A stretch of DNA of 64,000 nucleotides from Agreia sp. COWG (GTDB taxonomy: Bacteria > Actinomycetota > Actinomycetes > Actinomycetales > Microbacteriaceae), in NCBI RefSeq assembly GCF_904528075.1, contig NZ_LR882035.1, forward strand, positions 1,116,001 through 1,180,000, in the 5' to 3' direction. Position 1 is the stretch's first letter. The number at the start of each line of letters is the position of its first letter. The notes beneath the pieces are model-generated. The model saw only the letters and a program-made list of their open reading frames with translations. It was not told the origin of the DNA and did no database searches. The position numbers and the translations under genes were made by a program. Positions 1 to 64,000 of the stretch are shown here, piece after piece.

Positions 1-1
1 G

Positions 2-694
2 GCGAATTACCGCTTCAACCCGTTCGACCTCACCAAGGTGTGGCCGCACGCGGACTACCCGCTCATCGAGGTCGGCACCATGACCCTGACGCGCAACCCC
101 GAGAACTACTTCGCGCAGATCGAGCAGGCCACGTTCGCTCCGTCGAACTTCGTTCCCGGAATCGCGGCCAGCCCCGACAAGATGCTGCTCGCGCGCATCT
201 TCAGCTACGCCGACGCACACCGCTACCGCGTGGGAACCAACCACGCCCAGCTTCCGGTGAACGCCGCTGTCTCGCCGGTGAACTCGTACTCGAAGGACGG
301 GGCCATGCGCCACGGCTTCAACTCGCCCGAGACCCCGGTCTACGCGCCGAACTCGCACGGCGGACCGCACGCCGACCCTGCGCGCCTCGGCAACGATGCG
401 GGCTGGGAGAGCGACGGCGCGCTGGTTCGCGCCGCGGCGACACTGCACGCAGAAGACGACGACTTCGGCCAGGCCGGAACCCTCGTGCGCGAGGTTCTCG
501 ACGACGCCGCGCGCGATCGCCTCGTGGCGAACATCGCCGGTCACGTGTCCAAGGTGACCGACGCTGGCCTCCGCCAGCGGGTCTACCAGTACTGGACCAA
601 CGTCGACGCCACGCTCGGAGCTCGCGTCGCCGCGGCAGTGGAGCCGAGCGCTCCCGGATCGAACGAGGACCCGGAGACCGTCGGCATCGGTTGA
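2..694 (+). CDS. katA: Catalase, C-terminal part (5' end outside window)
   Basis: This is the distal part of a monofunctional haem catalase, which breaks hydrogen peroxide into water and oxygen. The frame is open from the window edge and reads into the conserved core stretch FSYADAHRYRVGTNHAQLPVN-type (around residues 60-80 of the visible part), where the usual family text is a tyrosine/histidine-rich strand ending in QLPVN. The tail after it (REVLDDAARDRLVANI, then VYQYWTNVD) is the catalase C-terminal helical region. The catalytic His/Asn and the haem-ligand Tyr-containing N-terminal half cannot be judged: the former lies outside the window. A strong hairpin follows the stop, so transcription probably ends here. 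Family assignment is secure; the symbol follows the usual small-subunit catalase name. Confidence 0.9.
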   Translation, partial: ANYRFNPFDLTKVWPHADYPLIEVGTMTLTRNPENYFAQIEQATFAPSNFVPGIAASPDKMLLARIFSYADAHRYRVGTNHAQLPVNAAVSPVNSYSKDGAMRHGFNSPETPVYAPNSHGGPHADPARLGNDAGWESDGALVRAAATLHAEDDDFGQAGTLVREVLDDAARDRLVANIAGHVSKVTDAGLRQRVYQYWTNVDATLGARVAAAVEPSAPGSNEDPETVGIG

Positions 695-740
695 GGTGAC
701 CCGCTGCAGGGAATGACCCGAGGTCATCGCCTGTTGTAGA

Positions 741-774
741 GGGGGTGCGGGCGGCTTCGGCCGCCCTCGCCCCC
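741..774 (+). terminator. Hairpin terminator after the catalase gene
   Basis: A 15-bp stem (one G-T wobble and one mismatch) is closed by a TTCG tetraloop and followed by TTCTATTC. It sits between the catalase stop and the thioredoxin gene, as expected for an intrinsic terminator in GC-rich DNA. Confidence 0.7.
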
Positions 775-806
775 TTCTATTCACTCACGCCTCACGAGGA
801 GGAACC

Positions 807-1187
807 GTGGCCACCGTCACACTCACCGCCGAATCGCTCGACTCCACCATCACCGAGAACGAGATCGTGCTCCTCGACTTCTGGGCCGATTGGTGTGGCC
901 CCTGCAAGCAATTCGCCCCGGTCTTCGAGAAGTCCAGCGAAGACAACACCGACGTCGTCTACGGCAAGATCGACACCGAAGACCAGCAGCAGCTCGCGGC
1001 CGCCGCCCAGATCACGTCGATCCCTACGCTCATGGCATTCAAGAACGGCGTGCCCGTGTTCCGCCAGGCGGGCTCGCTTCCCGCTCCGGCCCTGGCCGAC
1101 CTCGTAGCGCAGCTCAAGGCGCTCGACGTCGAGGCCGCAATGAAGGCCCAGGCCGAGGCAGACGCAGCAGCGAGCCCCGCACAATAG
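807..1187 (+). CDS. trxA: Thioredoxin
   Basis: A 126-residue cytosolic thioredoxin that reduces protein disulphides using electrons from thioredoxin reductase. The active site W-C-G-P-C is at residues 29-33 and the cis-proline turn S-I-P-T at about 72-75. The length is slightly above the usual 105-110 because of an alanine-rich tail (last ~18 residues). The GTG start is preceded by GAGGAGG at the right spacing. It stands alone between two hairpins, directly after catalase, so the pair may serve peroxide defence together; that link is inference from neighbourhood only. Confidence 0.9.
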   Translation: MATVTLTAESLDSTITENEIVLLDFWADWCGPCKQFAPVFEKSSEDNTDVVYGKIDTEDQQQLAAAAQITSIPTLMAFKNGVPVFRQAGSLPAPALADLVAQLKALDVEAAMKAQAEADAAASPAQ

Positions 1188-1194
1188 CAACTCC

Positions 1195-1249
1195 GCTGCT
1201 GTTGTGTCGGATGCGCTGACGCATCTCGCGCATTCGGCACGACAGCGGC
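1195..1249 (+). terminator. Long imperfect hairpin after thioredoxin
   Basis: Two 22-base arms (1195-1216 and 1228-1249) pair along their whole length if four G-T wobbles are allowed. There is no clear T tract, so it may end transcription weakly or stabilise the trx mRNA 3' end. Confidence 0.45.
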
Positions 1250-1275
1250 TGTATCGAGCGGAGAAGCCGCGTCGA

Positions 1276-1281
1276 TAGCAT
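1276..1281 (+). promoter_or_regulatory. -10 box TAGCAT, leaderless geometry
   Basis: TAGCAT is followed by exactly six bases and then the ATG at 1288, so transcription should begin at the start codon. No Shine-Dalgarno sequence is visible. Confidence 0.55.
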
Positions 1282-1287
1282 GAGCGC

Positions 1288-1707
1288 ATGATCGTTCTCG
1301 CCCCATCAGCACGATCGCTCAGAGTGTTCCAGATCCTGTGGGTGCTCGGCTTCCTCGTGGGAACAACCACTCACACGGCGGACCTCATCGTCGGCGGAGT
1401 GAACGCCTACAGCGGTTTTCCCGTCGGCGTCCGGCTGTTCTGGGTCGCACTGACGATCCTGGATCCGGTCGCCGCTGCGCTGATCATCTTTCGACGGCGG
1501 TCCGGCATCGTGCTCGGCACCGCCGTGATCATCGCCGACATTGCCGTGAACTGGACCGTCTTCGCTGTGGTCGGCGGTCTTTCCTTGTACGGCGTTATCA
1601 GTCAAAGCCTGTTTGCGGTGCTCATCGTTGTCACGGCTCGTCGCCTCTGGGTCTGGTTCGGGCACTCTTCTCCACGAGAACGCGCCGATCAGAAGAGAGA
1701 GGCCTGA
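1288..1707 (+). CDS. Small integral membrane protein, function unknown
   Basis: A 139-residue protein with about four hydrophobic segments (roughly residues 12-30, 45-65, 72-95 and 98-115) and a charged C-terminal tail rich in Arg, Lys and Glu, which probably faces the cytosol. No catalytic or binding motif is recognisable. The ATG is supported by a TAGCAT box six bases upstream. It lies alone between trx and mnmA. I do not recognise the family; an unassigned four-helix membrane protein is the safest description. Confidence 0.6.
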   Translation: MIVLAPSARSLRVFQILWVLGFLVGTTTHTADLIVGGVNAYSGFPVGVRLFWVALTILDPVAAALIIFRRRSGIVLGTAVIIADIAVNWTVFAVVGGLSLYGVISQSLFAVLIVVTARRLWVWFGHSSPRERADQKREA

Positions 1708-1771
1708 CGCCGGCGAGGTCAGGCAGCTGCGGGCACGAATGCAGATAGGGCATGGTGTCGGGGGCCTCGCG

Positions 1772-1777
1772 TAAGCT
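1772..1777 (+). promoter_or_regulatory. -10 box TAAGCT for mnmA, leaderless geometry
   Basis: TAAGCT plus six bases reaches the GTG at 1784. This spacing favours 1784 over the adjacent in-frame GTG at 1781 as the translation start. Confidence 0.55.
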
Positions 1778-1783
1778 CGTGTG

Positions 1784-5322
<3,539 letters not shown>

Positions 5323-5493
5323 CCGAACGCTTCTTTCGTGGGCGTCACGGACTGCGGATTGACGCACCTCGTCGATGCATCGTTCGGTGAGATGCCGCAC
5401 CTACCCCTTCGACCGCCCGACGAGGGTCGTTTTGCTGCGTCTCACCGGCGGTGGCGAACCGCCTCGCCCCAGGGGTAGGCCATAGCGCTCCGG

Positions 5494-5499
5494 TAGAAT
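5494..5499 (+). promoter_or_regulatory. Possible -10 box TAGAAT for gatCAB
   Basis: TAGAAT lies about 46 bases before the gatC ATG in a 222-bp gap without other genes. No convincing -35 was found. The rest of this gap (5323-5544) holds only a weak 6-bp hairpin at 5447-5463. Confidence 0.35.
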
Positions 5500-5544
5500 C
5501 GTCGGGTTCGTCCGAACTCCCCTCGCTGACAGTCACGGAGCAGT

Positions 5545-5844
5545 ATGTCCGAAATCACCCAGGAGCAGGTCAGCCATCTGGCCACCCTCGCCCGCATAGC
5601 CCTGACGCCCGAAGAGATCGCGTCGTTGACCTCAGAGCTGGGCTCGATCATGGATCACGTAGCCACCGTCACCGAGGTCGCGACGCCCGATGTGCCGGCC
5701 ACCAGCCACCCGATTCCGCTTGAGAACGTGTTCCGCGACGACGTCGTCGGCCAGACCCTGACCGCCGAAGAGGCGCTCGCCGGCGCACCGGATCACGACG
5801 GCTCGCGCTTTCGCGTGACCGCCATCCTGGGGGAGGAGCAGTAA
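5545..5844 (+). CDS. gatC: Asp-tRNA(Asn)/Glu-tRNA(Gln) amidotransferase subunit C
   Basis: The small subunit of the GatCAB complex, which converts mischarged Glu-tRNA(Gln) and Asp-tRNA(Asn) to the correct Gln and Asn forms. The 99-residue length is standard. The N-terminal helix reads [13 protein letters not shown], the typical GatC signature, and the C-terminal part contains the conserved R-V-T/I tail. GatC wraps around GatA and tethers it to GatB. Its stop codon overlaps the gatA start by one base, indicating a coupled gatC-gatA-gatB operon. Confidence 0.95.
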
Positions 5845-7379
5845 TGACGAACGATCTCACACGGCTCAGCGCCGACGAGCTGTCCACGAAGCTCCGCGCG
5901 GGCGACGTCAGCTCCGTCGAGGCCACCCAGGCCCACCTCGACCGCATCGCCGCGGTCGAGGGCTCGGTGCACGCCTTCCTCCACGTCGCCACCGACAGCG
6001 CCATCGCCGCCGCCGCGGACATCGACCGCCGACGCGCCGCGGGGGAGTCGCTGCACCCCCTCGCCGGCGTGCCGATCGCGGTTAAAGACGTGATCGTCAC
6101 CAAGGGCATGCCCACGACCAGTGGCTCTAAGATCCTCGAGGGCTGGGTTCCTCCGTACGACGCCACGGTCATCACGAAGCTGAACGCGGCAGGCCTGATC
6201 TCGCTGGGCAAGACGAACATGGACGAGTTCGCGATGGGCTCGTCGACCGAGCACTCGGCCTACGGTCCCACGCACAACCCGTGGGACCTGGAACGCATTC
6301 CGGGCGGGTCCGGCGGAGGCTCCGCCGCGGCCGTCGCAGCATTCGAGGCACCGTTCGCCCTCGGCAGCGACACGGGAGGATCCATCAGACAGCCCGCCCA
6401 CATGACCGGCACCGTGGGCCTCAAGCCCACCTACGGCGGAGTCAGCCGCTACGGTGCGATCGCCCTCGCGTCGAGCCTCGACCAGATCGGACCGGTGTCG
6501 CGTACGGTCCTCGACTCTGCGCTACTGCACGACGTGATCGGCGGCCACGACCCGCGCGACTCGACCTCGCTGCCGGATGCCTGGCCGTCTTTCGCAGACG
6601 CCGTGCGCAACGCAGATGTGAAGGGCCTGCGCATCGGCGTCGTCAAGCAGCTGCAGGGTGCGGGCTTCCAGGCCGGTGTCCTCGAGCGATTCCACGAGGC
6701 GCTCGCGCTGCTCGAGGGAGCCGGCGCCATCATCACCGAGGTAGAGCTGCCGAGCGTCGAGCACGCCATCGCCGCGTACTACCTGATCCTGCCCGCCGAG
6801 GCCTCCAGCAACCTGGCCAAGTTCGACTCCGTTCGTTTCGGCCTGCGCGTCAACCCCAAGGGGGGCGGCACGGTCGAAGACGTGATGAGCGCCACCCGCG
6901 AGCAGGGCTTCGGTGCCGAGGCGAAGAGGCGCATCATCCTCGGAACCTACGCCCTGAGCGCCGGCTACTACGACGCCTACTACGGCAGCGCCCAGAAGGT
7001 GCGCACGCTCGTGCAGCGTGACTTCGCGGCCGCGTTCGAGAACGCCGACGTGCTCGTGTCGCCCACGGCCCCGACCACCGCGTTCAAGTTCGGCGAAAAG
7101 ACCGGGGATCCGCTGGCGATGTACCTCGGCGACATCGCGACCATCCCGGCGAACCTGGCCGGCATCCCGGGAATCTCGGTGCCCGCCGGCCTCGCCGCGG
7201 AAGACGGTCTGCCCGTCGGCATCCAGTTCTTGGCCCCGGCACGACAGGATGCGCGCCTCTACGGCGTGGCCGCGGCGCTCGAGTCGTTGCTCGAACGCCA
7301 GTGGGGGCACACCCTGCTGAGCCAGGCCCCGGATCTTGCACCCAGCGAAATGAACGCGACCGAAGAGGGAGCCGTCTGA
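5844..7379 (+). CDS. gatA: Glu-tRNA(Gln) amidotransferase subunit A
   Basis: GatA hydrolyses glutamine and delivers ammonia to GatB. It belongs to the amidase signature family, and the Ser-cis-Ser-Lys triad can be placed: Lys in V-K-D at about residue 81, cis-Ser in the G-G-S-G-G-G-S loop at about 155, and the nucleophilic Ser in G-S-D-T-G-G-S at about 179. The 511-residue length is typical. It overlaps gatC by one base upstream and gatB by one base downstream, so all three subunits are made from one transcript in equal amounts. Confidence 0.96.
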
Positions 7380-8902
7380 TGGCTAGAGCAAAACTGATGG
7401 ACTACGACCGCGCGCTCGAGCTGTTCGAGCCGGTGCTCGGCTTCGAGGTGCACATCGAGCTGAGCACCAAGACGAAGATGTTCAGCGACGCGCCGAACTA
7501 CTTCGGCGGCGAGCCGAACACGAACATCACCCCGGTCGATCTCGGCCTGCCGGGCTCGCTGCCCGTGGTGAACGGCCAGGCCGTGCGCTACGCGATCAGC
7601 CTGGGCCTCGCCCTGGGGTGCTCGATCGCGCCCACGAGCCGCTTCGCCCGCAAGAACTACTTCTACCCCGACCTGGCGAAGAACTACCAGATCTCGCAGA
7701 GCGACGAGCCCATCGCGTTCGCGGGTTCCGTCGAGGTCGAGCTTCCGAACGGCCGCATGTTCACGGTACCGATCGAGCGAGCACACATGGAGGAGGATGC
7801 GGGCAAGCTCACGCACGTCGGTGGCGCCACAGGTCGCATCCAGGGAGCCGAGTACTCGCTGGTCGACTACAACCGGGCCGGCGTTCCGCTGGTCGAGATC
7901 GTGACCGACATCATCTACGGCGCCGAGGCGGATGCCCCGGAGCTCGCGAAGGCCTACGTGTCGACGATCCGCGACATCGTCGTGGGCCTCGGCATCTCCG
8001 AAGCGCGCATGGAGCGCGGAAACCTGCGCTGCGACGCCAACATCTCGTTGCGCCGGCGCACGCCTGAGGGCGAGCCGGCCTCGCCGCTCGGCACCCGCAC
8101 CGAGACGAAGAACGTCAACTCGCTGCGCAGCGTCGAGCGCGCCATCCGCTACGAGATCCAGCGCCAGGCCGCCATCCTCGATGACGGGGGCACCATCACG
8201 CAGGAGACGCGGCACTGGCACGAGGACACGGGGGAGACCTCGGCCGGACGACCGAAGTCCGACGCCGACGACTACCGCTACTTCCCCGAGCCCGATCTGC
8301 TTCCGGTCGTTCCGTCGCCCGAGCTCATCGAGGAACTGCGCGCCGCGCTTCCCGAGGCTCCGGCCATCAGGCGGCGCCGTCTCAAGACGGAGTGGGGCTT
8401 CACCGACCTCGAGTTCCAGGACCTCACGAACTCCGGCCTCGTGAACGAGGTCATCGAGACGGTCGCCGCCGGATCGTCTCCGGCCGCTGCCCGCAAGTGG
8501 TGGACGGGTGAGATCGCGCGCATCGCCAACGCGCAGGGTGTGGATGCGACGACGCTGGTGACCCCGGTGCAGGTGGCGCAGCTCGTCTCGCTCGTCGACG
8601 CGGGCACGCTCACCGACCGCCTGGCTCGCCAGGTGCTCGAGGGCGTCATCGCCGGCGAGGGAACACCGCAGCAGGTCGTGGATGCGCGCGGCCTCGCCGT
8701 GGTGTCCGACGACGGCGCGCTGATCGCCGCGATCGACGAGGCCCTGAAGAGCCAGCCCGATGTCTTGGCGAAGATCCGCGACGGCAAGGTGCAGGCGGCC
8801 GGCGCGGTGATCGGGGCGGTCATGAAGGCCATGAAGGGCCAGGCCGACGCCGCACGCGTGCGGGAGCTGGTGCTCGAGCGGGCGACGGCACTGCCCGAGT
8901 AA
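7379..8902 (+). CDS. gatB: Asp/Glu-tRNA amidotransferase subunit B
   Basis: GatB binds the mischarged tRNA and activates its carboxylate before ammonia from GatA is added. The 507-residue protein opens with the conserved [13 protein letters not shown] segment (about residues 21-33), continues through the cradle domain ([15 protein letters not shown]) and ends with the helical YqeY-like tRNA-binding tail. The ATG at 7379 overlaps the gatA stop; the longer in-frame extension upstream lies in gatA and is rejected. Last gene of the operon; a hairpin follows. Confidence 0.95.
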
Positions 8903-8915
8903 GCGTCATCCTCGG

Positions 8916-8936
8916 CGGGCTCAGTCGATGAGCCCG
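8916..8936. terminator. Hairpin between convergent gatB and SDR genes
   Basis: An 8-bp perfect stem (CGGGCTCA/TGAGCCCG) with a five-base loop lies in the 58-bp gap between the two convergent stops, suitable as a bidirectional terminator. No T tract is evident. Confidence 0.5.
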
Positions 8937-8960
8937 TCGAGGGCCCCATTCGAGACGGGG

Positions 8961-9893
8961 CTAGAAGTCGAGCCCCGTCAGGTCTTCCGATACGGTCCAG
9001 AGGCGCGACGCCACGCGTGTGTCGCGCGCCCGGCGGCTCTCTTTCGCCCGGGCGGGCGGCCCGGTCAGCCCGAAATGGTTTGCAGGGCCCACGTAATCGC
9101 CGCCGCGCACGCTCGCCCAGGTAGCCGCGAACAGCTGCGGTTCGGCGCCGGCCTCGGCGGACTGGGACATGACCGAGTTCTGCATGAACCTCTCGACGAG
9201 GGCGCTGGCGGGCTTGTCCTCTGTGCCGAGTCGGGGGCCGGCGCTCTGCAGGTTGGTGCGGCTCGACCCGGGATGAGCCGCGGTGCTGAGAAGACCCCAG
9301 CCGGCCGCGTCGCTGCGCAACTGCAGTTCGTGGGCGAAGAGCAGATTGGCGAGCTTCGACTGCCCGTATGCGCTCCAGGCGTTGTAGCGCTTCTCGGCGT
9401 GCAGATCGCCGAAGCGGATGCGGCCGATCCAGTGCATGACGCTCGACATGGTGACGACGCGTGGGGTGGCTGCGGCCGTCAACACGGGTAGCAGCCGCGC
9501 GGTGAGCGCGAAGTGGCCCAGGTGATTGGTCCCGAATTGCAGTTCGAAGCCGTCTTCGGTCTCGTGCCGCGCGGGTACTGCCATCACACCGGCGTTGTTC
9601 ATCAGCACGTCGACGGGGGTGCCGTCGTCGAGCATCCGGTCGGCGAAACGCTCGATGCTGCCGAGCGATGCGAGATCGAGCGACTCCAGTTGCAGGGAGG
9701 CGTCAGGCACGCTCTCGCGCACGGACACCGCCGCGGCAGCATTCTTCTCGTCGCTGCGGGCCGCCATCACGACGTGGGCGCCAGCTGCGGCCAGGCGCCG
9801 CGCCGAGACGAGACCGAGCCCGCTGTTCGCGCCCGTGATGACGACTCGGCGGCCGGTCTGGTCGGGAATGGTCAGGGCGGCTGGCGTGGACAT
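8961..9893 (-). CDS. Short-chain dehydrogenase/reductase
   Basis: A 310-residue classical-type SDR, an NAD(P)-dependent oxidoreductase of unknown substrate. The Rossmann glycine motif T-G-A-N-S-G-L-G is at about residues 20-27, the N-N-A-G-V motif at about 97-101, and the catalytic Y-G-Q-S-K (Tyr-x-x-x-Lys) with upstream Ser in M-S-S-V-M-H-W. The general layout, including the [11 protein letters not shown] segment, resembles the retinol-dehydrogenase/protochlorophyllide-like SDR branch common in actinobacteria. Monocistronic and convergent with gatB. The A-R-S after the second strand suggests NADP preference, which is inference. Confidence 0.85.
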
Positions 9894-9989
9894 GAAAGCA
9901 CTCCTTCTGCGAGGGCGGCAGCTCGGGATGCGCCGCCCAGCGATCAGGCTAACCCGCGTTCATGCCGGTGCATACACCGCGAGCGGGCG

Positions 9990-10562
9990 CTACGCGCTCA
10001 GCGAAAGCCTGTCGTCGCGGCCGGTGAGGGCGAGCAGCCGAGACTGCAGCGGGGCATCGTCGGGTACGGGAACAATGGAGCTGAAGAGACCGGATGCCTC
10101 CAGCGTCGCCTTCTGCGGCTCGAATACCGTCCACACGGCCTCGACCAGTCCCTCGTCGAGGGCTTCGCTCGTACCCGTGGCGCGCGCCAGATCCCAGGAG
10201 TGGATCGTGACGTCGGACACCTGCTCTCGCAGGTACTCGGTGACCGTGACGGTGTCGTACGAGAGCTGCACCCGAGCATCCGGCGCCGCGGCGGCCCAGG
10301 CGTCTGTCGCCGCCTTCGAGTAGTGGGCCCACTCCGACGAAAGGTCGGCGCCCAGGGGGCGCTTGTAGGCGCGCGCCTCGCGCAGCGTGCGACCCTCGAG
10401 CAGGAGCGGCACCCACTGCTGCTCCTCGATCACGTGGGTCACGAGCTGGCGGGTGTTCCACTCCGTGTCGGGAGTCGGCGCATTCCAGTCGGCGACGGCG
10501 TGAAGCCGCACGGCGAATTCGCGGTGGGCGGTGTTCTGCAGTGTCAGCCAGTCGATGGTCAC
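9990..10562 (-). CDS. DinB-like / maleylpyruvate isomerase-fold metal-dependent protein
   Basis: A 190-residue soluble protein with the four-helix DinB/mycothiol-dependent maleylpyruvate isomerase fold. The pattern W-N-T-R-Q-L-V-T-H-V-I-E-E-Q at about residues 34-47 contains the conserved helix-2 His, and V-S-D-V-T-I-H-S-W-D-L-A-R-A-T at about 140-154 supplies a further His and the W-D-L-A-R-A signature of the actinobacterial TIGR03086-type proteins. Such proteins bind a metal through three His and may use mycothiol, but the substrate here is unknown. Monocistronic, divergent from the GNAT gene. Confidence 0.75.
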   Translation of the reverse strand: MTIDWLTLQNTAHREFAVRLHAVADWNAPTPDTEWNTRQLVTHVIEEQQWVPLLLEGRTLREARAYKRPLGADLSSEWAHYSKAATDAWAAAAPDARVQLSYDTVTVTEYLREQVSDVTIHSWDLARATGTSEALDEGLVEAVWTVFEPQKATLEASGLFSSIVPVPDDAPLQSRLLALTGRDDRLSLSA

Positions 10563-10650
10563 AGCGGCGCTCCTGTCGATGATGCTCGGGGTGGTTCTAG
10601 GTGTAAGTCTCGTCGCCCCGGGTGCATTCCACGCACTGGATGTCTGTCGC

Positions 10651-10656
10651 TAAGCT
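10651..10656 (+). promoter_or_regulatory. -10 box TAAGCT, leaderless geometry
   Basis: The same TAAGCT hexamer and six-base spacing as at mnmA lead to the GTG at 10663. Confidence 0.6.
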
Positions 10657-10662
10657 CGCCGG

Positions 10663-11205
10663 GTGACTGTGACGACCCGAGACATCGACCCCACCGAACT
10701 GCCCACGCTGCTCGCGATGAACAACGCCGCGATCCCGGCGGTCAACCTGCTCGATTCCGACTCCCTGCTCGACCTCGTGTCGTTGGCCCACGCGGCGGTC
10801 GTGGTTGTCGACGACGACGATCCTGCCCGGCCGCTCGGCCTGGTGGTCACCCTCACCGCCGGCAACGACTACGAGAGCGAGAATTACCGCTGGTTCGTCG
10901 AGCGTGGGGGCGACTTTCTCTACGTCGACCGCATCGTGATCGCCGAGGGCGTGCGCGGCCAGGGGCTCGGCCAGATCTTGTACGAGCGGGTCTTCGCCGA
11001 GGCGGAACTGGCCGGCCTCACCGAGGTCACCTGCGAGGTGAATCTCGATCCGCCGAACCCCGGCTCGCTCGCGTTCCACGACCGACTGGGCTTCGTGCAG
11101 ATCGGTGAGCAGGTCACCAAGGGCGGCGCGGTGCGAGTCGCCCTGCTGAGCGCACCCGTCGTGTCAGCGTCGGCGCTGCCGGAGCCCCGGCCGGAGCCGG
11201 TGTAG
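10663..11205 (+). CDS. GNAT-family N-acetyltransferase
   Basis: A 180-residue acetyltransferase of the GNAT fold, which transfers an acetyl group from acetyl-CoA to an unknown amine. The acetyl-CoA-binding motif A appears as V-D-R-I-V-I followed by G-V-R-G-Q-G-L-G (about residues 87-103), and motif B as F-H-D-R-L-G-F near 138-144. The conserved N-L-D-P-P-N-P-G-S segment between them is typical for a subgroup described only as uncharacterised. The GTG start is supported by a TAAGCT box six bases upstream. Convergent with the acyl-CoA ligase gene, with which it is separated by one base. Confidence 0.82.
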   Translation: MTVTTRDIDPTELPTLLAMNNAAIPAVNLLDSDSLLDLVSLAHAAVVVVDDDDPARPLGLVVTLTAGNDYESENYRWFVERGGDFLYVDRIVIAEGVRGQGLGQILYERVFAEAELAGLTEVTCEVNLDPPNPGSLAFHDRLGFVQIGEQVTKGGAVRVALLSAPVVSASALPEPRPEPV

Positions 11206-11206
11206 C

Positions 11207-12898
11207 TCAGCCCTGTGCGGCGAGCAGCCGCTCGCGTACCGCGCGGCGCAGTACCTTGCCGATGAGAGACGTCGGCATCTCGTCGATGACCACGACGCGG
11301 CGCGGCACCTTGTAGGCGGTGAGTTGTTCGCGGGCGTAGTCGCGCATCGCCTGCTCGTCGAGAGACGCGCCCTCGCGCAGGACGACGGCGGCCACGACGT
11401 CTTCGCCACCGGCACCCGTGGGCATGCCGACGACGGCAACATCGGCGATGTCGGGGTGCTGCCTCATGGTGTCCTCGACCTCACTCGGCGAGACATTGAA
11501 GCCGCCCGTGATGATGAGCTCCTTGATGCGGTCGACGATCGTCACGAAGCCGTCGGAGTCTTGTGTGCAGATGTCGCCGGTGCGGAACCAGCCACCCTCG
11601 AGCAGGACCTTGTCTGTCTCGTCGGGCTTCTGCCAATAGCCCTGGAACACCTGCGGACCGCGCAGCAGAAGCTCGCCTTCCTCGCCGGCCGCGCGGTCGA
11701 CCGAAGGGTCGTCCGGGTCGACGACGCGCATCTCGGTGCTGGGAAACGGAACGCCCACCGTACCGGGCTTCCGGCTCGGTCCGATGGGATTGCCGAGCGC
11801 GACGGGAGACGTCTCGGTGAGGCCGTAGCCCTCGACCAGGTAGCCGCCGGTCACGCCCTCCCAGAGCTCGACGGTCGACACGGGAAGGTTCATGGCGCCC
11901 GAGATGGCGAACCGGATGCCGGTGAGGTCGACCCGGCGCTTCTTTGCGGCGGTGGCAAGTCGCTCATAGATGGGTGGCACCGCCGGCAGGAAGGTGGGCG
12001 GGTGGCTCTTGGCCGCATCGAGAACCAGGTCGATGTCGAACTTGGGCAGAAGCACGAGCCTTGCTCCGTTGACGAGGGCGAAGGTGAGGCAGAGCGTCAG
12101 CCCGTAAGCGTGGAACATGGGAAGCACCGCATAGACGACCTCTTTGCCGGGCACCATTCCGAGAACCCACGCGCAGCCCTGCAGCGCGTTCGCGTGCAGA
12201 TTGAAGTGGGTGAGCTTCGCACCCTTGGGGTTGCCTGTGGTGCCGGAGGTGTACTGCAGCACGGCGAGGTCGTCGACGGTGGGCTTCGGAACGGATCGCC
12301 GGATGGGGCGGTGATCGACGAGCTTCTCCCACGGCATGCTCTTCTTCGACAAAGCAGTGAGCGATTTTCTCGCCGCTCTGGCTTTAGCGATGGGCAGCCG
12401 CAGGGCAACGCGCTTGCCGAACGGCATGGCGCGGGTCACGTCGACCGCGATCACCGTATCGAAGGCCACGTCCGAGGGCATGGCGTGGATGCGATCGCCC
12501 ACCTTGTCCCAGACGATCGCGACCTTCGCTCCGTGATCCTCGAACTGGTGGCGCATCTCGCGGTCGGTGTAGAGGGGATTGTGCTCTACCACGACCGCGC
12601 CGAGGCGCAGCACCGCATAGAAGGCGATCACGTGCTGGGGGCAGTTCGGCAGCACCAGGGCCACTCGATCGCCTGCCCTCACTCCGGCACGGCGCAGTCC
12701 CTCGGCGGCGCGGGAGACCAGCATGCCCAGCTCGGAATACGTTGTCGTGGAGCCGAAGAAATCGAGTGCCACGGCAGACCTGAACCGCTTCACCGACGCA
12801 TCCAACATGTCGACCAGTGAGCCGCTCGGCAACTCGATGTTCGCCGGAACCCCCTCTGCATACTGGGAGACCCATGGCCGGTTCATGTCGCTGGTCAT
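11207..12898 (-). CDS. fadD: Long-chain fatty-acid--CoA ligase (ANL superfamily)
   Basis: A 563-residue adenylate-forming enzyme that activates fatty acids to acyl-CoA through an acyl-AMP. Motifs: P-loop-like Y-T-S-G-T-T-G-N-P-K-G-A at about residues 212-224, Y-G-L-T-E-T-S-P near 355, W-F-R-T-G-D near 433, the hinge D-R-I-K-E-L-I-I, and the C-terminal catalytic lysine in G-K-V-L-R-R. It is divergent from the type III polyketide synthase (starts 100 bp apart). Because such synthases use long-chain acyl-CoA starters, this ligase may feed that pathway; ordinary beta-oxidation is the alternative. Confidence 0.9.
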   Translation of the reverse strand: MTSDMNRPWVSQYAEGVPANIELPSGSLVDMLDASVKRFRSAVALDFFGSTTTYSELGMLVSRAAEGLRRAGVRAGDRVALVLPNCPQHVIAFYAVLRLGAVVVEHNPLYTDREMRHQFEDHGAKVAIVWDKVGDRIHAMPSDVAFDTVIAVDVTRAMPFGKRVALRLPIAKARAARKSLTALSKKSMPWEKLVDHRPIRRSVPKPTVDDLAVLQYTSGTTGNPKGAKLTHFNLHANALQGCAWVLGMVPGKEVVYAVLPMFHAYGLTLCLTFALVNGARLVLLPKFDIDLVLDAAKSHPPTFLPAVPPIYERLATAAKKRRVDLTGIRFAISGAMNLPVSTVELWEGVTGGYLVEGYGLTETSPVALGNPIGPSRKPGTVGVPFPSTEMRVVDPDDPSVDRAAGEEGELLLRGPQVFQGYWQKPDETDKVLLEGGWFRTGDICTQDSDGFVTIVDRIKELIITGGFNVSPSEVEDTMRQHPDIADVAVVGMPTGAGGEDVVAAVVLREGASLDEQAMRDYAREQLTAYKVPRRVVVIDEMPTSLIGKVLRRAVRERLLAAQG

Positions 12899-12985
12899 TC
12901 GCTGTCCTTTGCGTCGTCGTCACGGTCATTATTGCGCAGACCGATCGACGTCGAGGGGGCCTCGAGGTGCGCACGACGCGCGTGC

Positions 12986-12991
12986 TACGGT
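12986..12991 (+). promoter_or_regulatory. -10 box TACGGT for the polyketide operon
   Basis: TACGGT plus six bases reaches the GTG at 12998, the same leaderless geometry as elsewhere in the window, and this fixes the synthase start. Confidence 0.55.
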
Positions 12992-12997
12992 GCGAAC

Positions 12998-14077
12998 GTG
13001 TCGAGAATCGTCGGGGTATCCACCGCACTTCCGCCCCTGTCGTATGCGCAGGCCGAGATCACGGAGCAGATCGCCCCCATGATCGTTCCCGACCCGGCGA
13101 AGCAGGGTGTGCTTCGGCGCTTGCACGCCGGAAGCCGGGTGGATCGGCGCCATCTCGTGATGCCCCTCGAGCGCTATCTCGAGCCTTGGAGCTTCTCTCA
13201 GACGAATGGACTGTTCATCGAGGCCGCGACGGATCTCGCGCAGGAGGCCCTCGTCGCCGCGCTTTCGCAAGCGGGTATCGCCGCCTCCGAGGTCGACTTC
13301 ATCGTCTTCACCTCGGTCACCGGTGTCTCGGCCCCGTCGATCGATGCGCTTCTCGTTCCCCGTGTGGGGCTTCGCACCGATGTGAAGCGCATGCCCATGT
13401 TCGGTCTCGGCTGCGTCGCCGGAGCGGCGGGCATCGCCCGACTCGATGACTATCTGGCCGGCCATCCGAACGGCGTGGCCGTGCTGGTCGCCGTCGAGCT
13501 GTGCTCCCTGACCGTGCAGAGGGACGACGACTCGATGGCCAACCTGGTGGCATCCGGGCTGTTCGGCGACGGCGCAGCGGCCGTGGTGATGGTCGGCGAC
13601 GAGCTGGCCGCCCGCATCGACAGCGCCGGCTACGAGGTGGTCGGAACCCGCAGCGCGCTGTACCCGCACACCCGCGACGTGCTCGGCTTCAACCCCGGAG
13701 AGACGGGCTTTCGCATCGTGCTCACCGCGGGCGTCGCCGATGTGATCGACGCGAACTTCGGCGCCGACATGACCGGCTTTCTCGCCGAGCACGGTCTCGC
13801 GGTCGGCGACGTGCAGCGCTGGGTGGCGCATCCGGGCGGCCCGCGCATCCTCGAGGCGTTCAGCGAGGCGCTCGCCCTGCCCGACGGGGCTCTCGAGCTG
13901 AGCTGGACATCGCTCGCCGCCATCGGAAACCTGTCGTCGGCCTCCGTCCTCCACGTGCTCGCCGATACCGTGCGCGAGAGCCCCGCGCAGCCGGGCGAAC
14001 TGTGCGCCCTGTTCGCGCTGGGCCCCGGAGTGTCTGCCGAAACCGTCCTGCTTCGCTGGTCTGGAGACCCCGAATGA
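12998..14077 (+). CDS. Type III polyketide synthase (SrsA/alkylresorcinol synthase-like)
   Basis: A 359-residue chalcone-synthase-fold enzyme that extends an acyl-CoA starter with malonyl-CoA and cyclises the product. The catalytic triad is intact: Cys139 in G-L-G-C-V-A-G, His278 in A-H-P-G-G-P, Asn311 in G-N-L-S-S-A-S. The stop codon overlaps the next gene by four bases (ATGA), and the three-gene order synthase, ICMT-type methyltransferase, FAD protein matches srsA-srsB-srsC of Streptomyces griseus, which makes methylated alkylresorcinols and alkylquinones. Product here is inferred to be a phenolic lipid or alkylpyrone. An upstream extension in frame is rejected in favour of GTG 12998. Confidence 0.9.
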   Translation: MSRIVGVSTALPPLSYAQAEITEQIAPMIVPDPAKQGVLRRLHAGSRVDRRHLVMPLERYLEPWSFSQTNGLFIEAATDLAQEALVAALSQAGIAASEVDFIVFTSVTGVSAPSIDALLVPRVGLRTDVKRMPMFGLGCVAGAAGIARLDDYLAGHPNGVAVLVAVELCSLTVQRDDDSMANLVASGLFGDGAAAVVMVGDELAARIDSAGYEVVGTRSALYPHTRDVLGFNPGETGFRIVLTAGVADVIDANFGADMTGFLAEHGLAVGDVQRWVAHPGGPRILEAFSEALALPDGALELSWTSLAAIGNLSSASVLHVLADTVRESPAQPGELCALFALGPGVSAETVLLRWSGDPE

Positions 14078-14643
14078 GCCTCTCTGTCGTTCTCTATGCC
14101 GTGCTGATCGTGCTCACGGGAGTCGAGAGACTCGTCGAGCTCGTCGTCTCGAAGCGCAACGCCGACTGGGCTTTCGCGCGCGGGGGAGTCGAGTTCGGCA
14201 AGGCGCACTTTCCCCCCATGGTGGCGCTGCACACCGGCTTGCTCGCGGCCTGCCTGATCGAGACCATCGCAGCCGACCGGCCGTTCGTGCCTTGGTTGGG
14301 GTGGCCCATGCTCGTCGTGGCAATGGCGAGCCAGGTGCTGCGCTGGTGGTGCATCTTTTCGCTGGGTCGGCGCTGGAACACCCGTGTCGTCGTCGTGCCC
14401 GGTCTGCCATTGGTGCTGGCTGGCCCGTACCGGTGGCTGCGGCACCCCAACTACATCGTGGTGATCGCCGAGGGCATCGCGCTTCCGCTCGTGCACTCGA
14501 ACTGGGTCACCGCCATCGCGTTCACCGCGCTCAACGCCGTGCTGTTGTTCCGCTTCCGCATCCCGATCGAGGAGCGCGCGCTGGCCTTCGCCCTGGCGCA
14601 GGAGCCGGTCGCGCCGCAGCCCCGAGGTGCGGCGACGGCATGA
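14074..14643 (+). CDS. ICMT-family membrane methyltransferase (SrsB-like)
   Basis: A 189-residue membrane protein with about five hydrophobic segments and the isoprenylcysteine carboxyl methyltransferase signature: G-P-Y-R-W-L-R-H-P-N-Y near residues 111-121 and a late Glu-Glu pair (I-P-I-E-E-R-A-L) near 168-175, which bind S-adenosylmethionine and the substrate at the membrane. In srs-type operons this protein O-methylates the polyketide phenol. It is coupled by 4-bp overlaps to the genes on both sides. A role on prenylated protein is unlikely in bacteria. Confidence 0.85.
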   Translation: MSLSVVLYAVLIVLTGVERLVELVVSKRNADWAFARGGVEFGKAHFPPMVALHTGLLAACLIETIAADRPFVPWLGWPMLVVAMASQVLRWWCIFSLGRRWNTRVVVVPGLPLVLAGPYRWLRHPNYIVVIAEGIALPLVHSNWVTAIAFTALNAVLLFRFRIPIEERALAFALAQEPVAPQPRGAATA

Positions 14644-15686
14644 CCGACATCGACGTCGACGTTCTCGTCGCCGGCGCGGGGCCCATCGGCCTCGCCGCCG
14701 CGATCGAGGCTCGGCTCGAGGGGCTCTCCGTCGTGATCGTGGAGCCTCGCTCGTTTCCGGTCGACAAGGCATGCGGCGAGGGTCTGATGCCCGGCGCAGT
14801 GGCAGCGCTCGAGCGTCTCGGAGTGAAGACCGAGGGGGCCTCGATCGCGGGCTTCCGCTACGCAGACGAGAGACGAGCCACGGAGTATCGCTTTCGGGGG
14901 CAGGCCGGGAGGGGCGTTCGCCGGACCGCACTGCACGATGCGCTCGCAGCGCGAGCAGACGAGCTCGGCGTGGCTCGCGTAGACGCCAGGGTGGGCACCA
15001 TCGAGCAGGATGCGCGCGGCGTCTCCGCTGCTGGAGTGCGTGCGTCGTGGCTCCTCGGCTGCGACGGCCTGCACTCCACGGTTCGGCGCACCGCAGGCCT
15101 CGAACAGGCGGCGAAGGGGTCCGCGTCGAAGAGGCGCTACGGGCTGAGCCGCCACTTCGCGATGGCTCCGTGGAGCGATCTCGTCGAGGTGCATTGGGGC
15201 CCGCGTGCCGAGGCCTACGTCACCCCTCTCGCCGACGACCTCGTGGGGGTCGCGGTGCTGGGGCCGCAACTCACCTCCTTCGACGAGACGATCAGCGAGA
15301 TTCCCGAGTTGGCGCGTCGACTGGTGGGCGCGCAGCCCGTGGGATCGCTCCGCGGGGCCGGTCCGCTTCTCCAGCGCGCCACCGCACGAACGTCGGGCCG
15401 CGTTCTCCTGCTGGGCGACGCGTCGGGCTACGTCGACGCGCTCACGGGGGAGGGCATCCGGGTGGGTCTCGGCCATGCGCGGGCCGCGATCGCCGCCATC
15501 TCGGGCGTCGACGGGCATCCGGCCGCCGTGTACGAGAGAGAGTGGCGCCGGGTCAGCCGCGATTTCCGGATGCTCACGGGCGGCTTGCTCGCGGCCGCCC
15601 AGTCCCCGGTGCGCCCGCTCATCGTGCCCGCCGCCCGGGCACTGCCGGCCGCGTTCGGGGCCGTGGTCGAGCGTCTCGCGCGCTGA
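14640..15686 (+). CDS. FAD-dependent oxidoreductase (SrsC-like / geranylgeranyl-reductase-like)
   Basis: A 348-residue flavoprotein of the p-hydroxybenzoate-hydroxylase/geranylgeranyl-reductase fold. It opens with the dinucleotide-binding motif G-A-G-P-I-G-L-A-A-A (residues 11-20), has D-K-A-C-G-E-G-L-M-P near 41-50, the C-D-G-L-H-S loop, and the second FAD motif L-L-G-D-A-S-G-Y-V-D-A-L-T-G-E-G near 257-272. In srsABC the third protein hydroxylates the methylated resorcinol, leading to a quinone; the same is likely here. The 4-bp overlap with the methyltransferase gene makes it the last member of the operon. Confidence 0.85.
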   Translation: MTDIDVDVLVAGAGPIGLAAAIEARLEGLSVVIVEPRSFPVDKACGEGLMPGAVAALERLGVKTEGASIAGFRYADERRATEYRFRGQAGRGVRRTALHDALAARADELGVARVDARVGTIEQDARGVSAAGVRASWLLGCDGLHSTVRRTAGLEQAAKGSASKRRYGLSRHFAMAPWSDLVEVHWGPRAEAYVTPLADDLVGVAVLGPQLTSFDETISEIPELARRLVGAQPVGSLRGAGPLLQRATARTSGRVLLLGDASGYVDALTGEGIRVGLGHARAAIAAISGVDGHPAAVYEREWRRVSRDFRMLTGGLLAAAQSPVRPLIVPAARALPAAFGAVVERLAR

Positions 15687-15759
15687 GGCCTGAGCAGGCC
15701 TGCCGCCGTCCGCGGCGACCGTCCTAGGGGCGGCAGGGGCAACCGTCAAGGGCGGTCGG

Positions 15760-16719
15760 GTGGCACGGGAGGGAGCGCACACTGAGCAAGTGAGTATTGT
15801 TCCCCGTCGTCTGCAGGACCGGATCCGTGTGACCCTGAGCGGGGCGGCCGATAAGCCGCCCGAATGGTCGGAGCGTCTCGATGAGGGAACCGACGCCGGT
15901 TTCTTCGCGCCCGGCTCGGCCACGTGGAGCGTGCACGGAGGCATGTCGACGATCGTCGCCGGTATCAGGGCACTGCTCATCCAGGCGCTGCACCCCGGTG
16001 CGATGGCGGGCGTGCACGACCATTCGCGGTACAAGACGGACCCGCTCGGCCGCCTGGCGGGCACCATCCGCTGGATCTTCACCGTCAGCTACGGCGACAC
16101 GGCCACGGCCATCGGCGCCTCGAATTGGGTGCTTCGCCTGCACGAGCGGGTGGTGGGCAGCTATGTCGACGCGCAGGGTGAGAGGCGACCATACGCGGCG
16201 AATGATCCCGAGTTGCTCACGTGGGTGCACCTTGCATTCACGGACTCGTTCCTGGCTACAGCCAAGCTCTACGGCAAGCCGATCCCGGGCGGGCCGGATG
16301 CCTACGTGCGGGAGTGGGCGAAGGCCGGCGAGCTGATGGGCGTTCCCCATCCGCCGCGTTCGGAAGCGGAGCTGGTGGCCCAGATGCGTGCATTCCTCGA
16401 CAGCGGAACGCTGGTCTACAACGACCGGGTTGCGGAAGCCGTCTCCTTTATCCGCCGTCCGCCGATCGGTCGGTCTCTCATGCCGGGCTATGCCCTTCTG
16501 TTCGGCGGAGCGGTCGCATCGATTTCGGAGCCCTATCGCAGCATGCTCAAGCTGAGGGTGCCGTCGCTCGGCGCGCTTCCACTCCCGGTTCGGGCGACGA
16601 CGCGACTCACCCTCAATATGATCGCCGGTACCTTGGAGAAAGATCCGCCGAGCGAGCTGGCCGCCCGGCGCAGGCTCGCTCGGCTCGGCATCGACGCGGC
16701 ACCTGCGGGGCCTCGCTAG
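15760..16719 (+). CDS. MpaB/DUF2236-type oxygenase-like protein
   Basis: A 319-residue protein of the DUF2236 family, which includes the rubber oxygenase LCP and fungal MpaB. Family features: F-F-A-P-G-S-A-T-W-S-V-H near residues 49-60, A-L-H-P-G-A-M-A-G-V-H-D-H-S near 80-93, and W-V-H-L-A-F-T-D-S-F near 152-161; the histidines are candidates for haem or metal binding. The substrate is unknown. It follows the polyketide operon by 73 bp on the same strand and might oxidise that lipid, but no overlap links them. The start may instead be the GTG at 15790. A 13-bp hairpin overlaps its stop codon. Confidence 0.75.
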   Translation: MAREGAHTEQVSIVPRRLQDRIRVTLSGAADKPPEWSERLDEGTDAGFFAPGSATWSVHGGMSTIVAGIRALLIQALHPGAMAGVHDHSRYKTDPLGRLAGTIRWIFTVSYGDTATAIGASNWVLRLHERVVGSYVDAQGERRPYAANDPELLTWVHLAFTDSFLATAKLYGKPIPGGPDAYVREWAKAGELMGVPHPPRSEAELVAQMRAFLDSGTLVYNDRVAEAVSFIRRPPIGRSLMPGYALLFGGAVASISEPYRSMLKLRVPSLGALPLPVRATTRLTLNMIAGTLEKDPPSELAARRRLARLGIDAAPAGPR

Positions 16720-16734
16720 CCGCGAGGCCCCGCA
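16704..16734. terminator. Strong hairpin overlapping the MpaB-like stop codon
   Basis: A perfect 13-bp GC-rich stem (TGCGGGGCCTCGC and its complement) with a five-base loop. The TAG stop of the upstream gene lies in the loop and the convergent aldo/keto reductase ends eight bases further on, so one element serves both genes. Confidence 0.75.
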
Positions 16735-16741
16735 CACGACA

Positions 16742-17746
16742 TCAGACCGGGCGCTTCTCGGGTGAGACCGTGAACGTGGCGTCGCGCACGACGACGCCCT
16801 CGAGGGCCTCGTCGATGCGGGTGAGGATGTCGGCGTCGAGTGTGACACCGGCCGCCTTCACATTCGACTCGACCTGCTCGGGCCGCGAGGCCCCCATGAG
16901 CGCCGAGGCCACGTTCTTGTTCTGCAGCACCCACGCGATCGCGAGCTGTGCCATCGTGAGGCCCATGTCGTGGGCGATGGGCTGCAGCTGCTGCACCCGC
17001 TCGAGCACGTCGTCGTTCAGGAAGCGCTTGACCATGTCGGCCCCGCCCTTCTCATCGGTGGCCCGGCTCCCCTTCGGCAGCTCGGCCCCCGGCTTGTATT
17101 TTCCGGTGAGCACGCCCTGGGCCACGGGCGACCACACGATCTGAGACAGGCCGAGTTCCTCCGAGGTCGGAACGACCTGATCTTCGATGACTCGCCAGAG
17201 CATCGAATACTGGGGCTGGTTCGAGATCAGCTGGAAGCCGAGCTGCTTCGACAGCGCGTGGCCAGCGCGGATCTGCTCGGCATTCCACTCGCTCACGCCG
17301 ATGTAGAGTGCCTTTCCCTGCCGAACGATGTCGGCGAAGGCCTGCATGGTCTCCTCGAGCGGGGTCTCCACGTCGTAGCGGTGCGCCTGGTAGAGGTCGA
17401 CGTAGTCGGTCTTGAGGCGGCGCAGAGAGCCGTCGATCGACTCCATGATGTGCTTGCGCGAGAGCCCGACGTCGTTCGGTCCCTTTGGGCCGGTGGGCCA
17501 GTAGACCTTCGTGAAGATCTCGAGAGACTCCCTGCGCTGGTGCTTCAGCGCCTTGCCGAGAACCTTCTCTGCCGCCGTGTTGGCGTACGCGTCCGCCGTG
17601 TCGAAGGTGGTGATGCCGGCGGTCAGCGCGGCCTCGACGCACTGCGCCGCGATGTCGTTCTCAACCTGTGACCCGTGGGTCAGCCAGTTGCCGTAGGTGA
17701 TTTCCGAGACTTTGAGCCCGGACTTGCCGAGGTACCTGAATTCCAT
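16742..17746 (-). CDS. Aldo/keto reductase (Kv-beta/AKR6-like)
   Basis: A 334-residue NADPH-dependent reductase with the (beta/alpha)8 AKR fold. The catalytic tetrad is present: Asp and Tyr in D-T-A-D-A-Y (about residues 49-54), Lys in F-T-K-V-Y (about 78), His in Y-Q-A-H-R-Y (about 119). The M-E-F-R-Y-L-G-K-S-G-L-K-V opening, I-W-S-P-V-A-Q-G-V-L-T-G-K-Y and A-S-R-P-E-Q-V segments match the potassium-channel beta-subunit-like branch of bacterial AKRs. The physiological carbonyl substrate is unknown. Single gene; a TAGCGT box lies seven bases before its ATG. Confidence 0.88.
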   Translation of the reverse strand: MEFRYLGKSGLKVSEITYGNWLTHGSQVENDIAAQCVEAALTAGITTFDTADAYANTAAEKVLGKALKHQRRESLEIFTKVYWPTGPKGPNDVGLSRKHIMESIDGSLRRLKTDYVDLYQAHRYDVETPLEETMQAFADIVRQGKALYIGVSEWNAEQIRAGHALSKQLGFQLISNQPQYSMLWRVIEDQVVPTSEELGLSQIVWSPVAQGVLTGKYKPGAELPKGSRATDEKGGADMVKRFLNDDVLERVQQLQPIAHDMGLTMAQLAIAWVLQNKNVASALMGASRPEQVESNVKAAGVTLDADILTRIDEALEGVVVRDATFTVSPEKRPV

Positions 17747-17828
17747 GATTCAAACGCTACTCCTCGCGCTGGATGCGGGCTGGGGGTAGCGTGGGAGCAC
17801 CCCGATCTGCAGAGGAACTATCACCGCC

Positions 17829-18116
17829 ATGCTCGAGATGCTGAGTCATCTCCTCGGCCTGGCCTTCGCTCTCTCCGTCGGCACCGGACCCCTCGATGCG
17901 GTCGCGGCGGTCGGCGTGGTCGGACTCGCCGCCGTCGCGGTCTCCCTTTGCGCGCGTTATCTCGTCGGTGTCATGGGGCGCTCGTTGCCCGTCGACATCC
18001 GGCAATCGGGGCTCGACCGCGCCGCGCTCGTCGTGCTCATCACGCAGAGCGACCCGAGCGCGGCTGGGCGTCCCCGCACCAGGGCGCCGGCGATCGGCAT
18101 TCGGGTCGCCTCCTAG
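17829..18116 (+). CDS. Small hydrophobic protein next to YidC-like gene
   Basis: A 95-residue protein with two hydrophobic segments (about residues 5-20 and 23-47) and a charged tail with R-Q-S-G-L-D-R-A, V-V-L-I-T-Q-S-D-P and R-P-R-T-R-A-P motifs. Its pairing with a downstream YidC/Oxa1-type insertase recurs in Microbacteriaceae as far as I recall, where it is annotated only as a domain of unknown function. A TAGCGT box at 17787-17792 could serve as promoter with a leader of about 30 bases. Function unknown; an accessory role in membrane protein insertion is conjecture. Confidence 0.6.
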   Translation: MLEMLSHLLGLAFALSVGTGPLDAVAAVGVVGLAAVAVSLCARYLVGVMGRSLPVDIRQSGLDRAALVVLITQSDPSAAGRPRTRAPAIGIRVAS

Positions 18117-18251
18117 GCACTCTCGCACTCCTGTCTCGCAGCCGTCGGCACGTGATCTTTCACGATGGCGGATGCGCGGTGCCGCTCGAGCGCCTGGCTT
18201 TTGCGACCATACGTCACCCCTTTTCACGACGACGTTGGGAATGCCCCGCAC

Positions 18252-19025
18252 ATGAATTTCTTCACCCTCGCCCCCGTGGCGGCGGCCCTCGATGCCGCCT
18301 ACGCGGTCATCGAGAGCCTCACTTCACTCTTCGAACCGTACTTTCCCGTCGCGGCCGCAGCGGTCGCCATCGTTATCGTCACCGTTCTCGTGCGCGCTCT
18401 ACTGGTGCCCGTCGGCGTCTCGCAGGCGCGCGCGGAGGCGACGCGCAGGCGGCTCGCCCCCGAGGTCGGTCGCCTGCGCACGACGCACGCCAGGAACCCG
18501 GAGCGACTGCAACGCGAGCTCATGGCGCTCTACTCCCGGGAGAAGGCCTCGCCGTTCGCCGGTTTCCTGCCCATGCTGATGCAGTTGCCCGTCGTCTCGC
18601 TCGTCTACGGGCTGTTCACGCAGCAGCGGATCAACGGACACGCCAATTCGCTGCTCGAACACACGGTCTTCGACGTCCCGCTCGGTACCAGCATGCTGTC
18701 GAGCCTCGGCGCCGCTCCCGGACCGGGCGAAATGGCGGTCTTCGGAGTCATCCTCGTGCTGATCGCGGTGGTCGCCACGCTCTCGCGTCGCTACCTCGCC
18801 CCGCTTCCCCCGCCCCAGCCGGTGGTCTCGCCGACGGTCGCGGCACCCCAGGCCGGCGCCGCGGGGCCGGGAACCGAGGCCCTCGGCCGCATCCTGAGCT
18901 TTCTGCCCTATCTCACGGTGTTCTTCGCCGCGTCGGTTCCGCTCGCCGCGGCCATCTATCTGGCGGTGTCCACGACGTGGAGCTTCGTCGAGCGGCTGAT
19001 GCTGCGCCGTCGGATGGCACAATGA
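18252..19025 (+). CDS. YidC/Oxa1-family membrane protein insertase (second-type paralogue)
   Basis: A 257-residue membrane protein with the Oxa1 core: a first helix with V-L-V-R-A-L-L-V-P-V (groove arginine, near residues 47-56), a positively charged cytosolic hairpin containing R-N-P-E-R-L-Q-R-E-L-M-A-L-Y, the F-A-G-F-L-P-M-L-M-Q-L-P helix, and two late transmembrane segments. It would insert membrane proteins beside or independently of SecYEG. It is not in the rpmH-rnpA-yidC context, so it is probably an accessory paralogue. The ATG at 18252 places the first helix correctly; an upstream in-frame extension is hydrophilic and is not supported. Confidence 0.8.
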   Translation: MNFFTLAPVAAALDAAYAVIESLTSLFEPYFPVAAAAVAIVIVTVLVRALLVPVGVSQARAEATRRRLAPEVGRLRTTHARNPERLQRELMALYSREKASPFAGFLPMLMQLPVVSLVYGLFTQQRINGHANSLLEHTVFDVPLGTSMLSSLGAAPGPGEMAVFGVILVLIAVVATLSRRYLAPLPPPQPVVSPTVAAPQAGAAGPGTEALGRILSFLPYLTVFFAASVPLAAAIYLAVSTTWSFVERLMLRRRMAQ

Positions 19026-19044
19026 GACCGACGGAGAGGCGCGT

Positions 19045-19596
19045 GTGACGACATCTGTGGCGCTGGTGCGGGGAATCAATGTGGGCCCGAGCACGCTGGT
19101 GCCGATGGCCGACTTCGCAGTGCTTCTGCGCGACGAGGGATTCACGAGCGTGAAGACGCTGCTGCGAAGCGGCAACGCGGTGTTCGACAGCCCGGTGCCG
19201 CTCGATACCGAGGCCGTCGCGTCGCTCGAGTCGCGCTTCGCCTCGGTGACCGGAGTGAGCGCCTCGTTCGTCGTGCTCGAGGCTCGGCAGTTCGTCTCCG
19301 TGGTCGAGGAGAACCCGCTCGTCGCCCAGAGCGACAACCCGTCGCGGCTCATGATCGCGTTCCTCGACGGTGCGGCCCCCGTCGGGGCGAACATCGACAT
19401 GCCGGATGCCGCCGCCCTTCTTCCCGAGGTCGTCTACGTCGGCTCGCGGGCCGTCTACGCCTGGTGCCCGTTCGGGGTCACGGACTCGAAGATCCCGGCG
19501 AGGTTCTGGAAGCAGTTCGGGCCCCGGGCGACGGTGCGCAATGCGAACACTGCGAACAAGCTGGTGTCACTGGTGCTGCCTAGACTCGAGGCATGA
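19045..19596 (+). CDS. DUF1697-family protein
   Basis: A 183-residue soluble protein with the DUF1697 pattern: V-A-L-V-R-G-I-N-V-G at residues 5-14, L-L-R-S-G-N-A-V-F near 42-50 and F-W-K-Q-F-G-P-R-A-T-V-R-N-A-N-T near 154-169. The family is widespread and its biochemical role is unknown. The gene overlaps dinB by four bases (ATGA), so the two are co-translated; a role linked to translesion synthesis is possible but unproven. Confidence 0.85.
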   Translation: MTTSVALVRGINVGPSTLVPMADFAVLLRDEGFTSVKTLLRSGNAVFDSPVPLDTEAVASLESRFASVTGVSASFVVLEARQFVSVVEENPLVAQSDNPSRLMIAFLDGAAPVGANIDMPDAAALLPEVVYVGSRAVYAWCPFGVTDSKIPARFWKQFGPRATVRNANTANKLVSLVLPRLEA

Positions 19597-20819
19597 CTCA
19601 GGGTGCGGTTTCGGGGGTAGACGAGTCGTCCGCCACGATGCTGCACATCGACATGGACGCGTTCTTCGCCTCGGTCGAACTGCTCGATCACCCCGAGCTG
19701 CGGGGCCAGCCGGTCATCATCGGGCATGCGGGCGGCCGGGGCGTCGTCACGAGCGCCACGTACGAGGCGCGCAGGCTCGGGGTGCACTCCGCCATGCCGG
19801 TCTCGGTCGCGATGCGGCTGGCGCCGAAGGCGCACATCCTGCCCCCGCACATGAAGCTGTATCAGCACTACTCGGCCGAGGTCATGCGCATCTTCAGAGA
19901 CGTCACGCCGCTGGTAGAGCCGCTCTCGATCGACGAGGCATTCCTCGACGTGTCGGGCGCTCGCCGCCTGCTGGGAGCACCACGCACGATCGCCGAGCTC
20001 GTGCGCGCAAGGGTGTTGGCCGAGACGGGGCTCACCTGCTCGGTGGGCGCCTCCTCGACCAAGTTCATCGCGAAGATGGCGTCGCAGCGCGCAAAGCCAG
20101 ACGGGGTTCTCGTCGTTCCCCAGTCCGAGATACTGAACTTTCTGCACCCGCTGCCCATCGGTGCCTTGTGGGGAGTCGGCGCCAGCACAGAGGCATCGCT
20201 CGCACGCCTCGGCATCAAGACGGTGAAAGAACTGGCCGAAACGCCCATCGCGACGCTCACGCGGGCGGTGGGCGAGGCATCCGGTCACAAGCTGCAGGCG
20301 CTGGCCTCGGGTATCGACCCACGCGGCATCGTGCTCGAGCGGCAGGAGAAGAGCGTCGGCCACGAGGTCACGTTCGAGTTCGACGTGGGCGATCGCCGGG
20401 TACTGCATCGAGAGCTGCTGAAGCAGGCGAACCAGGTGGCCGTTCGGCTGCGCAAGGCCGGGCTCGAGGGGCGCACGGTGGCACTCAAACTCAGATTCAG
20501 CGACTTCACCACCATCACCCGCTCGCGCACGCTGTCGGAGCCCACCGATCTGGGCAAGCTGATCTACGACGAGGCGAAGGCCATCCTCGACGCGCTCGAC
20601 CTACGAGACGACCAGCGCGTGCGACTCATCGGCGTGCGAGCCGAGCAACTGGTAGAGGCCGGATCGGTCACGCAGCAGCCCTCCCTCTGGATCGAAGAGA
20701 GCGAGGCGCAGGCCGACGGGTGGCGTGACGCCGAGCGCACCATCGACAAGCTCGCCGCCCGCTTCGGCTCAGGCGCGGTCGGCCCCGCCTCGCTGCTGAA
20801 CCGAAAGAAGGGCGAGTAG
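19593..20819 (+). CDS. dinB: DNA polymerase IV (Y family)
   Basis: A 408-residue translesion DNA polymerase that inserts nucleotides opposite damaged bases. The metal-binding aspartate is in H-I-D-M-D-A-F-F-A-S-V-E (about residues 18-29) and the second carboxylate site in P-L-S-I-D-E-A-F-L-D-V near 110-120; S-S-T-K-F-I-A-K-M-A-S and the thumb G-V-G region follow, then the little-finger domain. No classical beta-clamp peptide is obvious at the C-terminus by eye. It is coupled to the DUF1697 gene; I found no actinobacterial LexA box (GAAC-N4-GTTC) upstream of the pair. Confidence 0.93.
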   Translation: MTQGAVSGVDESSATMLHIDMDAFFASVELLDHPELRGQPVIIGHAGGRGVVTSATYEARRLGVHSAMPVSVAMRLAPKAHILPPHMKLYQHYSAEVMRIFRDVTPLVEPLSIDEAFLDVSGARRLLGAPRTIAELVRARVLAETGLTCSVGASSTKFIAKMASQRAKPDGVLVVPQSEILNFLHPLPIGALWGVGASTEASLARLGIKTVKELAETPIATLTRAVGEASGHKLQALASGIDPRGIVLERQEKSVGHEVTFEFDVGDRRVLHRELLKQANQVAVRLRKAGLEGRTVALKLRFSDFTTITRSRTLSEPTDLGKLIYDEAKAILDALDLRDDQRVRLIGVRAEQLVEAGSVTQQPSLWIEESEAQADGWRDAERTIDKLAARFGSGAVGPASLLNRKKGE

Positions 20820-20899
20820 CGACTCTCCGTCACCGGCCCCTCCAGACGGCGCGCGCGGTGAGAAGCGACGCGGCGAGGTGGGCGGCGGACCGGGTTCGT

Positions 20900-22663
20900 T
20901 CAGGCCTTCGGGCGGTACACCGTCACCGAATGCGGCTCGATACGGGAAGAGTCGCCGCGCGGGCTCCACTCCAGCAGCACGTCGGCGTCGTCGACAAGCG
21001 CAGAGGGAGCGGCCAGCGGTGCATCCGCCAGGTTCACGAGCACCCGCACGTCGCCGCGCGCGAACTCGAGCCAGCGCGACTCCTCGGAGAACTCCACGGA
21101 GAGCTGCGGCCAGCGCGGATCGGTGAACTCCGGCACGCTCTTTCGAAGTGCCGTCAGCGCGCGGTAGAACTCGAGGAGACGGGCGTGCTCCGAACCCGCC
21201 GAGGCGGGTTCGGCCCAGTCGAGCTTCGAGTTGGTGAACGTCGAAAGATCCTGCGGGTTCGGCACGTTCGACTCGTCCCAGCCCATGCGGGCGAACTCGG
21301 CGATGCGCCCCTCGGCGGTGGCGGTGCCGAGCTCCGGCTCCGGGTGTGAGGTGAAGAACTGGAACGGGGTCGAGGCACCCCACTCCTCTCCCATGAACAG
21401 CATGGGCGTGAACGGTCCGAGCAATGTCAATGCCGCCGCAATGGCCAGCTGGCCGCCGTCGAGCGATGCGGTCAGGCGATCGCCGATGGCGCGATTGCCG
21501 ATCTGGTCATGGTTCTGGTTCGCGACGACGAGACGCCAGGTGAGCGCGTTCTTCGTGTCGATGGCCCTGCCGTGATGACGACCGCGGAAGCTCGACCAGG
21601 TGCCGTCGTGGAAGAAGCCGGAGGTGAGCGTCTTGGCCAGCGCCTCGAGCGGCTCGAAGTCGGAGTAGTAACCCGACACCTCGCGAGTGAGCGCGACGTG
21701 CACCGAGTGGTGGAAGTCGTCGCTCCACTGCCCGGCGAGCCCGTAGCCGTTGCTGTCGCGGGCGGTGAACATCACGGGGTCATTCAGATCGGATTCCGCG
21801 ATGAGGCTCAGTGGCCGACCGACGAACGCCGACCAGGCGTCGGTCTCGGCGCCGAGCTCTGCGAGCAGGTGGCGAGAGCTCTCGTCGTGCAGCGCGTGCA
21901 CGGCATCGAGCCGCAGCCCGTCGACGTGGTACTCGTCGAACCACATGCGCGCGTTGTCGAGAACGAAGCGACGCACCTCGGTCGAGCCGTGGCCGTCGAG
22001 GTTGATCGCGTTGCCCCAGGTGGTGCCGGCCGCTTCGTGCTCGTAAGGCCCGTAGCTGCCGAGGTAGTTGCCGCTCGGGCCGAGGTGGTTGTAGACCACG
22101 TCTTGAATGACGCCGAGGCCGCGTTCGTGACAGGCGTCGACGAGGCGCCGGTAGGCATCCGGCCCCCCGTACGTCTCTTGGACGGCGAACCACAGCACCC
22201 CGTCGTACCCCCAATTGTGGGTGCCGTTGAAGGCGTTGACCGGCATGACCTCGACGAAGTCGACGCCGAGCGACACGAGGTGGTCGAGGCGCTCGATGGC
22301 AGAGTCGAGGGTGCCCTCTGGCGTGAAGGTGCCGATGTGGAGCTCGTAGATGACGCCCCCCGCGAGCTGTCGGCCGGCCCACGAGCCGTCCCTCCAGCTG
22401 TACGTCGAGGGGTCGACGGTGCGCGACAGGCCGTGTACGCCCTCGGGCTGGCGACGCGAACGCGGATCGGGCAGCGGGCCAACTCTCTCGCCGTCGGCCG
22501 AGGTGACGATGTAACCGTAATCCACCTCGCCGGCGGGCGCGGCGCCGGAGACGCTCCACCAGTCGTCGTGGCCACGGGTCATCGCGAACGTCGTTCCCGC
22601 CGCCTGCAGCTCTACTTTCGTGGCGCGAGGCGCCCACACGTCGAATATGTTGCGAACGGTCAT
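20900..22663 (-). CDS. treZ: Malto-oligosyltrehalose trehalohydrolase
   Basis: TreZ releases free trehalose from maltooligosyl-trehalose made by TreY. The 587-residue protein has an N-terminal CBM48-like beta domain ([10 protein letters not shown]) and a GH13 barrel with the nucleophile Asp in [10 protein letters not shown] (about residues 250-259) and the acid Glu in L-I-A-E-S-D-L-N-D near 287-295. Its ATG overlaps the treY stop by four bases, which fixes the start; a much longer open frame running back through treY is not coding. Last gene of the glgX-treY-treZ operon. Confidence 0.95.
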
Positions 22664-25008
22664 TCGGAGACCTCCTGGTTGACGGCGGCCAGCAGGGCCA
22701 CGGGCAGGTGATGCAGCAGCTCTGACACGGAGACCGGGCCGGCCTCGAACGAGCGCCCGGTGAGAACGTCGACGCTGTCGCGCTCGATGTCGATCTGGGT
22801 GGACCCCCACCCCTCGGCCTGTGACAGCGACCACGGCAGCCGCGTGGCCACGGTGATGGCGCCGCCACGATCGAAAGCGAGCACGTGGCTCGCGGAGTCG
22901 CCGTGGGCAGACAGCGGTGCGTAGCCTGTGAACAGTTCCGGATGCTCGTGCTTGAGCCTGAGGGCGCGGCTCGTCACGAGCAGCTTGGCGGCGCCGGTCT
23001 CGTCGACCTCGGGCAGCGCGCCGGTGTCGAGAACCTCGAGCAGGCGGCGGCGTTCGTCGAAGTCGACGGGGCGTCGGTTGTCGGGGTCGACGAGCGAGTT
23101 GTCCCACAGCTCGGTGCCCTGGTACACGTCGGGAACGCCCACCATCGTCAGCTGAACGAGCTTCGCGGTGAGCGAGTTCGACCATCCCGCGGGCCGGATG
23201 CGCGCAGCGAGCGAGTCGATCAGTTCGTGGGTGCGTGGATCGTCGTACGCGGCGTCGATGGCGGTGTGCATCCCCTTCTCGAAGGCGTCGTCCTGGTTGT
23301 TCCACGACGTCGACGAGCCGGCCTCGCGCACCGCCTTCTCCGCGTAGGCGTGCAGGCGCTCCCGCTCGATGGGCCAGGCGCCGACGGCGGTCTGCCAGAG
23401 CAACGAGTCGAACTCCTCGTCGCCGATCGGCGCGCTCTCACGCAGGCCCTGGAGAGTCTCGAACCAGGCGTGCGGAATCTCGCTCAGCACGTCGATGCGT
23501 GCGCGCACGTCTTCGCCACGCTTCGTGTCGTGCGTCGAGAGGGTGGTCATGGTGAGGGGGATGGCGGCGAGTCGCTGCGCCTGCCTGGCGTGGAACTCCG
23601 CGGCATCGATCGAGAACTCCGCGGGCTCTCCGCCCACTTCGTTCAGCGAGACGAGCCGGTTCCAGCGGTAGAAGGCGGTGTCTTCGACGCCCTTGGCCAT
23701 GACCATGCCCGAGGTCTGCTGAAAGCGGATGGCGCCGGCGTTGCTCGGATGCGACAGGGCGGCCAGGAGCACGGCGATCTCGTCGGACAGATCGGGACGG
23801 TGCCGGGCGGCGAGGGTGGCAGAAGCCTGCAGCGCCTCGAGGCCGCCGGGAAGGTACGAGCGGTAGACGGGGAAGCAGGCCAGCATCTCGGCGATGGCAT
23901 CGGCGATGGCGGGGGAGCCGCGGAGCGCCTCGTCGGCCAGGGCGTCACCCCTGTCGAGGTCGCGCTGGATGCGCAGCACCTCGGAACGCAGGATTCCGTC
24001 CGCGATCGCACGCTTCGTGTCGTGGATCAGGGCCAGCCAGTTCTCGTGCGCGCTCTCGGCGTCGGCGAGGCCCAGCGCGGCGTTCAGGTACTGCTCACCC
24101 GTGGCATCCACCAGCACGCGGTCGATGTCGCCCAGCGCGTCGTAGCCGGTCGTCCCGGCCGTCTTCCACGAGGTCGGAAGCAGCTCGCGGCCCTCGAGGA
24201 TCTTCTCGACGAGAACGTAGGAGCCGCCCGTGAGCTCGGCCAGGTGTTCGAGATAGTCCTGGGGGTCGGCCAGTCCGTCGGGGTGATCGACGCGCAGCCC
24301 GTCTGCGAGCCCCTCGGTGAACCAGCGACCGATCTCGGCGTGCGACTCGGCGAAGACCCAGGGGGTCTCCACCTTGACACCGGCGAGCGTGGTCACGGCG
24401 AAGAAGCGGCGGTAGTTCAGCTCCGCGTCGGCCCTTCGCCAGTTCATGAGCTCGTAGTGCTGGCGCGAGTGCACCGTCGCCGCGTCGGCGCCGTCGTCGG
24501 CCGTGCCCGGTGCGACGGGAAAGCGGTTGTCGTAGTAGCGCAGTTCTTTGTCGCCGTCGGAACCCACGGCGAGCTCGAGTGCGTCGAGCGAGTCGTCGCC
24601 GAGAACGGGCAGGCGCACCTTGCCGTGGCCGAAGTCCCAGTCCACGTCGAACGCCTCGGCGTGTCGCGATCCGCGACCGTGCTTAAGCAGCTCCCACCAC
24701 CAGAGGCTCAGCGGTGCGGTGGCGACTCCGACGTGGTTCGGCACGATGTCGACGAGCACGCCAAGCCCGCGCGAGTGGGCGGCCTCCGCCAGCCTCTCCA
24801 GACCGTCCGGCCCGCCGCGCTCGGGGTCGACGCGGCTGTGATCGATCACGTCGTAACCGTGATTGCTCCCCGGCTCCGCCTCGAGGATCGGCGAGAGGTA
24901 CACCCAGTCGGCTCCGAGGTCGGCGAGGTAGTCGACCAGCTCGGCCGCCGCATCGAGGGTGAAGTCCTTCGATACCTGTAGCCGGTAGGTGGAAAGCGGT
25001 GCCTTCAT
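22660..25008 (-). CDS. treY: Maltooligosyl trehalose synthase
   Basis: TreY isomerises the reducing-end alpha-1,4 bond of malto-oligosaccharides to the alpha,alpha-1,1 bond of trehalose. The 782-residue GH13 enzyme shows D-I-V-P-N-H-V-G near residues 88-95, the nucleophile region [13 protein letters not shown] near 235-247, the catalytic Glu in Y-V-L-V-E-K-I-L-E near 264-272 and T-L-S-T-H-D-T-K-R near 490. The order and overlap with treZ, and glgX 25 bp upstream, define the classical TreXYZ route from glycogen. Confidence 0.96.
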
Positions 25009-25033
25009 GGTGTCTCCGTCGATGATCTTTTCG

Positions 25034-27235
25034 CTAGCCGTTGGACGGCTTGGTCAGGGGGATGGTCTCGATCGTTCCGGTCATCGCGGTCAGCGAGGCT
25101 GCAACGGAGTGGTCGGCCTCGGTGACGGGCGCCTGGTGCGCACGCAGCACGACCAGCGACTTCGCCAGCACACACATCGTCTCGTTCGCGCTACGCAAGG
25201 GGCCATCGGCCGCCTGCCCGGCGGAGTCGATGACGACGTCCCACGACTGCGAATACTCACCGGGGGGCAGCACGAAGTCCACGTCCTCGGGCTCCGCGTT
25301 GAAGTACACGAGAAAGTTCACGTCGGTGATGCGCTGGCCGCGCGCATCACGGCCGCGGATTCCCTGGCCGTTCAGGAAGACACCGACCGAGCGGCTGAGC
25401 GGGGAATCCCATTCCTCCGGCTCCATCTCGCGGGCGTCGGCGTTCAGCCACACGATGTCGGGCAGCGGCTCGCCCTTGCCTCGACGCACGGGACGGCCGT
25501 CGAAGAAGCGACTGCGTCGGAAGGTGGGGTGCTCCTTGCGCAGGCGGGTCACGGCGGCCGTGAACTCGTTCAGCGGAATGTCGGCGTGGTCCCAATGCAC
25601 CCAGCTGATCTCGGAGTCCTGCGCGTAGGTGTTGTTGTTGCCCTGCTGCGTGCGGCCGATCTCGTCGCCGTGCAGCAGCATGGGCACACCCTGCGAGAGC
25701 AGCAACGTGGCCAGGAAGTTGCGCTGCTGGCGGGCCCGCAGCTCGAGGATCTCCGGATCGTTCGTGGGGCCCTCGACGCCCGAGTTCCAGGAGCGGTTGT
25801 GCGATTCGCCGTCGTTGTTGTTTTCGCCGTTCGCCTCGTTGTGCTTCTCGTTGTACGACACGAGGTCGCGGATAGTGAAGCCGTCGTGGGCGGTGACGAA
25901 GTTGATCGAGGCCACGGGTCGGCGACCCGAGTGCTCGTACAGGTCTGCCGAACCCGTGAACCGCGAGGCGAACTCGCCGAGGCTCGCGGGCTCGCCGCGC
26001 CAGAAGTCGCGCACCGTGTCGCGGTACTTGCCGTTCCACTCCGTCCACTGGGCGGGGAAGTTGCCGACCTGGTAGCCGCCCGGGCCGACGTCCCAGGGCT
26101 CCGCGATGAGCTTGACCTGCGAGATCACCGGATCCTGCTGCACGAGCTCGAAGAACGTGGAGAGCTTGTCGACGTCGTAGAACTCGCGGGCCAGCGCCGA
26201 GGCGAGGTCGAAGCGGAAGCCGTCGACGTGCATCTCGGTGGCCCAGTAGCGCAGCGAGTCCATGATGAGCTGCAGGGAGTGCGGGTGGCGGACGTTCAAC
26301 GTGTTGCCGGTACCCGTGTAGTCCATGTAGTAGCGCTTGTCATCGTCCATGAGCCGGTAGTAGGCCGCGTTGTCGATGCCTCGGAACGAGATGGTCGGGC
26401 CCAGGTGGTTTCCCTCTGCGGTGTGGTTGTACACCACATCGAGAATCACCTCGATGCCGGCCGCATGCAGCGACTTCACCATGCCCTTGAACTCCTGCAC
26501 CTGCTGGCCTCGTTCACCGGCCGACGAGTAGTTCGACTGCGGCGCGAAGAAGCCGATGGTGTTGTAGCCCCAGTAGTTCGACAGGCCCTTCTCGAGCAGC
26601 GTGCTGTCCTGCACGAACTGGTGCACCGGCATCAGTTCTATGGCCGTGACGCCCAGCTTCTTGAGGTGTTCGATGACGGCCGGATGCGCGACACCCGCGT
26701 AGGTACCGCGCTGGTCGCGCGGCACGTCGGGGTGCAGCTGGGTGAGCCCCTTCACATGGGCCTCGTAGATGACGGTCTCGTTGTAGGGGATGTCGAGGAT
26801 GCGATCGCCGGACCAGTCGAAGAACGGGTTGATGACGACACCGGTCATCATGTGCTTGGCGGAGTCCTCGTCGTTACGCGAATCCGGATCACCGAAGTTG
26901 TACGAGAACAGCGACTGGTCCCAGTCGATGGTTCCGCTCGTCGCTTTCGCGTAGGGGTCGAGAAGCAGCTTGTTCGGGTTGAACCTGCTGCCGTTCTCGG
27001 GGTCGTACGCGCCGTACACGCGGTAGCCGTAGCGCTGACCCGGCTGAACCTGGGGCAGGTAGCAGTGCCAGACGTAGGCATCCACTTCAGTGAGCTCGAC
27101 ACGGGTCTCCGCGCCCTTCTCACCGAACAGGCAGAGCACGACCCTTTCTGCGGCCTCGCTGAAGATGGCGAAGTTCGTGCCACTTCCATCGAAGGTCGCG
27201 CCGAGCGGGTAGGCCGATCCAGGCCAGCTTTCCAT
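25034..27235 (-). CDS. glgX: Glycogen debranching enzyme GlgX/TreX
   Basis: This isoamylase-type enzyme cleaves alpha-1,6 branches of glycogen and supplies linear chains to TreY. The 733-residue protein has a CBM48 start (Y-P-L-G-A-T-F-D-G-S-G-T-N-F) and GH13 motifs: D-V-V-Y-N-H-T near residue 260, nucleophile Asp in G-F-R-F-D-L-A-S near 340, acid Glu in L-I-A-E-P-W-D-V-G near 374, and F-V-T-A-H-D-G-F near 441. It is the first gene of the trehalose operon, so the TreX name also fits. The next gene upstream ends 70 bp away and may share transcription. Confidence 0.95.
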   Translation of the reverse strand: MESWPGSAYPLGATFDGSGTNFAIFSEAAERVVLCLFGEKGAETRVELTEVDAYVWHCYLPQVQPGQRYGYRVYGAYDPENGSRFNPNKLLLDPYAKATSGTIDWDQSLFSYNFGDPDSRNDEDSAKHMMTGVVINPFFDWSGDRILDIPYNETVIYEAHVKGLTQLHPDVPRDQRGTYAGVAHPAVIEHLKKLGVTAIELMPVHQFVQDSTLLEKGLSNYWGYNTIGFFAPQSNYSSAGERGQQVQEFKGMVKSLHAAGIEVILDVVYNHTAEGNHLGPTISFRGIDNAAYYRLMDDDKRYYMDYTGTGNTLNVRHPHSLQLIMDSLRYWATEMHVDGFRFDLASALAREFYDVDKLSTFFELVQQDPVISQVKLIAEPWDVGPGGYQVGNFPAQWTEWNGKYRDTVRDFWRGEPASLGEFASRFTGSADLYEHSGRRPVASINFVTAHDGFTIRDLVSYNEKHNEANGENNNDGESHNRSWNSGVEGPTNDPEILELRARQQRNFLATLLLSQGVPMLLHGDEIGRTQQGNNNTYAQDSEISWVHWDHADIPLNEFTAAVTRLRKEHPTFRRSRFFDGRPVRRGKGEPLPDIVWLNADAREMEPEEWDSPLSRSVGVFLNGQGIRGRDARGQRITDVNFLVYFNAEPEDVDFVLPPGEYSQSWDVVIDSAGQAADGPLRSANETMCVLAKSLVVLRAHQAPVTEADHSVAASLTAMTGTIETIPLTKPSNG

Positions 27236-27305
27236 GAAGTTCTCCAGTGCGGGTTGTCGTGCGATGAGCGGCCGCGCGTCGAGGGGGAGACGGCGAGCGC
27301 GAGAG

Positions 27306-28235
27306 TCAGTCGAGCTGGGTCGCCACCTCTGCGGCGATCAGCTCGAGGTGGTCGAGGTCGTGAATATCGAGGATCTGCAGGTACAGGCGCTCGACACCGT
27401 CTTCACGGAGGGCGCCGATGCGGTCGACGACCTGCGCGGGGCTTCCGGCCAGGCCATGCTCGCGGAGTTCTGCGGGCTCGCGTCCGATGGCGGCGGCGCG
27501 GCGGTCGAGCTCGACGTCGTCGGCACCGACCGCGGCGACGAACGCGGCCGAGTAGACCAGCTCGTCGGGGTTGCGCCCGATCCGCTCGCAGGCCTCCCTC
27601 ACCGCGCGGAACCGCGCGGGAACGTCGGCGAACTCGGCGAAGGGCACGTTGAACTCGGTGGCGAATCGTGCCGCGATCTTGGGGGTGCGGGTGGGCCCGC
27701 TGCCTCCCACGATCACGGGCATCGGGTGCTGCACGGGTTTCGGGAGCGCGGGCGAATTGTCGAGGGTGTAATGCTCGCCCTCGAAGGAATACGTCTCGCC
27801 GATCGGAGTACCCCAGAGCCCGGTGATGACCTCGAGCTGTTCCTCGAGCAGCCCGAATCGCTTACTCGGAAACGGGATGCCGTACGCGCGGTGCTCTTCT
27901 TCGAACCATCCCGTGCCGAGGCCGAGCTCGACCCTTCCACCCGACATGGCGTCGACCTGGGCGACCTGGATGGCCAGGACGCCGGGGTGGCGATAGGTGA
28001 CGCTCGACACGAGCGTCCCCAGCCGGATGCGCTCGGTCTCGCGGGCGAGGCCGGCCAGCGTCGTCCATGCGTCGGTCGGCCCGGGAAGCCCTGCTGCCGG
28101 GTCGTCGCCCATGCGTAGGTAATGGTCGGAACGGAAGAACGCATCGAAGCCGAGTCGTTCGGTCGCCTGGGCGATTCTCAAGAGGTCGTCGTAGCTTGCG
28201 CCCTGCTGGGGCTCGGTGAAGATTCGTAGGTCCAC
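27306..28235 (-). CDS. LLM-class F420-dependent oxidoreductase
   Basis: A 309-residue luciferase-like (beta/alpha)8 protein of the type that usually binds coenzyme F420 in actinobacteria. Typical segments are R-I-F-T-E-P-Q-Q-G-A-S-Y (residues 4-15), F-D-A-F-F-R-S-D-H-Y-L (about 34-44), L-G-T-L-V-S-S-V-T-Y-R-H-P-G (about 76-89) and G-R-V-E-L-G-L-G-T-G-W near 104-114. The substrate is unknown. I chose the GTG at 28235 because the conserved family text starts immediately; an ATG at 28274 would add 13 poorly conserved residues. Confidence 0.85.
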   Translation of the reverse strand: MDLRIFTEPQQGASYDDLLRIAQATERLGFDAFFRSDHYLRMGDDPAAGLPGPTDAWTTLAGLARETERIRLGTLVSSVTYRHPGVLAIQVAQVDAMSGGRVELGLGTGWFEEEHRAYGIPFPSKRFGLLEEQLEVITGLWGTPIGETYSFEGEHYTLDNSPALPKPVQHPMPVIVGGSGPTRTPKIAARFATEFNVPFAEFADVPARFRAVREACERIGRNPDELVYSAAFVAAVGADDVELDRRAAAIGREPAELREHGLAGSPAQVVDRIGALREDGVERLYLQILDIHDLDHLELIAAEVATQLD

Positions 28236-28310
28236 AAGGCAAGCGTGACACACGGATGTGCATCCCGTTCGCATGCCTTGACAGCACTGGTGGCCTTCAT
28301 GGGCGGCGGG

Positions 28311-28316
28311 TAGCGT
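28311..28316 (+). promoter_or_regulatory. -10 box TAGCGT, leaderless geometry
   Basis: TAGCGT followed by six bases and the ATG at 28323. A TTGACA at 28278-28283 is too far upstream (27 bases) to be its -35. Confidence 0.5.
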
Positions 28317-28322
28317 GAGTCC

Positions 28323-28655
28323 ATGACAAACATCGCCGTGAAGCTCGCAGAGACCGTTCGATCATTCGGAGTGGGCGCCGTCTACGGCGACCCGGTCGAG
28401 ATCGAGGGCCAGACCCTCGTGCCGGTCGCCATCAGCTGGTTCGGCTTCGGCGGGGGCGGTTCCGACGAGGCGAACGACGGCATGGCCGGCGGTGGTGGTG
28501 GCGGGGCCTCGATTCCGGTGGGAGCGTATGTCACGCAGGAGAACGGTCGGGTCGCGTTCGAGCCGAACCTCATCTCGCTCCTGGCGGTCTCCATCCCCAC
28601 CATCTGGGTCACGGGCAAGGCCTTCGCCAAGATCATCAGGGCCCTCAAGAAGTAG
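28323..28655 (+). CDS. GerW/YtfJ-family protein
   Basis: A 110-residue protein with the GerW layout: N-terminal helix, V-Y-G-D-P-V-E-I-E-G-Q-T-L-V-P-V-A (about residues 20-36), a glycine-rich central loop, I-P-V-G-A-Y-V near 64-70, and a C-terminal hydrophobic helix. In Bacillus the family member YtfJ/GerW is a spore germination protein, but homologues are common in non-sporulating actinobacteria, where their role is unknown. The C-terminal helix suggests membrane association. It is followed by the thiamin-riboswitch operon but separated by its own promoter. Confidence 0.8.
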   Translation: MTNIAVKLAETVRSFGVGAVYGDPVEIEGQTLVPVAISWFGFGGGGSDEANDGMAGGGGGGASIPVGAYVTQENGRVAFEPNLISLLAVSIPTIWVTGKAFAKIIRALKK

Positions 28656-28667
28656 TCGCTTTCGATC

Positions 28668-28673
28668 TATACT
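28668..28673 (+). promoter_or_regulatory. -10 box TATACT of the thiamin-precursor operon
   Basis: TATACT lies seven to twelve bases before the first base of the TPP riboswitch, as expected for its transcription start near 28680. The -35 is not clear. Confidence 0.5.
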
Positions 28674-28680
28674 GAGTCTC

Positions 28681-28770
28681 AACACGGGAGTCCGGTGAGC
28701 CGGGCTGAGAGGAAGGTTCTCAACCTTCGACCGTCGAACCTGATCTGGATCATGCCAGCGCAGGGAGGAC
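28681..28770 (+). promoter_or_regulatory. TPP (THI-box) riboswitch
   Basis: The RNA shows both invariant parts of the thiamin-pyrophosphate aptamer: G-CTGAGA near 28703-28710, which binds the pyrimidine ring, and the segment CCTGATCTGGATCATGCCAGCGCAGGGA (28739-28766), which binds the pyrophosphate; a variable stem (AAGGTTCTCAACCTT) lies between. It precedes ykoE and should reduce expression of the transporter when thiamin pyrophosphate is plentiful. Confidence 0.95.
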
Positions 28771-28811
28771 ATCTCACGGTGCCGCCGGCAGCAAAGCCGC
28801 GCGGCCCAACC

Positions 28812-28846
28812 CGTGCCCTGATATTCGCTATCGACGAAAGGGCACG
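28812..28846 (+). promoter_or_regulatory. Candidate riboswitch expression-platform hairpin
   Basis: CGTGCCCT (28812-28819) pairs with AGGGCACG (28839-28846). The right arm includes the end of the GAAAGG Shine-Dalgarno-like stretch just before the GTG at 28854, so pairing could hide the ribosome site. No T tract follows, which argues against a terminator. Confidence 0.5.
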
Positions 28847-28853
28847 ATTCCAA

Positions 28854-29495
28854 GTGCACGCAACAACCGAAACATCCTCTCCGTCCACGATCTCCACGGC
28901 GTCCGGTCGCGGCTCGCGCTACAACTGGCGCGTCGTCGACATCGTGGTGGCCAGCGTCATCGGCGTGGCCGCCGGCATCGTCTTCTGGATGTGGGACCAG
29001 GCATACACGCCGCTCTCCGCCCCGCTGACGCCCCTCCTTCCCGGGTTGCAGGCCCTCGTCGGCGGCGGCTGGCTCTTCGCCGGCGTTCTCGGCGGGCTCA
29101 TCATCCGCAAGCCCGGGGCGGCCCTTTTCACCGAACTCGTCGCGGCCGCGGTCTCGGCGCTGATCGGAACCCAGTGGGGTCCGTTGACCCTGCTCTCCGG
29201 CCTGGTCCAGGGGCTCGGCGCAGAGATCGTCTTCGCGCTGTTCCTGTACGCGAACTACCGCGCCTACGTCGCTATTCTCGCGGGTATGGGGGCGGGCGTG
29301 GCCCTGGCGGTCAACGACCTCATCAACTGGTACCCCGGTTCGACGCCGCAGTTCGCGATCGTGTACACGGTCTCGTCCATGATCTCCGGCGCCCTGTTGG
29401 CCGGTGTGTTGTCGTGGCTCGCCCTCCGAGGCCTGGCCAAGACGGGGGCCCTCTCCCGATTCGCCTCGGGACGGGCCGTTCAGGCACGGGTCTGA
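28854..29495 (+). CDS. ykoE: ECF transporter S component YkoE (thiamin-precursor uptake)
   Basis: YkoE is the substrate-binding membrane subunit of an energy-coupling factor transporter for hydroxymethylpyrimidine or thiamin. The 213-residue protein has about five or six hydrophobic helices and the family text V-V-A-S-V-I-G-V-A-A-G near residues 31-41, G-G-L-I-I-R-K-P-G-A-A-L-F-T-E near 81-95 and L-Y-A-N-Y-R near 134-139. The TPP riboswitch and the ykoD and ykoC genes that follow confirm the assignment. The GTG at 28854 excludes the riboswitch from the coding region; the upstream in-frame extension reads through the aptamer and is rejected. Confidence 0.9.
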   Translation: MHATTETSSPSTISTASGRGSRYNWRVVDIVVASVIGVAAGIVFWMWDQAYTPLSAPLTPLLPGLQALVGGGWLFAGVLGGLIIRKPGAALFTELVAAAVSALIGTQWGPLTLLSGLVQGLGAEIVFALFLYANYRAYVAILAGMGAGVALAVNDLINWYPGSTPQFAIVYTVSSMISGALLAGVLSWLALRGLAKTGALSRFASGRAVQARV

Positions 29496-29515
29496 CGGGC
29501 ATCCGGAACCCTGCG

Positions 29516-31039
29516 ATGACATCGGATCGCCTGACCCCGGCCGCCGTCACGGCGCGCGGCTGGGGCTGGCGGCATGCCACGAGGCGCGCATGGGCCGTCA
29601 GAGACCTCGACCTCGATATCTCCGCGGGCGAGCGCGTTCTGCTGCTCGGAGCATCCGGCGCGGGCAAGAGCACGCTCATGCACGCGCTGGCGGGGGTCAT
29701 CGGCGGAGACGACGAGGGGGAGCAGCAGGGCGAGCTGCTCGTGGCCTCTCGCCCCGCGACAACCTCCCGAGGGGTCGCCGGGCTCGTGCTGCAAGATCCC
29801 GACTCTCAGGTGATCCTCGCTCGGGTCGGCGACGACGTCGCCTTCGGATGCGAGAACCTCGGCGTTCCGCGAGACGAGATCTGGGTTCGCGTCGACGAGG
29901 CGCTGCGGGCGGTCGGACTGGCCCTGCCGCTCGACCACCCGACCTCCGCGCTGTCGGGAGGCCAGAAGCAGAGGCTCGCGCTCGCGGGAGTGCTCGCCAT
30001 GCGACCGGGGCTCATCCTGCTCGACGAGCCGACGGCGAACCTCGACCCCGAGGGCGTGCGCGAGGTGCGTGACGCGGTGGCCAGGGTCGCAGACAGCACC
30101 GGAGCCACCCTCGTGGTCATCGAACACCGCGTCGAGATCTGGCGTGACATCGTCGACCGCGTCGTGGTGCTCTCACCCGGGGGTGGTGTGCTCGCCGACG
30201 GCGAACCGAAGACCGTGCTCGGCGCGCACGGAGCGTCGCTCGCGGCATCGGGCGTCTGGATTCCAGAGTTTCCACCGCCGATCGCGCCGCGCCGCGATCC
30301 CGGCGTCGGCGGTGCCGAACGGCTGCTGGATGCGTCGGGGCTGGCCATCGCGCGCACACGCGGTGTTCCGCTCGCAGAGGGCCTCGAGCTGTCGTTCGAT
30401 GCCGGAACTGCCAGTGCCCTCGTCGGCCCGAACGGGGCCGGCAAGTCCACGCTGGCGCTGACCCTGGCGGGCCTCCTGAAGCCCGCGGCGGGCCAGGTGA
30501 TCGCCTCAGACGCGCTTCGCCAGGGCGTGGGGTCGTCCCCCATCGCGTGGAAATCCAAGCAGCTGCTCACGAGAATCGGCACGGTCTTTCAGGACCCGGA
30601 GCATCAGTTCCTGACCGCTACCGTGCGTGACGAACTGTCCGTCGGGCCGCGTGCGCTCGCGCAGGGCCAGGCCGACGTGACGGCGCGCGTCGACGAGCTG
30701 ATGCAGAGATTGAGGCTCGATCATCTGGCGTTGGCCAATCCCTTCACCCTGTCGGGTGGCGAGAAGCGCCGACTCTCCGTGGCGACCGTGCTGGCGACCC
30801 GGCCGCGCATGCTCGTGCTCGACGAGCCCACCTTCGGCCAGGATTCCCGCACTTGGAGCGAGCTCGTCGCGCTTCTCGCAGAACAGCTCGACGAGGGCAA
30901 CTCAGTGCTCGCCGTCACCCACGATGCGCAGTTCGTTCGGGCGATCGCCGACATCGAGGTGAGGCTCCAACCGAGCGACGCCTCGATACAAACGGGCCCC
31001 GCGGTCATCCGCGCCGTTCGACGGGTCGGCCGGGCATGA
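29516..31039 (+). CDS. ykoD: ECF transporter ATPase, fused A1-A2 (YkoD)
   Basis: A 507-residue protein with two complete ABC ATPase domains in tandem, the fused energiser of the YkoEDC transporter. Domain 1: Walker A G-A-S-G-A-G-K-S-T near residues 44-52, signature L-S-G-G-Q-K-Q-R near 146-153, Walker B L-I-L-L-D-E-P. Domain 2: Walker A G-P-N-G-A-G-K-S-T near 304-312, signature L-S-G-G-E-K-R-R near 413-420, Walker B M-L-V-L-D-E-P. Both H-loops (V-I-E-H-R and A-V-T-H-D) are present. It sits 20 bp after ykoE and overlaps ykoC by four bases. Confidence 0.92.
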   Translation: MTSDRLTPAAVTARGWGWRHATRRAWAVRDLDLDISAGERVLLLGASGAGKSTLMHALAGVIGGDDEGEQQGELLVASRPATTSRGVAGLVLQDPDSQVILARVGDDVAFGCENLGVPRDEIWVRVDEALRAVGLALPLDHPTSALSGGQKQRLALAGVLAMRPGLILLDEPTANLDPEGVREVRDAVARVADSTGATLVVIEHRVEIWRDIVDRVVVLSPGGGVLADGEPKTVLGAHGASLAASGVWIPEFPPPIAPRRDPGVGGAERLLDASGLAIARTRGVPLAEGLELSFDAGTASALVGPNGAGKSTLALTLAGLLKPAAGQVIASDALRQGVGSSPIAWKSKQLLTRIGTVFQDPEHQFLTATVRDELSVGPRALAQGQADVTARVDELMQRLRLDHLALANPFTLSGGEKRRLSVATVLATRPRMLVLDEPTFGQDSRTWSELVALLAEQLDEGNSVLAVTHDAQFVRAIADIEVRLQPSDASIQTGPAVIRAVRRVGRA

Positions 31040-31818
31040 GCATCCTGACCCCCGTGCGCGGAACGCAGGTCATCTACTCCATCAACCCGGTGGCGAAGCT
31101 GTCGGCCGCCTTCCTGCTGAGCTTCGTGCTCATCCTCACCATCGACTGGCTGTCGGCCACGGTGGCCCTCGTGCTCGAGAGCGTTCTGTTCGCGTGGGCC
31201 GGCCTCTCTCGTCGGCAGTTCTTCGTGCGCACCCTGCCGATCTGGTTCGCGGCGCCCGCGGCAGCACTCACGACGCTGCTCTACGGGCAGCCGTCGGGCC
31301 AGACGTATGTCAGCCTCGGCTTTCTGCATGTGACCGACGGCTCCATCTCGCTGGCCATCGCGACCGCGTTGCGGGTGCTCGCCATCGGACTGCCCGCCGT
31401 CGTCCTCTTCGTGACCATCGACCCGACGGATCTGGCGGACGGCCTCGCCCAGGTATGGCACCTGCCGAGCCGCTTCGTGCTGGGGGCACTCGCCGGTCTG
31501 CGCCTCGTCGGGCTCTTCATCGACGACTGGAGATCGCTCGAACTGGCCCGACGAGCGCGCGGCGTGGGGGACAGAGGCCGCATCAGGCGGCTGTTCTCTC
31601 AGGCCTTCGCTCTGCTCGTGCTCTCGATCAGGCGGGGCTCAAAACTGGCGACGGCGATGGAGGCCCGAGCATTCGGGGGCGATACGCCGCGAACGTGGGC
31701 GAGGCAATCCAGGTTCGGCTGGCGCGAGACCGTTCTGATAGGGATCGGAGCCGTGATCGCGGCGACCGCCACGACCGCTGCCGTGCTGTTCGGCACGTGG
31801 AACTTCGTGGCCGGATGA
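31036..31818 (+). CDS. ykoC: ECF transporter T component (YkoC)
   Basis: The 260-residue transmembrane coupling subunit of the ECF transporter. About four to five hydrophobic helices are followed by the two cytosolic coupling motifs expected of EcfT: L-A-R-R-A-R-G-V near residues 169-176 and M-E-A-R-A-F-G-G near 207-214, which grip the two ATPase domains. Coupled by 4-bp overlaps to ykoD upstream and to a small kinase gene downstream. Confidence 0.92.
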   Translation: MSILTPVRGTQVIYSINPVAKLSAAFLLSFVLILTIDWLSATVALVLESVLFAWAGLSRRQFFVRTLPIWFAAPAAALTTLLYGQPSGQTYVSLGFLHVTDGSISLAIATALRVLAIGLPAVVLFVTIDPTDLADGLAQVWHLPSRFVLGALAGLRLVGLFIDDWRSLELARRARGVGDRGRIRRLFSQAFALLVLSIRRGSKLATAMEARAFGGDTPRTWARQSRFGWRETVLIGIGAVIAATATTAAVLFGTWNFVAG

Positions 31819-32360
31819 GGACGCGCACGCCCGCGGTGGGACGTCTGCACCACGCTCGCAACGTCGTTCTGCTCGACGGTCCGAGCGGCGCAGGAAAAAG
31901 CACTCTCGCAGACCGGATGATCGCGGGCTGGCCCGGCAGCATCCGGCCGCAGCTGGTGCGCCTCGACGACATCTATCCGGGGTGGGACGGGCTGCGCGAG
32001 GCTGGGGAGCACGTGCGGCGTCACGTGCTCGAGCCCCTGGCTCACGGCGCACCAGCTCGGTGGCAACGGTTCGACTGGGTGCAGTCCGCACCGGCAGAGT
32101 GGACTCCGATCGATCCCGAGCGACCCCTACTGATCGAGGGATGCGGCGTCATGACCCGCGCCAACGCCGAGCTCGCCGACGTGCGCATCTGGCTGGATGC
32201 GCCCGACGAGCTGCGAAAGGCGCGCGCGCTCGACCGCGACGGCGACAGCTATGCGCCGCACTGGGACAGGTGGCAGGCCCAGTGGCTGCGATTCGTCGCC
32301 GAGGAAGGCCCGGCCGAGCTGGCCGATCTTCGCCTCGACGGCTCCGAGCCGCGTTCCTAG
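31815..32360 (+). CDS. P-loop small-molecule kinase-like protein in the thiamin operon
   Basis: A 181-residue cytosolic protein with Walker A G-P-S-G-A-G-K-S-T (about residues 22-30), an uridine-kinase-like R-L-D-D-I-Y-P-G-W segment near 49-57 and L-I-E-G-C-G near 109-114, then an arginine-containing lid (R-K-A-R-A-L-D-R-D-G-D). This is the layout of nucleoside or small-alcohol kinases related to uridine kinase. Its start overlaps the ykoC stop by four bases, so it is produced under the TPP riboswitch. It could phosphorylate an imported thiamin precursor; a general nucleoside kinase role is equally open. Confidence 0.75.
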   Translation: MRTRTPAVGRLHHARNVVLLDGPSGAGKSTLADRMIAGWPGSIRPQLVRLDDIYPGWDGLREAGEHVRRHVLEPLAHGAPARWQRFDWVQSAPAEWTPIDPERPLLIEGCGVMTRANAELADVRIWLDAPDELRKARALDRDGDSYAPHWDRWQAQWLRFVAEEGPAELADLRLDGSEPRS

Positions 32361-32410
32361 CAGATCCGACCGCACGCATGGGCGGGCAAGGCGATGTCGC
32401 CGCAACGGAT

Positions 32411-32416
32411 TACGGT
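32411..32416 (+). promoter_or_regulatory. -10 box TACGGT, leaderless geometry
   Basis: TACGGT plus six bases reaches the ATG at 32423. The six bases (GGAGTC) also contain a short Shine-Dalgarno-like GGAG. Confidence 0.5.
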
Positions 32417-32422
32417 GGAGTC

Positions 32423-32677
32423 ATGACTGAAAAAACCTACACAGCCGTTTACCTCGACGGTCCCCTCGAGGGCCAGACCGAGGAGCGCGCCTTCATCGAC
32501 GGCAAGCACGACGAGCGGTTCCCGACCCTGGGCGCCGTCGGCGGACTCGAGTCCACGTTCTGGTACGCAGCCGGCGCGACAGAGGAGCTCGACGGCCACC
32601 TCTCGGTGCAGTACTCGTTCGACGCTGCCGACTCCGACCCCACCGTAGGCACGGGCGACATCGGCGACGACCACTAG
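32423..32677 (+). CDS. Small acidic protein, function unknown
   Basis: An 84-residue soluble, acidic protein (many Asp and Glu, pI clearly low) with several aromatic residues and no transmembrane segment. The text Y-T-A-V-Y-L-D-G-P-L-E-G-Q-T near residues 5-18 recurs in small actinobacterial proteins with a beta-rich, lipocalin-like appearance, but I cannot name a family. The promoter box and the good codon usage support it as a real gene. It is convergent with the PBP5-like gene. Confidence 0.65.
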   Translation: MTEKTYTAVYLDGPLEGQTEERAFIDGKHDERFPTLGAVGGLESTFWYAAGATEELDGHLSVQYSFDAADSDPTVGTGDIGDDH

Positions 32678-32691
32678 CCAGCGGCTATTTT
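32675..32691. terminator. Short hairpin overlapping the stop codon, with TTTT
   Basis: TAGCC-AGC-GGCTA followed by TTTT; the first TAG is the stop codon of the small acidic protein. The stem is only five base pairs, so it may be weak. Confidence 0.4.
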
Positions 32692-33929
32692 CTCGATTCG
32701 ACGAAGGCGTCGATCACGGGTGCCGGGTGGGTCAGACGCCACACCGGCCCCGGGTCGCCGAGCCGCGAATCGAGTTCGAGCAGCACCACGACATCGCCGG
32801 TGGGGGTCGAGAACGTCACCTGGCCCACTTTGGCACCTCTCTCTGCCGTCACCACAGGCTCGGCCTGCACCTTCGTGGCAATGGCAGACGTCAGCCACGT
32901 GCGCTGGGTCTTCGTCACCACGGCGACGCCGTGCGCGACCTCTCCCCACGGCGTCGTGTAGGTCACGACATCGTCGCCCTCAGAGATGAGGACGGTGTCG
33001 GTGAGCGTGCTTGCCGCGCTCGAGGAGAGCGTCGTGAGATCGCCATCCAGCGTCTCGTAGTCTGGTTCCCGCAGGAACGCCCCGACGAGCTTTACCGTCG
33101 TGTCGCCCGAGGGCACGCTGAGCTCGAAGAGAAAGCACAGGCCGGCCGCGTCGGTGAAACTGCGAGAGAGACCTGTGAAGCCGTCTTCGGCACGATACGC
33201 CGCCACATTGTCGACGGGCCGGTTGCCGGCGACGACCACCTTGTCTTGCGCCATGATGTCGGCGAGAACCGGATTGGCGAAGGCTTTCGCTGCGAGGGCC
33301 GCCAACTCCGAGGCCGTGCCCTGCGATCCCTCGGCCAGCCCGGTCGCATCCGCGACGGATGTCGTCGGGTAGCCGTTCTGCTGCAGCCACTCGTTGGCGG
33401 CTGTCACGTAGGCATCGACCGAGCCGAACGCCCACCGGGCGAGGGCGTCGGCGTGCGTATTGCTCGATCCGAGCAGCATGGCCTGCAGATACTGCTGTTC
33501 CGTCCACGTCTCACCGGCAATCAACGAGATGGAACGCGCCGACTCCGAGATGTACCTCACATATCCGGCGTAGTCTTCCGCCGTGACGGTGATCGAGGGC
33601 CCCGGCTTGCCGGGCTCGATGGGCTTCTTGTCGAGCACGACGAGTGCCGTGATGATCTTCGTCACCCCGCCGAGGGGCACCGCCGTCGCCTCGCCGGACG
33701 ACGCGATCACACGACCGTCAGCGGATGCGACGGCGCTCGCGCCGGTTTGCGGCACGGTCGGTACACCGTTCTTCGGTGCGACGTCCGACTGCAGGGTCGT
33801 CACGGGGGACGTGCCGGGGAGTGGCCCCACGAGGGTGGCCGGCCCGTACAACCCGAGGCCGAGGATGACGACGACTCCAAGGGCGATTCCGAGACCCCGG
33901 CCAGTACGTGATCCGGAGTGTGACGTCAT
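32685..33929 (-). CDS. PBP5-like (peptidase S11) protein lacking catalytic motifs
   Basis: A 414-residue exported protein with an N-terminal membrane anchor (residues 13-34) and the D-alanyl-D-alanine carboxypeptidase S11 fold. The overall alignment is good (V-I-T-A-L-V-V-L-D-type helix, F-T-D-A-A-G-L-C), but the active site is damaged. The S-x-x-K position reads G88-V-T-K91, so the nucleophilic serine is glycine; the K-T-G triad position reads S255-R256-S257. Only the S-x-N motif (S155-S156-N157) survives. It is therefore unlikely to cleave peptidoglycan stem peptides and may act as a binding or scaffold protein. Frame and codon use look normal, so this is not a decaying gene. Confidence 0.85.
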   Translation of the reverse strand: MTSHSGSRTGRGLGIALGVVVILGLGLYGPATLVGPLPGTSPVTTLQSDVAPKNGVPTVPQTGASAVASADGRVIASSGEATAVPLGGVTKIITALVVLDKKPIEPGKPGPSITVTAEDYAGYVRYISESARSISLIAGETWTEQQYLQAMLLGSSNTHADALARWAFGSVDAYVTAANEWLQQNGYPTTSVADATGLAEGSQGTASELAALAAKAFANPVLADIMAQDKVVVAGNRPVDNVAAYRAEDGFTGLSRSFTDAAGLCFLFELSVPSGDTTVKLVGAFLREPDYETLDGDLTTLSSSAASTLTDTVLISEGDDVVTYTTPWGEVAHGVAVVTKTQRTWLTSAIATKVQAEPVVTAERGAKVGQVTFSTPTGDVVVLLELDSRLGDPGPVWRLTHPAPVIDAFVESRK

Positions 33930-33935
33930 TGCACA

Positions 33936-33941
33936 AGGCTA
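33936..33941 (-). promoter_or_regulatory. -10 box TAGCCT, leaderless geometry
   Basis: On the minus strand TAGCCT is followed by TGTGCA and then the ATG at 33929. Confidence 0.5.
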
Positions 33942-33964
33942 GCCGGGGCCGGTGGCATTGCCTC

Positions 33965-34315
33965 TCAGCCCCAGCCGAGTTCATGCAATCGCGCATCGTC
34001 GATACCGTAGTAGTGCGCGATCTCGTGCACCAGCGTCACGTGGATCTGGTCGATGAGCTCGTCCCGATCGGCCACGTGGGCGAGCAGGGGCTCCCGGTAG
34101 AGCACGATCCTGTCTGGCATCTCTCCGAAGCCGTACTGCCCGCGTTCGGTGAGGGCTATTCCGTCGTACAGGCCGAGCAGATCGAGGCTGCCGTCTTCCG
34201 GCCGATCCTCCACGACGAAGATCACGTTGTCGAGACCGTCGATCATGTCGTCGGGCAGCAGATCGAGCTCGGCAACGACCAGGGTCTCGAACTCGTCGAG
34301 ATCGATGTTCTGCAT
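33965..34315 (-). CDS. Metallopeptidase family protein (minizincin type)
   Basis: A 116-residue small zincin with the H-E-x-x-H motif in V-H-E-I-A-H-Y-Y-G-I near residues 95-104 and upstream segments typical of the family (V-I-F-V-V-E-D-R-P near 27-35, L-G-L-Y-D-G, R-I-V-L-Y-R-E-P-L near 67-75). These compact proteins are common in actinobacteria and have no known substrate. The ATG at 34315 gives the normal family length; a longer open frame upstream runs through the tRNA-His gene and is rejected. Confidence 0.85.
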   Translation of the reverse strand: MQNIDLDEFETLVVAELDLLPDDMIDGLDNVIFVVEDRPEDGSLDLLGLYDGIALTERGQYGFGEMPDRIVLYREPLLAHVADRDELIDQIHVTLVHEIAHYYGIDDARLHELGWG

Positions 34316-34363
34316 GGGTCTCCGGCCTTGTCGAGGCGCTCGTTGCGACGGGTGGAGTATGCG

Positions 34364-34395
34364 AAAGGCCCGGATCGAAATCGATCCGGGCCTTT
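34364..34395 (-). terminator. Terminator downstream of tRNA-His
   Basis: A 15-bp perfect stem (AAAGGCCCGGATCGA and complement) with a two-base loop, giving a T-rich right flank on the minus strand, directly after the tRNA 3' end. Confidence 0.8.
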
Positions 34396-34398
34396 CAG

Positions 34399-34475
34399 TG
34401 GGGTGAATAACGGGGCTCGAACCCGCGACATCCGGCTCCACAAGCCAGCGCTCTACCAACTGAGCTATATCCACC
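34399..34475 (-). tRNA. tRNA-His (anticodon GTG)
   Basis: The minus strand folds into a complete cloverleaf: acceptor GTGGATA/TATTCAC, D arm GCTCAGTTGGTAGAGC, anticodon loop TTGTGGA and T loop TTCGAGC. The histidine identity elements are present: an encoded G at -1 (34475) opposite C73. The 3' CCA is encoded. Confidence 0.96.
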
Positions 34476-34525
34476 ATGTCCGCCTCCGGAATTCTTTCGG
34501 CATCCGGCGACGAGAAGAAACTCTA

Positions 34526-35146
34526 CTACAGACGCGAGGCGAAGTCGCGCACGATCGTGTTGGAGAGCTCCTTCAGATCATCGGTGGCCGGGCCGGGCTC
34601 GGCGACGAAAGCGCCCTTTCGGTAGTAGCCGAGCTCGCGAATCGACTCGAGGATGTCGGCGAGGGCACGGTGTCCGCCGTCTTTCTTCGGGGCGTTGTAA
34701 TACACACGGGGGAACCAACGGTGAACGAGTTCTTTGATGGAGGACACGTCGACGCTGCGATAGTGCAGGTGTCCATCGACGCGGGGCATGTACTTCGACA
34801 GGAAAGCCCTGTCGGTGCCGATCGTGTTGCCGGCCAGGGGCGCCTGCTGTCCCGTGGGAACGAACTTCAGAATGTATTCGAGCACCTGGAACTCTGCCTC
34901 CGCGAGGCTGACTCCATTCGGAATCTCCTGATCGAGCCCGCTCGACGCGTGCATGTCGCGCACGAAGTCGTTCATGTTGGCCATGGCCGAGTCATCGGGC
35001 TTGATCACGATCGAGAATCCGGGATCGAGGATGGTGAGGTCGAAGTCCGTGATCACGACCGCTACTTCGACGAGCTCATCGACCGAGAGGTCGAGTCCCG
35101 TCATTTCGCAGTCGATCCAGACGAGACGATCCGTGAGTGAAGCCAT
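34526..35146 (-). CDS. orn: Oligoribonuclease
   Basis: Orn degrades 2-5-nucleotide RNA fragments to mononucleotides at the end of mRNA decay. The 206-residue DEDDh exonuclease shows motif [10 protein letters not shown] (residues 8-16), motif II with [10 protein letters not shown] near 94-103 and motif III H-R-A-L-A-D-I near 163-169. The start at 35146 matches the family's M-x-x-x-x-D-R-L-V-W-I-D opening. A TAGGAT box lies seven bases before the ATG, again close to leaderless. It is divergent from a small membrane protein gene and followed by tRNA-His. Confidence 0.95.
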
Positions 35147-35207
35147 GGCGGCAATCCTATCCATCCGCACAGAGGGTATTCGAAGGCGATCGGTAGGATC
35201 GACGGCG

Positions 35208-35426
35208 ATGATCCCCACACTCGCCGTCCTCCTTCTCGTCAACGCTCTCTGGAACGTGATCGTCTGGCCACGGTTCTACAAGCGCATCAGCGCGGATCCG
35301 CGGGCGCGCGACTCCGGCGGACGCCCGACCACGTTCTTGAAGGTGCACGCCGTGCTGATCGGCGTCTCCCTGTTGATCGCCACGGTGTCGCTGGTCTTCG
35401 CCGTGATCGCGTTGGTGGCAGGCTGA
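35208..35426 (+). CDS. SCO4848-type small membrane protein
   Basis: A 72-residue protein with two transmembrane helices (about residues 3-21 and 45-70) flanking a basic loop [14 protein letters not shown]. This pattern matches a small conserved actinobacterial membrane protein known from Streptomyces as SCO4848; its function is not known. TAGGAT ends eight bases before the ATG and shares the 60-bp divergent promoter region with orn. Confidence 0.7.
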
Positions 35427-35469
35427 CGCGCTATCGTAGAAGCCGCTTCGCCTGCTGGCGACGCTGCAC

Positions 35470-35542
35470 GCCTCCGTAGCTCAGTGGATAGAGCAAGAGC
35501 CTTCTAATCTCTTGGTCGTAGGTTCGATTCCTACCGGGGGCA
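35470..35542 (+). tRNA. tRNA-Arg (anticodon TCT)
   Basis: A 73-base cloverleaf: acceptor GCCTCCG/CGGGGGC, D arm GCTCAGTGGATAGAGC, anticodon loop CTTCTAA, T loop TTCGATT. The discriminator is A and the CCA end is not encoded. It reads AGA, a rare codon in this GC-rich DNA. Confidence 0.95.
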
Positions 35543-35566
35543 CACTTCGTCCGCGCCGTCAGATCC

Positions 35567-35863
35567 TCAGCTCTGCGGTGCGGTACTCAGTCTCGTCAGC
35601 ACGGGAGGCTCGCTCACGATCGTTCCCAACTCGCTTCGTCCGGCGTCGGTTGTGCGCCACTCGCGGTAGGCGTCGTCGTGCTCGATGGACTGCCAGCGCT
35701 CTACGGCGACGAAATGTCGAGGGTCGGCGACATCGACGAGTACGTCGACGCCGAGGCAGCCGTCGAAAGCTCGGGTGTCCGCAAGGGTGTCCGCAAGAAT
35801 CTTCGGTGCGTCCGCGACGCGGTCGGCGAGAATGCGCAGGTCGAGGAAAGAGGTAATGGTCAT
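35567..35863 (-). CDS. Antibiotic biosynthesis monooxygenase (ABM)-fold protein, putative quinol monooxygenase
   Basis: A 98-residue dimeric ferredoxin-like fold protein of the ABM family. Features: F-D-G-C-L-G-V-D-V near residues 33-41, D-P-R-H-F-V-A-V-E-R-W near 48-58, and H-D-D-A-Y-R-E-W near 62-69, the usual strand-helix pattern of YgiN-like quinol monooxygenases and related small enzymes. The substrate is unknown. It is divergent from the flavin electron-transfer operon, with a 20-bp palindrome between them that could control both. Confidence 0.75.
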   Translation of the reverse strand: MTITSFLDLRILADRVADAPKILADTLADTRAFDGCLGVDVLVDVADPRHFVAVERWQSIEHDDAYREWRTTDAGRSELGTIVSEPPVLTRLSTAPQS

Positions 35864-35913
35864 GTCTCCTTTGTACTCTTGCCTGCACCCCAGCGCATCG
35901 AGGCATTCTCAAT

Positions 35914-35933
35914 ATAGTTGTAGCGGCAACTAT
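35914..35933. promoter_or_regulatory. Palindromic operator candidate
   Basis: ATAGTTG-TAGCGG-CAACTAT, perfect 7-bp arms around six bases, lies in the gap between the divergent ABM gene and the FMN-lipoprotein gene. The form fits a dimeric winged-helix repressor (for example MarR type). Confidence 0.5.
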
Positions 35934-36040
35934 TCTCAGGTGTTTTACAGACGGCACGAAGGGTGTTCGAGCATGTCGGCCCCTAGGGTCTTAGCTACAC
36001 GAACTTGCCTCGTGGTTTCGACTAACTGATGGAGAGAATC

Positions 36041-36520
36041 ATGACCACCCGCCACCAGAAAACTGCACTCACCGCACTCGCCGGCCTGTCCCTCCTGGGA
36101 TTCGTGACCGGATGCGCGACGGACAGCACCGCCCAGACGACCGAGACGACCGCCCCCACCGCGGCGGCTGAATCCACCCCGGCCGCGACGGGCTCCGGTG
36201 CGGGCGCCGCGGCCTCGACCTCCACATACAAGGATGGCGAATACAAGGCCGAGGGCTCCTACACGTCGCCCGGCGGACCCGAAAAGGTCGGCGTCTCACT
36301 GACGCTCGCTGGAGATGTCATCACGGCCGTCACCGTGACGCCGGAATCGGAGAACCCGAACGGCAAGAAGTATCAGGGAGAGTTCGCCGACGGCATCTCC
36401 TCGGTCGTCGTGGGAAAGAGCATCGACGACATCAAGGTGTCCAAGGTTGCGGGAAGCTCCCTGACCAGCGGGGGGTTCAATGACGCCGTCGACCAGATCA
36501 AGGCCGAAGCCACTGCCTAG
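36041..36520 (+). CDS. FMN-binding-domain lipoprotein
   Basis: A 159-residue lipoprotein: signal peptide with lipobox V-T-G-C (Cys25), a Ser/Thr/Ala-rich linker to about residue 65, then one FMN_bind domain (K-D-G-E-Y-K-A-E-G-S, L-T-S-G-G-F-N-D-A-V-D-Q). Such domains carry FMN linked by phosphoester to Thr or Ser in an S/T-G-A-T/S motif; here the site reads A137-G-S-S140, so Ser139 or Ser140 would be the acceptor. It would be the extracytoplasmic electron carrier of this operon. Start 36041 is chosen because GGAGAG lies just upstream. The next gene, apbE, overlaps it by 41 bp. Confidence 0.85.
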   Translation: MTTRHQKTALTALAGLSLLGFVTGCATDSTAQTTETTAPTAAAESTPAATGSGAGAAASTSTYKDGEYKAEGSYTSPGGPEKVGVSLTLAGDVITAVTVTPESENPNGKKYQGEFADGISSVVVGKSIDDIKVSKVAGSSLTSGGFNDAVDQIKAEATA

Positions 36521-37367
36521 CGCACACTTCTCGGGGATCGGCACGTCGTGGCAGCTCGACCTGCCGACGGCCGTCCCCGAGAGGGTGCTCGCCAGGGTCG
36601 AGGATCGCGTCGCGCAATTCGACCGTGACTACTCGCGTTTTCGGAGCGATTCCCTCGTGTCTCGGCTGGCCGTCCACGGGGGAGAGGTCGAATTTCCCGC
36701 TGATGCCCCTGCCCTCTTCGACCTCTACGACCTCCTCGACTCCATCAGCGACGGGGCGGTGACTCCGCTCGTGGGGAGATCGCTCGAGCACCTCGGATAC
36801 GACCGCGAGTACAGCCTCAGGGCGCAATCCGGCGCTGTCGTTCCCGAGAGGTGGTCGTCGGTCGTCGAGCGGTCTGGTCGCTCTGTGTCCACGAAGATCC
36901 CCGCGCTCATCGACGTCGGAGCCGCGGGCAAGGGTTATCTCGCCGACCTCGTGGGGCAGGTGCTGCTCGACGAGGGCCTCGACGAGTTCGTCATCGACGC
37001 CAGCGGCGACATCGTTTCGCGCGGGGAGCCGCTCCGGGTCGGCCTCGAGCATCCGTTCGATCCGAGCAAGGCCATCGGTGTCGTGACGATCGAGAACCAG
37101 GCGCTCTGCGCATCCGGTTCCAACCGCCGGGTGTGGGGCGAGGGGCTCCATCACATCCTGGACGGTCGCACGGGAACACCCACGTCCGACGTTATCGCCA
37201 CGTGGGCGATAGCCGAATCGGGCCTTGTCGCCGACGGGCTCGCGACGGCCCTGTTCTTCGTGCCGCCGGCCGCACTCGCTGAACATTTCGACTTCGACTG
37301 GGTGCGTATGCGCTCGGACGGAACCGCAGAACGATCCCGCACGTTGCGGGGAGAGGTCTTCTCCTGA
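36480..37367 (+). CDS. apbE: FAD:protein FMN transferase (ApbE)
   Basis: ApbE splits FAD and attaches FMN to a Thr or Ser of target proteins outside the membrane. The 295-residue protein has the N-terminal G-I-G-T-S-W segment, D-V-G-A-A-G-K-G-Y-L-A-D near residues 145-156, I-D-A-S-G-D-I near 172-178, H-H-I-L-D-G-R-T-G-T near 224-233 and A-D-G-L-A-T-A-L-F near 251-259. It has no evident signal peptide, so export may need another route or it acts on the cytosolic side. It begins inside the FMN-lipoprotein gene (GGGGGG before the ATG) and overlaps the following gene by one base. Confidence 0.92.
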   Translation: MTPSTRSRPKPLPSAHFSGIGTSWQLDLPTAVPERVLARVEDRVAQFDRDYSRFRSDSLVSRLAVHGGEVEFPADAPALFDLYDLLDSISDGAVTPLVGRSLEHLGYDREYSLRAQSGAVVPERWSSVVERSGRSVSTKIPALIDVGAAGKGYLADLVGQVLLDEGLDEFVIDASGDIVSRGEPLRVGLEHPFDPSKAIGVVTIENQALCASGSNRRVWGEGLHHILDGRTGTPTSDVIATWAIAESGLVADGLATALFFVPPAALAEHFDFDWVRMRSDGTAERSRTLRGEVFS

Positions 37368-38872
37368 TGGCTCGATTGGATGCCCTGCTCGGCAGGGTGC
37401 AGATGTACAGGCTGGTCAGTCTCGCGCTGGCAGTGATCGCCGCGATTGCCGTGGTCGAGAGCCTTGCGGGGGTGCTCGGTTTTCCGGTGCTCGACCTGCT
37501 CGCCTCGCTGGCCACCGTACTCGTCGCATGCGTGGTGGCGAACCGGGTGATGGCGCTGCTCTTCAGGGTCCGACCCCACACTGAGTCGTCCATCATCACC
37601 GCGCTTCTGCTGTTCTTTCTCTTCTTTCCGACGAGCGACGGGCAGGAGCTGCTGACCGTCGCCCTCGTCTCGGCGATCGCCGTAGCATCGAAGTACGTCA
37701 TCGCCTGGCGTGGTCGGCACATCTTCAACCCCGCCGCGATCGGTGCCGTCATCATCACCCTGACGCAACTGAACGCGTCGGTATGGTGGGTCGCCACCCC
37801 CGTTCTCTTGCCGTTCGTCGTTATCGGTGCGGCTCTGGTGCTCTACCGCACACGACAGCTGCCGATGGGCGTCGCGTTCATCGTTGTCGCTACCATCCTC
37901 ACGGCGGTCACCCAGGCGTCGTTCGGAAGAGCCCTCCCCGATGCCCTCGTCTACGCGCTCGGATCGACGCCCATCCTGTTCCTCGCGGGCTTCATGCTCA
38001 CGGAGCCGCTGACGCTACCGCCGCGGCAGTGGCAGCGGTTGGCCCTCGCAGCGGTCGTGGGGGTGCTCTTCTCTGTGCCGTTCTCGATCGGTCCCGTCTT
38101 CTCGAGCCCCGAGTTGGCGCTCGTCGTAGGCAACCTCCTGGCGTTCCTCGTCGGGCAGCGCCGCGGCGTCAGCCTCGAGTTCGCCAGCGCCGAGCAACTG
38201 ACGCCGTCGACCACGGAGTTCACCTTCTCATCACACCGGCCCGTCTCCTTCCGCGCCGGCCAATACATCGAACTGTCCGTCCCGCACTCGGGGGCAGACC
38301 GATCGGGTACGAGGCGGGTGTTCAGCATCGCCAGCGCTCCGAGCAACCCGCACGAGGTACGAGTCGGTGTGCGAATGGGCGAGTCCCCATCGAGCTTCAA
38401 GCGAGCGCTCGGTTCGCTGCGTCCCGGCCAGAAGATCCGGGCGAACCTCGTTGCCGGCGACTTCCTGCTGCCGACCGACCGGGCACGCAAGGTGCTGCTG
38501 GTGGCGGGCGGCATCGGCATCACACCGTTCATCAGCCAACTCGAACACGACGCTGCGGAGAGTGAGGCCAGGGACCTGGTTCTGTTCTACGCCGTTCGCG
38601 AGCACACCGAGCTGGCGTACTTCGAGACGCTCAGACGGCTGGGAACCAGGGTCGTGCTGTTGGCGCCGGAATCGCCGTCCCAGCTGCCGGACGGGTGGGC
38701 TTATGCCGGTTCCGGGCGCATCACCGCCGACGTCATCGAGAAGTACGTTCCCGACTTCGCCGAGAGGGTGTCTTTCGTCTCCGGGCCACCCCGTCTCGTC
38801 GGGGCAGTGCGCACAACGCTTCGCCGCATGGGCGTGCGTCGGGTGAAGACGGATGCCTTCTCGGGCTACTGA
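37367..38872 (+). CDS. NqrB/RnfD-like membrane domain fused to an FAD/NAD(P)-binding reductase
   Basis: A 501-residue two-part protein. Residues about 14-265 form eight to ten transmembrane helices with NqrB/RnfD landmarks: W-R-G-R-H-I-F-N-P-A-A (about residues 112-122) and F-M-L-T-E-P-L-T-L-P-P (about 208-218). The S/T-G-A-T flavinylation site of NqrB and RnfD is absent. Residues about 280-501 are a ferredoxin-NADP-reductase-like module: R-A-G-Q-Y-I near 297, R-R-V-F-S-I-A-S (FAD), A-G-G-I-G-I-T-P near 380 (nicotinamide) and V-S-G-P-P. No [2Fe-2S] cysteines follow. It likely moves electrons from NAD(P)H across the membrane to the FMN lipoprotein. Confidence 0.88.
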   Translation: MARLDALLGRVQMYRLVSLALAVIAAIAVVESLAGVLGFPVLDLLASLATVLVACVVANRVMALLFRVRPHTESSIITALLLFFLFFPTSDGQELLTVALVSAIAVASKYVIAWRGRHIFNPAAIGAVIITLTQLNASVWWVATPVLLPFVVIGAALVLYRTRQLPMGVAFIVVATILTAVTQASFGRALPDALVYALGSTPILFLAGFMLTEPLTLPPRQWQRLALAAVVGVLFSVPFSIGPVFSSPELALVVGNLLAFLVGQRRGVSLEFASAEQLTPSTTEFTFSSHRPVSFRAGQYIELSVPHSGADRSGTRRVFSIASAPSNPHEVRVGVRMGESPSSFKRALGSLRPGQKIRANLVAGDFLLPTDRARKVLLVAGGIGITPFISQLEHDAAESEARDLVLFYAVREHTELAYFETLRRLGTRVVLLAPESPSQLPDGWAYAGSGRITADVIEKYVPDFAERVSFVSGPPRLVGAVRTTLRRMGVRRVKTDAFSGY

Positions 38873-38913
38873 CGAGCGGCTCTCCGGGTTACGGCGAACC
38901 GAGCCTCAATCAC

Positions 38914-38950
38914 AACAGTGGTGCAGCGACGATGTCGCTGCACCACTGTT
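38914..38950. terminator. Strong bidirectional terminator
   Basis: A perfect 17-bp stem (AACAGTGGTGCAGCGAC and complement) with loop GAT between the convergent flavin operon and the following minus-strand gene. It ends in TGTT on both strands. Confidence 0.8.
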
Positions 38951-38982
38951 CGTTAAGCGGCTTCTGCCGTCGTTCGCGTGCG

Positions 38983-39897
38983 TCAGGCGTTGCGCGGCGG
39001 GAACGCGTTGACCGGGGGCGGCGTGGCGTCGTCGGAAGCGCCCTCGGCCTCTCGGCGGCGCTCGATGGCGTTGATGTTCGCCAGAACGCGCTGTGTCTCG
39101 ACCCGGGCGGCGCGCTGTTCTGCCGACTCGGTGTCACCCTCACGTGGAGCGTCGTTCTGCGTCGGGGCTGACGGCTCGGCGGTCGGCGTGTTCGACGTGG
39201 GGCTGGCGGCGTCGGGAGCGGCCTCGCCTGCCGGTGCCAGCCGCGGCGTCGAGTTCTGCGGGGTGGGTGCCTGGACGCGCGGCTGCGGCTGTGCCGGAGT
39301 GATGACCGTCGTCGCCTCGGACTCGGGCTTCATGAACTGCTCGTGATGCTGCTGCGCGACCCAGTCGTCTTGCTGGCGGGCCAGCATCTTCTCCGCATCG
39401 TCGTCTTCGAGCTTCCACCGGTCGAGATCATTGAGGAAGGCCTTCCGAGTGCGCCCCGGCTTGTCTTGCCATTCGATGAGGCGATCACGGAACTCGATGA
39501 CGGCGGGTTCGACGTGGTAGCCGAATGTGGCCGAATTGCGGCGCATGACAGACAGCGAATGAGCGGCCCAGTTCGCGGCGACGTCGGAGTTCTTGATGGG
39601 CAGCAGTCGAACCTGAATGTCGGCCTGGCCGACTGCCCGGTCAGACAGGATCTGCTCCTGAGGGGTGAGAGAGTTCCAGACGGATGCCTGCTCTGCCGCA
39701 TCGACGAGGGCGGCGATTGCTGCCACCTTCAGCTCGCGGTCGTGCTTCGCGAGCAGTCGCTTGATCGAGTTGCTCGCGATCCAGGCGCCGAGCAGCGCCG
39801 CGACGATGATCGCCACCGCGGGGAGCACGATGCCGGACACGACAAACCGTCCGTTGTTCGAGTTGAGCCAGTCTACGAAGCCGTTCCACCATTCCAT
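38983..39897 (-). CDS. Membrane-anchored protein with long disordered tail, function unknown
   Basis: A 304-residue protein. One N-terminal transmembrane helix (about residues 16-40: a run of Val, Ile, Ala, Leu) is followed by a helical, charged cytosolic region (residues 45-195, with K-H-D-R-E-L-K-V and W-K-L-E-D-D-D-A-E) and a Pro/Ala/Thr-rich tail (195-304). I recognise no enzymatic motif. The ATG at 39897 starts right before W-W-N-G-F-V-D-W-L; an upstream extension is not supported and a TAGTGT box lies seven bases before this ATG. Single gene. Confidence 0.65.
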   Translation of the reverse strand: MEWWNGFVDWLNSNNGRFVVSGIVLPAVAIIVAALLGAWIASNSIKRLLAKHDRELKVAAIAALVDAAEQASVWNSLTPQEQILSDRAVGQADIQVRLLPIKNSDVAANWAAHSLSVMRRNSATFGYHVEPAVIEFRDRLIEWQDKPGRTRKAFLNDLDRWKLEDDDAEKMLARQQDDWVAQQHHEQFMKPESEATTVITPAQPQPRVQAPTPQNSTPRLAPAGEAAPDAASPTSNTPTAEPSAPTQNDAPREGDTESAEQRAARVETQRVLANINAIERRREAEGASDDATPPPVNAFPPRNA

Positions 39898-39991
39898 GAG
39901 GCGAACACTACGACGCGACCGCGCACACGTCGGCGCGACGGGCCGAGGATCGACGGATTCGTGACCGCGCCTGGCGGCGGCGCTTCGGGCG

Positions 39992-40225
39992 TCAGCCGAA
40001 GCAGTCTCGAGCGTCGTCGAGCGACCAGAAATCACCCAGGTCGATGAGCCTCGTCGTGTTGGCGACCAATCGCCGCGCTGCGTAGCGAGGAGAACTCGGA
40101 TCGCTCGACTCTTCGATGTAGCCGACGACTCGGCCTGAGGGATGCACGACCCGCCAGAACCCGGAACGAAGCGATACCAATGCGGTGACGCTAAAGGTGG
40201 TGATCGACGGTGCTGCGGTTCTCAT
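39992..40225 (-). CDS. Small soluble protein, function unknown
   Basis: A 77-residue protein with the central stretch G-F-W-R-V-V-H-P-S-G-R-V-V-G-Y-I (about residues 22-37) followed by Y-A-A-R-R-L-V-A-N. It looks like a small beta-sheet-then-helix fold found, unannotated, in several Microbacteriaceae as far as I recall. No motif indicates a role. It lies between two minus-strand genes with its own ATG and an upstream CAGGAGTCGTC region that may serve for ribosome binding. A longer open frame that includes it runs antiparallel-out-of-frame through the neighbouring reductase and is not coding. Confidence 0.55.
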   Translation of the reverse strand: MRTAAPSITTFSVTALVSLRSGFWRVVHPSGRVVGYIEESSDPSSPRYAARRLVANTTRLIDLGDFWSLDDARDCFG

Positions 40226-40302
40226 GACGACTCCTGTCTGTGTGCCGGCCCTGGATTCTCGTTGTTCTCGGAGAGTAGAGCCGACCACCGACAGTGGTCG
40301 GG

Positions 40303-41310
40303 TCAGAGGCCGGTGCCGTGAACCGCGTGGGGGTCGATAGCCGCCAGTTCTGCCGCATCGAGCGGGGCGGCGTTCAAGGCGTCGAGGTTCTGATCGAGCT
40401 GTTCGACGCTCGATGCCCCAACGAGTGCGCTGGTCACCTGTGGCTGGCGCAGCACCCAGGTCAGGGCGAGCTGTGCAAGCGTCTGGCCGCGGTTCTCGGC
40501 GATGGTGTTGAGGGCGCGCGCCCTGGACAGATAGGCCTCGTTCAGCCTCGTCTGGGGCAGGAAGCGGCTCGTCGCTGCGCGGGAGCCCTCGGGAATCGTT
40601 CCGTTCAGGTACCGGTCGGTCAGAAGCCCCTGAGCCAGGGGAGAGAAGACGATGCTTCCGGCACCGACCTCGTCGAGCACGGGCAACAAGCCCTCGTGTT
40701 CGATGTGCCGGTCGAACATGGAGTATCGAGGCTGGTGGATGAGAAGCGGCACGCGCAGCTCTTTCAGAGCCGCGTGCATGCGTCGGGTGTCGTCGGGCCC
40801 GTAGTTGGAGACCCCCACGTAGAGAGCCTTGCCCTGGGTGACGGCGCTCGCGAGCGCGCCCGCGGTTTCTTCGATCGGCGTCTCGGGGTCTGGGCGGTGA
40901 TGGTAGAACACGTCGACGTAGTCGATTCCGAGGCGACCGAGACTCGCGTCGAGAGAGGAGAGAAGGTATTTGCGGGATCCGAAGTCCCCGTAGGGACCAG
41001 GCCACATGTCGTAGCCCGCCTTCGACGAGATGATCAGCTCGTCGCGGTAGCCGCGAAAGTCCTGCGCGAAGATCTCTCCGAAGTTCTTCTCCGCTGAACC
41101 ATAGGGAGGGCCGTAGTTGTTGGCCAGGTCGAAATGCGTCACTCCGCGGTCGAAGGCCCGCCGCAGGATCGCGCGCTGGGATTCGCGCGTGCGGGTGTCG
41201 CCGAAGTTGTGCCACAGCCCGAGCGACAGGGCCGGAAGCTTCAGACCACTCCGTCCCACCCTGTTGAAGTGCATGGATTCGTACCGGTCGTTCGCCGCGA
41301 GATAAGTCAC
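40303..41310 (-). CDS. Aldo/keto reductase, YghZ/GprA-like (L-glyceraldehyde 3-phosphate reductase type)
   Basis: A 335-residue NADPH-dependent AKR. It follows the YghZ layout: Y-L-A-A-N-D-R-Y near residues 3-10, L-S-L-G-L-W-H-N-F-G near 28-37, D-L-A-N-N-Y-G-P-P-Y-G-S-A near 60-72 with the tetrad Asp and Tyr, S-S-K-A-G-Y-D-M-W-P-G-P-Y-G near 92-105 with the Lys, and F-Y-H-H-R-P-D-P near 136-143 with the His. In Escherichia coli this enzyme reduces L-glyceraldehyde 3-phosphate and detoxifies methylglyoxal. The GTG at 41310 gives the E. coli-like N-terminus and has a TACGGT box exactly six bases upstream. Confidence 0.88.
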   Translation of the reverse strand: MTYLAANDRYESMHFNRVGRSGLKLPALSLGLWHNFGDTRTRESQRAILRRAFDRGVTHFDLANNYGPPYGSAEKNFGEIFAQDFRGYRDELIISSKAGYDMWPGPYGDFGSRKYLLSSLDASLGRLGIDYVDVFYHHRPDPETPIEETAGALASAVTQGKALYVGVSNYGPDDTRRMHAALKELRVPLLIHQPRYSMFDRHIEHEGLLPVLDEVGAGSIVFSPLAQGLLTDRYLNGTIPEGSRAATSRFLPQTRLNEAYLSRARALNTIAENRGQTLAQLALTWVLRQPQVTSALVGASSVEQLDQNLDALNAAPLDAAELAAIDPHAVHGTGL

Positions 41311-41316
41311 GCCATA

Positions 41317-41322
41317 ACCGTA
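41317..41322 (-). promoter_or_regulatory. -10 box TACGGT, leaderless geometry
   Basis: Minus strand TACGGT-TATGGC-GTG. The same hexamer and spacing as upstream of the polyketide synthase and of the small acidic protein. Confidence 0.55.
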
Positions 41323-41546
41323 AGGCACGTCGACGAGGGTGGCGACGGCACGAGAGGCGTCTTGTCCTCCCGCGCCCCCTTCGTCGCCTCGTTCTGCACA
41401 GATGGTGTGCCCGCACGCGCACGGCGAGCGACGGGCCAGCAGTCTTGATCCACCGGGGCGGGACCGAATCCACTGGCACGAGTGCCGGTCCCGTTCCGGA
41501 CCATCGAAGACACAAGCGACCGACACATCAAACAAAGGAGAGCACC

Positions 41547-42107
41547 GTGACCGATACAGTGACGCTGACCGGCGTCGTGGCCACAAAGCCCGAGAACGTC
41601 CGCACCAACAAGGGCCTGACGGTCGCCAACTTCAGGCTGGCATCGAGCCAGAGGCGACTCGACCGCGTGACCGGGCTGTGGGTCGACGCAGACACCAACT
41701 GGTACACGATCAACGCCTACCGTTGGCTGGCCAACAACGTGGCGAACTCCCTCGAGGTCGGCCAGCACGTGGTCGTCACCGGGCGCTTGCGCGTGCGCAA
41801 CTGGACCAGCGGAGACAAGAAGGGCACTGCGATCGAGGTCGATGTCGACGCCATCGGTCACGACCTTGCATTCGGGGTCTCTCAGTTCCAACGGCTCAAA
41901 GCTGCCGTGCCCATCGATCAGGCCGGCGCGTCCGCGCACGACCAGGGCTTCGACCCCGGAGTGTCGGACGACCCCGCACAGGCGGGCGAGGGCGAGCAGT
42001 GGAGTACGCCGCTTGCAACGGGCGACGCGGCGATCGAGGTACCCGACGACACGGCATCTCTCGAGTCGCAGACGGCTCGCAGCGACGCAGACAAGGTCCC
42101 GTTCTGA
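41547..42107 (+). CDS. ssb: Single-stranded DNA-binding protein (paralogue)
   Basis: A 186-residue OB-fold SSB. The core shows L-T-G-V-V-A-T-K-P-E near residues 7-16, F-R-L-A-S-S-Q-R-R near 30-38, W-Y-T-I-N-A-Y near 52-58 and V-V-T-G-R-L-R-V-R-N-W near 76-86. The tail is acidic and ends D-K-V-P-F, a variant of the D-D-D-I/L-P-F tip that recruits partner proteins. The gene is not next to rpsF, rpsR or rplI, so it is probably the second SSB, which in other actinobacteria acts in competence or chromosome segregation. The GTG follows AAAGGAG. Confidence 0.88.
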   Translation: MTDTVTLTGVVATKPENVRTNKGLTVANFRLASSQRRLDRVTGLWVDADTNWYTINAYRWLANNVANSLEVGQHVVVTGRLRVRNWTSGDKKGTAIEVDVDAIGHDLAFGVSQFQRLKAAVPIDQAGASAHDQGFDPGVSDDPAQAGEGEQWSTPLATGDAAIEVPDDTASLESQTARSDADKVPF

Positions 42108-42209
42108 CCCGGCACAGATCCTGCCGGTTCGGGGCAGCCCAGCGTGCCCCCGTGTGCGCTCACCTAGACTCGGTGGGGGCATCCGGGGGATACGGCGAAA
42201 GAGGGCAGC

Positions 42210-42752
42210 GTGAGGCGCACGACAGTACTGAAGAGGGCCGGTCGGCAGAACGCTCGGGCGCGGCGGCTGCGGGGCATTCTGCCGGCGGCGTTGGCCGGGG
42301 TGGCGCTCGCTGTCGTTCTCGCAGGATGCGTGGCCGAGACGACACCGACCCCATCACCCGTGGCCTCGGTATCCGAGACAACCGCCCCATCCACGCCGAC
42401 GTCCAGCAGCGCCCCGGCCGCGGCGTTCGTGCCGGGCGGAACGGCCGCCCAGAACAAGCCGTTTTTCGATGCGGTCAACGAACAGGTCGTCGCGGCGGCG
42501 GGCAACGGGGCCGATGGGCCCGCCTTCATCACTGCGCTTCGCTCGGGCGGATTCCCGGTTGAGGCGATGGAGGTCACGCCCGACATCACGACGGTCGGTG
42601 TCAAAGCCGACTCCATCCAGTTCTCCGTTCACGCCGCGGACGCGTGTCTCATCGGCCAGTGGTCGAACCTCAGTGGGTACACGAGCATCGTCGCCGCGCC
42701 GCTATCCACTGGCAAATGCCTTATCGGACAGACCCGCGCGATCGACTTCTAG
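42210..42752 (+). CDS. Secreted lipoprotein (DUF6993-like)
   Basis: A 180-residue lipoprotein: basic N-terminus, hydrophobic stretch and lipobox V-L-A-G-C (Cys near residue 40), then a Thr/Ser/Pro linker to about 75 and a small globular domain with F-F-D-A-V-N-E-Q-V near 84-92, F-P-V-E-A-M-E-V-T near 113-121 and two cysteines (C-L-I-G-Q-W, C-L-I-G-Q-T) that may form a disulphide. The arrangement matches an uncharacterised actinobacterial domain. GTG start; a TAGACT box lies about 40 bases upstream. It may be read through into ettA, though that has its own promoter. Confidence 0.7.
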   Translation: MRRTTVLKRAGRQNARARRLRGILPAALAGVALAVVLAGCVAETTPTPSPVASVSETTAPSTPTSSSAPAAAFVPGGTAAQNKPFFDAVNEQVVAAAGNGADGPAFITALRSGGFPVEAMEVTPDITTVGVKADSIQFSVHAADACLIGQWSNLSGYTSIVAAPLSTGKCLIGQTRAIDF

Positions 42753-42779
42753 ACCGAGGGGCGCGCCGCCCTCGCCCCG

Positions 42780-42785
42780 TACACT
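42780..42785 (+). promoter_or_regulatory. -10 box TACACT for ettA, leaderless geometry
   Basis: TACACT plus GGAGTA reaches the ATG at 42792. The GGAG is too close to the ATG to work as a normal Shine-Dalgarno sequence, favouring leaderless initiation. Confidence 0.55.
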
Positions 42786-42791
42786 GGAGTA

Positions 42792-44474
42792 ATGGCCGAA
42801 TATATCTACTCGATGGTCCGCGCCCGCAAGGCCGTGGGAGACAAGCTCATTCTCGACGACGTCACGATGGCGTTCCTGCCGGGGGCGAAGATCGGGGTCG
42901 TCGGTCCGAACGGCGCGGGAAAGTCCACGATCCTCAAGATCATGGCGGGCCTCGACACGCCCTCCAACGGTGAGGCCCGGCTCAGCCCCGGCTACAGCGT
43001 CGGCATCCTGATGCAGGAGCCCGAGCTCGACGAGTCGAAGACCGTTCTCGAGAACGTTCAAGAGGGCGTCGGCCCCATCAAGGGAAAGGTCGACCGCTTC
43101 AACGAGATCGGCCTCGCTATGGCAGAACCCGATGCCGACTTCGACGCCCTGCTGGCCGAGATGGGAACACTGCAGGAGGAGATCGACGCTGCCGACGCGT
43201 GGGATCTCGACTCCCAGCTCGAGCAGGCGATGGATGCGTTGCGCACTCCGCCCGGCGATTACAGCGTGGCCAACCTGTCGGGTGGTGAGAAGCGCCGCGT
43301 CGCCCTCACGAAGCTCCTGCTGCAGAAGCCCGATCTGCTGCTGCTCGACGAGCCGACGAACCACCTCGACGCCGAGAGCGTCCTCTGGCTCGAGCAGCAC
43401 CTGGCCAAGTACCCCGGCGCCGTGCTCGCCGTCACTCACGACCGGTACTTCCTCGACCACGTGGCCGAGTGGATCGCCGAGGTCGACCGTGGAAAGCTCT
43501 ACCCCTACGAGGGCAACTACTCCACCTACCTCGAGAAGAAGCAGGAGCGCCTGCAGGTGCAGGGCAAGAAAGACGCCAAGCTCGCGAAGCGCCTGTCGAG
43601 CGAACTCGAATGGGTTCGATCGAACGCGAAGGGACGCCAGGTCAAGTCGAAGGCTCGACTCGCCCGCTACGAAGAGATGGCGGCCGAGGCCGAGAAGACG
43701 CGCAAGCTCGACTTCGAGGAGCTCGTCATCCCCGTCGGACCGCGGCTCGGCTCGCAGGTCATCGACGCGAAGGACCTCAAGAAGGGCTTCGGCGAACGCG
43801 TCCTCATCGACGGGCTCAGCTTCACCCTTCCCCGCAACGGCATCGTCGGTGTGATCGGCCCGAACGGCGTCGGCAAGTCCACGCTCTTCAAGACCATCAC
43901 AGGCATCGAGCCGCTCGACTCCGGAAACCTGAAGATCGGCGAGACCGTCGACATCTCGTACGTCGATCAAGACAGAGGCGGCATCGACCCGCAGAAGACG
44001 CTCTGGGAGGTCGTGTCCGACGGCCAGGACTACATCCAGGTCGGCCGCACCGAGATCCCGTCGCGCGGCTACGTGTCGCAGTTCGGATTCAAGGGCCCCG
44101 ACCAGCAGAAGAAGGCCGGTGTGCTCTCCGGTGGAGAGCGCAACCGCCTGAACCTGGCGCTCACCCTCAAACAGGGCGGCAACCTGCTGCTTCTCGATGA
44201 GCCCACAAACGACCTCGACGTCGAGACCCTGTCGAGCCTCGAGAACGCCCTCCTCGAATTCCCCGGATGCGCTGTGGTCATCACACACGACCGGTGGTTC
44301 CTCGACCGCATCGCCACACACATCCTGGCCTACGAGGGAACAGAGGAGGCTCCGTCGAACTGGCACTGGTTCGAGGGGAACTTCGAGTCCTACGAGCAGA
44401 ACAAGATCGAGCGCCTCGGGCCGGATGCGGCGAAGCCGAACCGTTCGGCCTACCGCAAGCTCACCCGCGACTGA
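42792..44474 (+). CDS. ettA: Energy-dependent translational throttle protein EttA (ABC-F)
   Basis: EttA binds the ribosomal E site and gates the first peptide bonds according to the ATP/ADP ratio. The 560-residue ABC-F protein has two ATPase domains without membrane segments: Walker A G-P-N-G-A-G-K-S-T near residues 39-47 and G-P-N-G-V-G-K-S-T near 357-365, signatures L-S-G-G-E-K-R-R near 161-168 and L-S-G-G-E-R-N-R near 445-452, and both L-L-L-D-E-P-T-N Walker B motifs. Between them is the P-site tRNA interaction motif region, a charged coiled helical pair (Y-L-E-K-K-Q-E-R). It precedes a thioesterase gene by 12 bp. Confidence 0.95.
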   Translation: MAEYIYSMVRARKAVGDKLILDDVTMAFLPGAKIGVVGPNGAGKSTILKIMAGLDTPSNGEARLSPGYSVGILMQEPELDESKTVLENVQEGVGPIKGKVDRFNEIGLAMAEPDADFDALLAEMGTLQEEIDAADAWDLDSQLEQAMDALRTPPGDYSVANLSGGEKRRVALTKLLLQKPDLLLLDEPTNHLDAESVLWLEQHLAKYPGAVLAVTHDRYFLDHVAEWIAEVDRGKLYPYEGNYSTYLEKKQERLQVQGKKDAKLAKRLSSELEWVRSNAKGRQVKSKARLARYEEMAAEAEKTRKLDFEELVIPVGPRLGSQVIDAKDLKKGFGERVLIDGLSFTLPRNGIVGVIGPNGVGKSTLFKTITGIEPLDSGNLKIGETVDISYVDQDRGGIDPQKTLWEVVSDGQDYIQVGRTEIPSRGYVSQFGFKGPDQQKKAGVLSGGERNRLNLALTLKQGGNLLLLDEPTNDLDVETLSSLENALLEFPGCAVVITHDRWFLDRIATHILAYEGTEEAPSNWHWFEGNFESYEQNKIERLGPDAAKPNRSAYRKLTRD

Positions 44475-44486
44475 CGCGGGGACTCG

Positions 44487-44981
44487 ATGCGTCTGCACGT
44501 GCCCATCCGCCTGCGCTGGTCAGACCTCGACGCTTACGGACATGTCAATAACGCCGAGATGCTGCGCCTGCTCGAAGAGGCGCGCATCGAGGCGTTCTGG
44601 CGGACGGATCCCGGAGCGCCCGAGTCGGCGGTCGGTGCGTCGACTGCCGTGCTCGATGGTCGCCCGGGTGCGGACACCCTCACCTTGATCGCTCGCCAGG
44701 AGATCGAATACCTCGCGCCCGTGCCCTACCTCCGGCAGCCGGTAGACATCCAGCTGTGGCTCGGGCGTCTCGGCGGCGCGAGCCTCGAGGTCTGCTACGA
44801 GGTCTGCAGCCCGGTGGGCGTCGAACCTGCCGTGATCTACACCCGCGCAGCGACGACGATCGTGCTGGTGGATGCGACGACCCAGCGACCGCGCCGGATC
44901 AACGACATCGAGAGGGCGGCCTGGGAACCCTACCTGGATGCCCCGGTGGAGTTCGCCAAGCGCACCCCTCGAGCAGGTTAG
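44487..44981 (+). CDS. Acyl-CoA thioesterase (hotdog fold, 4HBT type)
   Basis: A 164-residue hotdog-fold enzyme that hydrolyses acyl-CoA. The family motif is clear: V-P-I-R-L-R-W-S-D-L-D-A-Y-G-H-V-N-N-A near residues 5-23, with the catalytic Asp, then R-L-L-E-E-A-R-I-E-A-F near 27-37. The substrate chain length is unknown. It lies 12 bp after ettA, so is probably co-transcribed. Its stop codon overlaps the stop of the convergent protease gene by four bases. Confidence 0.85.
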   Translation: MRLHVPIRLRWSDLDAYGHVNNAEMLRLLEEARIEAFWRTDPGAPESAVGASTAVLDGRPGADTLTLIARQEIEYLAPVPYLRQPVDIQLWLGRLGGASLEVCYEVCSPVGVEPAVIYTRAATTIVLVDATTQRPRRINDIERAAWEPYLDAPVEFAKRTPRAG

Positions 44982-46294
44982 TCCGCTGGTCCCTGCACGA
45001 GGGTCACGGTCGCCGTCTGCTCTGTCCCAGACTGGGCGGTCCCTGCCGTGCTCGTCCAGGTGACCGACACGCTGTCGCCCGGCTGGTAGTCGGCGATGGC
45101 GACGCTGAGCGAGCTCGCCGAGGTGACTGCGACGCCGTCGACGGCGGTGATCGTGTCGCCCGCCGTCAGACCGGCTGCTGCGGCCGGCCCGGACGCGAGC
45201 ACCCCGGAGACCGTCGCGCCCGCGGAGGTTCCCGTTGCGGTGGACCCCGTTCTCGTCCGAGATCCCGTTGTCGCCGCGGCGTCATCCGCCAGCGCGACCC
45301 CGAGAAAGGCCGGGTAGCCGAGGGTGATCGTGCCGGAATCGGCACCGGATGCGATCTGCTTGGCCACGGCCAGCGCATCCTCGATGGGAATGGCGAAGCC
45401 CGTGATGTCGCTGCTACCCGACGACGCCGCGGTGTCGATCCCGATGACGTCGCCGTCGCTGTTGTACAGGGGCCCGCCGGAGTCACCGGACTGGATGTCG
45501 GCATCCACCTCGATGAGACCCGTCAGCTTTTCGGCGTTGGCCCCGGACTCGTCGGTCGCCGTGATGCTCTGGTCGAGGTTGTCGACGATTCCGGTCGCCG
45601 CCGAGAGCTCGCCCGCACCGAGGGCGTTGCCGACCCCTGTGACGGTATCGCCCACGGCGACGGTGGCGGACTTGTCGATATTCGCTGTCGCGAGGCCCGA
45701 GGCGCCCTGTAGCTGCAGAACAGCGATGTCGTGAGTCGCATCGGTACCCACGACCGTCGCGGCGTAGCTGGCCCCCGACGACGCGATCGTTACGGTGATG
45801 CTCGTCGATCCGTCGATCACATGGTTGTTGGTGAGCACAGTACCGTTCGAGGTGAGAACGAGACCCGTTCCCGCGGCCTCGGCGTTCTGGTACCCCAGAA
45901 CGGTGTCGATGATCACCACGCCGACCTCCTGCGCGTCGGTCGCGCCGATGCTCGTGGTCGACGATCCTGATCCCGACGACGACCCTGATCCCGACGATGA
46001 GCCGAGTCCCGACGATTCAGATCCGAGGCTCCCGTCGCGACCCGGTCGTGGCGCGGCGAGCACGCTCTCGGTCGACGACGATGGGGAAGAGGGTGCAGCC
46101 TGCTCCTGCCCACGGACGCCGGATGTGGTTCCGATTCCGAAACCGAGGCCGGCACCGGCGATCACGAGGCCTGCCGCGATGCCGGTGATGACGATCCGCT
46201 GCGGGCTCCGTCGTCCGCGGGCGTTCTGGTGACGCGATGCCTCCGGCGCGAGCGGCTCCGGCTCGTCGGCCGGCTTCTCTCCGATGTTCTCCAC
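44978..46294 (-). CDS. HtrA/DegP-like S1C serine protease with PDZ domain
   Basis: A 438-residue membrane-anchored protease for misfolded envelope proteins. A cytosolic N-tail precedes one transmembrane helix (about residues 33-54), then a Ser/Gly-rich linker (about 60-105). The trypsin-like domain holds the triad: His in T-N-N-H-V-I near 148, Asp in H-D-I-A-V-L near 180 and Ser in S-G-D-S-G-G-P-L near 263. A PDZ domain with L-G-V/A-L and A-A-A-G-L-T-A-G-D-T-I-T-A-V-D-G-V follows from about 335. GTG 46294 is supported by GGAAGAG ten bases upstream. Confidence 0.9.
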   Translation of the reverse strand: MENIGEKPADEPEPLAPEASRHQNARGRRSPQRIVITGIAAGLVIAGAGLGFGIGTTSGVRGQEQAAPSSPSSSTESVLAAPRPGRDGSLGSESSGLGSSSGSGSSSGSGSSTTSIGATDAQEVGVVIIDTVLGYQNAEAAGTGLVLTSNGTVLTNNHVIDGSTSITVTIASSGASYAATVVGTDATHDIAVLQLQGASGLATANIDKSATVAVGDTVTGVGNALGAGELSAATGIVDNLDQSITATDESGANAEKLTGLIEVDADIQSGDSGGPLYNSDGDVIGIDTAASSGSSDITGFAIPIEDALAVAKQIASGADSGTITLGYPAFLGVALADDAAATTGSRTRTGSTATGTSAGATVSGVLASGPAAAAGLTAGDTITAVDGVAVTSASSLSVAIADYQPGDSVSVTWTSTAGTAQSGTEQTATVTLVQGPAD

Positions 46295-46412
46295 GATGAT
46301 TCTCTTCCTTGCGGGCTGTGTCGCCCTGCTCAGAATTGATTCCACTGCCTGCTGCTCTGGGTGCGCCCTGAGCCGGCTATGAACCGGCAAAGCACTCGCT
46401 GGGGGAGGGCTG

Positions 46413-47297
46413 TCAGCGTGCGGGGACCCGCACCATGCCCTCCTGGGCGATGCTCGCGAGCAGCACACCGGTGCGAGAGTAGATGCGTCCGAGTGAGAGG
46501 CCGCGTCCGCCGTGCGCGCTTGGCGACTCCTGCACGTAGAGCATCCACTCGTCGACGCGGCCGAACCGGTGCCACCACATGGCATGGTCGAGGCTGGCTG
46601 CCTTCAGCCCGGGAGTGCTCCAGGAGGTGCCGTGGCGACGGATGATCGGCTCCAAGATCGTGTAGTCGCTCGCGTATGCGAGAGCGGCACGATGCAGGTT
46701 GGGATCGTCGGGCAGACTGCCCAGGGTCTTCATCCACACGGCTTGGTGGCCCACGGGCGTACCTTCCACCGAGAGATAGAGGGGTGAATCGACATGGCGC
46801 ATGTCGAATGGCCGCGCGGTCGACCAGAATCGGGCAACAGGATGCTCGACACCCGCCAGCCGCTCGGCGGTGCTGGGAAGATCTTCGGGCGCAGGCAGAT
46901 CGGCCGGCATGTCGATTTGATGCTCCAGTCCGTCATCCTCCGTCTGGAACGAGCCGATGAGCGACAGGATCGGGATGCCGTCCTGATAGGCCTGCGTACG
47001 CCGCGTGGCGAACGAGCGCCCGTCGTGGATACGGTCGACGGCGAAGGTGATCGGCTTGTTCACGTCGCCGGGCCTCAGAAAGTAGCCGTGCATCGAGTGC
47101 ACCACCCTGTCTTCAGGCACCGTGCGCATCGCCGCGGTGATCGACTGCGCGAGCACCTGTCCGCCGAAAACGCGACCCTGCGGCATCCACTGCGAGGGAC
47201 CGGTGAAGATGTCCTCGTTCGTGCGGGCGCCCGTATCGGTGAGGTCGAGCGCGGCGAGCAGCCCCTCGAGCGGTGTCGTGTCACGTGGCTCGGTCAT
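46413..47297 (-). CDS. tesB: Acyl-CoA thioesterase II (TesB)
   Basis: TesB hydrolyses medium- and long-chain acyl-CoA. The 294-residue double-hotdog protein shows G-R-V-F-G-G-Q-V-L-A-Q-S near residues 40-51, V-H-S-M-H-G-Y-F-L-R-P-G near 66-77, R-D-/H-D-G-R-S-F-A-T-R-R near 90-99 and the C-terminal catalytic region with A-S-L-D-H-A-M-W-W-H-R near 243-253. The ATG at 47297 has GGAGG five bases upstream, so it is preferred over a TTG twelve bases earlier. Divergent from the neighbouring plus-strand gene. Confidence 0.9.
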   Translation of the reverse strand: MTEPRDTTPLEGLLAALDLTDTGARTNEDIFTGPSQWMPQGRVFGGQVLAQSITAAMRTVPEDRVVHSMHGYFLRPGDVNKPITFAVDRIHDGRSFATRRTQAYQDGIPILSLIGSFQTEDDGLEHQIDMPADLPAPEDLPSTAERLAGVEHPVARFWSTARPFDMRHVDSPLYLSVEGTPVGHQAVWMKTLGSLPDDPNLHRAALAYASDYTILEPIIRRHGTSWSTPGLKAASLDHAMWWHRFGRVDEWMLYVQESPSAHGGRGLSLGRIYSRTGVLLASIAQEGMVRVPAR

Positions 47298-47345
47298 TGA
47301 GGCCTCCAATATCAGCGTTCCCAGTGAAGTAGTTTAGACAGCGAG

Positions 47346-48002
47346 ATGGTTCAGTCATTCGCCCTAGTCGATTCGCCCTCGCTGGGCGACCTCAAAGTGT
47401 TCCTCGGCCGTTCCGCCAGGCTGGGCCAGGGCGGTGTGCGCCTCATCGGGGGTTCCGGCGTTCTCGCGGTGTATGCGCCGGTACTGCATCCCCGTGGCCT
47501 GCTCGACGACGCGCCGACCGTGCTCGGCCTCCGCACGTTCGCGCTTGCCGAGATGACGGAGTTCGACGCCGTGGTCTCCGCGCGCCAGCTGCTCGACAGG
47601 CTCGCGTTGCTGTCCGTCACGGTCAACGCCGACGACGGTCCCATCGGCGTGCTCATCCCTCCGCCAGAAACCTCGCCGGCCTGGGTCGGCATCTCACCGC
47701 CACGCGGGGGCTGGTTGGCCATGGGCGAGGTGCCCTCCTCGGTTCTCGAGTCTGCGGCCAGGGCGGGCGTCGCCGAGGTCGCCGAGGCGCTTCCTGCCGA
47801 CCCGGGCGAGCAGCTCGTGCACAAGGTTCGCAGCCAGGTGTGGGGCAGGGCGATATCGGATGTCGTGCCGCGGCTTCCTGCGGGCGTCGGACTGGCCGCC
47901 GACAGCCTGGGCTTTCTGCGCACCGACGAACCTGCCCGCATCTTCTCGTCGGGTGCGTGGACAAGAGTGTCGACGAAGCGCGGCCACGTGCTCTCCCGCT
48001 GA
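47346..48002 (+). CDS. Conserved actinobacterial protein, function unknown
   Basis: A 218-residue soluble protein. Recognisable blocks are L-G-D-L-K-V-F-L-G-R-S-A-R near residues 13-25, G-V-R-L-I-G-G-S-G-V-L-A-V-Y near 30-43, L-G-L-R-T-F-A-L near 60-67 and the C-terminal V-W-G-R-A-I with L-G-F-L near 168-190. I have seen this arrangement annotated only as hypothetical in actinobacteria. No metal or nucleotide motif is present. The ATG is preceded by TTTAGACA five bases upstream, close to the leaderless geometry seen elsewhere. Confidence 0.65.
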   Translation: MVQSFALVDSPSLGDLKVFLGRSARLGQGGVRLIGGSGVLAVYAPVLHPRGLLDDAPTVLGLRTFALAEMTEFDAVVSARQLLDRLALLSVTVNADDGPIGVLIPPPETSPAWVGISPPRGGWLAMGEVPSSVLESAARAGVAEVAEALPADPGEQLVHKVRSQVWGRAISDVVPRLPAGVGLAADSLGFLRTDEPARIFSSGAWTRVSTKRGHVLSR

Positions 48003-48065
48003 GGCACTCGTCTCCTGCGGTCGCCTCACGGCTACGGGCTCGGCGGCACGGCTCGCCCTCCGCGA

Positions 48066-48512
48066 CTAGTCGTCGAAGGTATTCACCATCGCGTGTGCGG
48101 CGCGCTCCAGATATCCCCAGAGGGTGGCGTCCTGCAGCGGGGGCAGTTCGAGCGAGTCGACGGCGGCGCGCATGTGCAGGAGCCACCTGTCCCTGGCGTC
48201 GGGGTTCACCTTGAAGGGCATGTGCCGCATCCGGAGCCTCGGATGACCGCGTTCCTCGCTGTACGTTCCCGGCCCGCCCCAGTACTGCTCGAGGAAGCCG
48301 GTGAGGCGCTGGATGGCCCCCTCGTGGTCTTCTTCGGGGTACATGTCGGTGAGTACCTGGTCGGTGGCCACACCGGCGTAGAAGGCTCGCACCAGCCGCT
48401 CGAACGTCGGTCGGCCGCCCACCTGCTCGTAGAACGAACCGAGGGCGGAATCGCCGTGCTCCGAGACGCGCAGGGTGACGGGAGAGGCGATCGGCTCACC
48501 GGGATTCGACAT
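48066..48512 (-). CDS. glbO: Truncated haemoglobin, group II (GlbO-like)
   Basis: A 148-residue truncated globin that binds haem and dioxygen or nitric oxide. It shows the 2/2 fold signatures S-F-Y-E-Q-V-G-G near residues 26-33, V-R-A-F-Y near 41-45, D-M-Y-P-E-E-D near 56-62, the W-G-G-P region near 78-81 and the proximal His in L-R-M-R-H-M-P-F near 93-100. The group II features Y-W-G-G-P-x-T-Y-S-E-x-R-G-H-P are intact. It overlaps the upstream mscS-like gene by one base and is co-expressed with it. Confidence 0.9.
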   Translation of the reverse strand: MSNPGEPIASPVTLRVSEHGDSALGSFYEQVGGRPTFERLVRAFYAGVATDQVLTDMYPEEDHEGAIQRLTGFLEQYWGGPGTYSEERGHPRLRMRHMPFKVNPDARDRWLLHMRAAVDSLELPPLQDATLWGYLERAAHAMVNTFDD

Positions 48513-49558
48513 CAGTCCTCCGTCTTCTTGGTGCCGCGGGTGCCCCGAGTGGCGGGTGCGCCGGGCTCGCCGACACGCGTGGTGTGCTCGTCGACGGTGG
48601 TGTTCAGCGGCACGGGCTTCGTCTTCGGGGTGCGGGCGCCGGTCACGCTCGCGGCACCCTCGAAGCCGGTCAGCACGATGCTGTTGAGGGCGGGAAGGCG
48701 CACCTCCATCTCGTCGAGCGCGCTCTTCAGCCGCATCCGCAGTTCGCGGGCGACCGTGTCCTTCGCCGACGTGCGGGTCTTCACGACCAGCCGGATGACG
48801 AGGGCCTCTGCCGAGATCGACTCTAGGCCCCAGATCTCGGGCTTCTCCATGATGAGGCTGCGGTACTTGGGATTGGCGGCGAGTTCGACGGCGGTGCCGA
48901 GCATCTTCTCCTGCACGGCGTCGACGTCGGTGTCATACGGAACGGCGAGGTCGATGATGACCCTCGCCCAGCCCTGGGACATGTTGCCGACCCGCAGGAT
49001 CTCGCCGTTTCGCACGAACCACAGGGTTCCGTTGACGTCGCGCACCTGGGTGATGCGGATGCCCACGGCCTCGACGACGCCCGTCGCCGGTCCGAGGTCG
49101 ACGACGTCACCGACGCCGAGCTGGTCCTCCATCACCATGAAGAGCCCGTTCAGCACGTCCTTCACGATGTTCTGCGCTCCGAAACCGAGGCCGGCGCCGA
49201 GGGCTGCCGTGAGGATCGCGAGAGAGCCGATGATCGACGCGTCGATGGTCGTGACGATGAGAATCAGCGTGACCACCACGATCGTCACGTTGACCATGTT
49301 GGTGAGCACCGTGCCCAGCGTGCGGGTGCGTTGAACGACGCGCACAGCGGCCAGGGGAGAGGCGATGAGCGCCTGCGTGTCCTGCACGTTCTGCTTCTTC
49401 TTCACACCGGAGACGACTTGCGTCACCACGCGCTTGATCACGAAGAGCAGCACGAGCCTGATGACGAATGCCAGCGCCACGATGATGATGACGTTGATCG
49501 GTTTGCTCCAGTCCTCCACGAAGGAGTTGAAGCCTGCCCAGAATGCATCCCAGTCCAT
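48512..49558 (-). CDS. Small-conductance mechanosensitive channel (MscS family)
   Basis: A 348-residue MscS-type channel that releases solutes after osmotic downshock. Three N-terminal hydrophobic segments (about residues 20-45, 75-100, 103-130) end in the pore helix L-G-A-G-L-G-F-G-A-Q-N-I-V-K-D near 115-129. The beta domain follows with D-Q-L-G-V-G-D-V-V-D-L and V-R-N-G-E-I-L, then an alpha/beta domain and a disordered Pro/Thr tail. It is followed by glbO with a one-base overlap. A TAGGGT box lies seven bases before the ATG. Confidence 0.9.
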   Translation of the reverse strand: MDWDAFWAGFNSFVEDWSKPINVIIIVALAFVIRLVLLFVIKRVVTQVVSGVKKKQNVQDTQALIASPLAAVRVVQRTRTLGTVLTNMVNVTIVVVTLILIVTTIDASIIGSLAILTAALGAGLGFGAQNIVKDVLNGLFMVMEDQLGVGDVVDLGPATGVVEAVGIRITQVRDVNGTLWFVRNGEILRVGNMSQGWARVIIDLAVPYDTDVDAVQEKMLGTAVELAANPKYRSLIMEKPEIWGLESISAEALVIRLVVKTRTSAKDTVARELRMRLKSALDEMEVRLPALNSIVLTGFEGAASVTGARTPKTKPVPLNTTVDEHTTRVGEPGAPATRGTRGTKKTED

Positions 49559-49611
49559 TCGACCCACCCTACCGATCGAGTTTCACCGATGTCTGTGCGC
49601 CCTGACCCGCA

Positions 49612-49685
49612 CGGATGAGGAAAAAACACGACACGCCGCCCTCGTGGTTCGAAGGGGCGGCGTGTCGCAGTTATTTCCTCATCCG
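49612..49685 (-). terminator. Nested double hairpin terminator after pepN
   Basis: Outer 12-bp arms (49612-49623/49674-49685, CGGATGAGGAAA and complement) enclose an inner 12-bp stem (49629-49640/49656-49667, CGACACGCCGCC and complement). On the minus strand the inner stem is followed by TGTTTTTT, a textbook intrinsic terminator for pepN. Confidence 0.85.
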
Positions 49686-49707
49686 CGAAAGGGTGAGGGC
49701 GGGGTTG

Positions 49708-52257
49708 CTACTCCGCGTCGCGGGCCTGGGCCGCGATGGCGCGGTCGACGCCGGCGAGGTTCTCGACCACGAGGCGCCGGAGCGCCGGCGGCTGCTCGGT
49801 GTTCGCGTCGAGCCACGCCTGGGTCGCGTCGCGCAGCGCGCTGTTGGCCAGAGCGGCGGGGTAGAGACCGGTGATCAATGACGACGAGATGCCGTAGCTG
49901 CGCGTCTCCCAGATCGACACGAGGGCGTCGAAGTAGCGGGCGACGAACGGCTCCAGCAGGCTCGTGTCGTGTGCGCGCTGGAAACCCTGCGCCGTGGCTC
50001 GAACGATCGCGTTGGGGGCCGTGTCGGTCTCGACGAGCGAGGCCCAGGCGGCGTCCTTGCCCTCCGCCGTCGGCATGGCGGCCGAGGCGGCCGCGGCCGA
50101 CTGGGCGCCGGATGCCGTGTTGTCGTTCTCGAGGGCCGCCGCGATCTCGGTCTGGCCGGCCTTTCCTCCGGCGACGAGGGCGATCAGCAGCTCCCAGCGC
50201 AGATCGGTGTCGACCTCCAGCCCGTCGAGGCGGGTGTCGCCGTCGAGCAAGGACTGCACGGTCGCCAGCTGTGCGTCGGTCGAGGCGAGCGAGGCGAAGA
50301 AGCGCACGAACTGGAACTGCGCGTCGGAGCCGGCCTCGGCCCGCTGCGCGAGCGAGTAGAGCTCGTCTGCCGACACCTCGACGACCTCGGCGCGGGCATC
50401 CGGTGCCACGTAGCTCGTGGCCGTGAGAACCAGCTGGTTCAGGGCCGTGCGCAGCGTGGTGCTCTCGGTCTCGGTGGCGACGTTTCCGAGCACGAGGCGC
50501 ACGAAATCGCGGCCGCGGGTCTCGGCGTCGCGCGTCGAATCCCAGGCGGAACCCCACAGGATCGCCCTGGCGAGCGGGCTCGTCACGGCGGCGAGCGAGG
50601 TCATGGCGACCGCCAGCGAGGCGTCGTCGAGGCGCACCTTCGCATAGGCCAGGTCGTCGTCGTTCAAGAGCACGAGGTCGGGGCGCGCGATGCCCGCGAG
50701 CTGGGGAACCTCGGTGCGCTCGCCGTCGACATCGAGCTCGACCCGGTGCGTGCGCACCAGGGCGTCACCGGCGAACGAGTAGAAGCCGATCGCGAGGCGG
50801 TGCGGGCGAATCGTGGGGTGGGCCTCGATGGCCTCCTGCAGCACGGCGAACGACGTGATGACGCCCTCGTCGTCGGTCTCGACGACCGGGCGAAGCGTGT
50901 TGACGCCGGCGGTCTCGAGCCAGAGCTTCGACCACTCGCCGAGGTCGCGGCCGCTGGTGGACTCGAGCTCCGTGAGCAGGTCGACGAGCTCGGTGTTGCC
51001 GAAGGCGTGCTTGGCGAAGTACTGCGCGACGCCGGCCATGAACTCGGTCTGGCCGACCCACGCGACGAGCTGCTTCAGCACCGACGCACCCTTGGCGTAG
51101 GTGATGCCATCGAAGTTCACCTGCACGTCTTCGAGGTCGTTGATGGTCGCGACGATGGGGTGCGTCGACGGCAGCTGATCCTGACGGTAGGCCCAACTCT
51201 TCTCCGTCGAGGCGAAGGTGGCCCAGGCCTCTGTCCACTCGGTCGCGTCGGCGGTGGCGAGGGTGGACATGTACTCGGCGAACGACTCGTTCAGCCAGAG
51301 GTCGTTCCACCAGCGCATGGTCACGAGGTCGCCGAACCACATGTGGGCGAGCTCGTGCAGCACGGTGACCACGCGGCGCTCCCGCACGGCGTCGGTGACC
51401 TTGGAGCGGAAGACGTAGGTCTCGGTGAACGTGACGGCGCCCGCGTTCTCCATGGCCCCGGCATTGAACTCGGGCACGAAGAGCTGATCGTACTTGTCGA
51501 AGGGGTAGGGATAGGAGAACTGCGTCTCGTAGAACTCGAAGCCCTGGCGGGTCTTCTCGAAGATGTAGTCCGCGTCCATGTACTGCGACAGCGAGGCGCG
51601 CGAGAACACACCGAGTGGGATGGTGCGGCCGTCGCTCGACGTCAGCTCGCTGCGCTCCACCACGTAGGGACCGGCGATGAGCGCGGTGATGTACGACGAG
51701 ATGCGCGGGGTGGGCTCGAAGCTCCACGTCGCCTTGTCGGTGCCCTCGACGGCGACCGGTTCGGGCGTCGGCTGGTTCGACACGACCTGCCAGTAGGCGG
51801 GGGCCGTCACGGCGAACGAGAACGTCGCCTTCAGGTCGGGCTGCTCGAACACGGCGAACATGCGGCGCGAGTCGGGCACCTCGAACTGGCTGTAGAGGTA
51901 GACCTCGCCGTCGACGGGGTCGACGAAGCGGTGCAGGCCCTCACCCGTGTTGGTGTACTCGGCGTCGGCGTCGACGACGAGCACGTTCTCTTCTTTCAGG
52001 CCGTCGAGCCGGATGCGCACACCGTCGCTGACGGCGGCCGCGTCGAGCGTCTCGCCGTTGAGCGTCACCGAGTGCACGGACCGGGTGATGGCGTCGATGA
52101 ACGTCGATGCTCCCGCGCTGGCGGTGAAGTTCACGGTCGTCGTCGACCGGAACGTCTCGGCGCCCTGCGTGAGGTCGAGTACGACGTCGTAGTGCGAGAC
52201 GGCGACGATCGCAGCGCGCTCCTGGGCTTCGACGCGGGTGAGGTTTTCTCCGGGCAC
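49708..52257 (-). CDS. pepN: Aminopeptidase N (M1 family)
   Basis: PepN is a cytosolic zinc aminopeptidase that removes N-terminal residues from peptides. The 849-residue protein has the substrate-binding G-A-M-E-N near residue 264, the zinc site H-E-L-A-H with the third ligand in N-E-S-F-A-E-Y (about residues 300-330), and a long helical ERAP1-like C-terminal domain, as in actinobacterial PepN. The GTG at 52257 has AAGGAAG upstream and gives the usual P-G-E-N-L-T-R opening; a longer open frame upstream reads through the divergent rpiB promoter region and is rejected. Confidence 0.95.
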   Translation of the reverse strand: MPGENLTRVEAQERAAIVAVSHYDVVLDLTQGAETFRSTTTVNFTASAGASTFIDAITRSVHSVTLNGETLDAAAVSDGVRIRLDGLKEENVLVVDADAEYTNTGEGLHRFVDPVDGEVYLYSQFEVPDSRRMFAVFEQPDLKATFSFAVTAPAYWQVVSNQPTPEPVAVEGTDKATWSFEPTPRISSYITALIAGPYVVERSELTSSDGRTIPLGVFSRASLSQYMDADYIFEKTRQGFEFYETQFSYPYPFDKYDQLFVPEFNAGAMENAGAVTFTETYVFRSKVTDAVRERRVVTVLHELAHMWFGDLVTMRWWNDLWLNESFAEYMSTLATADATEWTEAWATFASTEKSWAYRQDQLPSTHPIVATINDLEDVQVNFDGITYAKGASVLKQLVAWVGQTEFMAGVAQYFAKHAFGNTELVDLLTELESTSGRDLGEWSKLWLETAGVNTLRPVVETDDEGVITSFAVLQEAIEAHPTIRPHRLAIGFYSFAGDALVRTHRVELDVDGERTEVPQLAGIARPDLVLLNDDDLAYAKVRLDDASLAVAMTSLAAVTSPLARAILWGSAWDSTRDAETRGRDFVRLVLGNVATETESTTLRTALNQLVLTATSYVAPDARAEVVEVSADELYSLAQRAEAGSDAQFQFVRFFASLASTDAQLATVQSLLDGDTRLDGLEVDTDLRWELLIALVAGGKAGQTEIAAALENDNTASGAQSAAAASAAMPTAEGKDAAWASLVETDTAPNAIVRATAQGFQRAHDTSLLEPFVARYFDALVSIWETRSYGISSSLITGLYPAALANSALRDATQAWLDANTEQPPALRRLVVENLAGVDRAIAAQARDAE

Positions 52258-52388
52258 GGGTGACTTCCTTATGTCTTCGTAGCAGGTGGCACAATCGGGC
52301 TCGTGGCCTGACGCCATATGACCGAACCAGCCTAGTCCTGCCGCTTTGCGCTGCGTCACAGGGCGGTCTTGGGGTGCGTCCTCCTCGG

Positions 52389-52394
52389 TAAAGT
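52389..52394 (+). promoter_or_regulatory. -10 box TAAAGT for rpiB, leaderless geometry
   Basis: TAAAGT plus six bases reaches the ATG at 52401; it heads the rpiB-nei-paiB-amidohydrolase gene run. Confidence 0.55.
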
Positions 52395-52400
52395 GGTGCC

Positions 52401-52892
52401 ATGCGCATCCACATCGCCACGGATCATGCCGGCCTCGATTTCTCCCGCACCATCCAGGAGCACCTCTCATCCCGTGGCCACGATGTCACCGACCACGGTC
52501 CGACGAGCTACGACCCGATCGACGACTACCCGTCGTTCTGCATCAACGCGGCGCAGGCCGTCGTGCTCGACCAGAGCGCGGGGCTCCAGGCTCTCGGCGT
52601 CGTCTTCGGCGGCTCGGGCAATGGCGAGCAGATTGCGGCGAACAAGGTGAGGGGCGTGCGCGCGGCGCTGGTCTGGAACCACTCGACCGCCGTTCTCGCG
52701 CGTCAGCACAATGACGCGAATGTCATCTCGATCGGCGCCAGGCAGCACACCGTCGACGAGGCGATGAGTTTGATCGACGCGTTCGTCGACGAGCCGTTCT
52801 CCCTCGAAGAGAGGCACGTTCGCCGCATCGCGCAGCTCACCGAGTACGAGGCGACGGGCGCCATCTCCGGCCACGTCGTCGACCCCGCCTAG
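52401..52892 (+). CDS. rpiB: Ribose-5-phosphate isomerase B
   Basis: RpiB interconverts ribose 5-phosphate and ribulose 5-phosphate in the pentose phosphate pathway. The 163-residue protein has the RpiB/LacA opening I-A-T-D-H-A-G near residues 4-10, the loop F-G-G-S-G-N-G-E near 71-78 and R-A-A-L-V-W-N near 87-93. Actinobacterial RpiB enzymes use a Glu rather than the catalytic Cys of the E. coli protein, and here the S-G-N-G-E loop fits that form. The next gene starts 12 bp after the stop. Confidence 0.92.
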   Translation: MRIHIATDHAGLDFSRTIQEHLSSRGHDVTDHGPTSYDPIDDYPSFCINAAQAVVLDQSAGLQALGVVFGGSGNGEQIAANKVRGVRAALVWNHSTAVLARQHNDANVISIGARQHTVDEAMSLIDAFVDEPFSLEERHVRRIAQLTEYEATGAISGHVVDPA

Positions 52893-52904
52893 GCTCTACC
52901 GGTC

Positions 52905-53891
52905 ATGCCAGAGGGTCATTCCGTTCATCGCATCACGCGGCAGTTCGCCAGGCACTTCGTCGGGCACAGGGTGACGTCGTGGTCCCCGCAGGGTCGCTTC
53001 GCCGAAGGGGCCGCCGTCATCGACGGCCGCGAGATGGTCGACGCGAAGGCGGTCGGCAAGCAGATGTTCCTCGAGTTCGAGGGCGGAGTGTTGCTGAGGG
53101 TGCATCTCGGCATCTACGGTGCCTGGGATTTCGCAGGCGACGTCACGCGCGACGCGACCGTCGCCAGCGCTCAGGGGCGCATGGGCCAGACCAACCAGCG
53201 CGGCACGGTCGTCGATGCCGACGGCGAAGACTCCCTGGCGAGCATCGGTGCTCCGCGCAGGGCGAGGCTGCGCATGAGCGAGCAAGAGAACGCAGGAGAC
53301 GACATCACCGAGTGGCCGCCCGAGCCGGTCGGCGCCGTGCGCGTGCGGCTGCTCACCGACGAGGCCGTGGCTGATCTTCGCGGCCCGACCGCCTGCGAGA
53401 TTCTGGATGCGGCCCAGGTGGCCGCAGTGATCGCCAAGGCCGGCCCAGACCCCCTGCTCGAGACCACGCCGCGCGCGAAGAAGGCTGCCGAGGAGCGCTT
53501 CGTCGCAGCGGTGCGTAAGAAGCCCACACCGATCGGCCAGCTGCTGATGGACCAGTCGGTCGTGAGCGGGATCGGCAACGTCTATCGTGCGGAGCTGTTG
53601 TTCCGGGCCAGACTCAACCCGCACACCCCGGGCAAGCTCGTGCCGGAGGAGACCATTCGTGCCCTGTGGAAGGACTGGACCAAGCTGCTCGGCATCGGCG
53701 TCGAGACCGGCCAGATGATGACGATGGACAGGTTGAGCCGGGCCGACTACCAGAAGGCGCTCGCTAAGCGTGACGACAGGCACTGGGTCTATAAGCGCGA
53801 GGGCCTGCCGTGCCGAGTCTGCGGAACGAACATCGTCGTCGAGATGATGGCGAGCCGAAAGCTCTACTGGTGCCCGAAGGACCAGGCCTGA
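52905..53891 (+). CDS. nei: Fpg/Nei-family DNA glycosylase (endonuclease VIII-like)
   Basis: A 328-residue bifunctional glycosylase/AP lyase that removes oxidised pyrimidines from DNA. It starts M-P-E-G-H-S-V-H, giving the catalytic Pro2 and Glu3; a Lys in A-V-G-K-Q near residue 52 contacts the phosphate; the helix-two-turn-helix is Q-S-V-V-S-G-I-G-N-V-Y-R near 215-226; the C-terminal zinc finger C-R-V-C-G to W-C-P-K-D ends the protein, although only three Cys are evident by eye. The H-S-V-H start is typical of actinobacterial Nei1/Nei2. It is close-packed with rpiB and paiB. Confidence 0.9.
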   Translation: MPEGHSVHRITRQFARHFVGHRVTSWSPQGRFAEGAAVIDGREMVDAKAVGKQMFLEFEGGVLLRVHLGIYGAWDFAGDVTRDATVASAQGRMGQTNQRGTVVDADGEDSLASIGAPRRARLRMSEQENAGDDITEWPPEPVGAVRVRLLTDEAVADLRGPTACEILDAAQVAAVIAKAGPDPLLETTPRAKKAAEERFVAAVRKKPTPIGQLLMDQSVVSGIGNVYRAELLFRARLNPHTPGKLVPEETIRALWKDWTKLLGIGVETGQMMTMDRLSRADYQKALAKRDDRHWVYKREGLPCRVCGTNIVVEMMASRKLYWCPKDQA

Positions 53892-53893
53892 TC

Positions 53894-54520
53894 GTGCGCA
53901 AGAATACGTCGTTCGAGCTCACCGACCTCGATGAGCTGAAGAGGCTCATCCAACGCAATCCATGGATCACCCTCGTGAGCCATACCTCCACCGGACTCGT
54001 CGCATCACACTACGCGGTGCTGCTCGACACCTCGAGCGACGAGCTGGCCATCGTCGGTCACGTCGGTCGGCCCGACGAGCGGCTGCACGAGCTGGGCCAG
54101 CACGAGGTGATGGTGATCGTGCAGGGGCCGCACGGCTACATCTCGTCGTCGTGGTACGACGCGAATCCGGCCGTACCCACCTGGAACTTCACGGTTGCAC
54201 ACCTCGTCGGTGTTCCTCAGATCCTTAACGCCGACGAGAATCTCGCGGTGCTCGACGGGCTCGTCGAACACTTCGAGCGGCACGTCGAAGAGCCTCGACT
54301 CATGCGCGGCAGCCTCACCGACTCGGAGTACGCGGACCGCATCAGCGCCGGCACGGTGGGCTTTCGCCTCGTGCCCAGCCGCATCGAGGCCAAGACCAAG
54401 CTCAGCCAGAACAAGCCGGTCGAGACGGTCGAGCGCATCCTCACCGAGCTCGAGGGCGACGGACCCTACGCCAGCTCGGCGCTGGCGGCCGAGATGCGCC
54501 GAGTACGCAACGATTCGTGA
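53894..54520 (+). CDS. PaiB-family FMN-binding protein
   Basis: A 208-residue protein of the PaiB family, FMN-binding split-barrel proteins first described as negative regulators of protease and sporulation genes in Bacillus. Typical text: L-K-R-L-I-Q-R-N-P-W-I-T-L-V-S near residues 15-29, V-G-H-V-G-R near 56-61, V-Q-G-P-H-G-Y-I-S-S-S-W-Y near 77-89 and W-N-F-T-V-A-H near 97-103, and K-L-S-Q-N-K near 175-180. The GTG at 53894 lies two bases after the nei stop. Whether it regulates or is an oxidoreductase here is unknown. Confidence 0.8.
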   Translation: MRKNTSFELTDLDELKRLIQRNPWITLVSHTSTGLVASHYAVLLDTSSDELAIVGHVGRPDERLHELGQHEVMVIVQGPHGYISSSWYDANPAVPTWNFTVAHLVGVPQILNADENLAVLDGLVEHFERHVEEPRLMRGSLTDSEYADRISAGTVGFRLVPSRIEAKTKLSQNKPVETVERILTELEGDGPYASSALAAEMRRVRNDS

Positions 54521-54531
54521 GGACCCTGCCC

Positions 54532-56031
54532 ATGACCGATTCCCTCCTTCTCGCGGGGGCCCGCCTCCCCGGCGGTGCTCTCGATGATCCCCTCGTCGAT
54601 CTGCTCATCGAGGGGGGAGTCGTCGCGAAGATCGCCCCGTCGGGCGACCTCGTTGCCGCTGCCGACGTGCGCGTCGTCGACCTCGACGGGCGTTACGCCA
54701 TCCCGGGCCTCTGGGACAAGCATGTTCACGCCACCCAGTGGGCCCTCGTCTCCCGGCGCCTCGACCTCAGCGAGACCGCCTCGGCCGCCGATGTCGCCCT
54801 GCTCGTCGGGGACAGGTTGCGCGGAGCTCTCGCCCCGGCCGCCGGCGAGACCCTGGTGGGTCACGGTTTCCGCGACGGACTCTGGCCGGACGCGCCGGAT
54901 CGCCGCCTGCTCGACGCCGTCGCCGGCACCCGCCCCGTGGTTCTCGTCAGCGCAGACCTGCACTGCTGCTGGCTCAACTCCGCAGCCCTCTCCCTGCACG
55001 GCCACGAAGGCCACCCCAGCGGTCTGCTGCGCGAAGAGGAATGCTTCGCGGTGACCCGAACGCTCGGACTGGTGGAGCCGACCGTGCTCGACGGCTGGGT
55101 GCACGATGCCGCCGCCGCTGCGGCCGCCCGGGGTGTCGTAGGGGTGGTCGATCTCGAGATGGCGTGGAACCTCGACGACTGGACACGCCGCATCCGCTCG
55201 GGCACGACCTCGCTGCGCGTGCGTTTCGGCGTATACCCGCAGCACCTCGACAGGGCCATCGAGCTCGGACTCGCGACGGGGCAGCCCGTCGAGGGCACTC
55301 GGGGACTGCTCGAGGTCGGGCCGTTCAAGGTGATCACCGACGGATCGCTCAACACCCGCACGGCCTACTGCTTCGACGAGTACCCGGGACTCGAAGGACT
55401 CGAGAACTCCCGAGGGTTGCTGACGGTGCCGTACGACGAGCTGGTACCACTGCTCGGCCGAGCAACAGAAGCGGGATTTGTTCCCGCCGTGCACGCCATC
55501 GGCGACCACGCCAATCGATTGGTGCTCGATGCCTTCGCCGAGCTCGGTGTCGGGGGCAGCGTCGAGCACGCGCAGCTCGTGGCCGACTCCGACTTCTCTC
55601 GCTTCGCCGAGCTCGGCGTGACCGCCGGGGTGCAGCCAGAGCACGCCATGGACGATCGCGACGTGGCAGATCTCTACTGGAGCGGGCGCACGTCGCGCGC
55701 GTTCGCCCTGAGGAGCCTGCTCGATGCGGGTGCCGAGCTGGCTCTCGGCTCCGACGCCCCCGTCGCCACGCTCGACCCGTGGATGACCATGGCGGCGGCC
55801 GTCGGCAGGGCCAGGGACGGCCGTACCCCGTGGCATCCGGAGCAGTCGATCTCGAGACAGGATGCGCTCGCGGCGTCATGCGACGGGCGTTCGACCCTCG
55901 AGGCGGACTCGCCCGCCGACATCGCGGTGGTCGAGCTCGACCCGTTCAGCGCTTCGGTCGACGATCTGCGCCGGATGCCCGTGGCCGCCACTCTGCTCGC
56001 CGGTCGCTTCACGCACGACGCCCTGTCGTAG
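54532..56031 (+). CDS. Amidohydrolase (YtcJ-like)
   Basis: A 499-residue metal-dependent hydrolase of the amidohydrolase superfamily, probably cytosolic. The N-terminal composite beta domain (A-G-A-R-L-P-G-G) leads to I-P-G-L-W-D-K-H-V-H near residues 57-66, which carries the first two metal His, and the late K-V-I-T-D-G-S-L near 267-274, A-I-G-D-H-A-N near 322-328 (third His) and L-G-S-D-A-P-V near 405-411 (Asp) complete the site. The substrate is unknown. I prefer ATG 54532 with GAGG nine bases upstream; GTG 54517 overlaps the paiB stop by four bases and is a real alternative. Confidence 0.82.
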   Translation: MTDSLLLAGARLPGGALDDPLVDLLIEGGVVAKIAPSGDLVAAADVRVVDLDGRYAIPGLWDKHVHATQWALVSRRLDLSETASAADVALLVGDRLRGALAPAAGETLVGHGFRDGLWPDAPDRRLLDAVAGTRPVVLVSADLHCCWLNSAALSLHGHEGHPSGLLREEECFAVTRTLGLVEPTVLDGWVHDAAAAAAARGVVGVVDLEMAWNLDDWTRRIRSGTTSLRVRFGVYPQHLDRAIELGLATGQPVEGTRGLLEVGPFKVITDGSLNTRTAYCFDEYPGLEGLENSRGLLTVPYDELVPLLGRATEAGFVPAVHAIGDHANRLVLDAFAELGVGGSVEHAQLVADSDFSRFAELGVTAGVQPEHAMDDRDVADLYWSGRTSRAFALRSLLDAGAELALGSDAPVATLDPWMTMAAAVGRARDGRTPWHPEQSISRQDALAASCDGRSTLEADSPADIAVVELDPFSASVDDLRRMPVAATLLAGRFTHDALS

Positions 56032-56034
56032 CGG

Positions 56035-56316
56035 CTATCGCCGGGTGACCAGCGACCAGGCGGCGCGGCGCAGCTCGGGATAGTCGAACGCGATACCGCG
56101 GAGGATCTCGAAGTTCGACTGGTGCGGATCACCGGGCATTCGAGCTTCGACGTGCGCCGTACGCAGACCGATCACGACACACTGGTCGACCGTCGGCAGA
56201 TCGGGCAGAAACTCCCATGGGTCTTCGCCCTCGCGGCAGCGTGCCTCGATGCCCGCATCGAGCACGTCACGGGCCTCCTGGCGCAACTGCGCGAGGTCGA
56301 TGAGGTCTTTTTCCAC
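56035..56316 (-). CDS. Small soluble protein, function unknown
   Basis: A 93-residue protein with an acidic N-terminal helix (E-K-D-L-I-D-L-A-Q-L-R-Q-E), a central P-W-E-F-L-P-D-L-P-T-V-D-Q segment near residues 32-44 and a C-terminal R-R-A-A-W-S-L. No recognised domain. It follows ppk2 by nine bases on the same strand, so it is probably co-transcribed and may assist polyphosphate metabolism; this is inferred from position only. Confidence 0.6.
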   Translation of the reverse strand: MEKDLIDLAQLRQEARDVLDAGIEARCREGEDPWEFLPDLPTVDQCVVIGLRTAHVEARMPGDPHQSNFEILRGIAFDYPELRRAAWSLVTRR

Positions 56317-56325
56317 CCATCAAGG

Positions 56326-57249
56326 CTACGTGACGATGCCCGCGTTCTCCCCGCGTTCGTAGATTCGTGCGGCCGATCCCACGATGTTGTCGTCGGGCGT
56401 ACCGACGATCTCGTGATCTTTGTTCTCGTAGTCGAAGAGGTTCAGCACGTGGCGCATGGCCTCGAGGCGGGCCCGTTTCTTGTCGTTGCTCTTCACGACC
56501 GTCCAGGGCGCGGCGGGGGTGTCGGTCGCTGCGAACATCGCCTCTTTGGCCGTGGTGTAGTCGCCCCACTTGTCGAGCGACGCGATGTCCATGGGGGAGA
56601 GCTTCCACTGCCGAACCGGGTCGACCTGCCTGATGGCGAAGCGGGTGCGCTGCTCGTCGGAGGAGACCGAGAACCAGAACTTCACGAGGTCGACTCCGTC
56701 GCCCACGAGCATCTGTTCGAACTGTGGCGTCTGCCGCATGAACTCGGTGTACTGCTCCGGCGTGCAGAATCCCATCACTCGCTCGACGCCAGCCCTGTTG
56801 TACCAGGAGCGGTCGAACAGAACGATCTCGCCCGCCGCCGGGAGGTGCTTCACGTAGCGCTGGAAGTACCACTGGGTGCTCTCGCGCTCCGACGGCTTCT
56901 CGAGTGCCACCGTTCGTGCGCCTCGGGGATTGAGGTGTTCGGTGAACCGTTTGATGGTTCCGCCCTTCCCCGCGGCGTCACGGCCCTCGAAGACCACGAC
57001 GAGCCGGCGCCCGTTGGCCTTGATCCAGTTCTGCAGCTTCAACAGCTCGATCTGCAGCAGGCGCTTGTGCAGCTCGTATTCGTCGCGATTCATGCGCTCG
57101 GCGTAGGGATAGCCCTCGCGCCAGGTGTCGACGCGGGTGCCGTCGTCGGCGACGAGCACAGGATCGTCGTCGTCATCGTCGAGGACGGTGTACCCGGAGA
57201 CATCGTTCAGATCGGGCGGGAAGGCGTAGTGGCTCACGAGCTGGGTCAT
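56326..57249 (-). CDS. ppk2: Polyphosphate kinase 2 (PPK2 family)
   Basis: PPK2 uses polyphosphate to phosphorylate nucleoside mono- or diphosphates. The 307-residue protein has Walker A in F-E-G-R-D-A-A-G-K-G-G-T-I-K-R-F near residues 88-103, Walker B/lid text L-F-D-R-S-W-Y-N-R-A-G-V-E-R-V-M-G near 146-162 and F-W-F-S-V-S near 190-195, and the D-I-A-S-L-D-K-W-G-D-Y segment near 226-236. The single-domain length indicates a class I-type enzyme, probably acting on ADP or GDP. Stress and energy storage role; the neighbouring dps would fit a stationary-phase programme. Confidence 0.92.
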   Translation of the reverse strand: MTQLVSHYAFPPDLNDVSGYTVLDDDDDDPVLVADDGTRVDTWREGYPYAERMNRDEYELHKRLLQIELLKLQNWIKANGRRLVVVFEGRDAAGKGGTIKRFTEHLNPRGARTVALEKPSERESTQWYFQRYVKHLPAAGEIVLFDRSWYNRAGVERVMGFCTPEQYTEFMRQTPQFEQMLVGDGVDLVKFWFSVSSDEQRTRFAIRQVDPVRQWKLSPMDIASLDKWGDYTTAKEAMFAATDTPAAPWTVVKSNDKKRARLEAMRHVLNLFDYENKDHEIVGTPDDNIVGSAARIYERGENAGIVT

Positions 57250-57315
57250 GGAGCCAGAGGCTAGCTGCCGAAGGCATCCGGTCGGTGTCGTTTAGGTGGA
57301 CGCCCGGTAACGCAG

Positions 57316-57369
57316 AACGGCCCTCGACAGGCCCGGGGAGTTGCTCCCCGGGCCCGGCGAAGGGCCGTT
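57316..57369 (-). terminator. Terminator after dps
   Basis: Outer 9-bp arms (AACGGCCCT and complement) enclose a 10-bp GC-rich inner hairpin (57331-57353). It lies between the dps stop and ppk2. Confidence 0.7.
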
Positions 57370-57383
57370 TGTGTGTGGTGTGA

Positions 57384-57872
57384 CTACTCGGCGATGTGCG
57401 CCGAGAGGAACCAGCGCGACTTCTCGAGGCCGCGGGCGATCTCGATCACGACATCTTGGCTGGTGGGGTCGATGTCGCTGAGCTCGGTGATGGCCTTCTT
57501 GACCCCGACGAGTGTGGCGTCGATCTGGGCGACCATCGCGGCGATCATGTACTCGGACTTCTGGAAGCCGGGCTCCATGGTGGGCAGGACGGTCTTCGAG
57601 GCGACGGTCTCGATGCGTGCATCGAGAGGCAGACCGAGGGCGACGACGCGTTCCGCGGCGAGGTCGGCCCAGTCCTGGGCGTGGTCGACGACGTGGTCGA
57701 GCAGCTCGTGCACGCCGATGAAGTTGGCGCCGCGCACATGCCAGTGGGCCTGCTTGCCGTTGACGGCGAGTGCCTGCAGGTTGATGACGACAGGCGCAAG
57801 GAACTGGGCCGTTGCGGCAGCGACGTCTGGGCTCGTCGAGCTGGTGGGAACGGTGACGGTGATGTTGGTCAT
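57384..57872 (-). CDS. dps: Dps-type DNA-protecting ferritin
   Basis: Dps forms a 12-subunit shell that oxidises and stores iron and shields DNA in starvation. The 162-residue protein has the inter-subunit ferroxidase motif: His in H-W-H-V-R-G near residues 43-48 and F-I-G-V-H-E-L-L-D-H, with D-W-A-D-L-A-A-E-R near 67-75. No long Lys-rich N-terminal tail is present, so DNA binding may be weak. SD AAGGAG lies before the ATG. Two IdeR/DtxR-like boxes lie about 80-130 bp upstream and suggest iron control. Confidence 0.93.
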   Translation of the reverse strand: MTNITVTVPTSSTSPDVAAATAQFLAPVVINLQALAVNGKQAHWHVRGANFIGVHELLDHVVDHAQDWADLAAERVVALGLPLDARIETVASKTVLPTMEPGFQKSEYMIAAMVAQIDATLVGVKKAITELSDIDPTSQDVVIEIARGLEKSRWFLSAHIAE

Positions 57873-57950
57873 GATGAAAGCTCCTTACGTGACGGACTTC
57901 CTGTCCGACACATGCAACCGTACTCAGCACAGATTGTTCCGCAAGCAAGC

Positions 57951-57969
57951 TGAGGCTGGGCTAACTAGC
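57951..57969. promoter_or_regulatory. IdeR/DtxR-like box 1 (weak)
   Basis: TGAGGCTGGGCTAACTAGC matches 12 of 19 positions of the actinobacterial iron-regulator consensus TTAGGTTAGGCTAACCTAA, with an intact core GGCTAAC. It lies about 80 bp before the dps start. Confidence 0.4.
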
Positions 57970-57982
57970 CCTTGACCGGGGG

Positions 57983-58001
57983 TTATGCGTGCCTTACCTA
58001 A
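57983..58001. promoter_or_regulatory. IdeR/DtxR-like box 2
   Basis: TTATGCGTGCCTTACCTAA matches 14 of 19 consensus positions when read on the minus strand (13 of 19 on the plus), with TTAGG at one end and TAA at the other. It lies 32 bp, about three helical turns, from box 1 and about 110 bp before dps. Confidence 0.5.
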
Positions 58002-58013
58002 CCCTCATCATGC

Positions 58014-61000
58014 TCAGCGCAGTGCCGCGATCGACCCCACGAACGAGCGGAGGTTGCGCACGCGATGCTCGTAGCGCGCTGCCACGGCGATCAGCAGCAC
58101 ACCTCCGATGCCCAGCCAGAGCCACCAGGGCACGGCCGAGTACAGCCCCTGGATCCATGGCCACAGCTGCGCCAACGCGTGCACGATGAGCACGGAGCCG
58201 CCCACGACGAGGGGCGCCTGCAGGCGCAGCGCGACGGCGATCACGACGCATCCCACGGCGAGGATGCCCAGGGTGACGACGCGCCAGAGCTCATTGGGGC
58301 CGAAGTCGAACAGCAGCGAGGGCGCGAGCAGCAGAGCGAGGCCGGGGCCGAGCGCTGGCCAGCTGCGGGCGGCCCGGTCTCGCGCCAGGGTGATGGTGCC
58401 CGCCCCGATCAGGGCGACCGCCAGGGGGACGGTGGCCAGCTCGACCGGATCGGCACGGCGGGTGACGAGCGCCGTGAGGCCGATGGCGGCCAGAACGCAG
58501 AGGGCGGTGATGAAAGAGCCGCGGCCGAGGGGAGGCCGGGTGTTCCAGACGGCGGCGATCGCGACGCTGGCGAGCACCGCACCGGCGATGACGAGCCTCG
58601 GCCACGCGGATGCGCCGGGCAGCGCGACCAGCGAGACGACGAGAGTGAATCCGGTGACGACGAGTGCGGCGGGAATGCCGGCCCTGGCCGGCCACGCCGG
58701 GACTACCCTTCGGCGCGTCCATACCATTGCGGTCACGACGAGGCCGACCGCCGCCGGCATGGCCCAGAGTTCGGGTACCGGCAGCTCGGGCGTTGTCACA
58801 CTGACCTCGTACAGGGCGCGGGCTGTTCCGAGCAGGGTGAGCACCGCGAGACCGGCGGTGAGAACGATGGCCCGCACGTGCAGCCTGCGAATAGTTCGCG
58901 GTGCGGCCAATGCCGAGACGGTGAGGACGCCGCCGATGGCGAGCAGAACGATCGCCCGTGCGGGTTGTCCTGAGACGGCGACGACCGCAGACGGGATCAG
59001 TGCCACGGCCAGACCGCTGATCAGCAGGGCGTTCCTGCCCACGCCGTGGCGCGCGTTGTGACCGAATGCGGCGGCAGCCGAGGCGAGGAGTACGAGCAGG
59101 CCCGCGACGGGAAGCGTGTAAGGCTCGACGTCGGTCACAGAGCGCCACAGCAGGAACTGCCAGAGGGCGGCGATCGAGAGAGCCGCCGCAAGCCAGCCGG
59201 CGTGACGTCTCGGCGAGGCGCTTGCGAACGGGTTGCCGTCGGAGAGAGCGATCAAGACCGGAGCGACGGCGAGCAGCAGCACGATCAGCCACGTGCCGTC
59301 GTCGGCAGTGCCGAAGGCGTGCAGGGCGCCGAAGAAAACCACCGCCGTCGTGCTGACGTCCCATACGGCCCTGGCCGTCTGAGACAGGCGGGTCGACTCT
59401 CGGCGCAGCAGCAGGATGCCGAGCGCCGCGGAAAGAATCGCCGCCACCGGGCCGGAGAAGTAGTCGTCCGCGTCGGCGGAGCTCGGGAACACCGCCGTCG
59501 CGACCCCCCAGAGGCCGGCCATCACTGCGATCGGTGCGAGCGTGGCGAGCAGCACTCGCTCCACCCACGACGAGACGGATGCTTTCACCTGCCACAGGGC
59601 TCCTGCGAGGACCAGGCCCAGGGGAACAGCGATGCGTGCCACGTCGTGGGCCGTCGAGCTCGGCTCGGCCAGACAGACGACGGCGGTCGACGGGATGGCG
59701 ACAAGCAGGGCCACTGCCGAGACGGCGCGCAGCTCTCGTGAGCCGCCCGGTGACGCCGCCCGTCGGGGCAGCACAAATGGTACGAGGCACAGGAGCAGAA
59801 CCGCGAGGGCGGCGGGCAGGGCCGCGAAGTCGGGGGCCGGCGGCCGGTGACCACCGGCATCCGGCAGTGCGGGCCGCCAGGTTTCGACCCAAGGGATGAA
59901 CAGGGTGGCTGTGGAGAAGACCAGGCCGACGCAGATCGCCGACAGGAGCGGCCGGGTGAGTGAGGGAGTCGGCGAACCGCCCGGCACTGCGAAGCGCGAC
60001 ACGAACAGCAGACCCGTGGCGATGGCCACACCGGGCAGCCACAAGGATGAGCTCGCGTGAGCGAGATCGACGAGGGCGACCACCGAGATGCCCAGCGTCA
60101 CCGCGGCCGGAATCCGGACGACGAGGGGGCTCGTGGCTCGTGTCGACACCAGCGTGGCGAGGCAGACGAGGCCGACGAGCAGATAGCCGAGAAGCACGAG
60201 CAGAACCGTGCCGCCGTGGCTGGCCGCCGAGAGCAGGGCAAGGCACGCGGTCGAGGTCGCCGCAGCGCTGACGACGGCCACCGCGATACCGGCCAGCCGC
60301 GCGAACCGGATGGCGACAGCCGCCAGCGCGGCCAGCACCGCGGGCGCGAGCACGGCCGCCCACGCGCCGACTCCGATCACCACGCGGAGAGGATCGCCCG
60401 TCTCTGCCTGCCACAGGGCGTAGCCGGGGGCGAAGGAGGACGCCACCTGGGCGAGCGCTACCCCGATGCCCGGAGCCAGCCCAACGACAGTCACGGCGAT
60501 CGCGGGTGCCATGGCCCAGGCCGAGACCTGTCGCGTCAACCCTGAGGATGACCGGCGAGAGACGAGGACGAGAGCCAGGGCGACAGCAGCAGCGGTTGCC
60601 CCCGGGGCCCAGAGATCCCACCCGCTGTCGGCGGAGCGCAGGATCGCCACCGTCGGTGCCAGCGAGGCGGACAGGCCGATGGCGGCCGCAGCGGCACCGT
60701 TCCAGACTTGACTCGCCTGCTCGAGCCGGAGTCGGAGGGCGATTCCCGCCCAAGCGATGGCGCTGATCGAATAGGCGATTACAGAGAATGCGGGCAAGTC
60801 CGGCAGCAGTAACGCAGCGGGAATGAGCGCGGCGGCCAGCAGTACGACGGAGATCGTGCGCAGCAGCTGTGTCTCCACTGTCGTGGTGCGAGCGCGGCGA
60901 ACCAGCAGCGTGGCCGAGCCGCCAGCCACGAGGCCCGCCCACCAGGCGAGGCCGAGATCGACCGGATGCAGCAGGCCGACGATGACCAGCACGACTCCCA

Positions 61001-61853
61001 CGGGTGCCAGGACGGTCGAACCGATGAGCGCGAACCGCAGGGCTGTCAGTCGGTTCAGTGAAAGCAGGACGACCGCCAGGCCCAGCAGCCCCGCGCCGGT
61101 GAAGGCTGTGGCGTCGACGCCGGCGGAGCCGAAGAGCCCAGCCCCGCGCACGAACCACAGCACCCCGAGCAGGATGACGGCACCCGCCGTGCCGACGCCC
61201 TCTGCGGTGCCCGGCAGGCGACGACGCTTCAACACCCATGCGACGCCGAACACGGCGACGCCGCCGGCCGCCGTGACGACGGCGCGAGCCTCGACGCTCG
61301 CGATGAGGTAGGCCACGGCCAGGAAGAACAGGGCGAAGACCGAGACCAGCACGATTCCCGCGACGAGCAGAAAGACCTGCACCCCGGATCGCCGCGGTGC
61401 GCTCGCGGCCGCGTGGAACGCCGAGAGCGCATCGAATGTGGCCGCGGTGTCGGCCGCGGGCGGCGACTCGGCGGACGGTGCAGCCGCGACGGGCGCGGGA
61501 GGCGGCGCGGTGGCCGCGACGGGCGCGGGAGGCGGCGCGGCGGCGGTGACGGGCGCGGTCGACCGGCCCGCGGCATCCGGTATCTGCTCGACCACTCGCT
61601 CTCGTGCTGTCTGCTCCCTCCACATGCTGTCGATCAGCTCGCGCCGGTGCTGCGCGGCCGTCGCGACCGCGGCGGAGGCGTCGAGTACCTCGGCGGCCAG
61701 CGGCACGGCGAGATCGAGCTGGCACCGGTCGCAGCGGCTGCTGCCCAGAAGAGCGAAACAGCGCGGGCACAGGCCGGTGTCGACGAAGGCGAGAGGAGAA
61801 GAAGGCCACGACGCCCCGAGATCTGCCTGCGTTCCAGCGTGAGGGTCGGTCAT
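58014..61853 (-). CDS. Giant polytopic membrane protein with N-terminal zinc ribbon (SCO7613-type)
   Basis: A 1279-residue membrane protein. It starts with a zinc ribbon of two C-x-x-C pairs (Cys29, 32, 41, 44), a short helical region, and a Pro/Ala linker made by a 30-bp repeat; from about residue 165 to the end it is almost continuous hydrophobic helices, by eye 30 or more. This layout matches the SCO7613-type proteins of actinobacteria, whose function is unknown. No enzyme or transporter motif is visible. The ATG at 61853 is chosen; the longer open frame upstream reads through tRNA-Gly. A single gene. Confidence 0.8.
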   Translation of the reverse strand: MTDPHAGTQADLGASWPSSPLAFVDTGLCPRCFALLGSSRCDRCQLDLAVPLAAEVLDASAAVATAAQHRRELIDSMWREQTARERVVEQIPDAAGRSTAPVTAAAPPPAPVAATAPPPAPVAAAPSAESPPAADTAATFDALSAFHAAASAPRRSGVQVFLLVAGIVLVSVFALFFLAVAYLIASVEARAVVTAAGGVAVFGVAWVLKRRRLPGTAEGVGTAGAVILLGVLWFVRGAGLFGSAGVDATAFTGAGLLGLAVVLLSLNRLTALRFALIGSTVLAPVGVVLVIVGLLHPVDLGLAWWAGLVAGGSATLLVRRARTTTVETQLLRTISVVLLAAALIPAALLLPDLPAFSVIAYSISAIAWAGIALRLRLEQASQVWNGAAAAAIGLSASLAPTVAILRSADSGWDLWAPGATAAAVALALVLVSRRSSSGLTRQVSAWAMAPAIAVTVVGLAPGIGVALAQVASSFAPGYALWQAETGDPLRVVIGVGAWAAVLAPAVLAALAAVAIRFARLAGIAVAVVSAAATSTACLALLSAASHGGTVLLVLLGYLLVGLVCLATLVSTRATSPLVVRIPAAVTLGISVVALVDLAHASSSLWLPGVAIATGLLFVSRFAVPGGSPTPSLTRPLLSAICVGLVFSTATLFIPWVETWRPALPDAGGHRPPAPDFAALPAALAVLLLCLVPFVLPRRAASPGGSRELRAVSAVALLVAIPSTAVVCLAEPSSTAHDVARIAVPLGLVLAGALWQVKASVSSWVERVLLATLAPIAVMAGLWGVATAVFPSSADADDYFSGPVAAILSAALGILLLRRESTRLSQTARAVWDVSTTAVVFFGALHAFGTADDGTWLIVLLLAVAPVLIALSDGNPFASASPRRHAGWLAAALSIAALWQFLLWRSVTDVEPYTLPVAGLLVLLASAAAAFGHNARHGVGRNALLISGLAVALIPSAVVAVSGQPARAIVLLAIGGVLTVSALAAPRTIRRLHVRAIVLTAGLAVLTLLGTARALYEVSVTTPELPVPELWAMPAAVGLVVTAMVWTRRRVVPAWPARAGIPAALVVTGFTLVVSLVALPGASAWPRLVIAGAVLASVAIAAVWNTRPPLGRGSFITALCVLAAIGLTALVTRRADPVELATVPLAVALIGAGTITLARDRAARSWPALGPGLALLLAPSLLFDFGPNELWRVVTLGILAVGCVVIAVALRLQAPLVVGGSVLIVHALAQLWPWIQGLYSAVPWWLWLGIGGVLLIAVAARYEHRVRNLRSFVGSIAALR
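61483..61558 (-). repeat. 30-bp tandem repeat in the proline/alanine linker
   Basis: Two full units (61483-61512 and 61513-61542) and a half unit encode P-P-P-A-P-V-A-A-type decapeptides within the giant membrane protein. Confidence 0.7.
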
Positions 61854-61949
61854 CTGACCAGACTGGCAGAGTTGCGGGCCGCGGCCTACGACGACGAGAC
61901 GTCTGTGGAGAACGGAGTGATCGATCTGCTCGACGTGCGAAGAAAAGGG

Positions 61950-62020
61950 AGGGGCTGACGAGAATCGAACTCGCATCATCTGTTTGGAAGACAGAGGCTT
62001 TACCACTAAGCTACAGCCCC
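61950..62020 (-). tRNA. tRNA-Gly (anticodon TCC)
   Basis: Minus-strand cloverleaf: acceptor GGGGCTG/CAGCCCC, D arm GCTTAGTGGTAAAGC, anticodon loop CTTCCAA, T loop TTCGATT. CCA is not encoded. Confidence 0.95.
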
Positions 62021-62222
62021 GAAAACGGGTGCGTGCCGCTGACGGCACTCGAACATCGTAGTACAGAGTTCGGCCTCGAGCGTAACCGGGCGCCGAGAAG
62101 ACGCTCAGCGGGCGGTAAGACTGTGCAGTAGACTTGCCGAGGCCAATTCGCCCGGCACTACCCTCGTGCCAGACGCTTATCGCACCACGGTGAACTGGCC
62201 TCACGGGACTTGTGACGAGAAC

Positions 62223-62300
62223 CGGGGCGTAGCTCAGCTTGGCTAGAGCGCCCGTTTTGGGGGCGGGAGGTCGCAGGTTCGAATCCTGTCGCCCCGACCA
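62223..62300 (+). tRNA. tRNA-Pro (anticodon TGG)
   Basis: Cloverleaf with acceptor CGGGGCG/CGCCCCG, D arm GCTCAGCTTGGCTAGAGC, anticodon loop TTTGGGG with TGG, T loop TTCGAAT, discriminator A and an encoded CCA. Confidence 0.95.
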
Positions 62301-62374
62301 CAGCGCGAGATCCCAGCACGACTTGATCCAGCCCACTGGTGCAGCACAGTACTAACCCTCAGGAGAAGCCAAAC

Positions 62375-63721
62375 GTGAAGACCACGGTCGAACAGCTCAC
62401 CCCGACACGCGTGAAAATCGCCATCTCGGTCACCCCCGACGAGCTGAAGCCCAGCATTGATCATGCCTACGGCCACATCGCCGAGTCGATCAACATCCCC
62501 GGCTTCCGCAAGGGCAAGGTTCCGCCGCCCCTGATCGACCAGCGCGTCGGCAAGGAAGCCGTTCTCGAGCACGCCGTCAACGACGGCCTCGACGGCTTCT
62601 ACCGCCAGGCGATCACCGAGAACGAGCTGCGCCCCCTGGGCAAGCCGAGCGCCGACATCGTCGAGTGGCCCAGCAACAAAGACTTCTCCGGTGACCTCGA
62701 GCTCGCGATCGAGGTCGACGTGCGTCCCGAGATTACCCTGCCCGACTACGAGGCCCTCGAGGTCGTCGTCGACGCCGTCGAGGTGGCCGACGAAGACATC
62801 GAGACCGAGCTTCAGAACCTGCGCAGCCGCTTCGGCACGCTGGTGACCGTCGACCGTCCGGCCAAGACCGGCGACTTCGCCCAGCTCGACCTGGTCGCCA
62901 CCATCGACGACGTCGAGGTCGACAAGGCCACGGGCATCTCCTACGAGGTCGGCTCCGGCGAACTGCTCGAGGGCATCGATGAGGCGCTCGACGCGCTCAG
63001 CGCCGGCGAGTCCACCACGTTCGAGGCCCCGCTGCTCGGTGGAGACCACGCCGGATCCGACGCCCTCGTGTCGGTCACCCTGCTGGCCGTCAAGGAGCGC
63101 GAGCTTCCCGAGGCCGATGACGACTTCGCCCAGATCGCCAGCGAGTTCGACACGCTCGACGAACTGAAGGCCGACCTCAAGAACACGGTCGCCAAGCAGA
63201 AGGCGTTCGGCCAGGCATCCGCCGCCCGCACCAAGCTGGTCGAGACGCTGCTCGAGAAGGTCGACGTGGCCGTGCCGCCCGCCCTGATCGAAGACGAGGT
63301 GCACCGTCACCTCGAGGGCGAGAACCGCCTCGAGGACGACGAGCACCGCGCTGAGGTCACCGCCTCGAGCGAGAGCACGTTCCGCACCCAGATCCTTCTC
63401 GACGCGGTCGCCGAGAAGGAAGAGGTCAAGGTCGGCCAGGACGAGCTCACGCAGTACCTCGTTCAGAGCGCCGCCCAGTACGGCATGGAGCCGAACGAGT
63501 TCGTTCAGGCCCTCGACCAGGGCGGCCAGATTCCCGCCATGGTCGGCGAGGTGGCACGCAACAAGGCCCTCGCCATCCTGCTCGGCAAGGCCAAGGTCGT
63601 CGACACCGACGGCAAGACGATCGACCTCAAGGAGTTCGCCGCCGTCGTGTCCGAGCCCGACGACGCGATCGACGAGCACGAGGGTCACGACCACGATGAC
63701 CACGAAGGTCACAACCACTAA
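62375..63721 (+). CDS. tig: Trigger factor
   Basis: The ribosome-bound chaperone and prolyl isomerase that meets nascent chains at the exit tunnel. The 448-residue protein has the ribosome-binding loop signature G-F-R-K-G-K-V-P-P near residues 44-52, a PPIase domain (G-D-F-A-Q-L-D, about 160-240) and the helical C-terminal chaperone domain. It ends in a His/Asp/Glu-rich tail ([12 protein letters not shown]), a metal-binding feature common in actinobacterial trigger factors. The GTG is preceded by AGGAGAA. It is usually followed by clpP; here a terminator follows instead and the next gene is on the other strand. Confidence 0.95.
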
Positions 63722-63732
63722 GACGGCGCAAT

Positions 63733-63775
63733 AACGAAGGGCCCGGCACGCGTCACGCGCGCCGGGCCCTTCGTT
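63733..63775 (+). terminator. Terminator after tig
   Basis: A 15-bp stem (AACGAAGGGCCCGGC and complement) followed by GTTTCG. It lies between the convergent tig and the partial minus-strand gene. Confidence 0.85.
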
Positions 63776-63807
63776 GTTTCGCGAGTGCTCAGGCGGGACC
63801 TATCGGG

Positions 63808-63999
63808 TCACTCGACCTCGAAGGCGTGGCCTAGCTTTTCGAGGACGTCCCGCGCGTGACGGGAGCACTCCCGAGCATCCGGTGCTGGCTCGAGGCCGAG
63901 CAGCCGGCGCCGATGGGGCTCGCCCAGCAGCAGTGAGTACAGCGCCTCCGCGTCAGCGCTGTCGGCGTGCTCATCGTGGCGCTCGAGCGTCGAGAGCAG
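63808..63999 (-). CDS. C-terminal part of an unidentified protein (5' end outside window)
   Basis: On the minus strand the frame is open from the window edge to a TGA at 63808-63810. The visible 63 residues are charged and helical (for example L-L-S-T-L-E-R-H-D-E and A-R-D-V-L-E-K-L-G-H-A-F-E-V-E at the end) with a R-R-R-L-L-G-L segment. Codon use is like that of the neighbours. It is too short to assign a family. Confidence 0.45.
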   Translation of the reverse strand: MLSTLERHDEHADSADAEALYSLLLGEPHRRRLLGLEPAPDARECSRHARDVLEKLGHAFEVE

Positions 64000-64000
64000 G

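Follow-up and report, generated by a model that had tools for sequence, protein, structure and literature searches.

The closest described relatives of the locus analysed here form the NQR/RNF-like class of flavinylation systems, reported mainly from Actinobacteria and the candidate phyla radiation, in which electrons are considered to pass one way from NAD(P)H to extracytosolic FMN (Meheust 2021, PMC8238504; Huang 2024, PMC11334425). The locus has the arrangement described for that class, an NqrB/RnfD-like domain fused to a PF00175 reductase and clustered with an FMN_bind protein and ApbE, and the novelty implied by the first-pass annotation of this DNA was thus overstated. Two features differ from the published description: the motif of the FMN_bind partner, which here and in most clusters is [AS]-G-S-S, and an ApbE without export signal, which the passages on this class in the published accounts do not discuss. 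Our literature search found no biochemistry on any member of the class.

Three other systems share components with the locus. Na+-NQR and RNF have in common with it an NqrB/RnfD-like part, an FMN_bind part and an NqrF-like reductase part. Listeria EET (FmnB/PplA), which uses a separate NADH dehydrogenase, resembles it in that a flavinylated surface protein is supplied from inside; the Listeria FmnB, however, is reported to be extracytosolic and dependent on FAD export. Actinobacterial MsrQ-like (ferric-reductase-type) flavinylation clusters are described as containing apbE together with an FMN_bind gene, commonly with a PF00175 domain as well, but they employ a haem membrane domain, PF01794, not PF03116; the single PF01794 match in the genome studied here scored under the cut-off and lies away from the operon.

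A compact and conserved gene trio

In the window, a 64,000-nucleotide stretch of the Agreia sp. COWG genome, three overlapping genes occupy 36041-38872 on the forward strand, and sequence and Pfam domains bear out the coordinates, identities and order first proposed for them. The first gene (36041..36520) encodes an FMN_bind lipoprotein of 159 aa (PF04205, 24.1 bits against a cut-off of 22). The second (36480..37367), whose first standard start, the ATG at 36480, overlaps the end of the lipoprotein gene by 41 nt, encodes ApbE, an FAD:protein FMN transferase of 295 aa (PF02424, 129.6 bits, domain from residue 21). The third (37367..38872) encodes a fusion protein of 501 aa (PF03116, NQR2_RnfD_RnfE, 28.6 bits, cut-off 27.7; PF00175, 37.7 bits), its ATG overlapping the apbE TGA by one base. 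Between the fusion gene and a convergent gene at 38983-40035 there is a perfect 16-bp inverted repeat with a 5-nt loop (38914..38950), read directly from the sequence; it is a possible bidirectional terminator, and was not listed by a terminator scan that required a T-run. Searches of the whole genome returned one membrane carrier, no ApbE other than that of the operon and no second FMN_bind protein. We assign the operon to the NQR/RNF-like class, conveying electrons from NAD(P)H through the membrane to surface FMN attached by its own ApbE, with a probability of about 0.8.

The first-pass annotation had proposed a search for the same gene order and its conserved neighbours, and had stated that its reading would be refuted if homologues of the fusion always occurred without the other two genes. 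They do not: the three genes proved to be contiguous in 28 of the 30 loci examined, some with fusions merely 36-42% identical to this one, so the trio is not a chance assembly. Full-length fusions are present in 23 of 60 relatives, the genome itself included; all 23 also have ApbE, which adjoins the fusion in 22, whereas among relatives lacking the full-length fusion ApbE was found in 19 of 37. Within the Microbacteriaceae, 14 of the 29 other genera sampled carry the full-length fusion, and the operon's presence is ordinary for the family.

Neighbouring genes in the 30 loci were called with a simple script and clustered. No gene beyond the trio is widely shared. The widest group, ATP-binding proteins that we read as ABC-type, occurs at scattered positions in 10 loci; neighbours that we read as putative P-type ATPases occur in five, three of them from one genus; the other groups amount to synteny among close relatives. 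We judged these groups too weak to serve as pointers to an electron acceptor, and gene context therefore names none. Nor did we see an iron gene next to the operon; the initial remark that no partner reductase is encoded nearby was right.

The fusion protein and the proposed electron path

The N-terminal half of the fusion, about residues 1-270, is an NqrB/RnfD-like membrane domain with seven hydrophobic peaks; the C-terminal half, about residues 272-501, is a ferredoxin-reductase-type FAD/NAD(P)H module whose profile matches benzoate dioxygenase reductase and NqrF chains. Among 78 fusion homologues PF00175 was detected in 76 and PF03116 in 35 (E<=0.01, best 8e-12). For this particular fusion the PF03116 match is marginal, since a search of the whole genome at E<=0.001 returned nothing, the fusion included. 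When the membrane half was compared with seven RnfD/NqrB frames, the profile probability was just 38.6% (E 3e-4), in a weak alignment that pairs A143-T144-P145 with A-T-P-L in an RnfD-type frame, the position at which RnfD carries FMN. The equivalent of T144 is Thr in 139 of 159 fusion homologues, Ser in six and neither in 14. The [ST]GA[ST] site of Na+-NQR and RNF is missing from the membrane half of the window's fusion and present in that of four of the 159, although this pattern does not describe the RnfD-type site and so cannot by itself exclude a covalent flavin. On balance covalent attachment of flavin to the membrane domain appears unlikely, although the A-T-P alignment and the Thr or Ser at T144 in 145 of the 159 homologues point the other way.

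Homology of the membrane domain to NqrB/RnfD would fit a rival reading in which the protein is a pared-down Nqr/Rnf that has kept its ion pumping. The absence of pump subunits remarked on at first pass extends to the genome, where a search for PF02508 found no RnfA/RnfE/NqrD/NqrE-type subunit; and electrons appear to exit the membrane, there being no second path to bring them back as in Na+-NQR and RNF. We consider pumping highly improbable; with the remaining membrane subunits of Nqr/Rnf missing, none would be expected of the operon.

The path originally suggested, from cytosolic NAD(P)H through FAD and the membrane domain to the FMN lipoprotein, is on domain content and gene order the likeliest reading. 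The reductase module of the fusion would oxidise cytosolic NAD(P)H and pass electrons via FAD; these would cross the NqrB/RnfD-like domain, probably with the help of a non-covalent flavin, as in the proposal of Huang 2024, and would arrive at the surface, at FMN bound to Ser140 of the lipoprotein. The reduced lipoprotein would then hand them on to an external acceptor, no partner gene being dedicated to this step. Our first guess for this acceptor, a possible one but hardly a confident one, is chelated ferric iron; other small oxidants or redox partners in the envelope are guesses that rank after it. A VIT1-type iron transporter is reported in six published clusters of the NQR/RNF-like class, and in Bifidobacterium breve, also an actinobacterium, phenotypes under ferrous-iron chelation are reported for a mutant of apbE and for a cluster that is induced by iron and includes an FMN-binding protein.

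The lipoprotein and its presumed attachment site

The lipoprotein begins with a Sec-type lipoprotein signal whose lipobox is V-T-G-C (Cys25), and its FMN_bind domain spans residues 82-152. C25 is invariant across 41 aligned homologues, and the lipobox pattern is found in 119 of 120 homologues among the matches listed. A profile of the lipoprotein run against solved structures matched only LpqN, through the signal and linker, which we take as spurious.

The presumed flavin-attachment motif, S-K-V-A-G-S-S (36440..36460, forward strand; residues 134-140, presumed acceptor Ser140), aligns with the D-x-x-S-G-A-T of other FMN_bind domains. It shares with the consensus D-x-x-[S/T]-G-A-[S/T] the G and the hydroxyl acceptor, and departs from it at the D, [S/T] and A positions, so that covalent FMN on the lipoprotein is not assured. 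None of the three operon proteins contains a canonical flavinylation site. These departures would fit a lipoprotein that is not covalently flavinylated at all, A-G-S-S being a lost site, any FMN being held non-covalently and ApbE serving another protein. Conservation is not what a dead site would lead one to expect, however: [AS]-G-S-S is present in all 120 homologues among the matches listed, though these are close relatives, and G-S-S in the FMN_bind partner of 27 of the 30 clusters. ApbE, moreover, adjoins the lipoprotein in 28 of 30 loci and keeps its catalytic residues (in the aligned cluster ApbEs Ser is present in 28 of 28, His in 28 of 28 and Asp in 27 of 28, and the operon ApbE retains Ser-His-Asp); no FMN_bind protein other than the lipoprotein was found in the genome; and a review reports that replacing the motif's Asp by Ala has a minor effect and that Ser can act as acceptor. 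We therefore regard loss of the site as improbable. Attachment of FMN to the lipoprotein by the operon ApbE is nevertheless the least secure step of the scheme, because that ApbE has no export signal and the lipoprotein no canonical motif.

Attachment of FMN before or after export

With one ApbE and one FMN_bind protein, and a transferase that seems to sit across the membrane from where it is needed, the operon isolates a single question, whether flavinylation can precede export, and the answer matters for the supply of cofactor to surface redox proteins and for whether FAD exporters are needed.

The operon ApbE has no signal peptide, lipobox or hydrophobic N-terminal segment. We scored an export signal wherever an in-frame start no more than 70 residues upstream of the domain opened a hydrophobic segment; since upstream starts were thereby considered, we rejected the idea that a mis-annotated start hides a signal peptide. 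Of the 29 cluster ApbEs, three could not be scored: L139, whose start is masked, and two without an in-range start, L122 (upstream hydrophobicity 1.35) and L008 (0.87). None of the remaining 26 had an export signal. Nor did any of 50 other Actinomycetes ApbEs, a nonrandom set of 30 best-match loci and 20 chosen from the split-match type in which some genomes figured twice. In three of the 50, values of 1.75, 1.99 and 2.65 were reached in the raw frame upstream, but not downstream of an in-range start. By the same method a signal was found in 13 of 30 ApbEs from outside Actinomycetota, a set that includes some partial matches and L210, from a Patescibacteria cluster (L013) also present in the cluster set. 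The remaining 17 of the 30 are signal-less, and the trait is therefore not unique to Actinobacteria.

Since ApbE lacks an export signal, attachment would most simply take place in the cytosol, from cytosolic FAD and before Sec export. Our tentative proposal, to which we give a little less than an even chance, is that in Actinomycetes generally ApbE acts in the cytosol and attaches FMN to the precursor while this is still inside the cell, Sec then exporting it with the flavin in place; the A-G-S-S serine motif may be an adaptation to this. Were it so, the accepted order of extracytosolic flavinylation would be inverted for a whole bacterial class, and FAD export would be unnecessary. Our searches of the open-access literature found no paper stating that an ApbE in the cytosol of an actinobacterium serves an exported protein. 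ApbE can work in a cytosol, published tests having co-expressed it with signal-truncated substrate in E. coli, and a review documents a signal-less ApbE with a cytosolic substrate in K. pneumoniae.

ApbE might instead reach the surface by an unrecognised non-classical route and flavinylate the exported lipoprotein there, which is the order of events in other bacteria. According to the same review, ApbE is typically a periplasmic, membrane-anchored enzyme, and an apbE mutant was not restored by a truncated ApbE located in the cytosol; the authors of a Streptomyces study of a multi-FMN protein also assume an extracellular location for bacterial flavin transferases. Set against these observations, the uniform lack of export signals in the 26 cluster and 50 other Actinomycetes enzymes, and the exporter for FAD that a cytosolic reaction would dispense with, make a surface ApbE seem unlikely to us, though a serious contender. 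As for how a precursor loaded before export might cross the membrane, Tat export of a folded, already flavinylated lipoprotein was rejected as a general route, a twin arginine preceding the lipobox in only one of the 120 homologues listed. Possible MsrQ-like loci that we sampled also combine FMN_bind proteins that have a hydrophobic segment with an ApbE lacking a signal.

Layout and distribution of the three-gene unit

The first-pass annotation had proposed three overlapping genes for a flavin-based electron-transfer system, and this is borne out: on the forward strand at 36041-38872 lie genes for a 159-aa lipoprotein with an FMN_bind domain (PF04205; 24.1 bits, cut-off 22), a 295-aa ApbE (PF02424, 129.6 bits) and a 501-aa fusion protein, the membrane part of which matches PF03116 (NQR2/RnfD/RnfE; 28.6 bits against a cut-off of 27.7) and the C-terminus a ferredoxin-reductase-type NAD(P)H module (PF00175, 37.7 bits). 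The first standard start of ApbE, a candidate ATG at 36480, lies 41 nt into the coding region of the lipoprotein; some relatives have their likely start about ten codons later, a place at which the window has no start codon. As also claimed, no partner reductase is encoded nearby, and no flanking gene is an obvious partner of any kind. The operon is flanked by a tRNA-Arg gene and, upstream of that gene, a short membrane-protein-like frame (+) ending at 35426, present also in L113, one of the genomic loci compared with it. Flanking genes on the opposite strand encode an ABM-domain protein, an exonuclease (RNase_T) and a D-Ala-D-Ala carboxypeptidase-type protein; downstream of the operon the same strand carries a gene for a protein that matches no Pfam family and one for an aldo/keto reductase. 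The gap between operon and convergent gene contains a perfect 16-bp inverted repeat (38914-38950) that is perhaps a two-way terminator, though the terminator scan of the window did not report it. Elsewhere in the window, a TPP riboswitch (28674-28781, +; RF00059, 55.3 bits, slightly above the gathering score) precedes genes that, judged from their sequences, resemble an ECF-type vitamin transporter.

Of 8000 candidates scored, 3623 proteins match the fusion at E≤1e-20, a share of them in the reductase half alone; the 120 listed span 98-100% of the query. The closest named genomes are Agreia, with fusion identities of 75-80%. A full-length fusion was found in 23 of 60 relatives, own genome included (genus 7/8, rest of the family 14/29, rest of the order 2/23), and in a draw of 396 genomes from the phylum 8, again counting its own, matched at E≤1e-40. 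ApbE is present in every relative with the fusion (23/23), against 19 of the 37 without. At the 30 loci inspected for gene order, window included, FMN_bind is always upstream of the fusion, and the suggested check for the same three-gene order found FMN_bind-ApbE-fusion contiguous in 28; of the exceptions, L127 has no ApbE within its 17 kb, though one elsewhere in that genome, and in L136 FMN_bind is about 2.7 kb further upstream. The accompanying check of these loci for conserved neighbours found nothing widely shared beyond the three genes. At locus L141 the fusion homologue has one internal stop, and the adjoining FMN_bind and ApbE genes match over most of their length; in one Salinibacterium (L008:7091-7971) ApbE gives two overlapping partial matches, as a frameshift or sequencing error would produce.

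Presumed flavin acceptor and transferase

Ser140, the presumed flavin acceptor, lies in the lipoprotein motif S-K-V-A-G-S-S, as aligned with other FMN_bind domains. In 21 of these the first residue is D in 17, the fourth S in 19, the sixth A in all 21 and the acceptor T in 17. Of the 30 clusters of this system, 9 have D and 15 have S as first residue; S is the sixth residue in 27, the other 3 (the distant loci L139 and L140, and L013 of Patescibacteria) having A, and 28 carry S at the acceptor position against 2 with T. All 120 homologues listed have [AS]-G-S-S, with S (111), T (6), D (2) or G (1) at the first position, counts that are not independent since these homologues are closely related. 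According to a review (PMC12052999), the effects of losing the Asp are minor, and Ser can serve as acceptor, less well than Thr. Conservation of the motif argues for Ser140 as a working acceptor.

The domain of the window ApbE begins at residue 21, and none of the upstream starts adds a signal. We scored as a signal an ATG, GTG or TTG up to 70 residues upstream of the domain that opens a hydrophobic stretch (11-residue Kyte-Doolittle mean ≥1.8). By this measure none of the 26 assessable ApbEs from clusters of this system has one (29 were found; one masked at its start and two with no start in range were left out), nor does any of 50 from other Actinomycetes (L144-L193); the same measure found a signal on 13 of 30 from outside the phylum. 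The catalytic residues named for the Vibrio and Listeria enzymes (PMC12052999), mapped onto the cluster sequences, are kept: Ser in 28/28, His in 28/28 and Asp in 27/28. Our search found a single ApbE in the own genome; of the 23 relatives with the fusion, counting the own genome, 13 gave a single ApbE. Across the class, Actinomycetes ApbEs match the Pfam model in two ways, continuous or split (1-75 plus about 125-266), which suggests two subfamilies.

The same kind of hydrophobicity measure is passed by 25 of 30 cluster lipoproteins, and 119 of the 120 homologues listed carry a lipobox pattern. An FMN_bind protein was seen at 18 of 20 other actinomycete loci, taken from L144-L193; all 18 have a hydrophobic stretch (≥1.8) ahead of the domain, a start codon not being required. 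A signal-less ApbE with its catalytic residues, beside a signal-bearing lipoprotein, thus points to a seemingly competent, apparently cytosolic transferase paired with an exported substrate. Twin arginines occur in 1 of the 120 lipoproteins listed, so Sec would be the expected route, not Tat; studies of bulky adducts make it plausible that Sec tolerates bound FMN. The review (PMC12052999) describes ApbE as typically membrane-anchored and periplasmic, with cytosolic forms also known, and refers to a mutant that a truncated cytosolic ApbE could not rescue; in a study of a Streptomyces protein (PMC10339131) the transferase is likewise assumed to be outside the cell. On the other hand, in published E. 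coli tests, substrates were flavinylated using signal-truncated substrate and ApbE. In Listeria the exported FmnB relies on FAD export by an ECF-type exporter (PMC9973259); cytosolic loading of FMN in Actinomycetes, if it occurs, would make an exporter of that sort unnecessary. Whether the flavin is attached inside or outside the membrane is an easily tested question raised by this system.

Class membership and probable electron route

The operon fits the NQR/RNF-like class as defined by Meheust et al. (2021; PMC8238504), so the member is new and the arrangement is not: the system is real, conserved and of a kind already described. Gene content, gene order, motifs and a signal on the lipoprotein and not on ApbE are observed; each electron step, the membrane cofactor, the stage at which flavinylation takes place and the choice of acceptor are inferred. 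Electrons would probably pass from NAD(P)H to FAD, to a membrane flavin, to FMN on Ser140 of the surface lipoprotein and on to an outside acceptor. On thin grounds we lean towards ferric iron as this acceptor, since six published clusters of the class include a VIT1-type iron transporter (PMC8238504) and, in the actinobacterium B. breve, iron-related phenotypes are reported for an apbE mutant and for a cluster with an FMN-binding protein (PMC5449479); the authors of the latter report interpret apbE as an Fe-S factor.

The membrane domain of the fusion

PF03116 is matched by 35 of 78 fusion homologues at E≤0.01 (best 8e-12), and it is mainly on such Pfam matches that the proposed homology of the membrane domain to PF03116 proteins depends. 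In a profile comparison with an alignment from PF03116 loci (nine taken, L224 and L232 omitted as having no frame with the pattern used; seven stop-to-stop frames, uncut at their starts), 194 columns aligned (E 3e-4, probability 38.6%), matching the landmarks F-N-P-A and, later, D-P/E-P; the reductase half, as control, gave no match to the same alignment (0.2%). Much of the loop bearing the covalent site in PF03116 proteins is without counterpart in the fusions. The window fusion has no D-x-x-[S/T]-G-A-[S/T] site, and [ST]GA[ST] occurs within residues 1-275 in 4 of 159 homologues.

In this same 38.6%-probability alignment, A143-T144-P145, from W-W-V-A-T-P at 37787-37804 (+; given as residues 141-146), falls on A-T-P-L of an RnfD-type frame, which we take to be the RnfD flavin attachment site; this speaks against the covalent site having been cleanly lost. 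Position 144 is Thr in 139 of the 159 homologues, Ser in 6 and neither in 14. W-W-V-A-T-P may be a leftover of the RnfD site or a chance match. Covalent FMN in the membrane domain seems unlikely, which agrees with Huang et al. (2024; PMC11334425), who modelled a Ktedonobacter pair, describe the covalent FMN site as absent from the membrane domain and suggest that the lipoprotein FMN samples a non-covalent site there.
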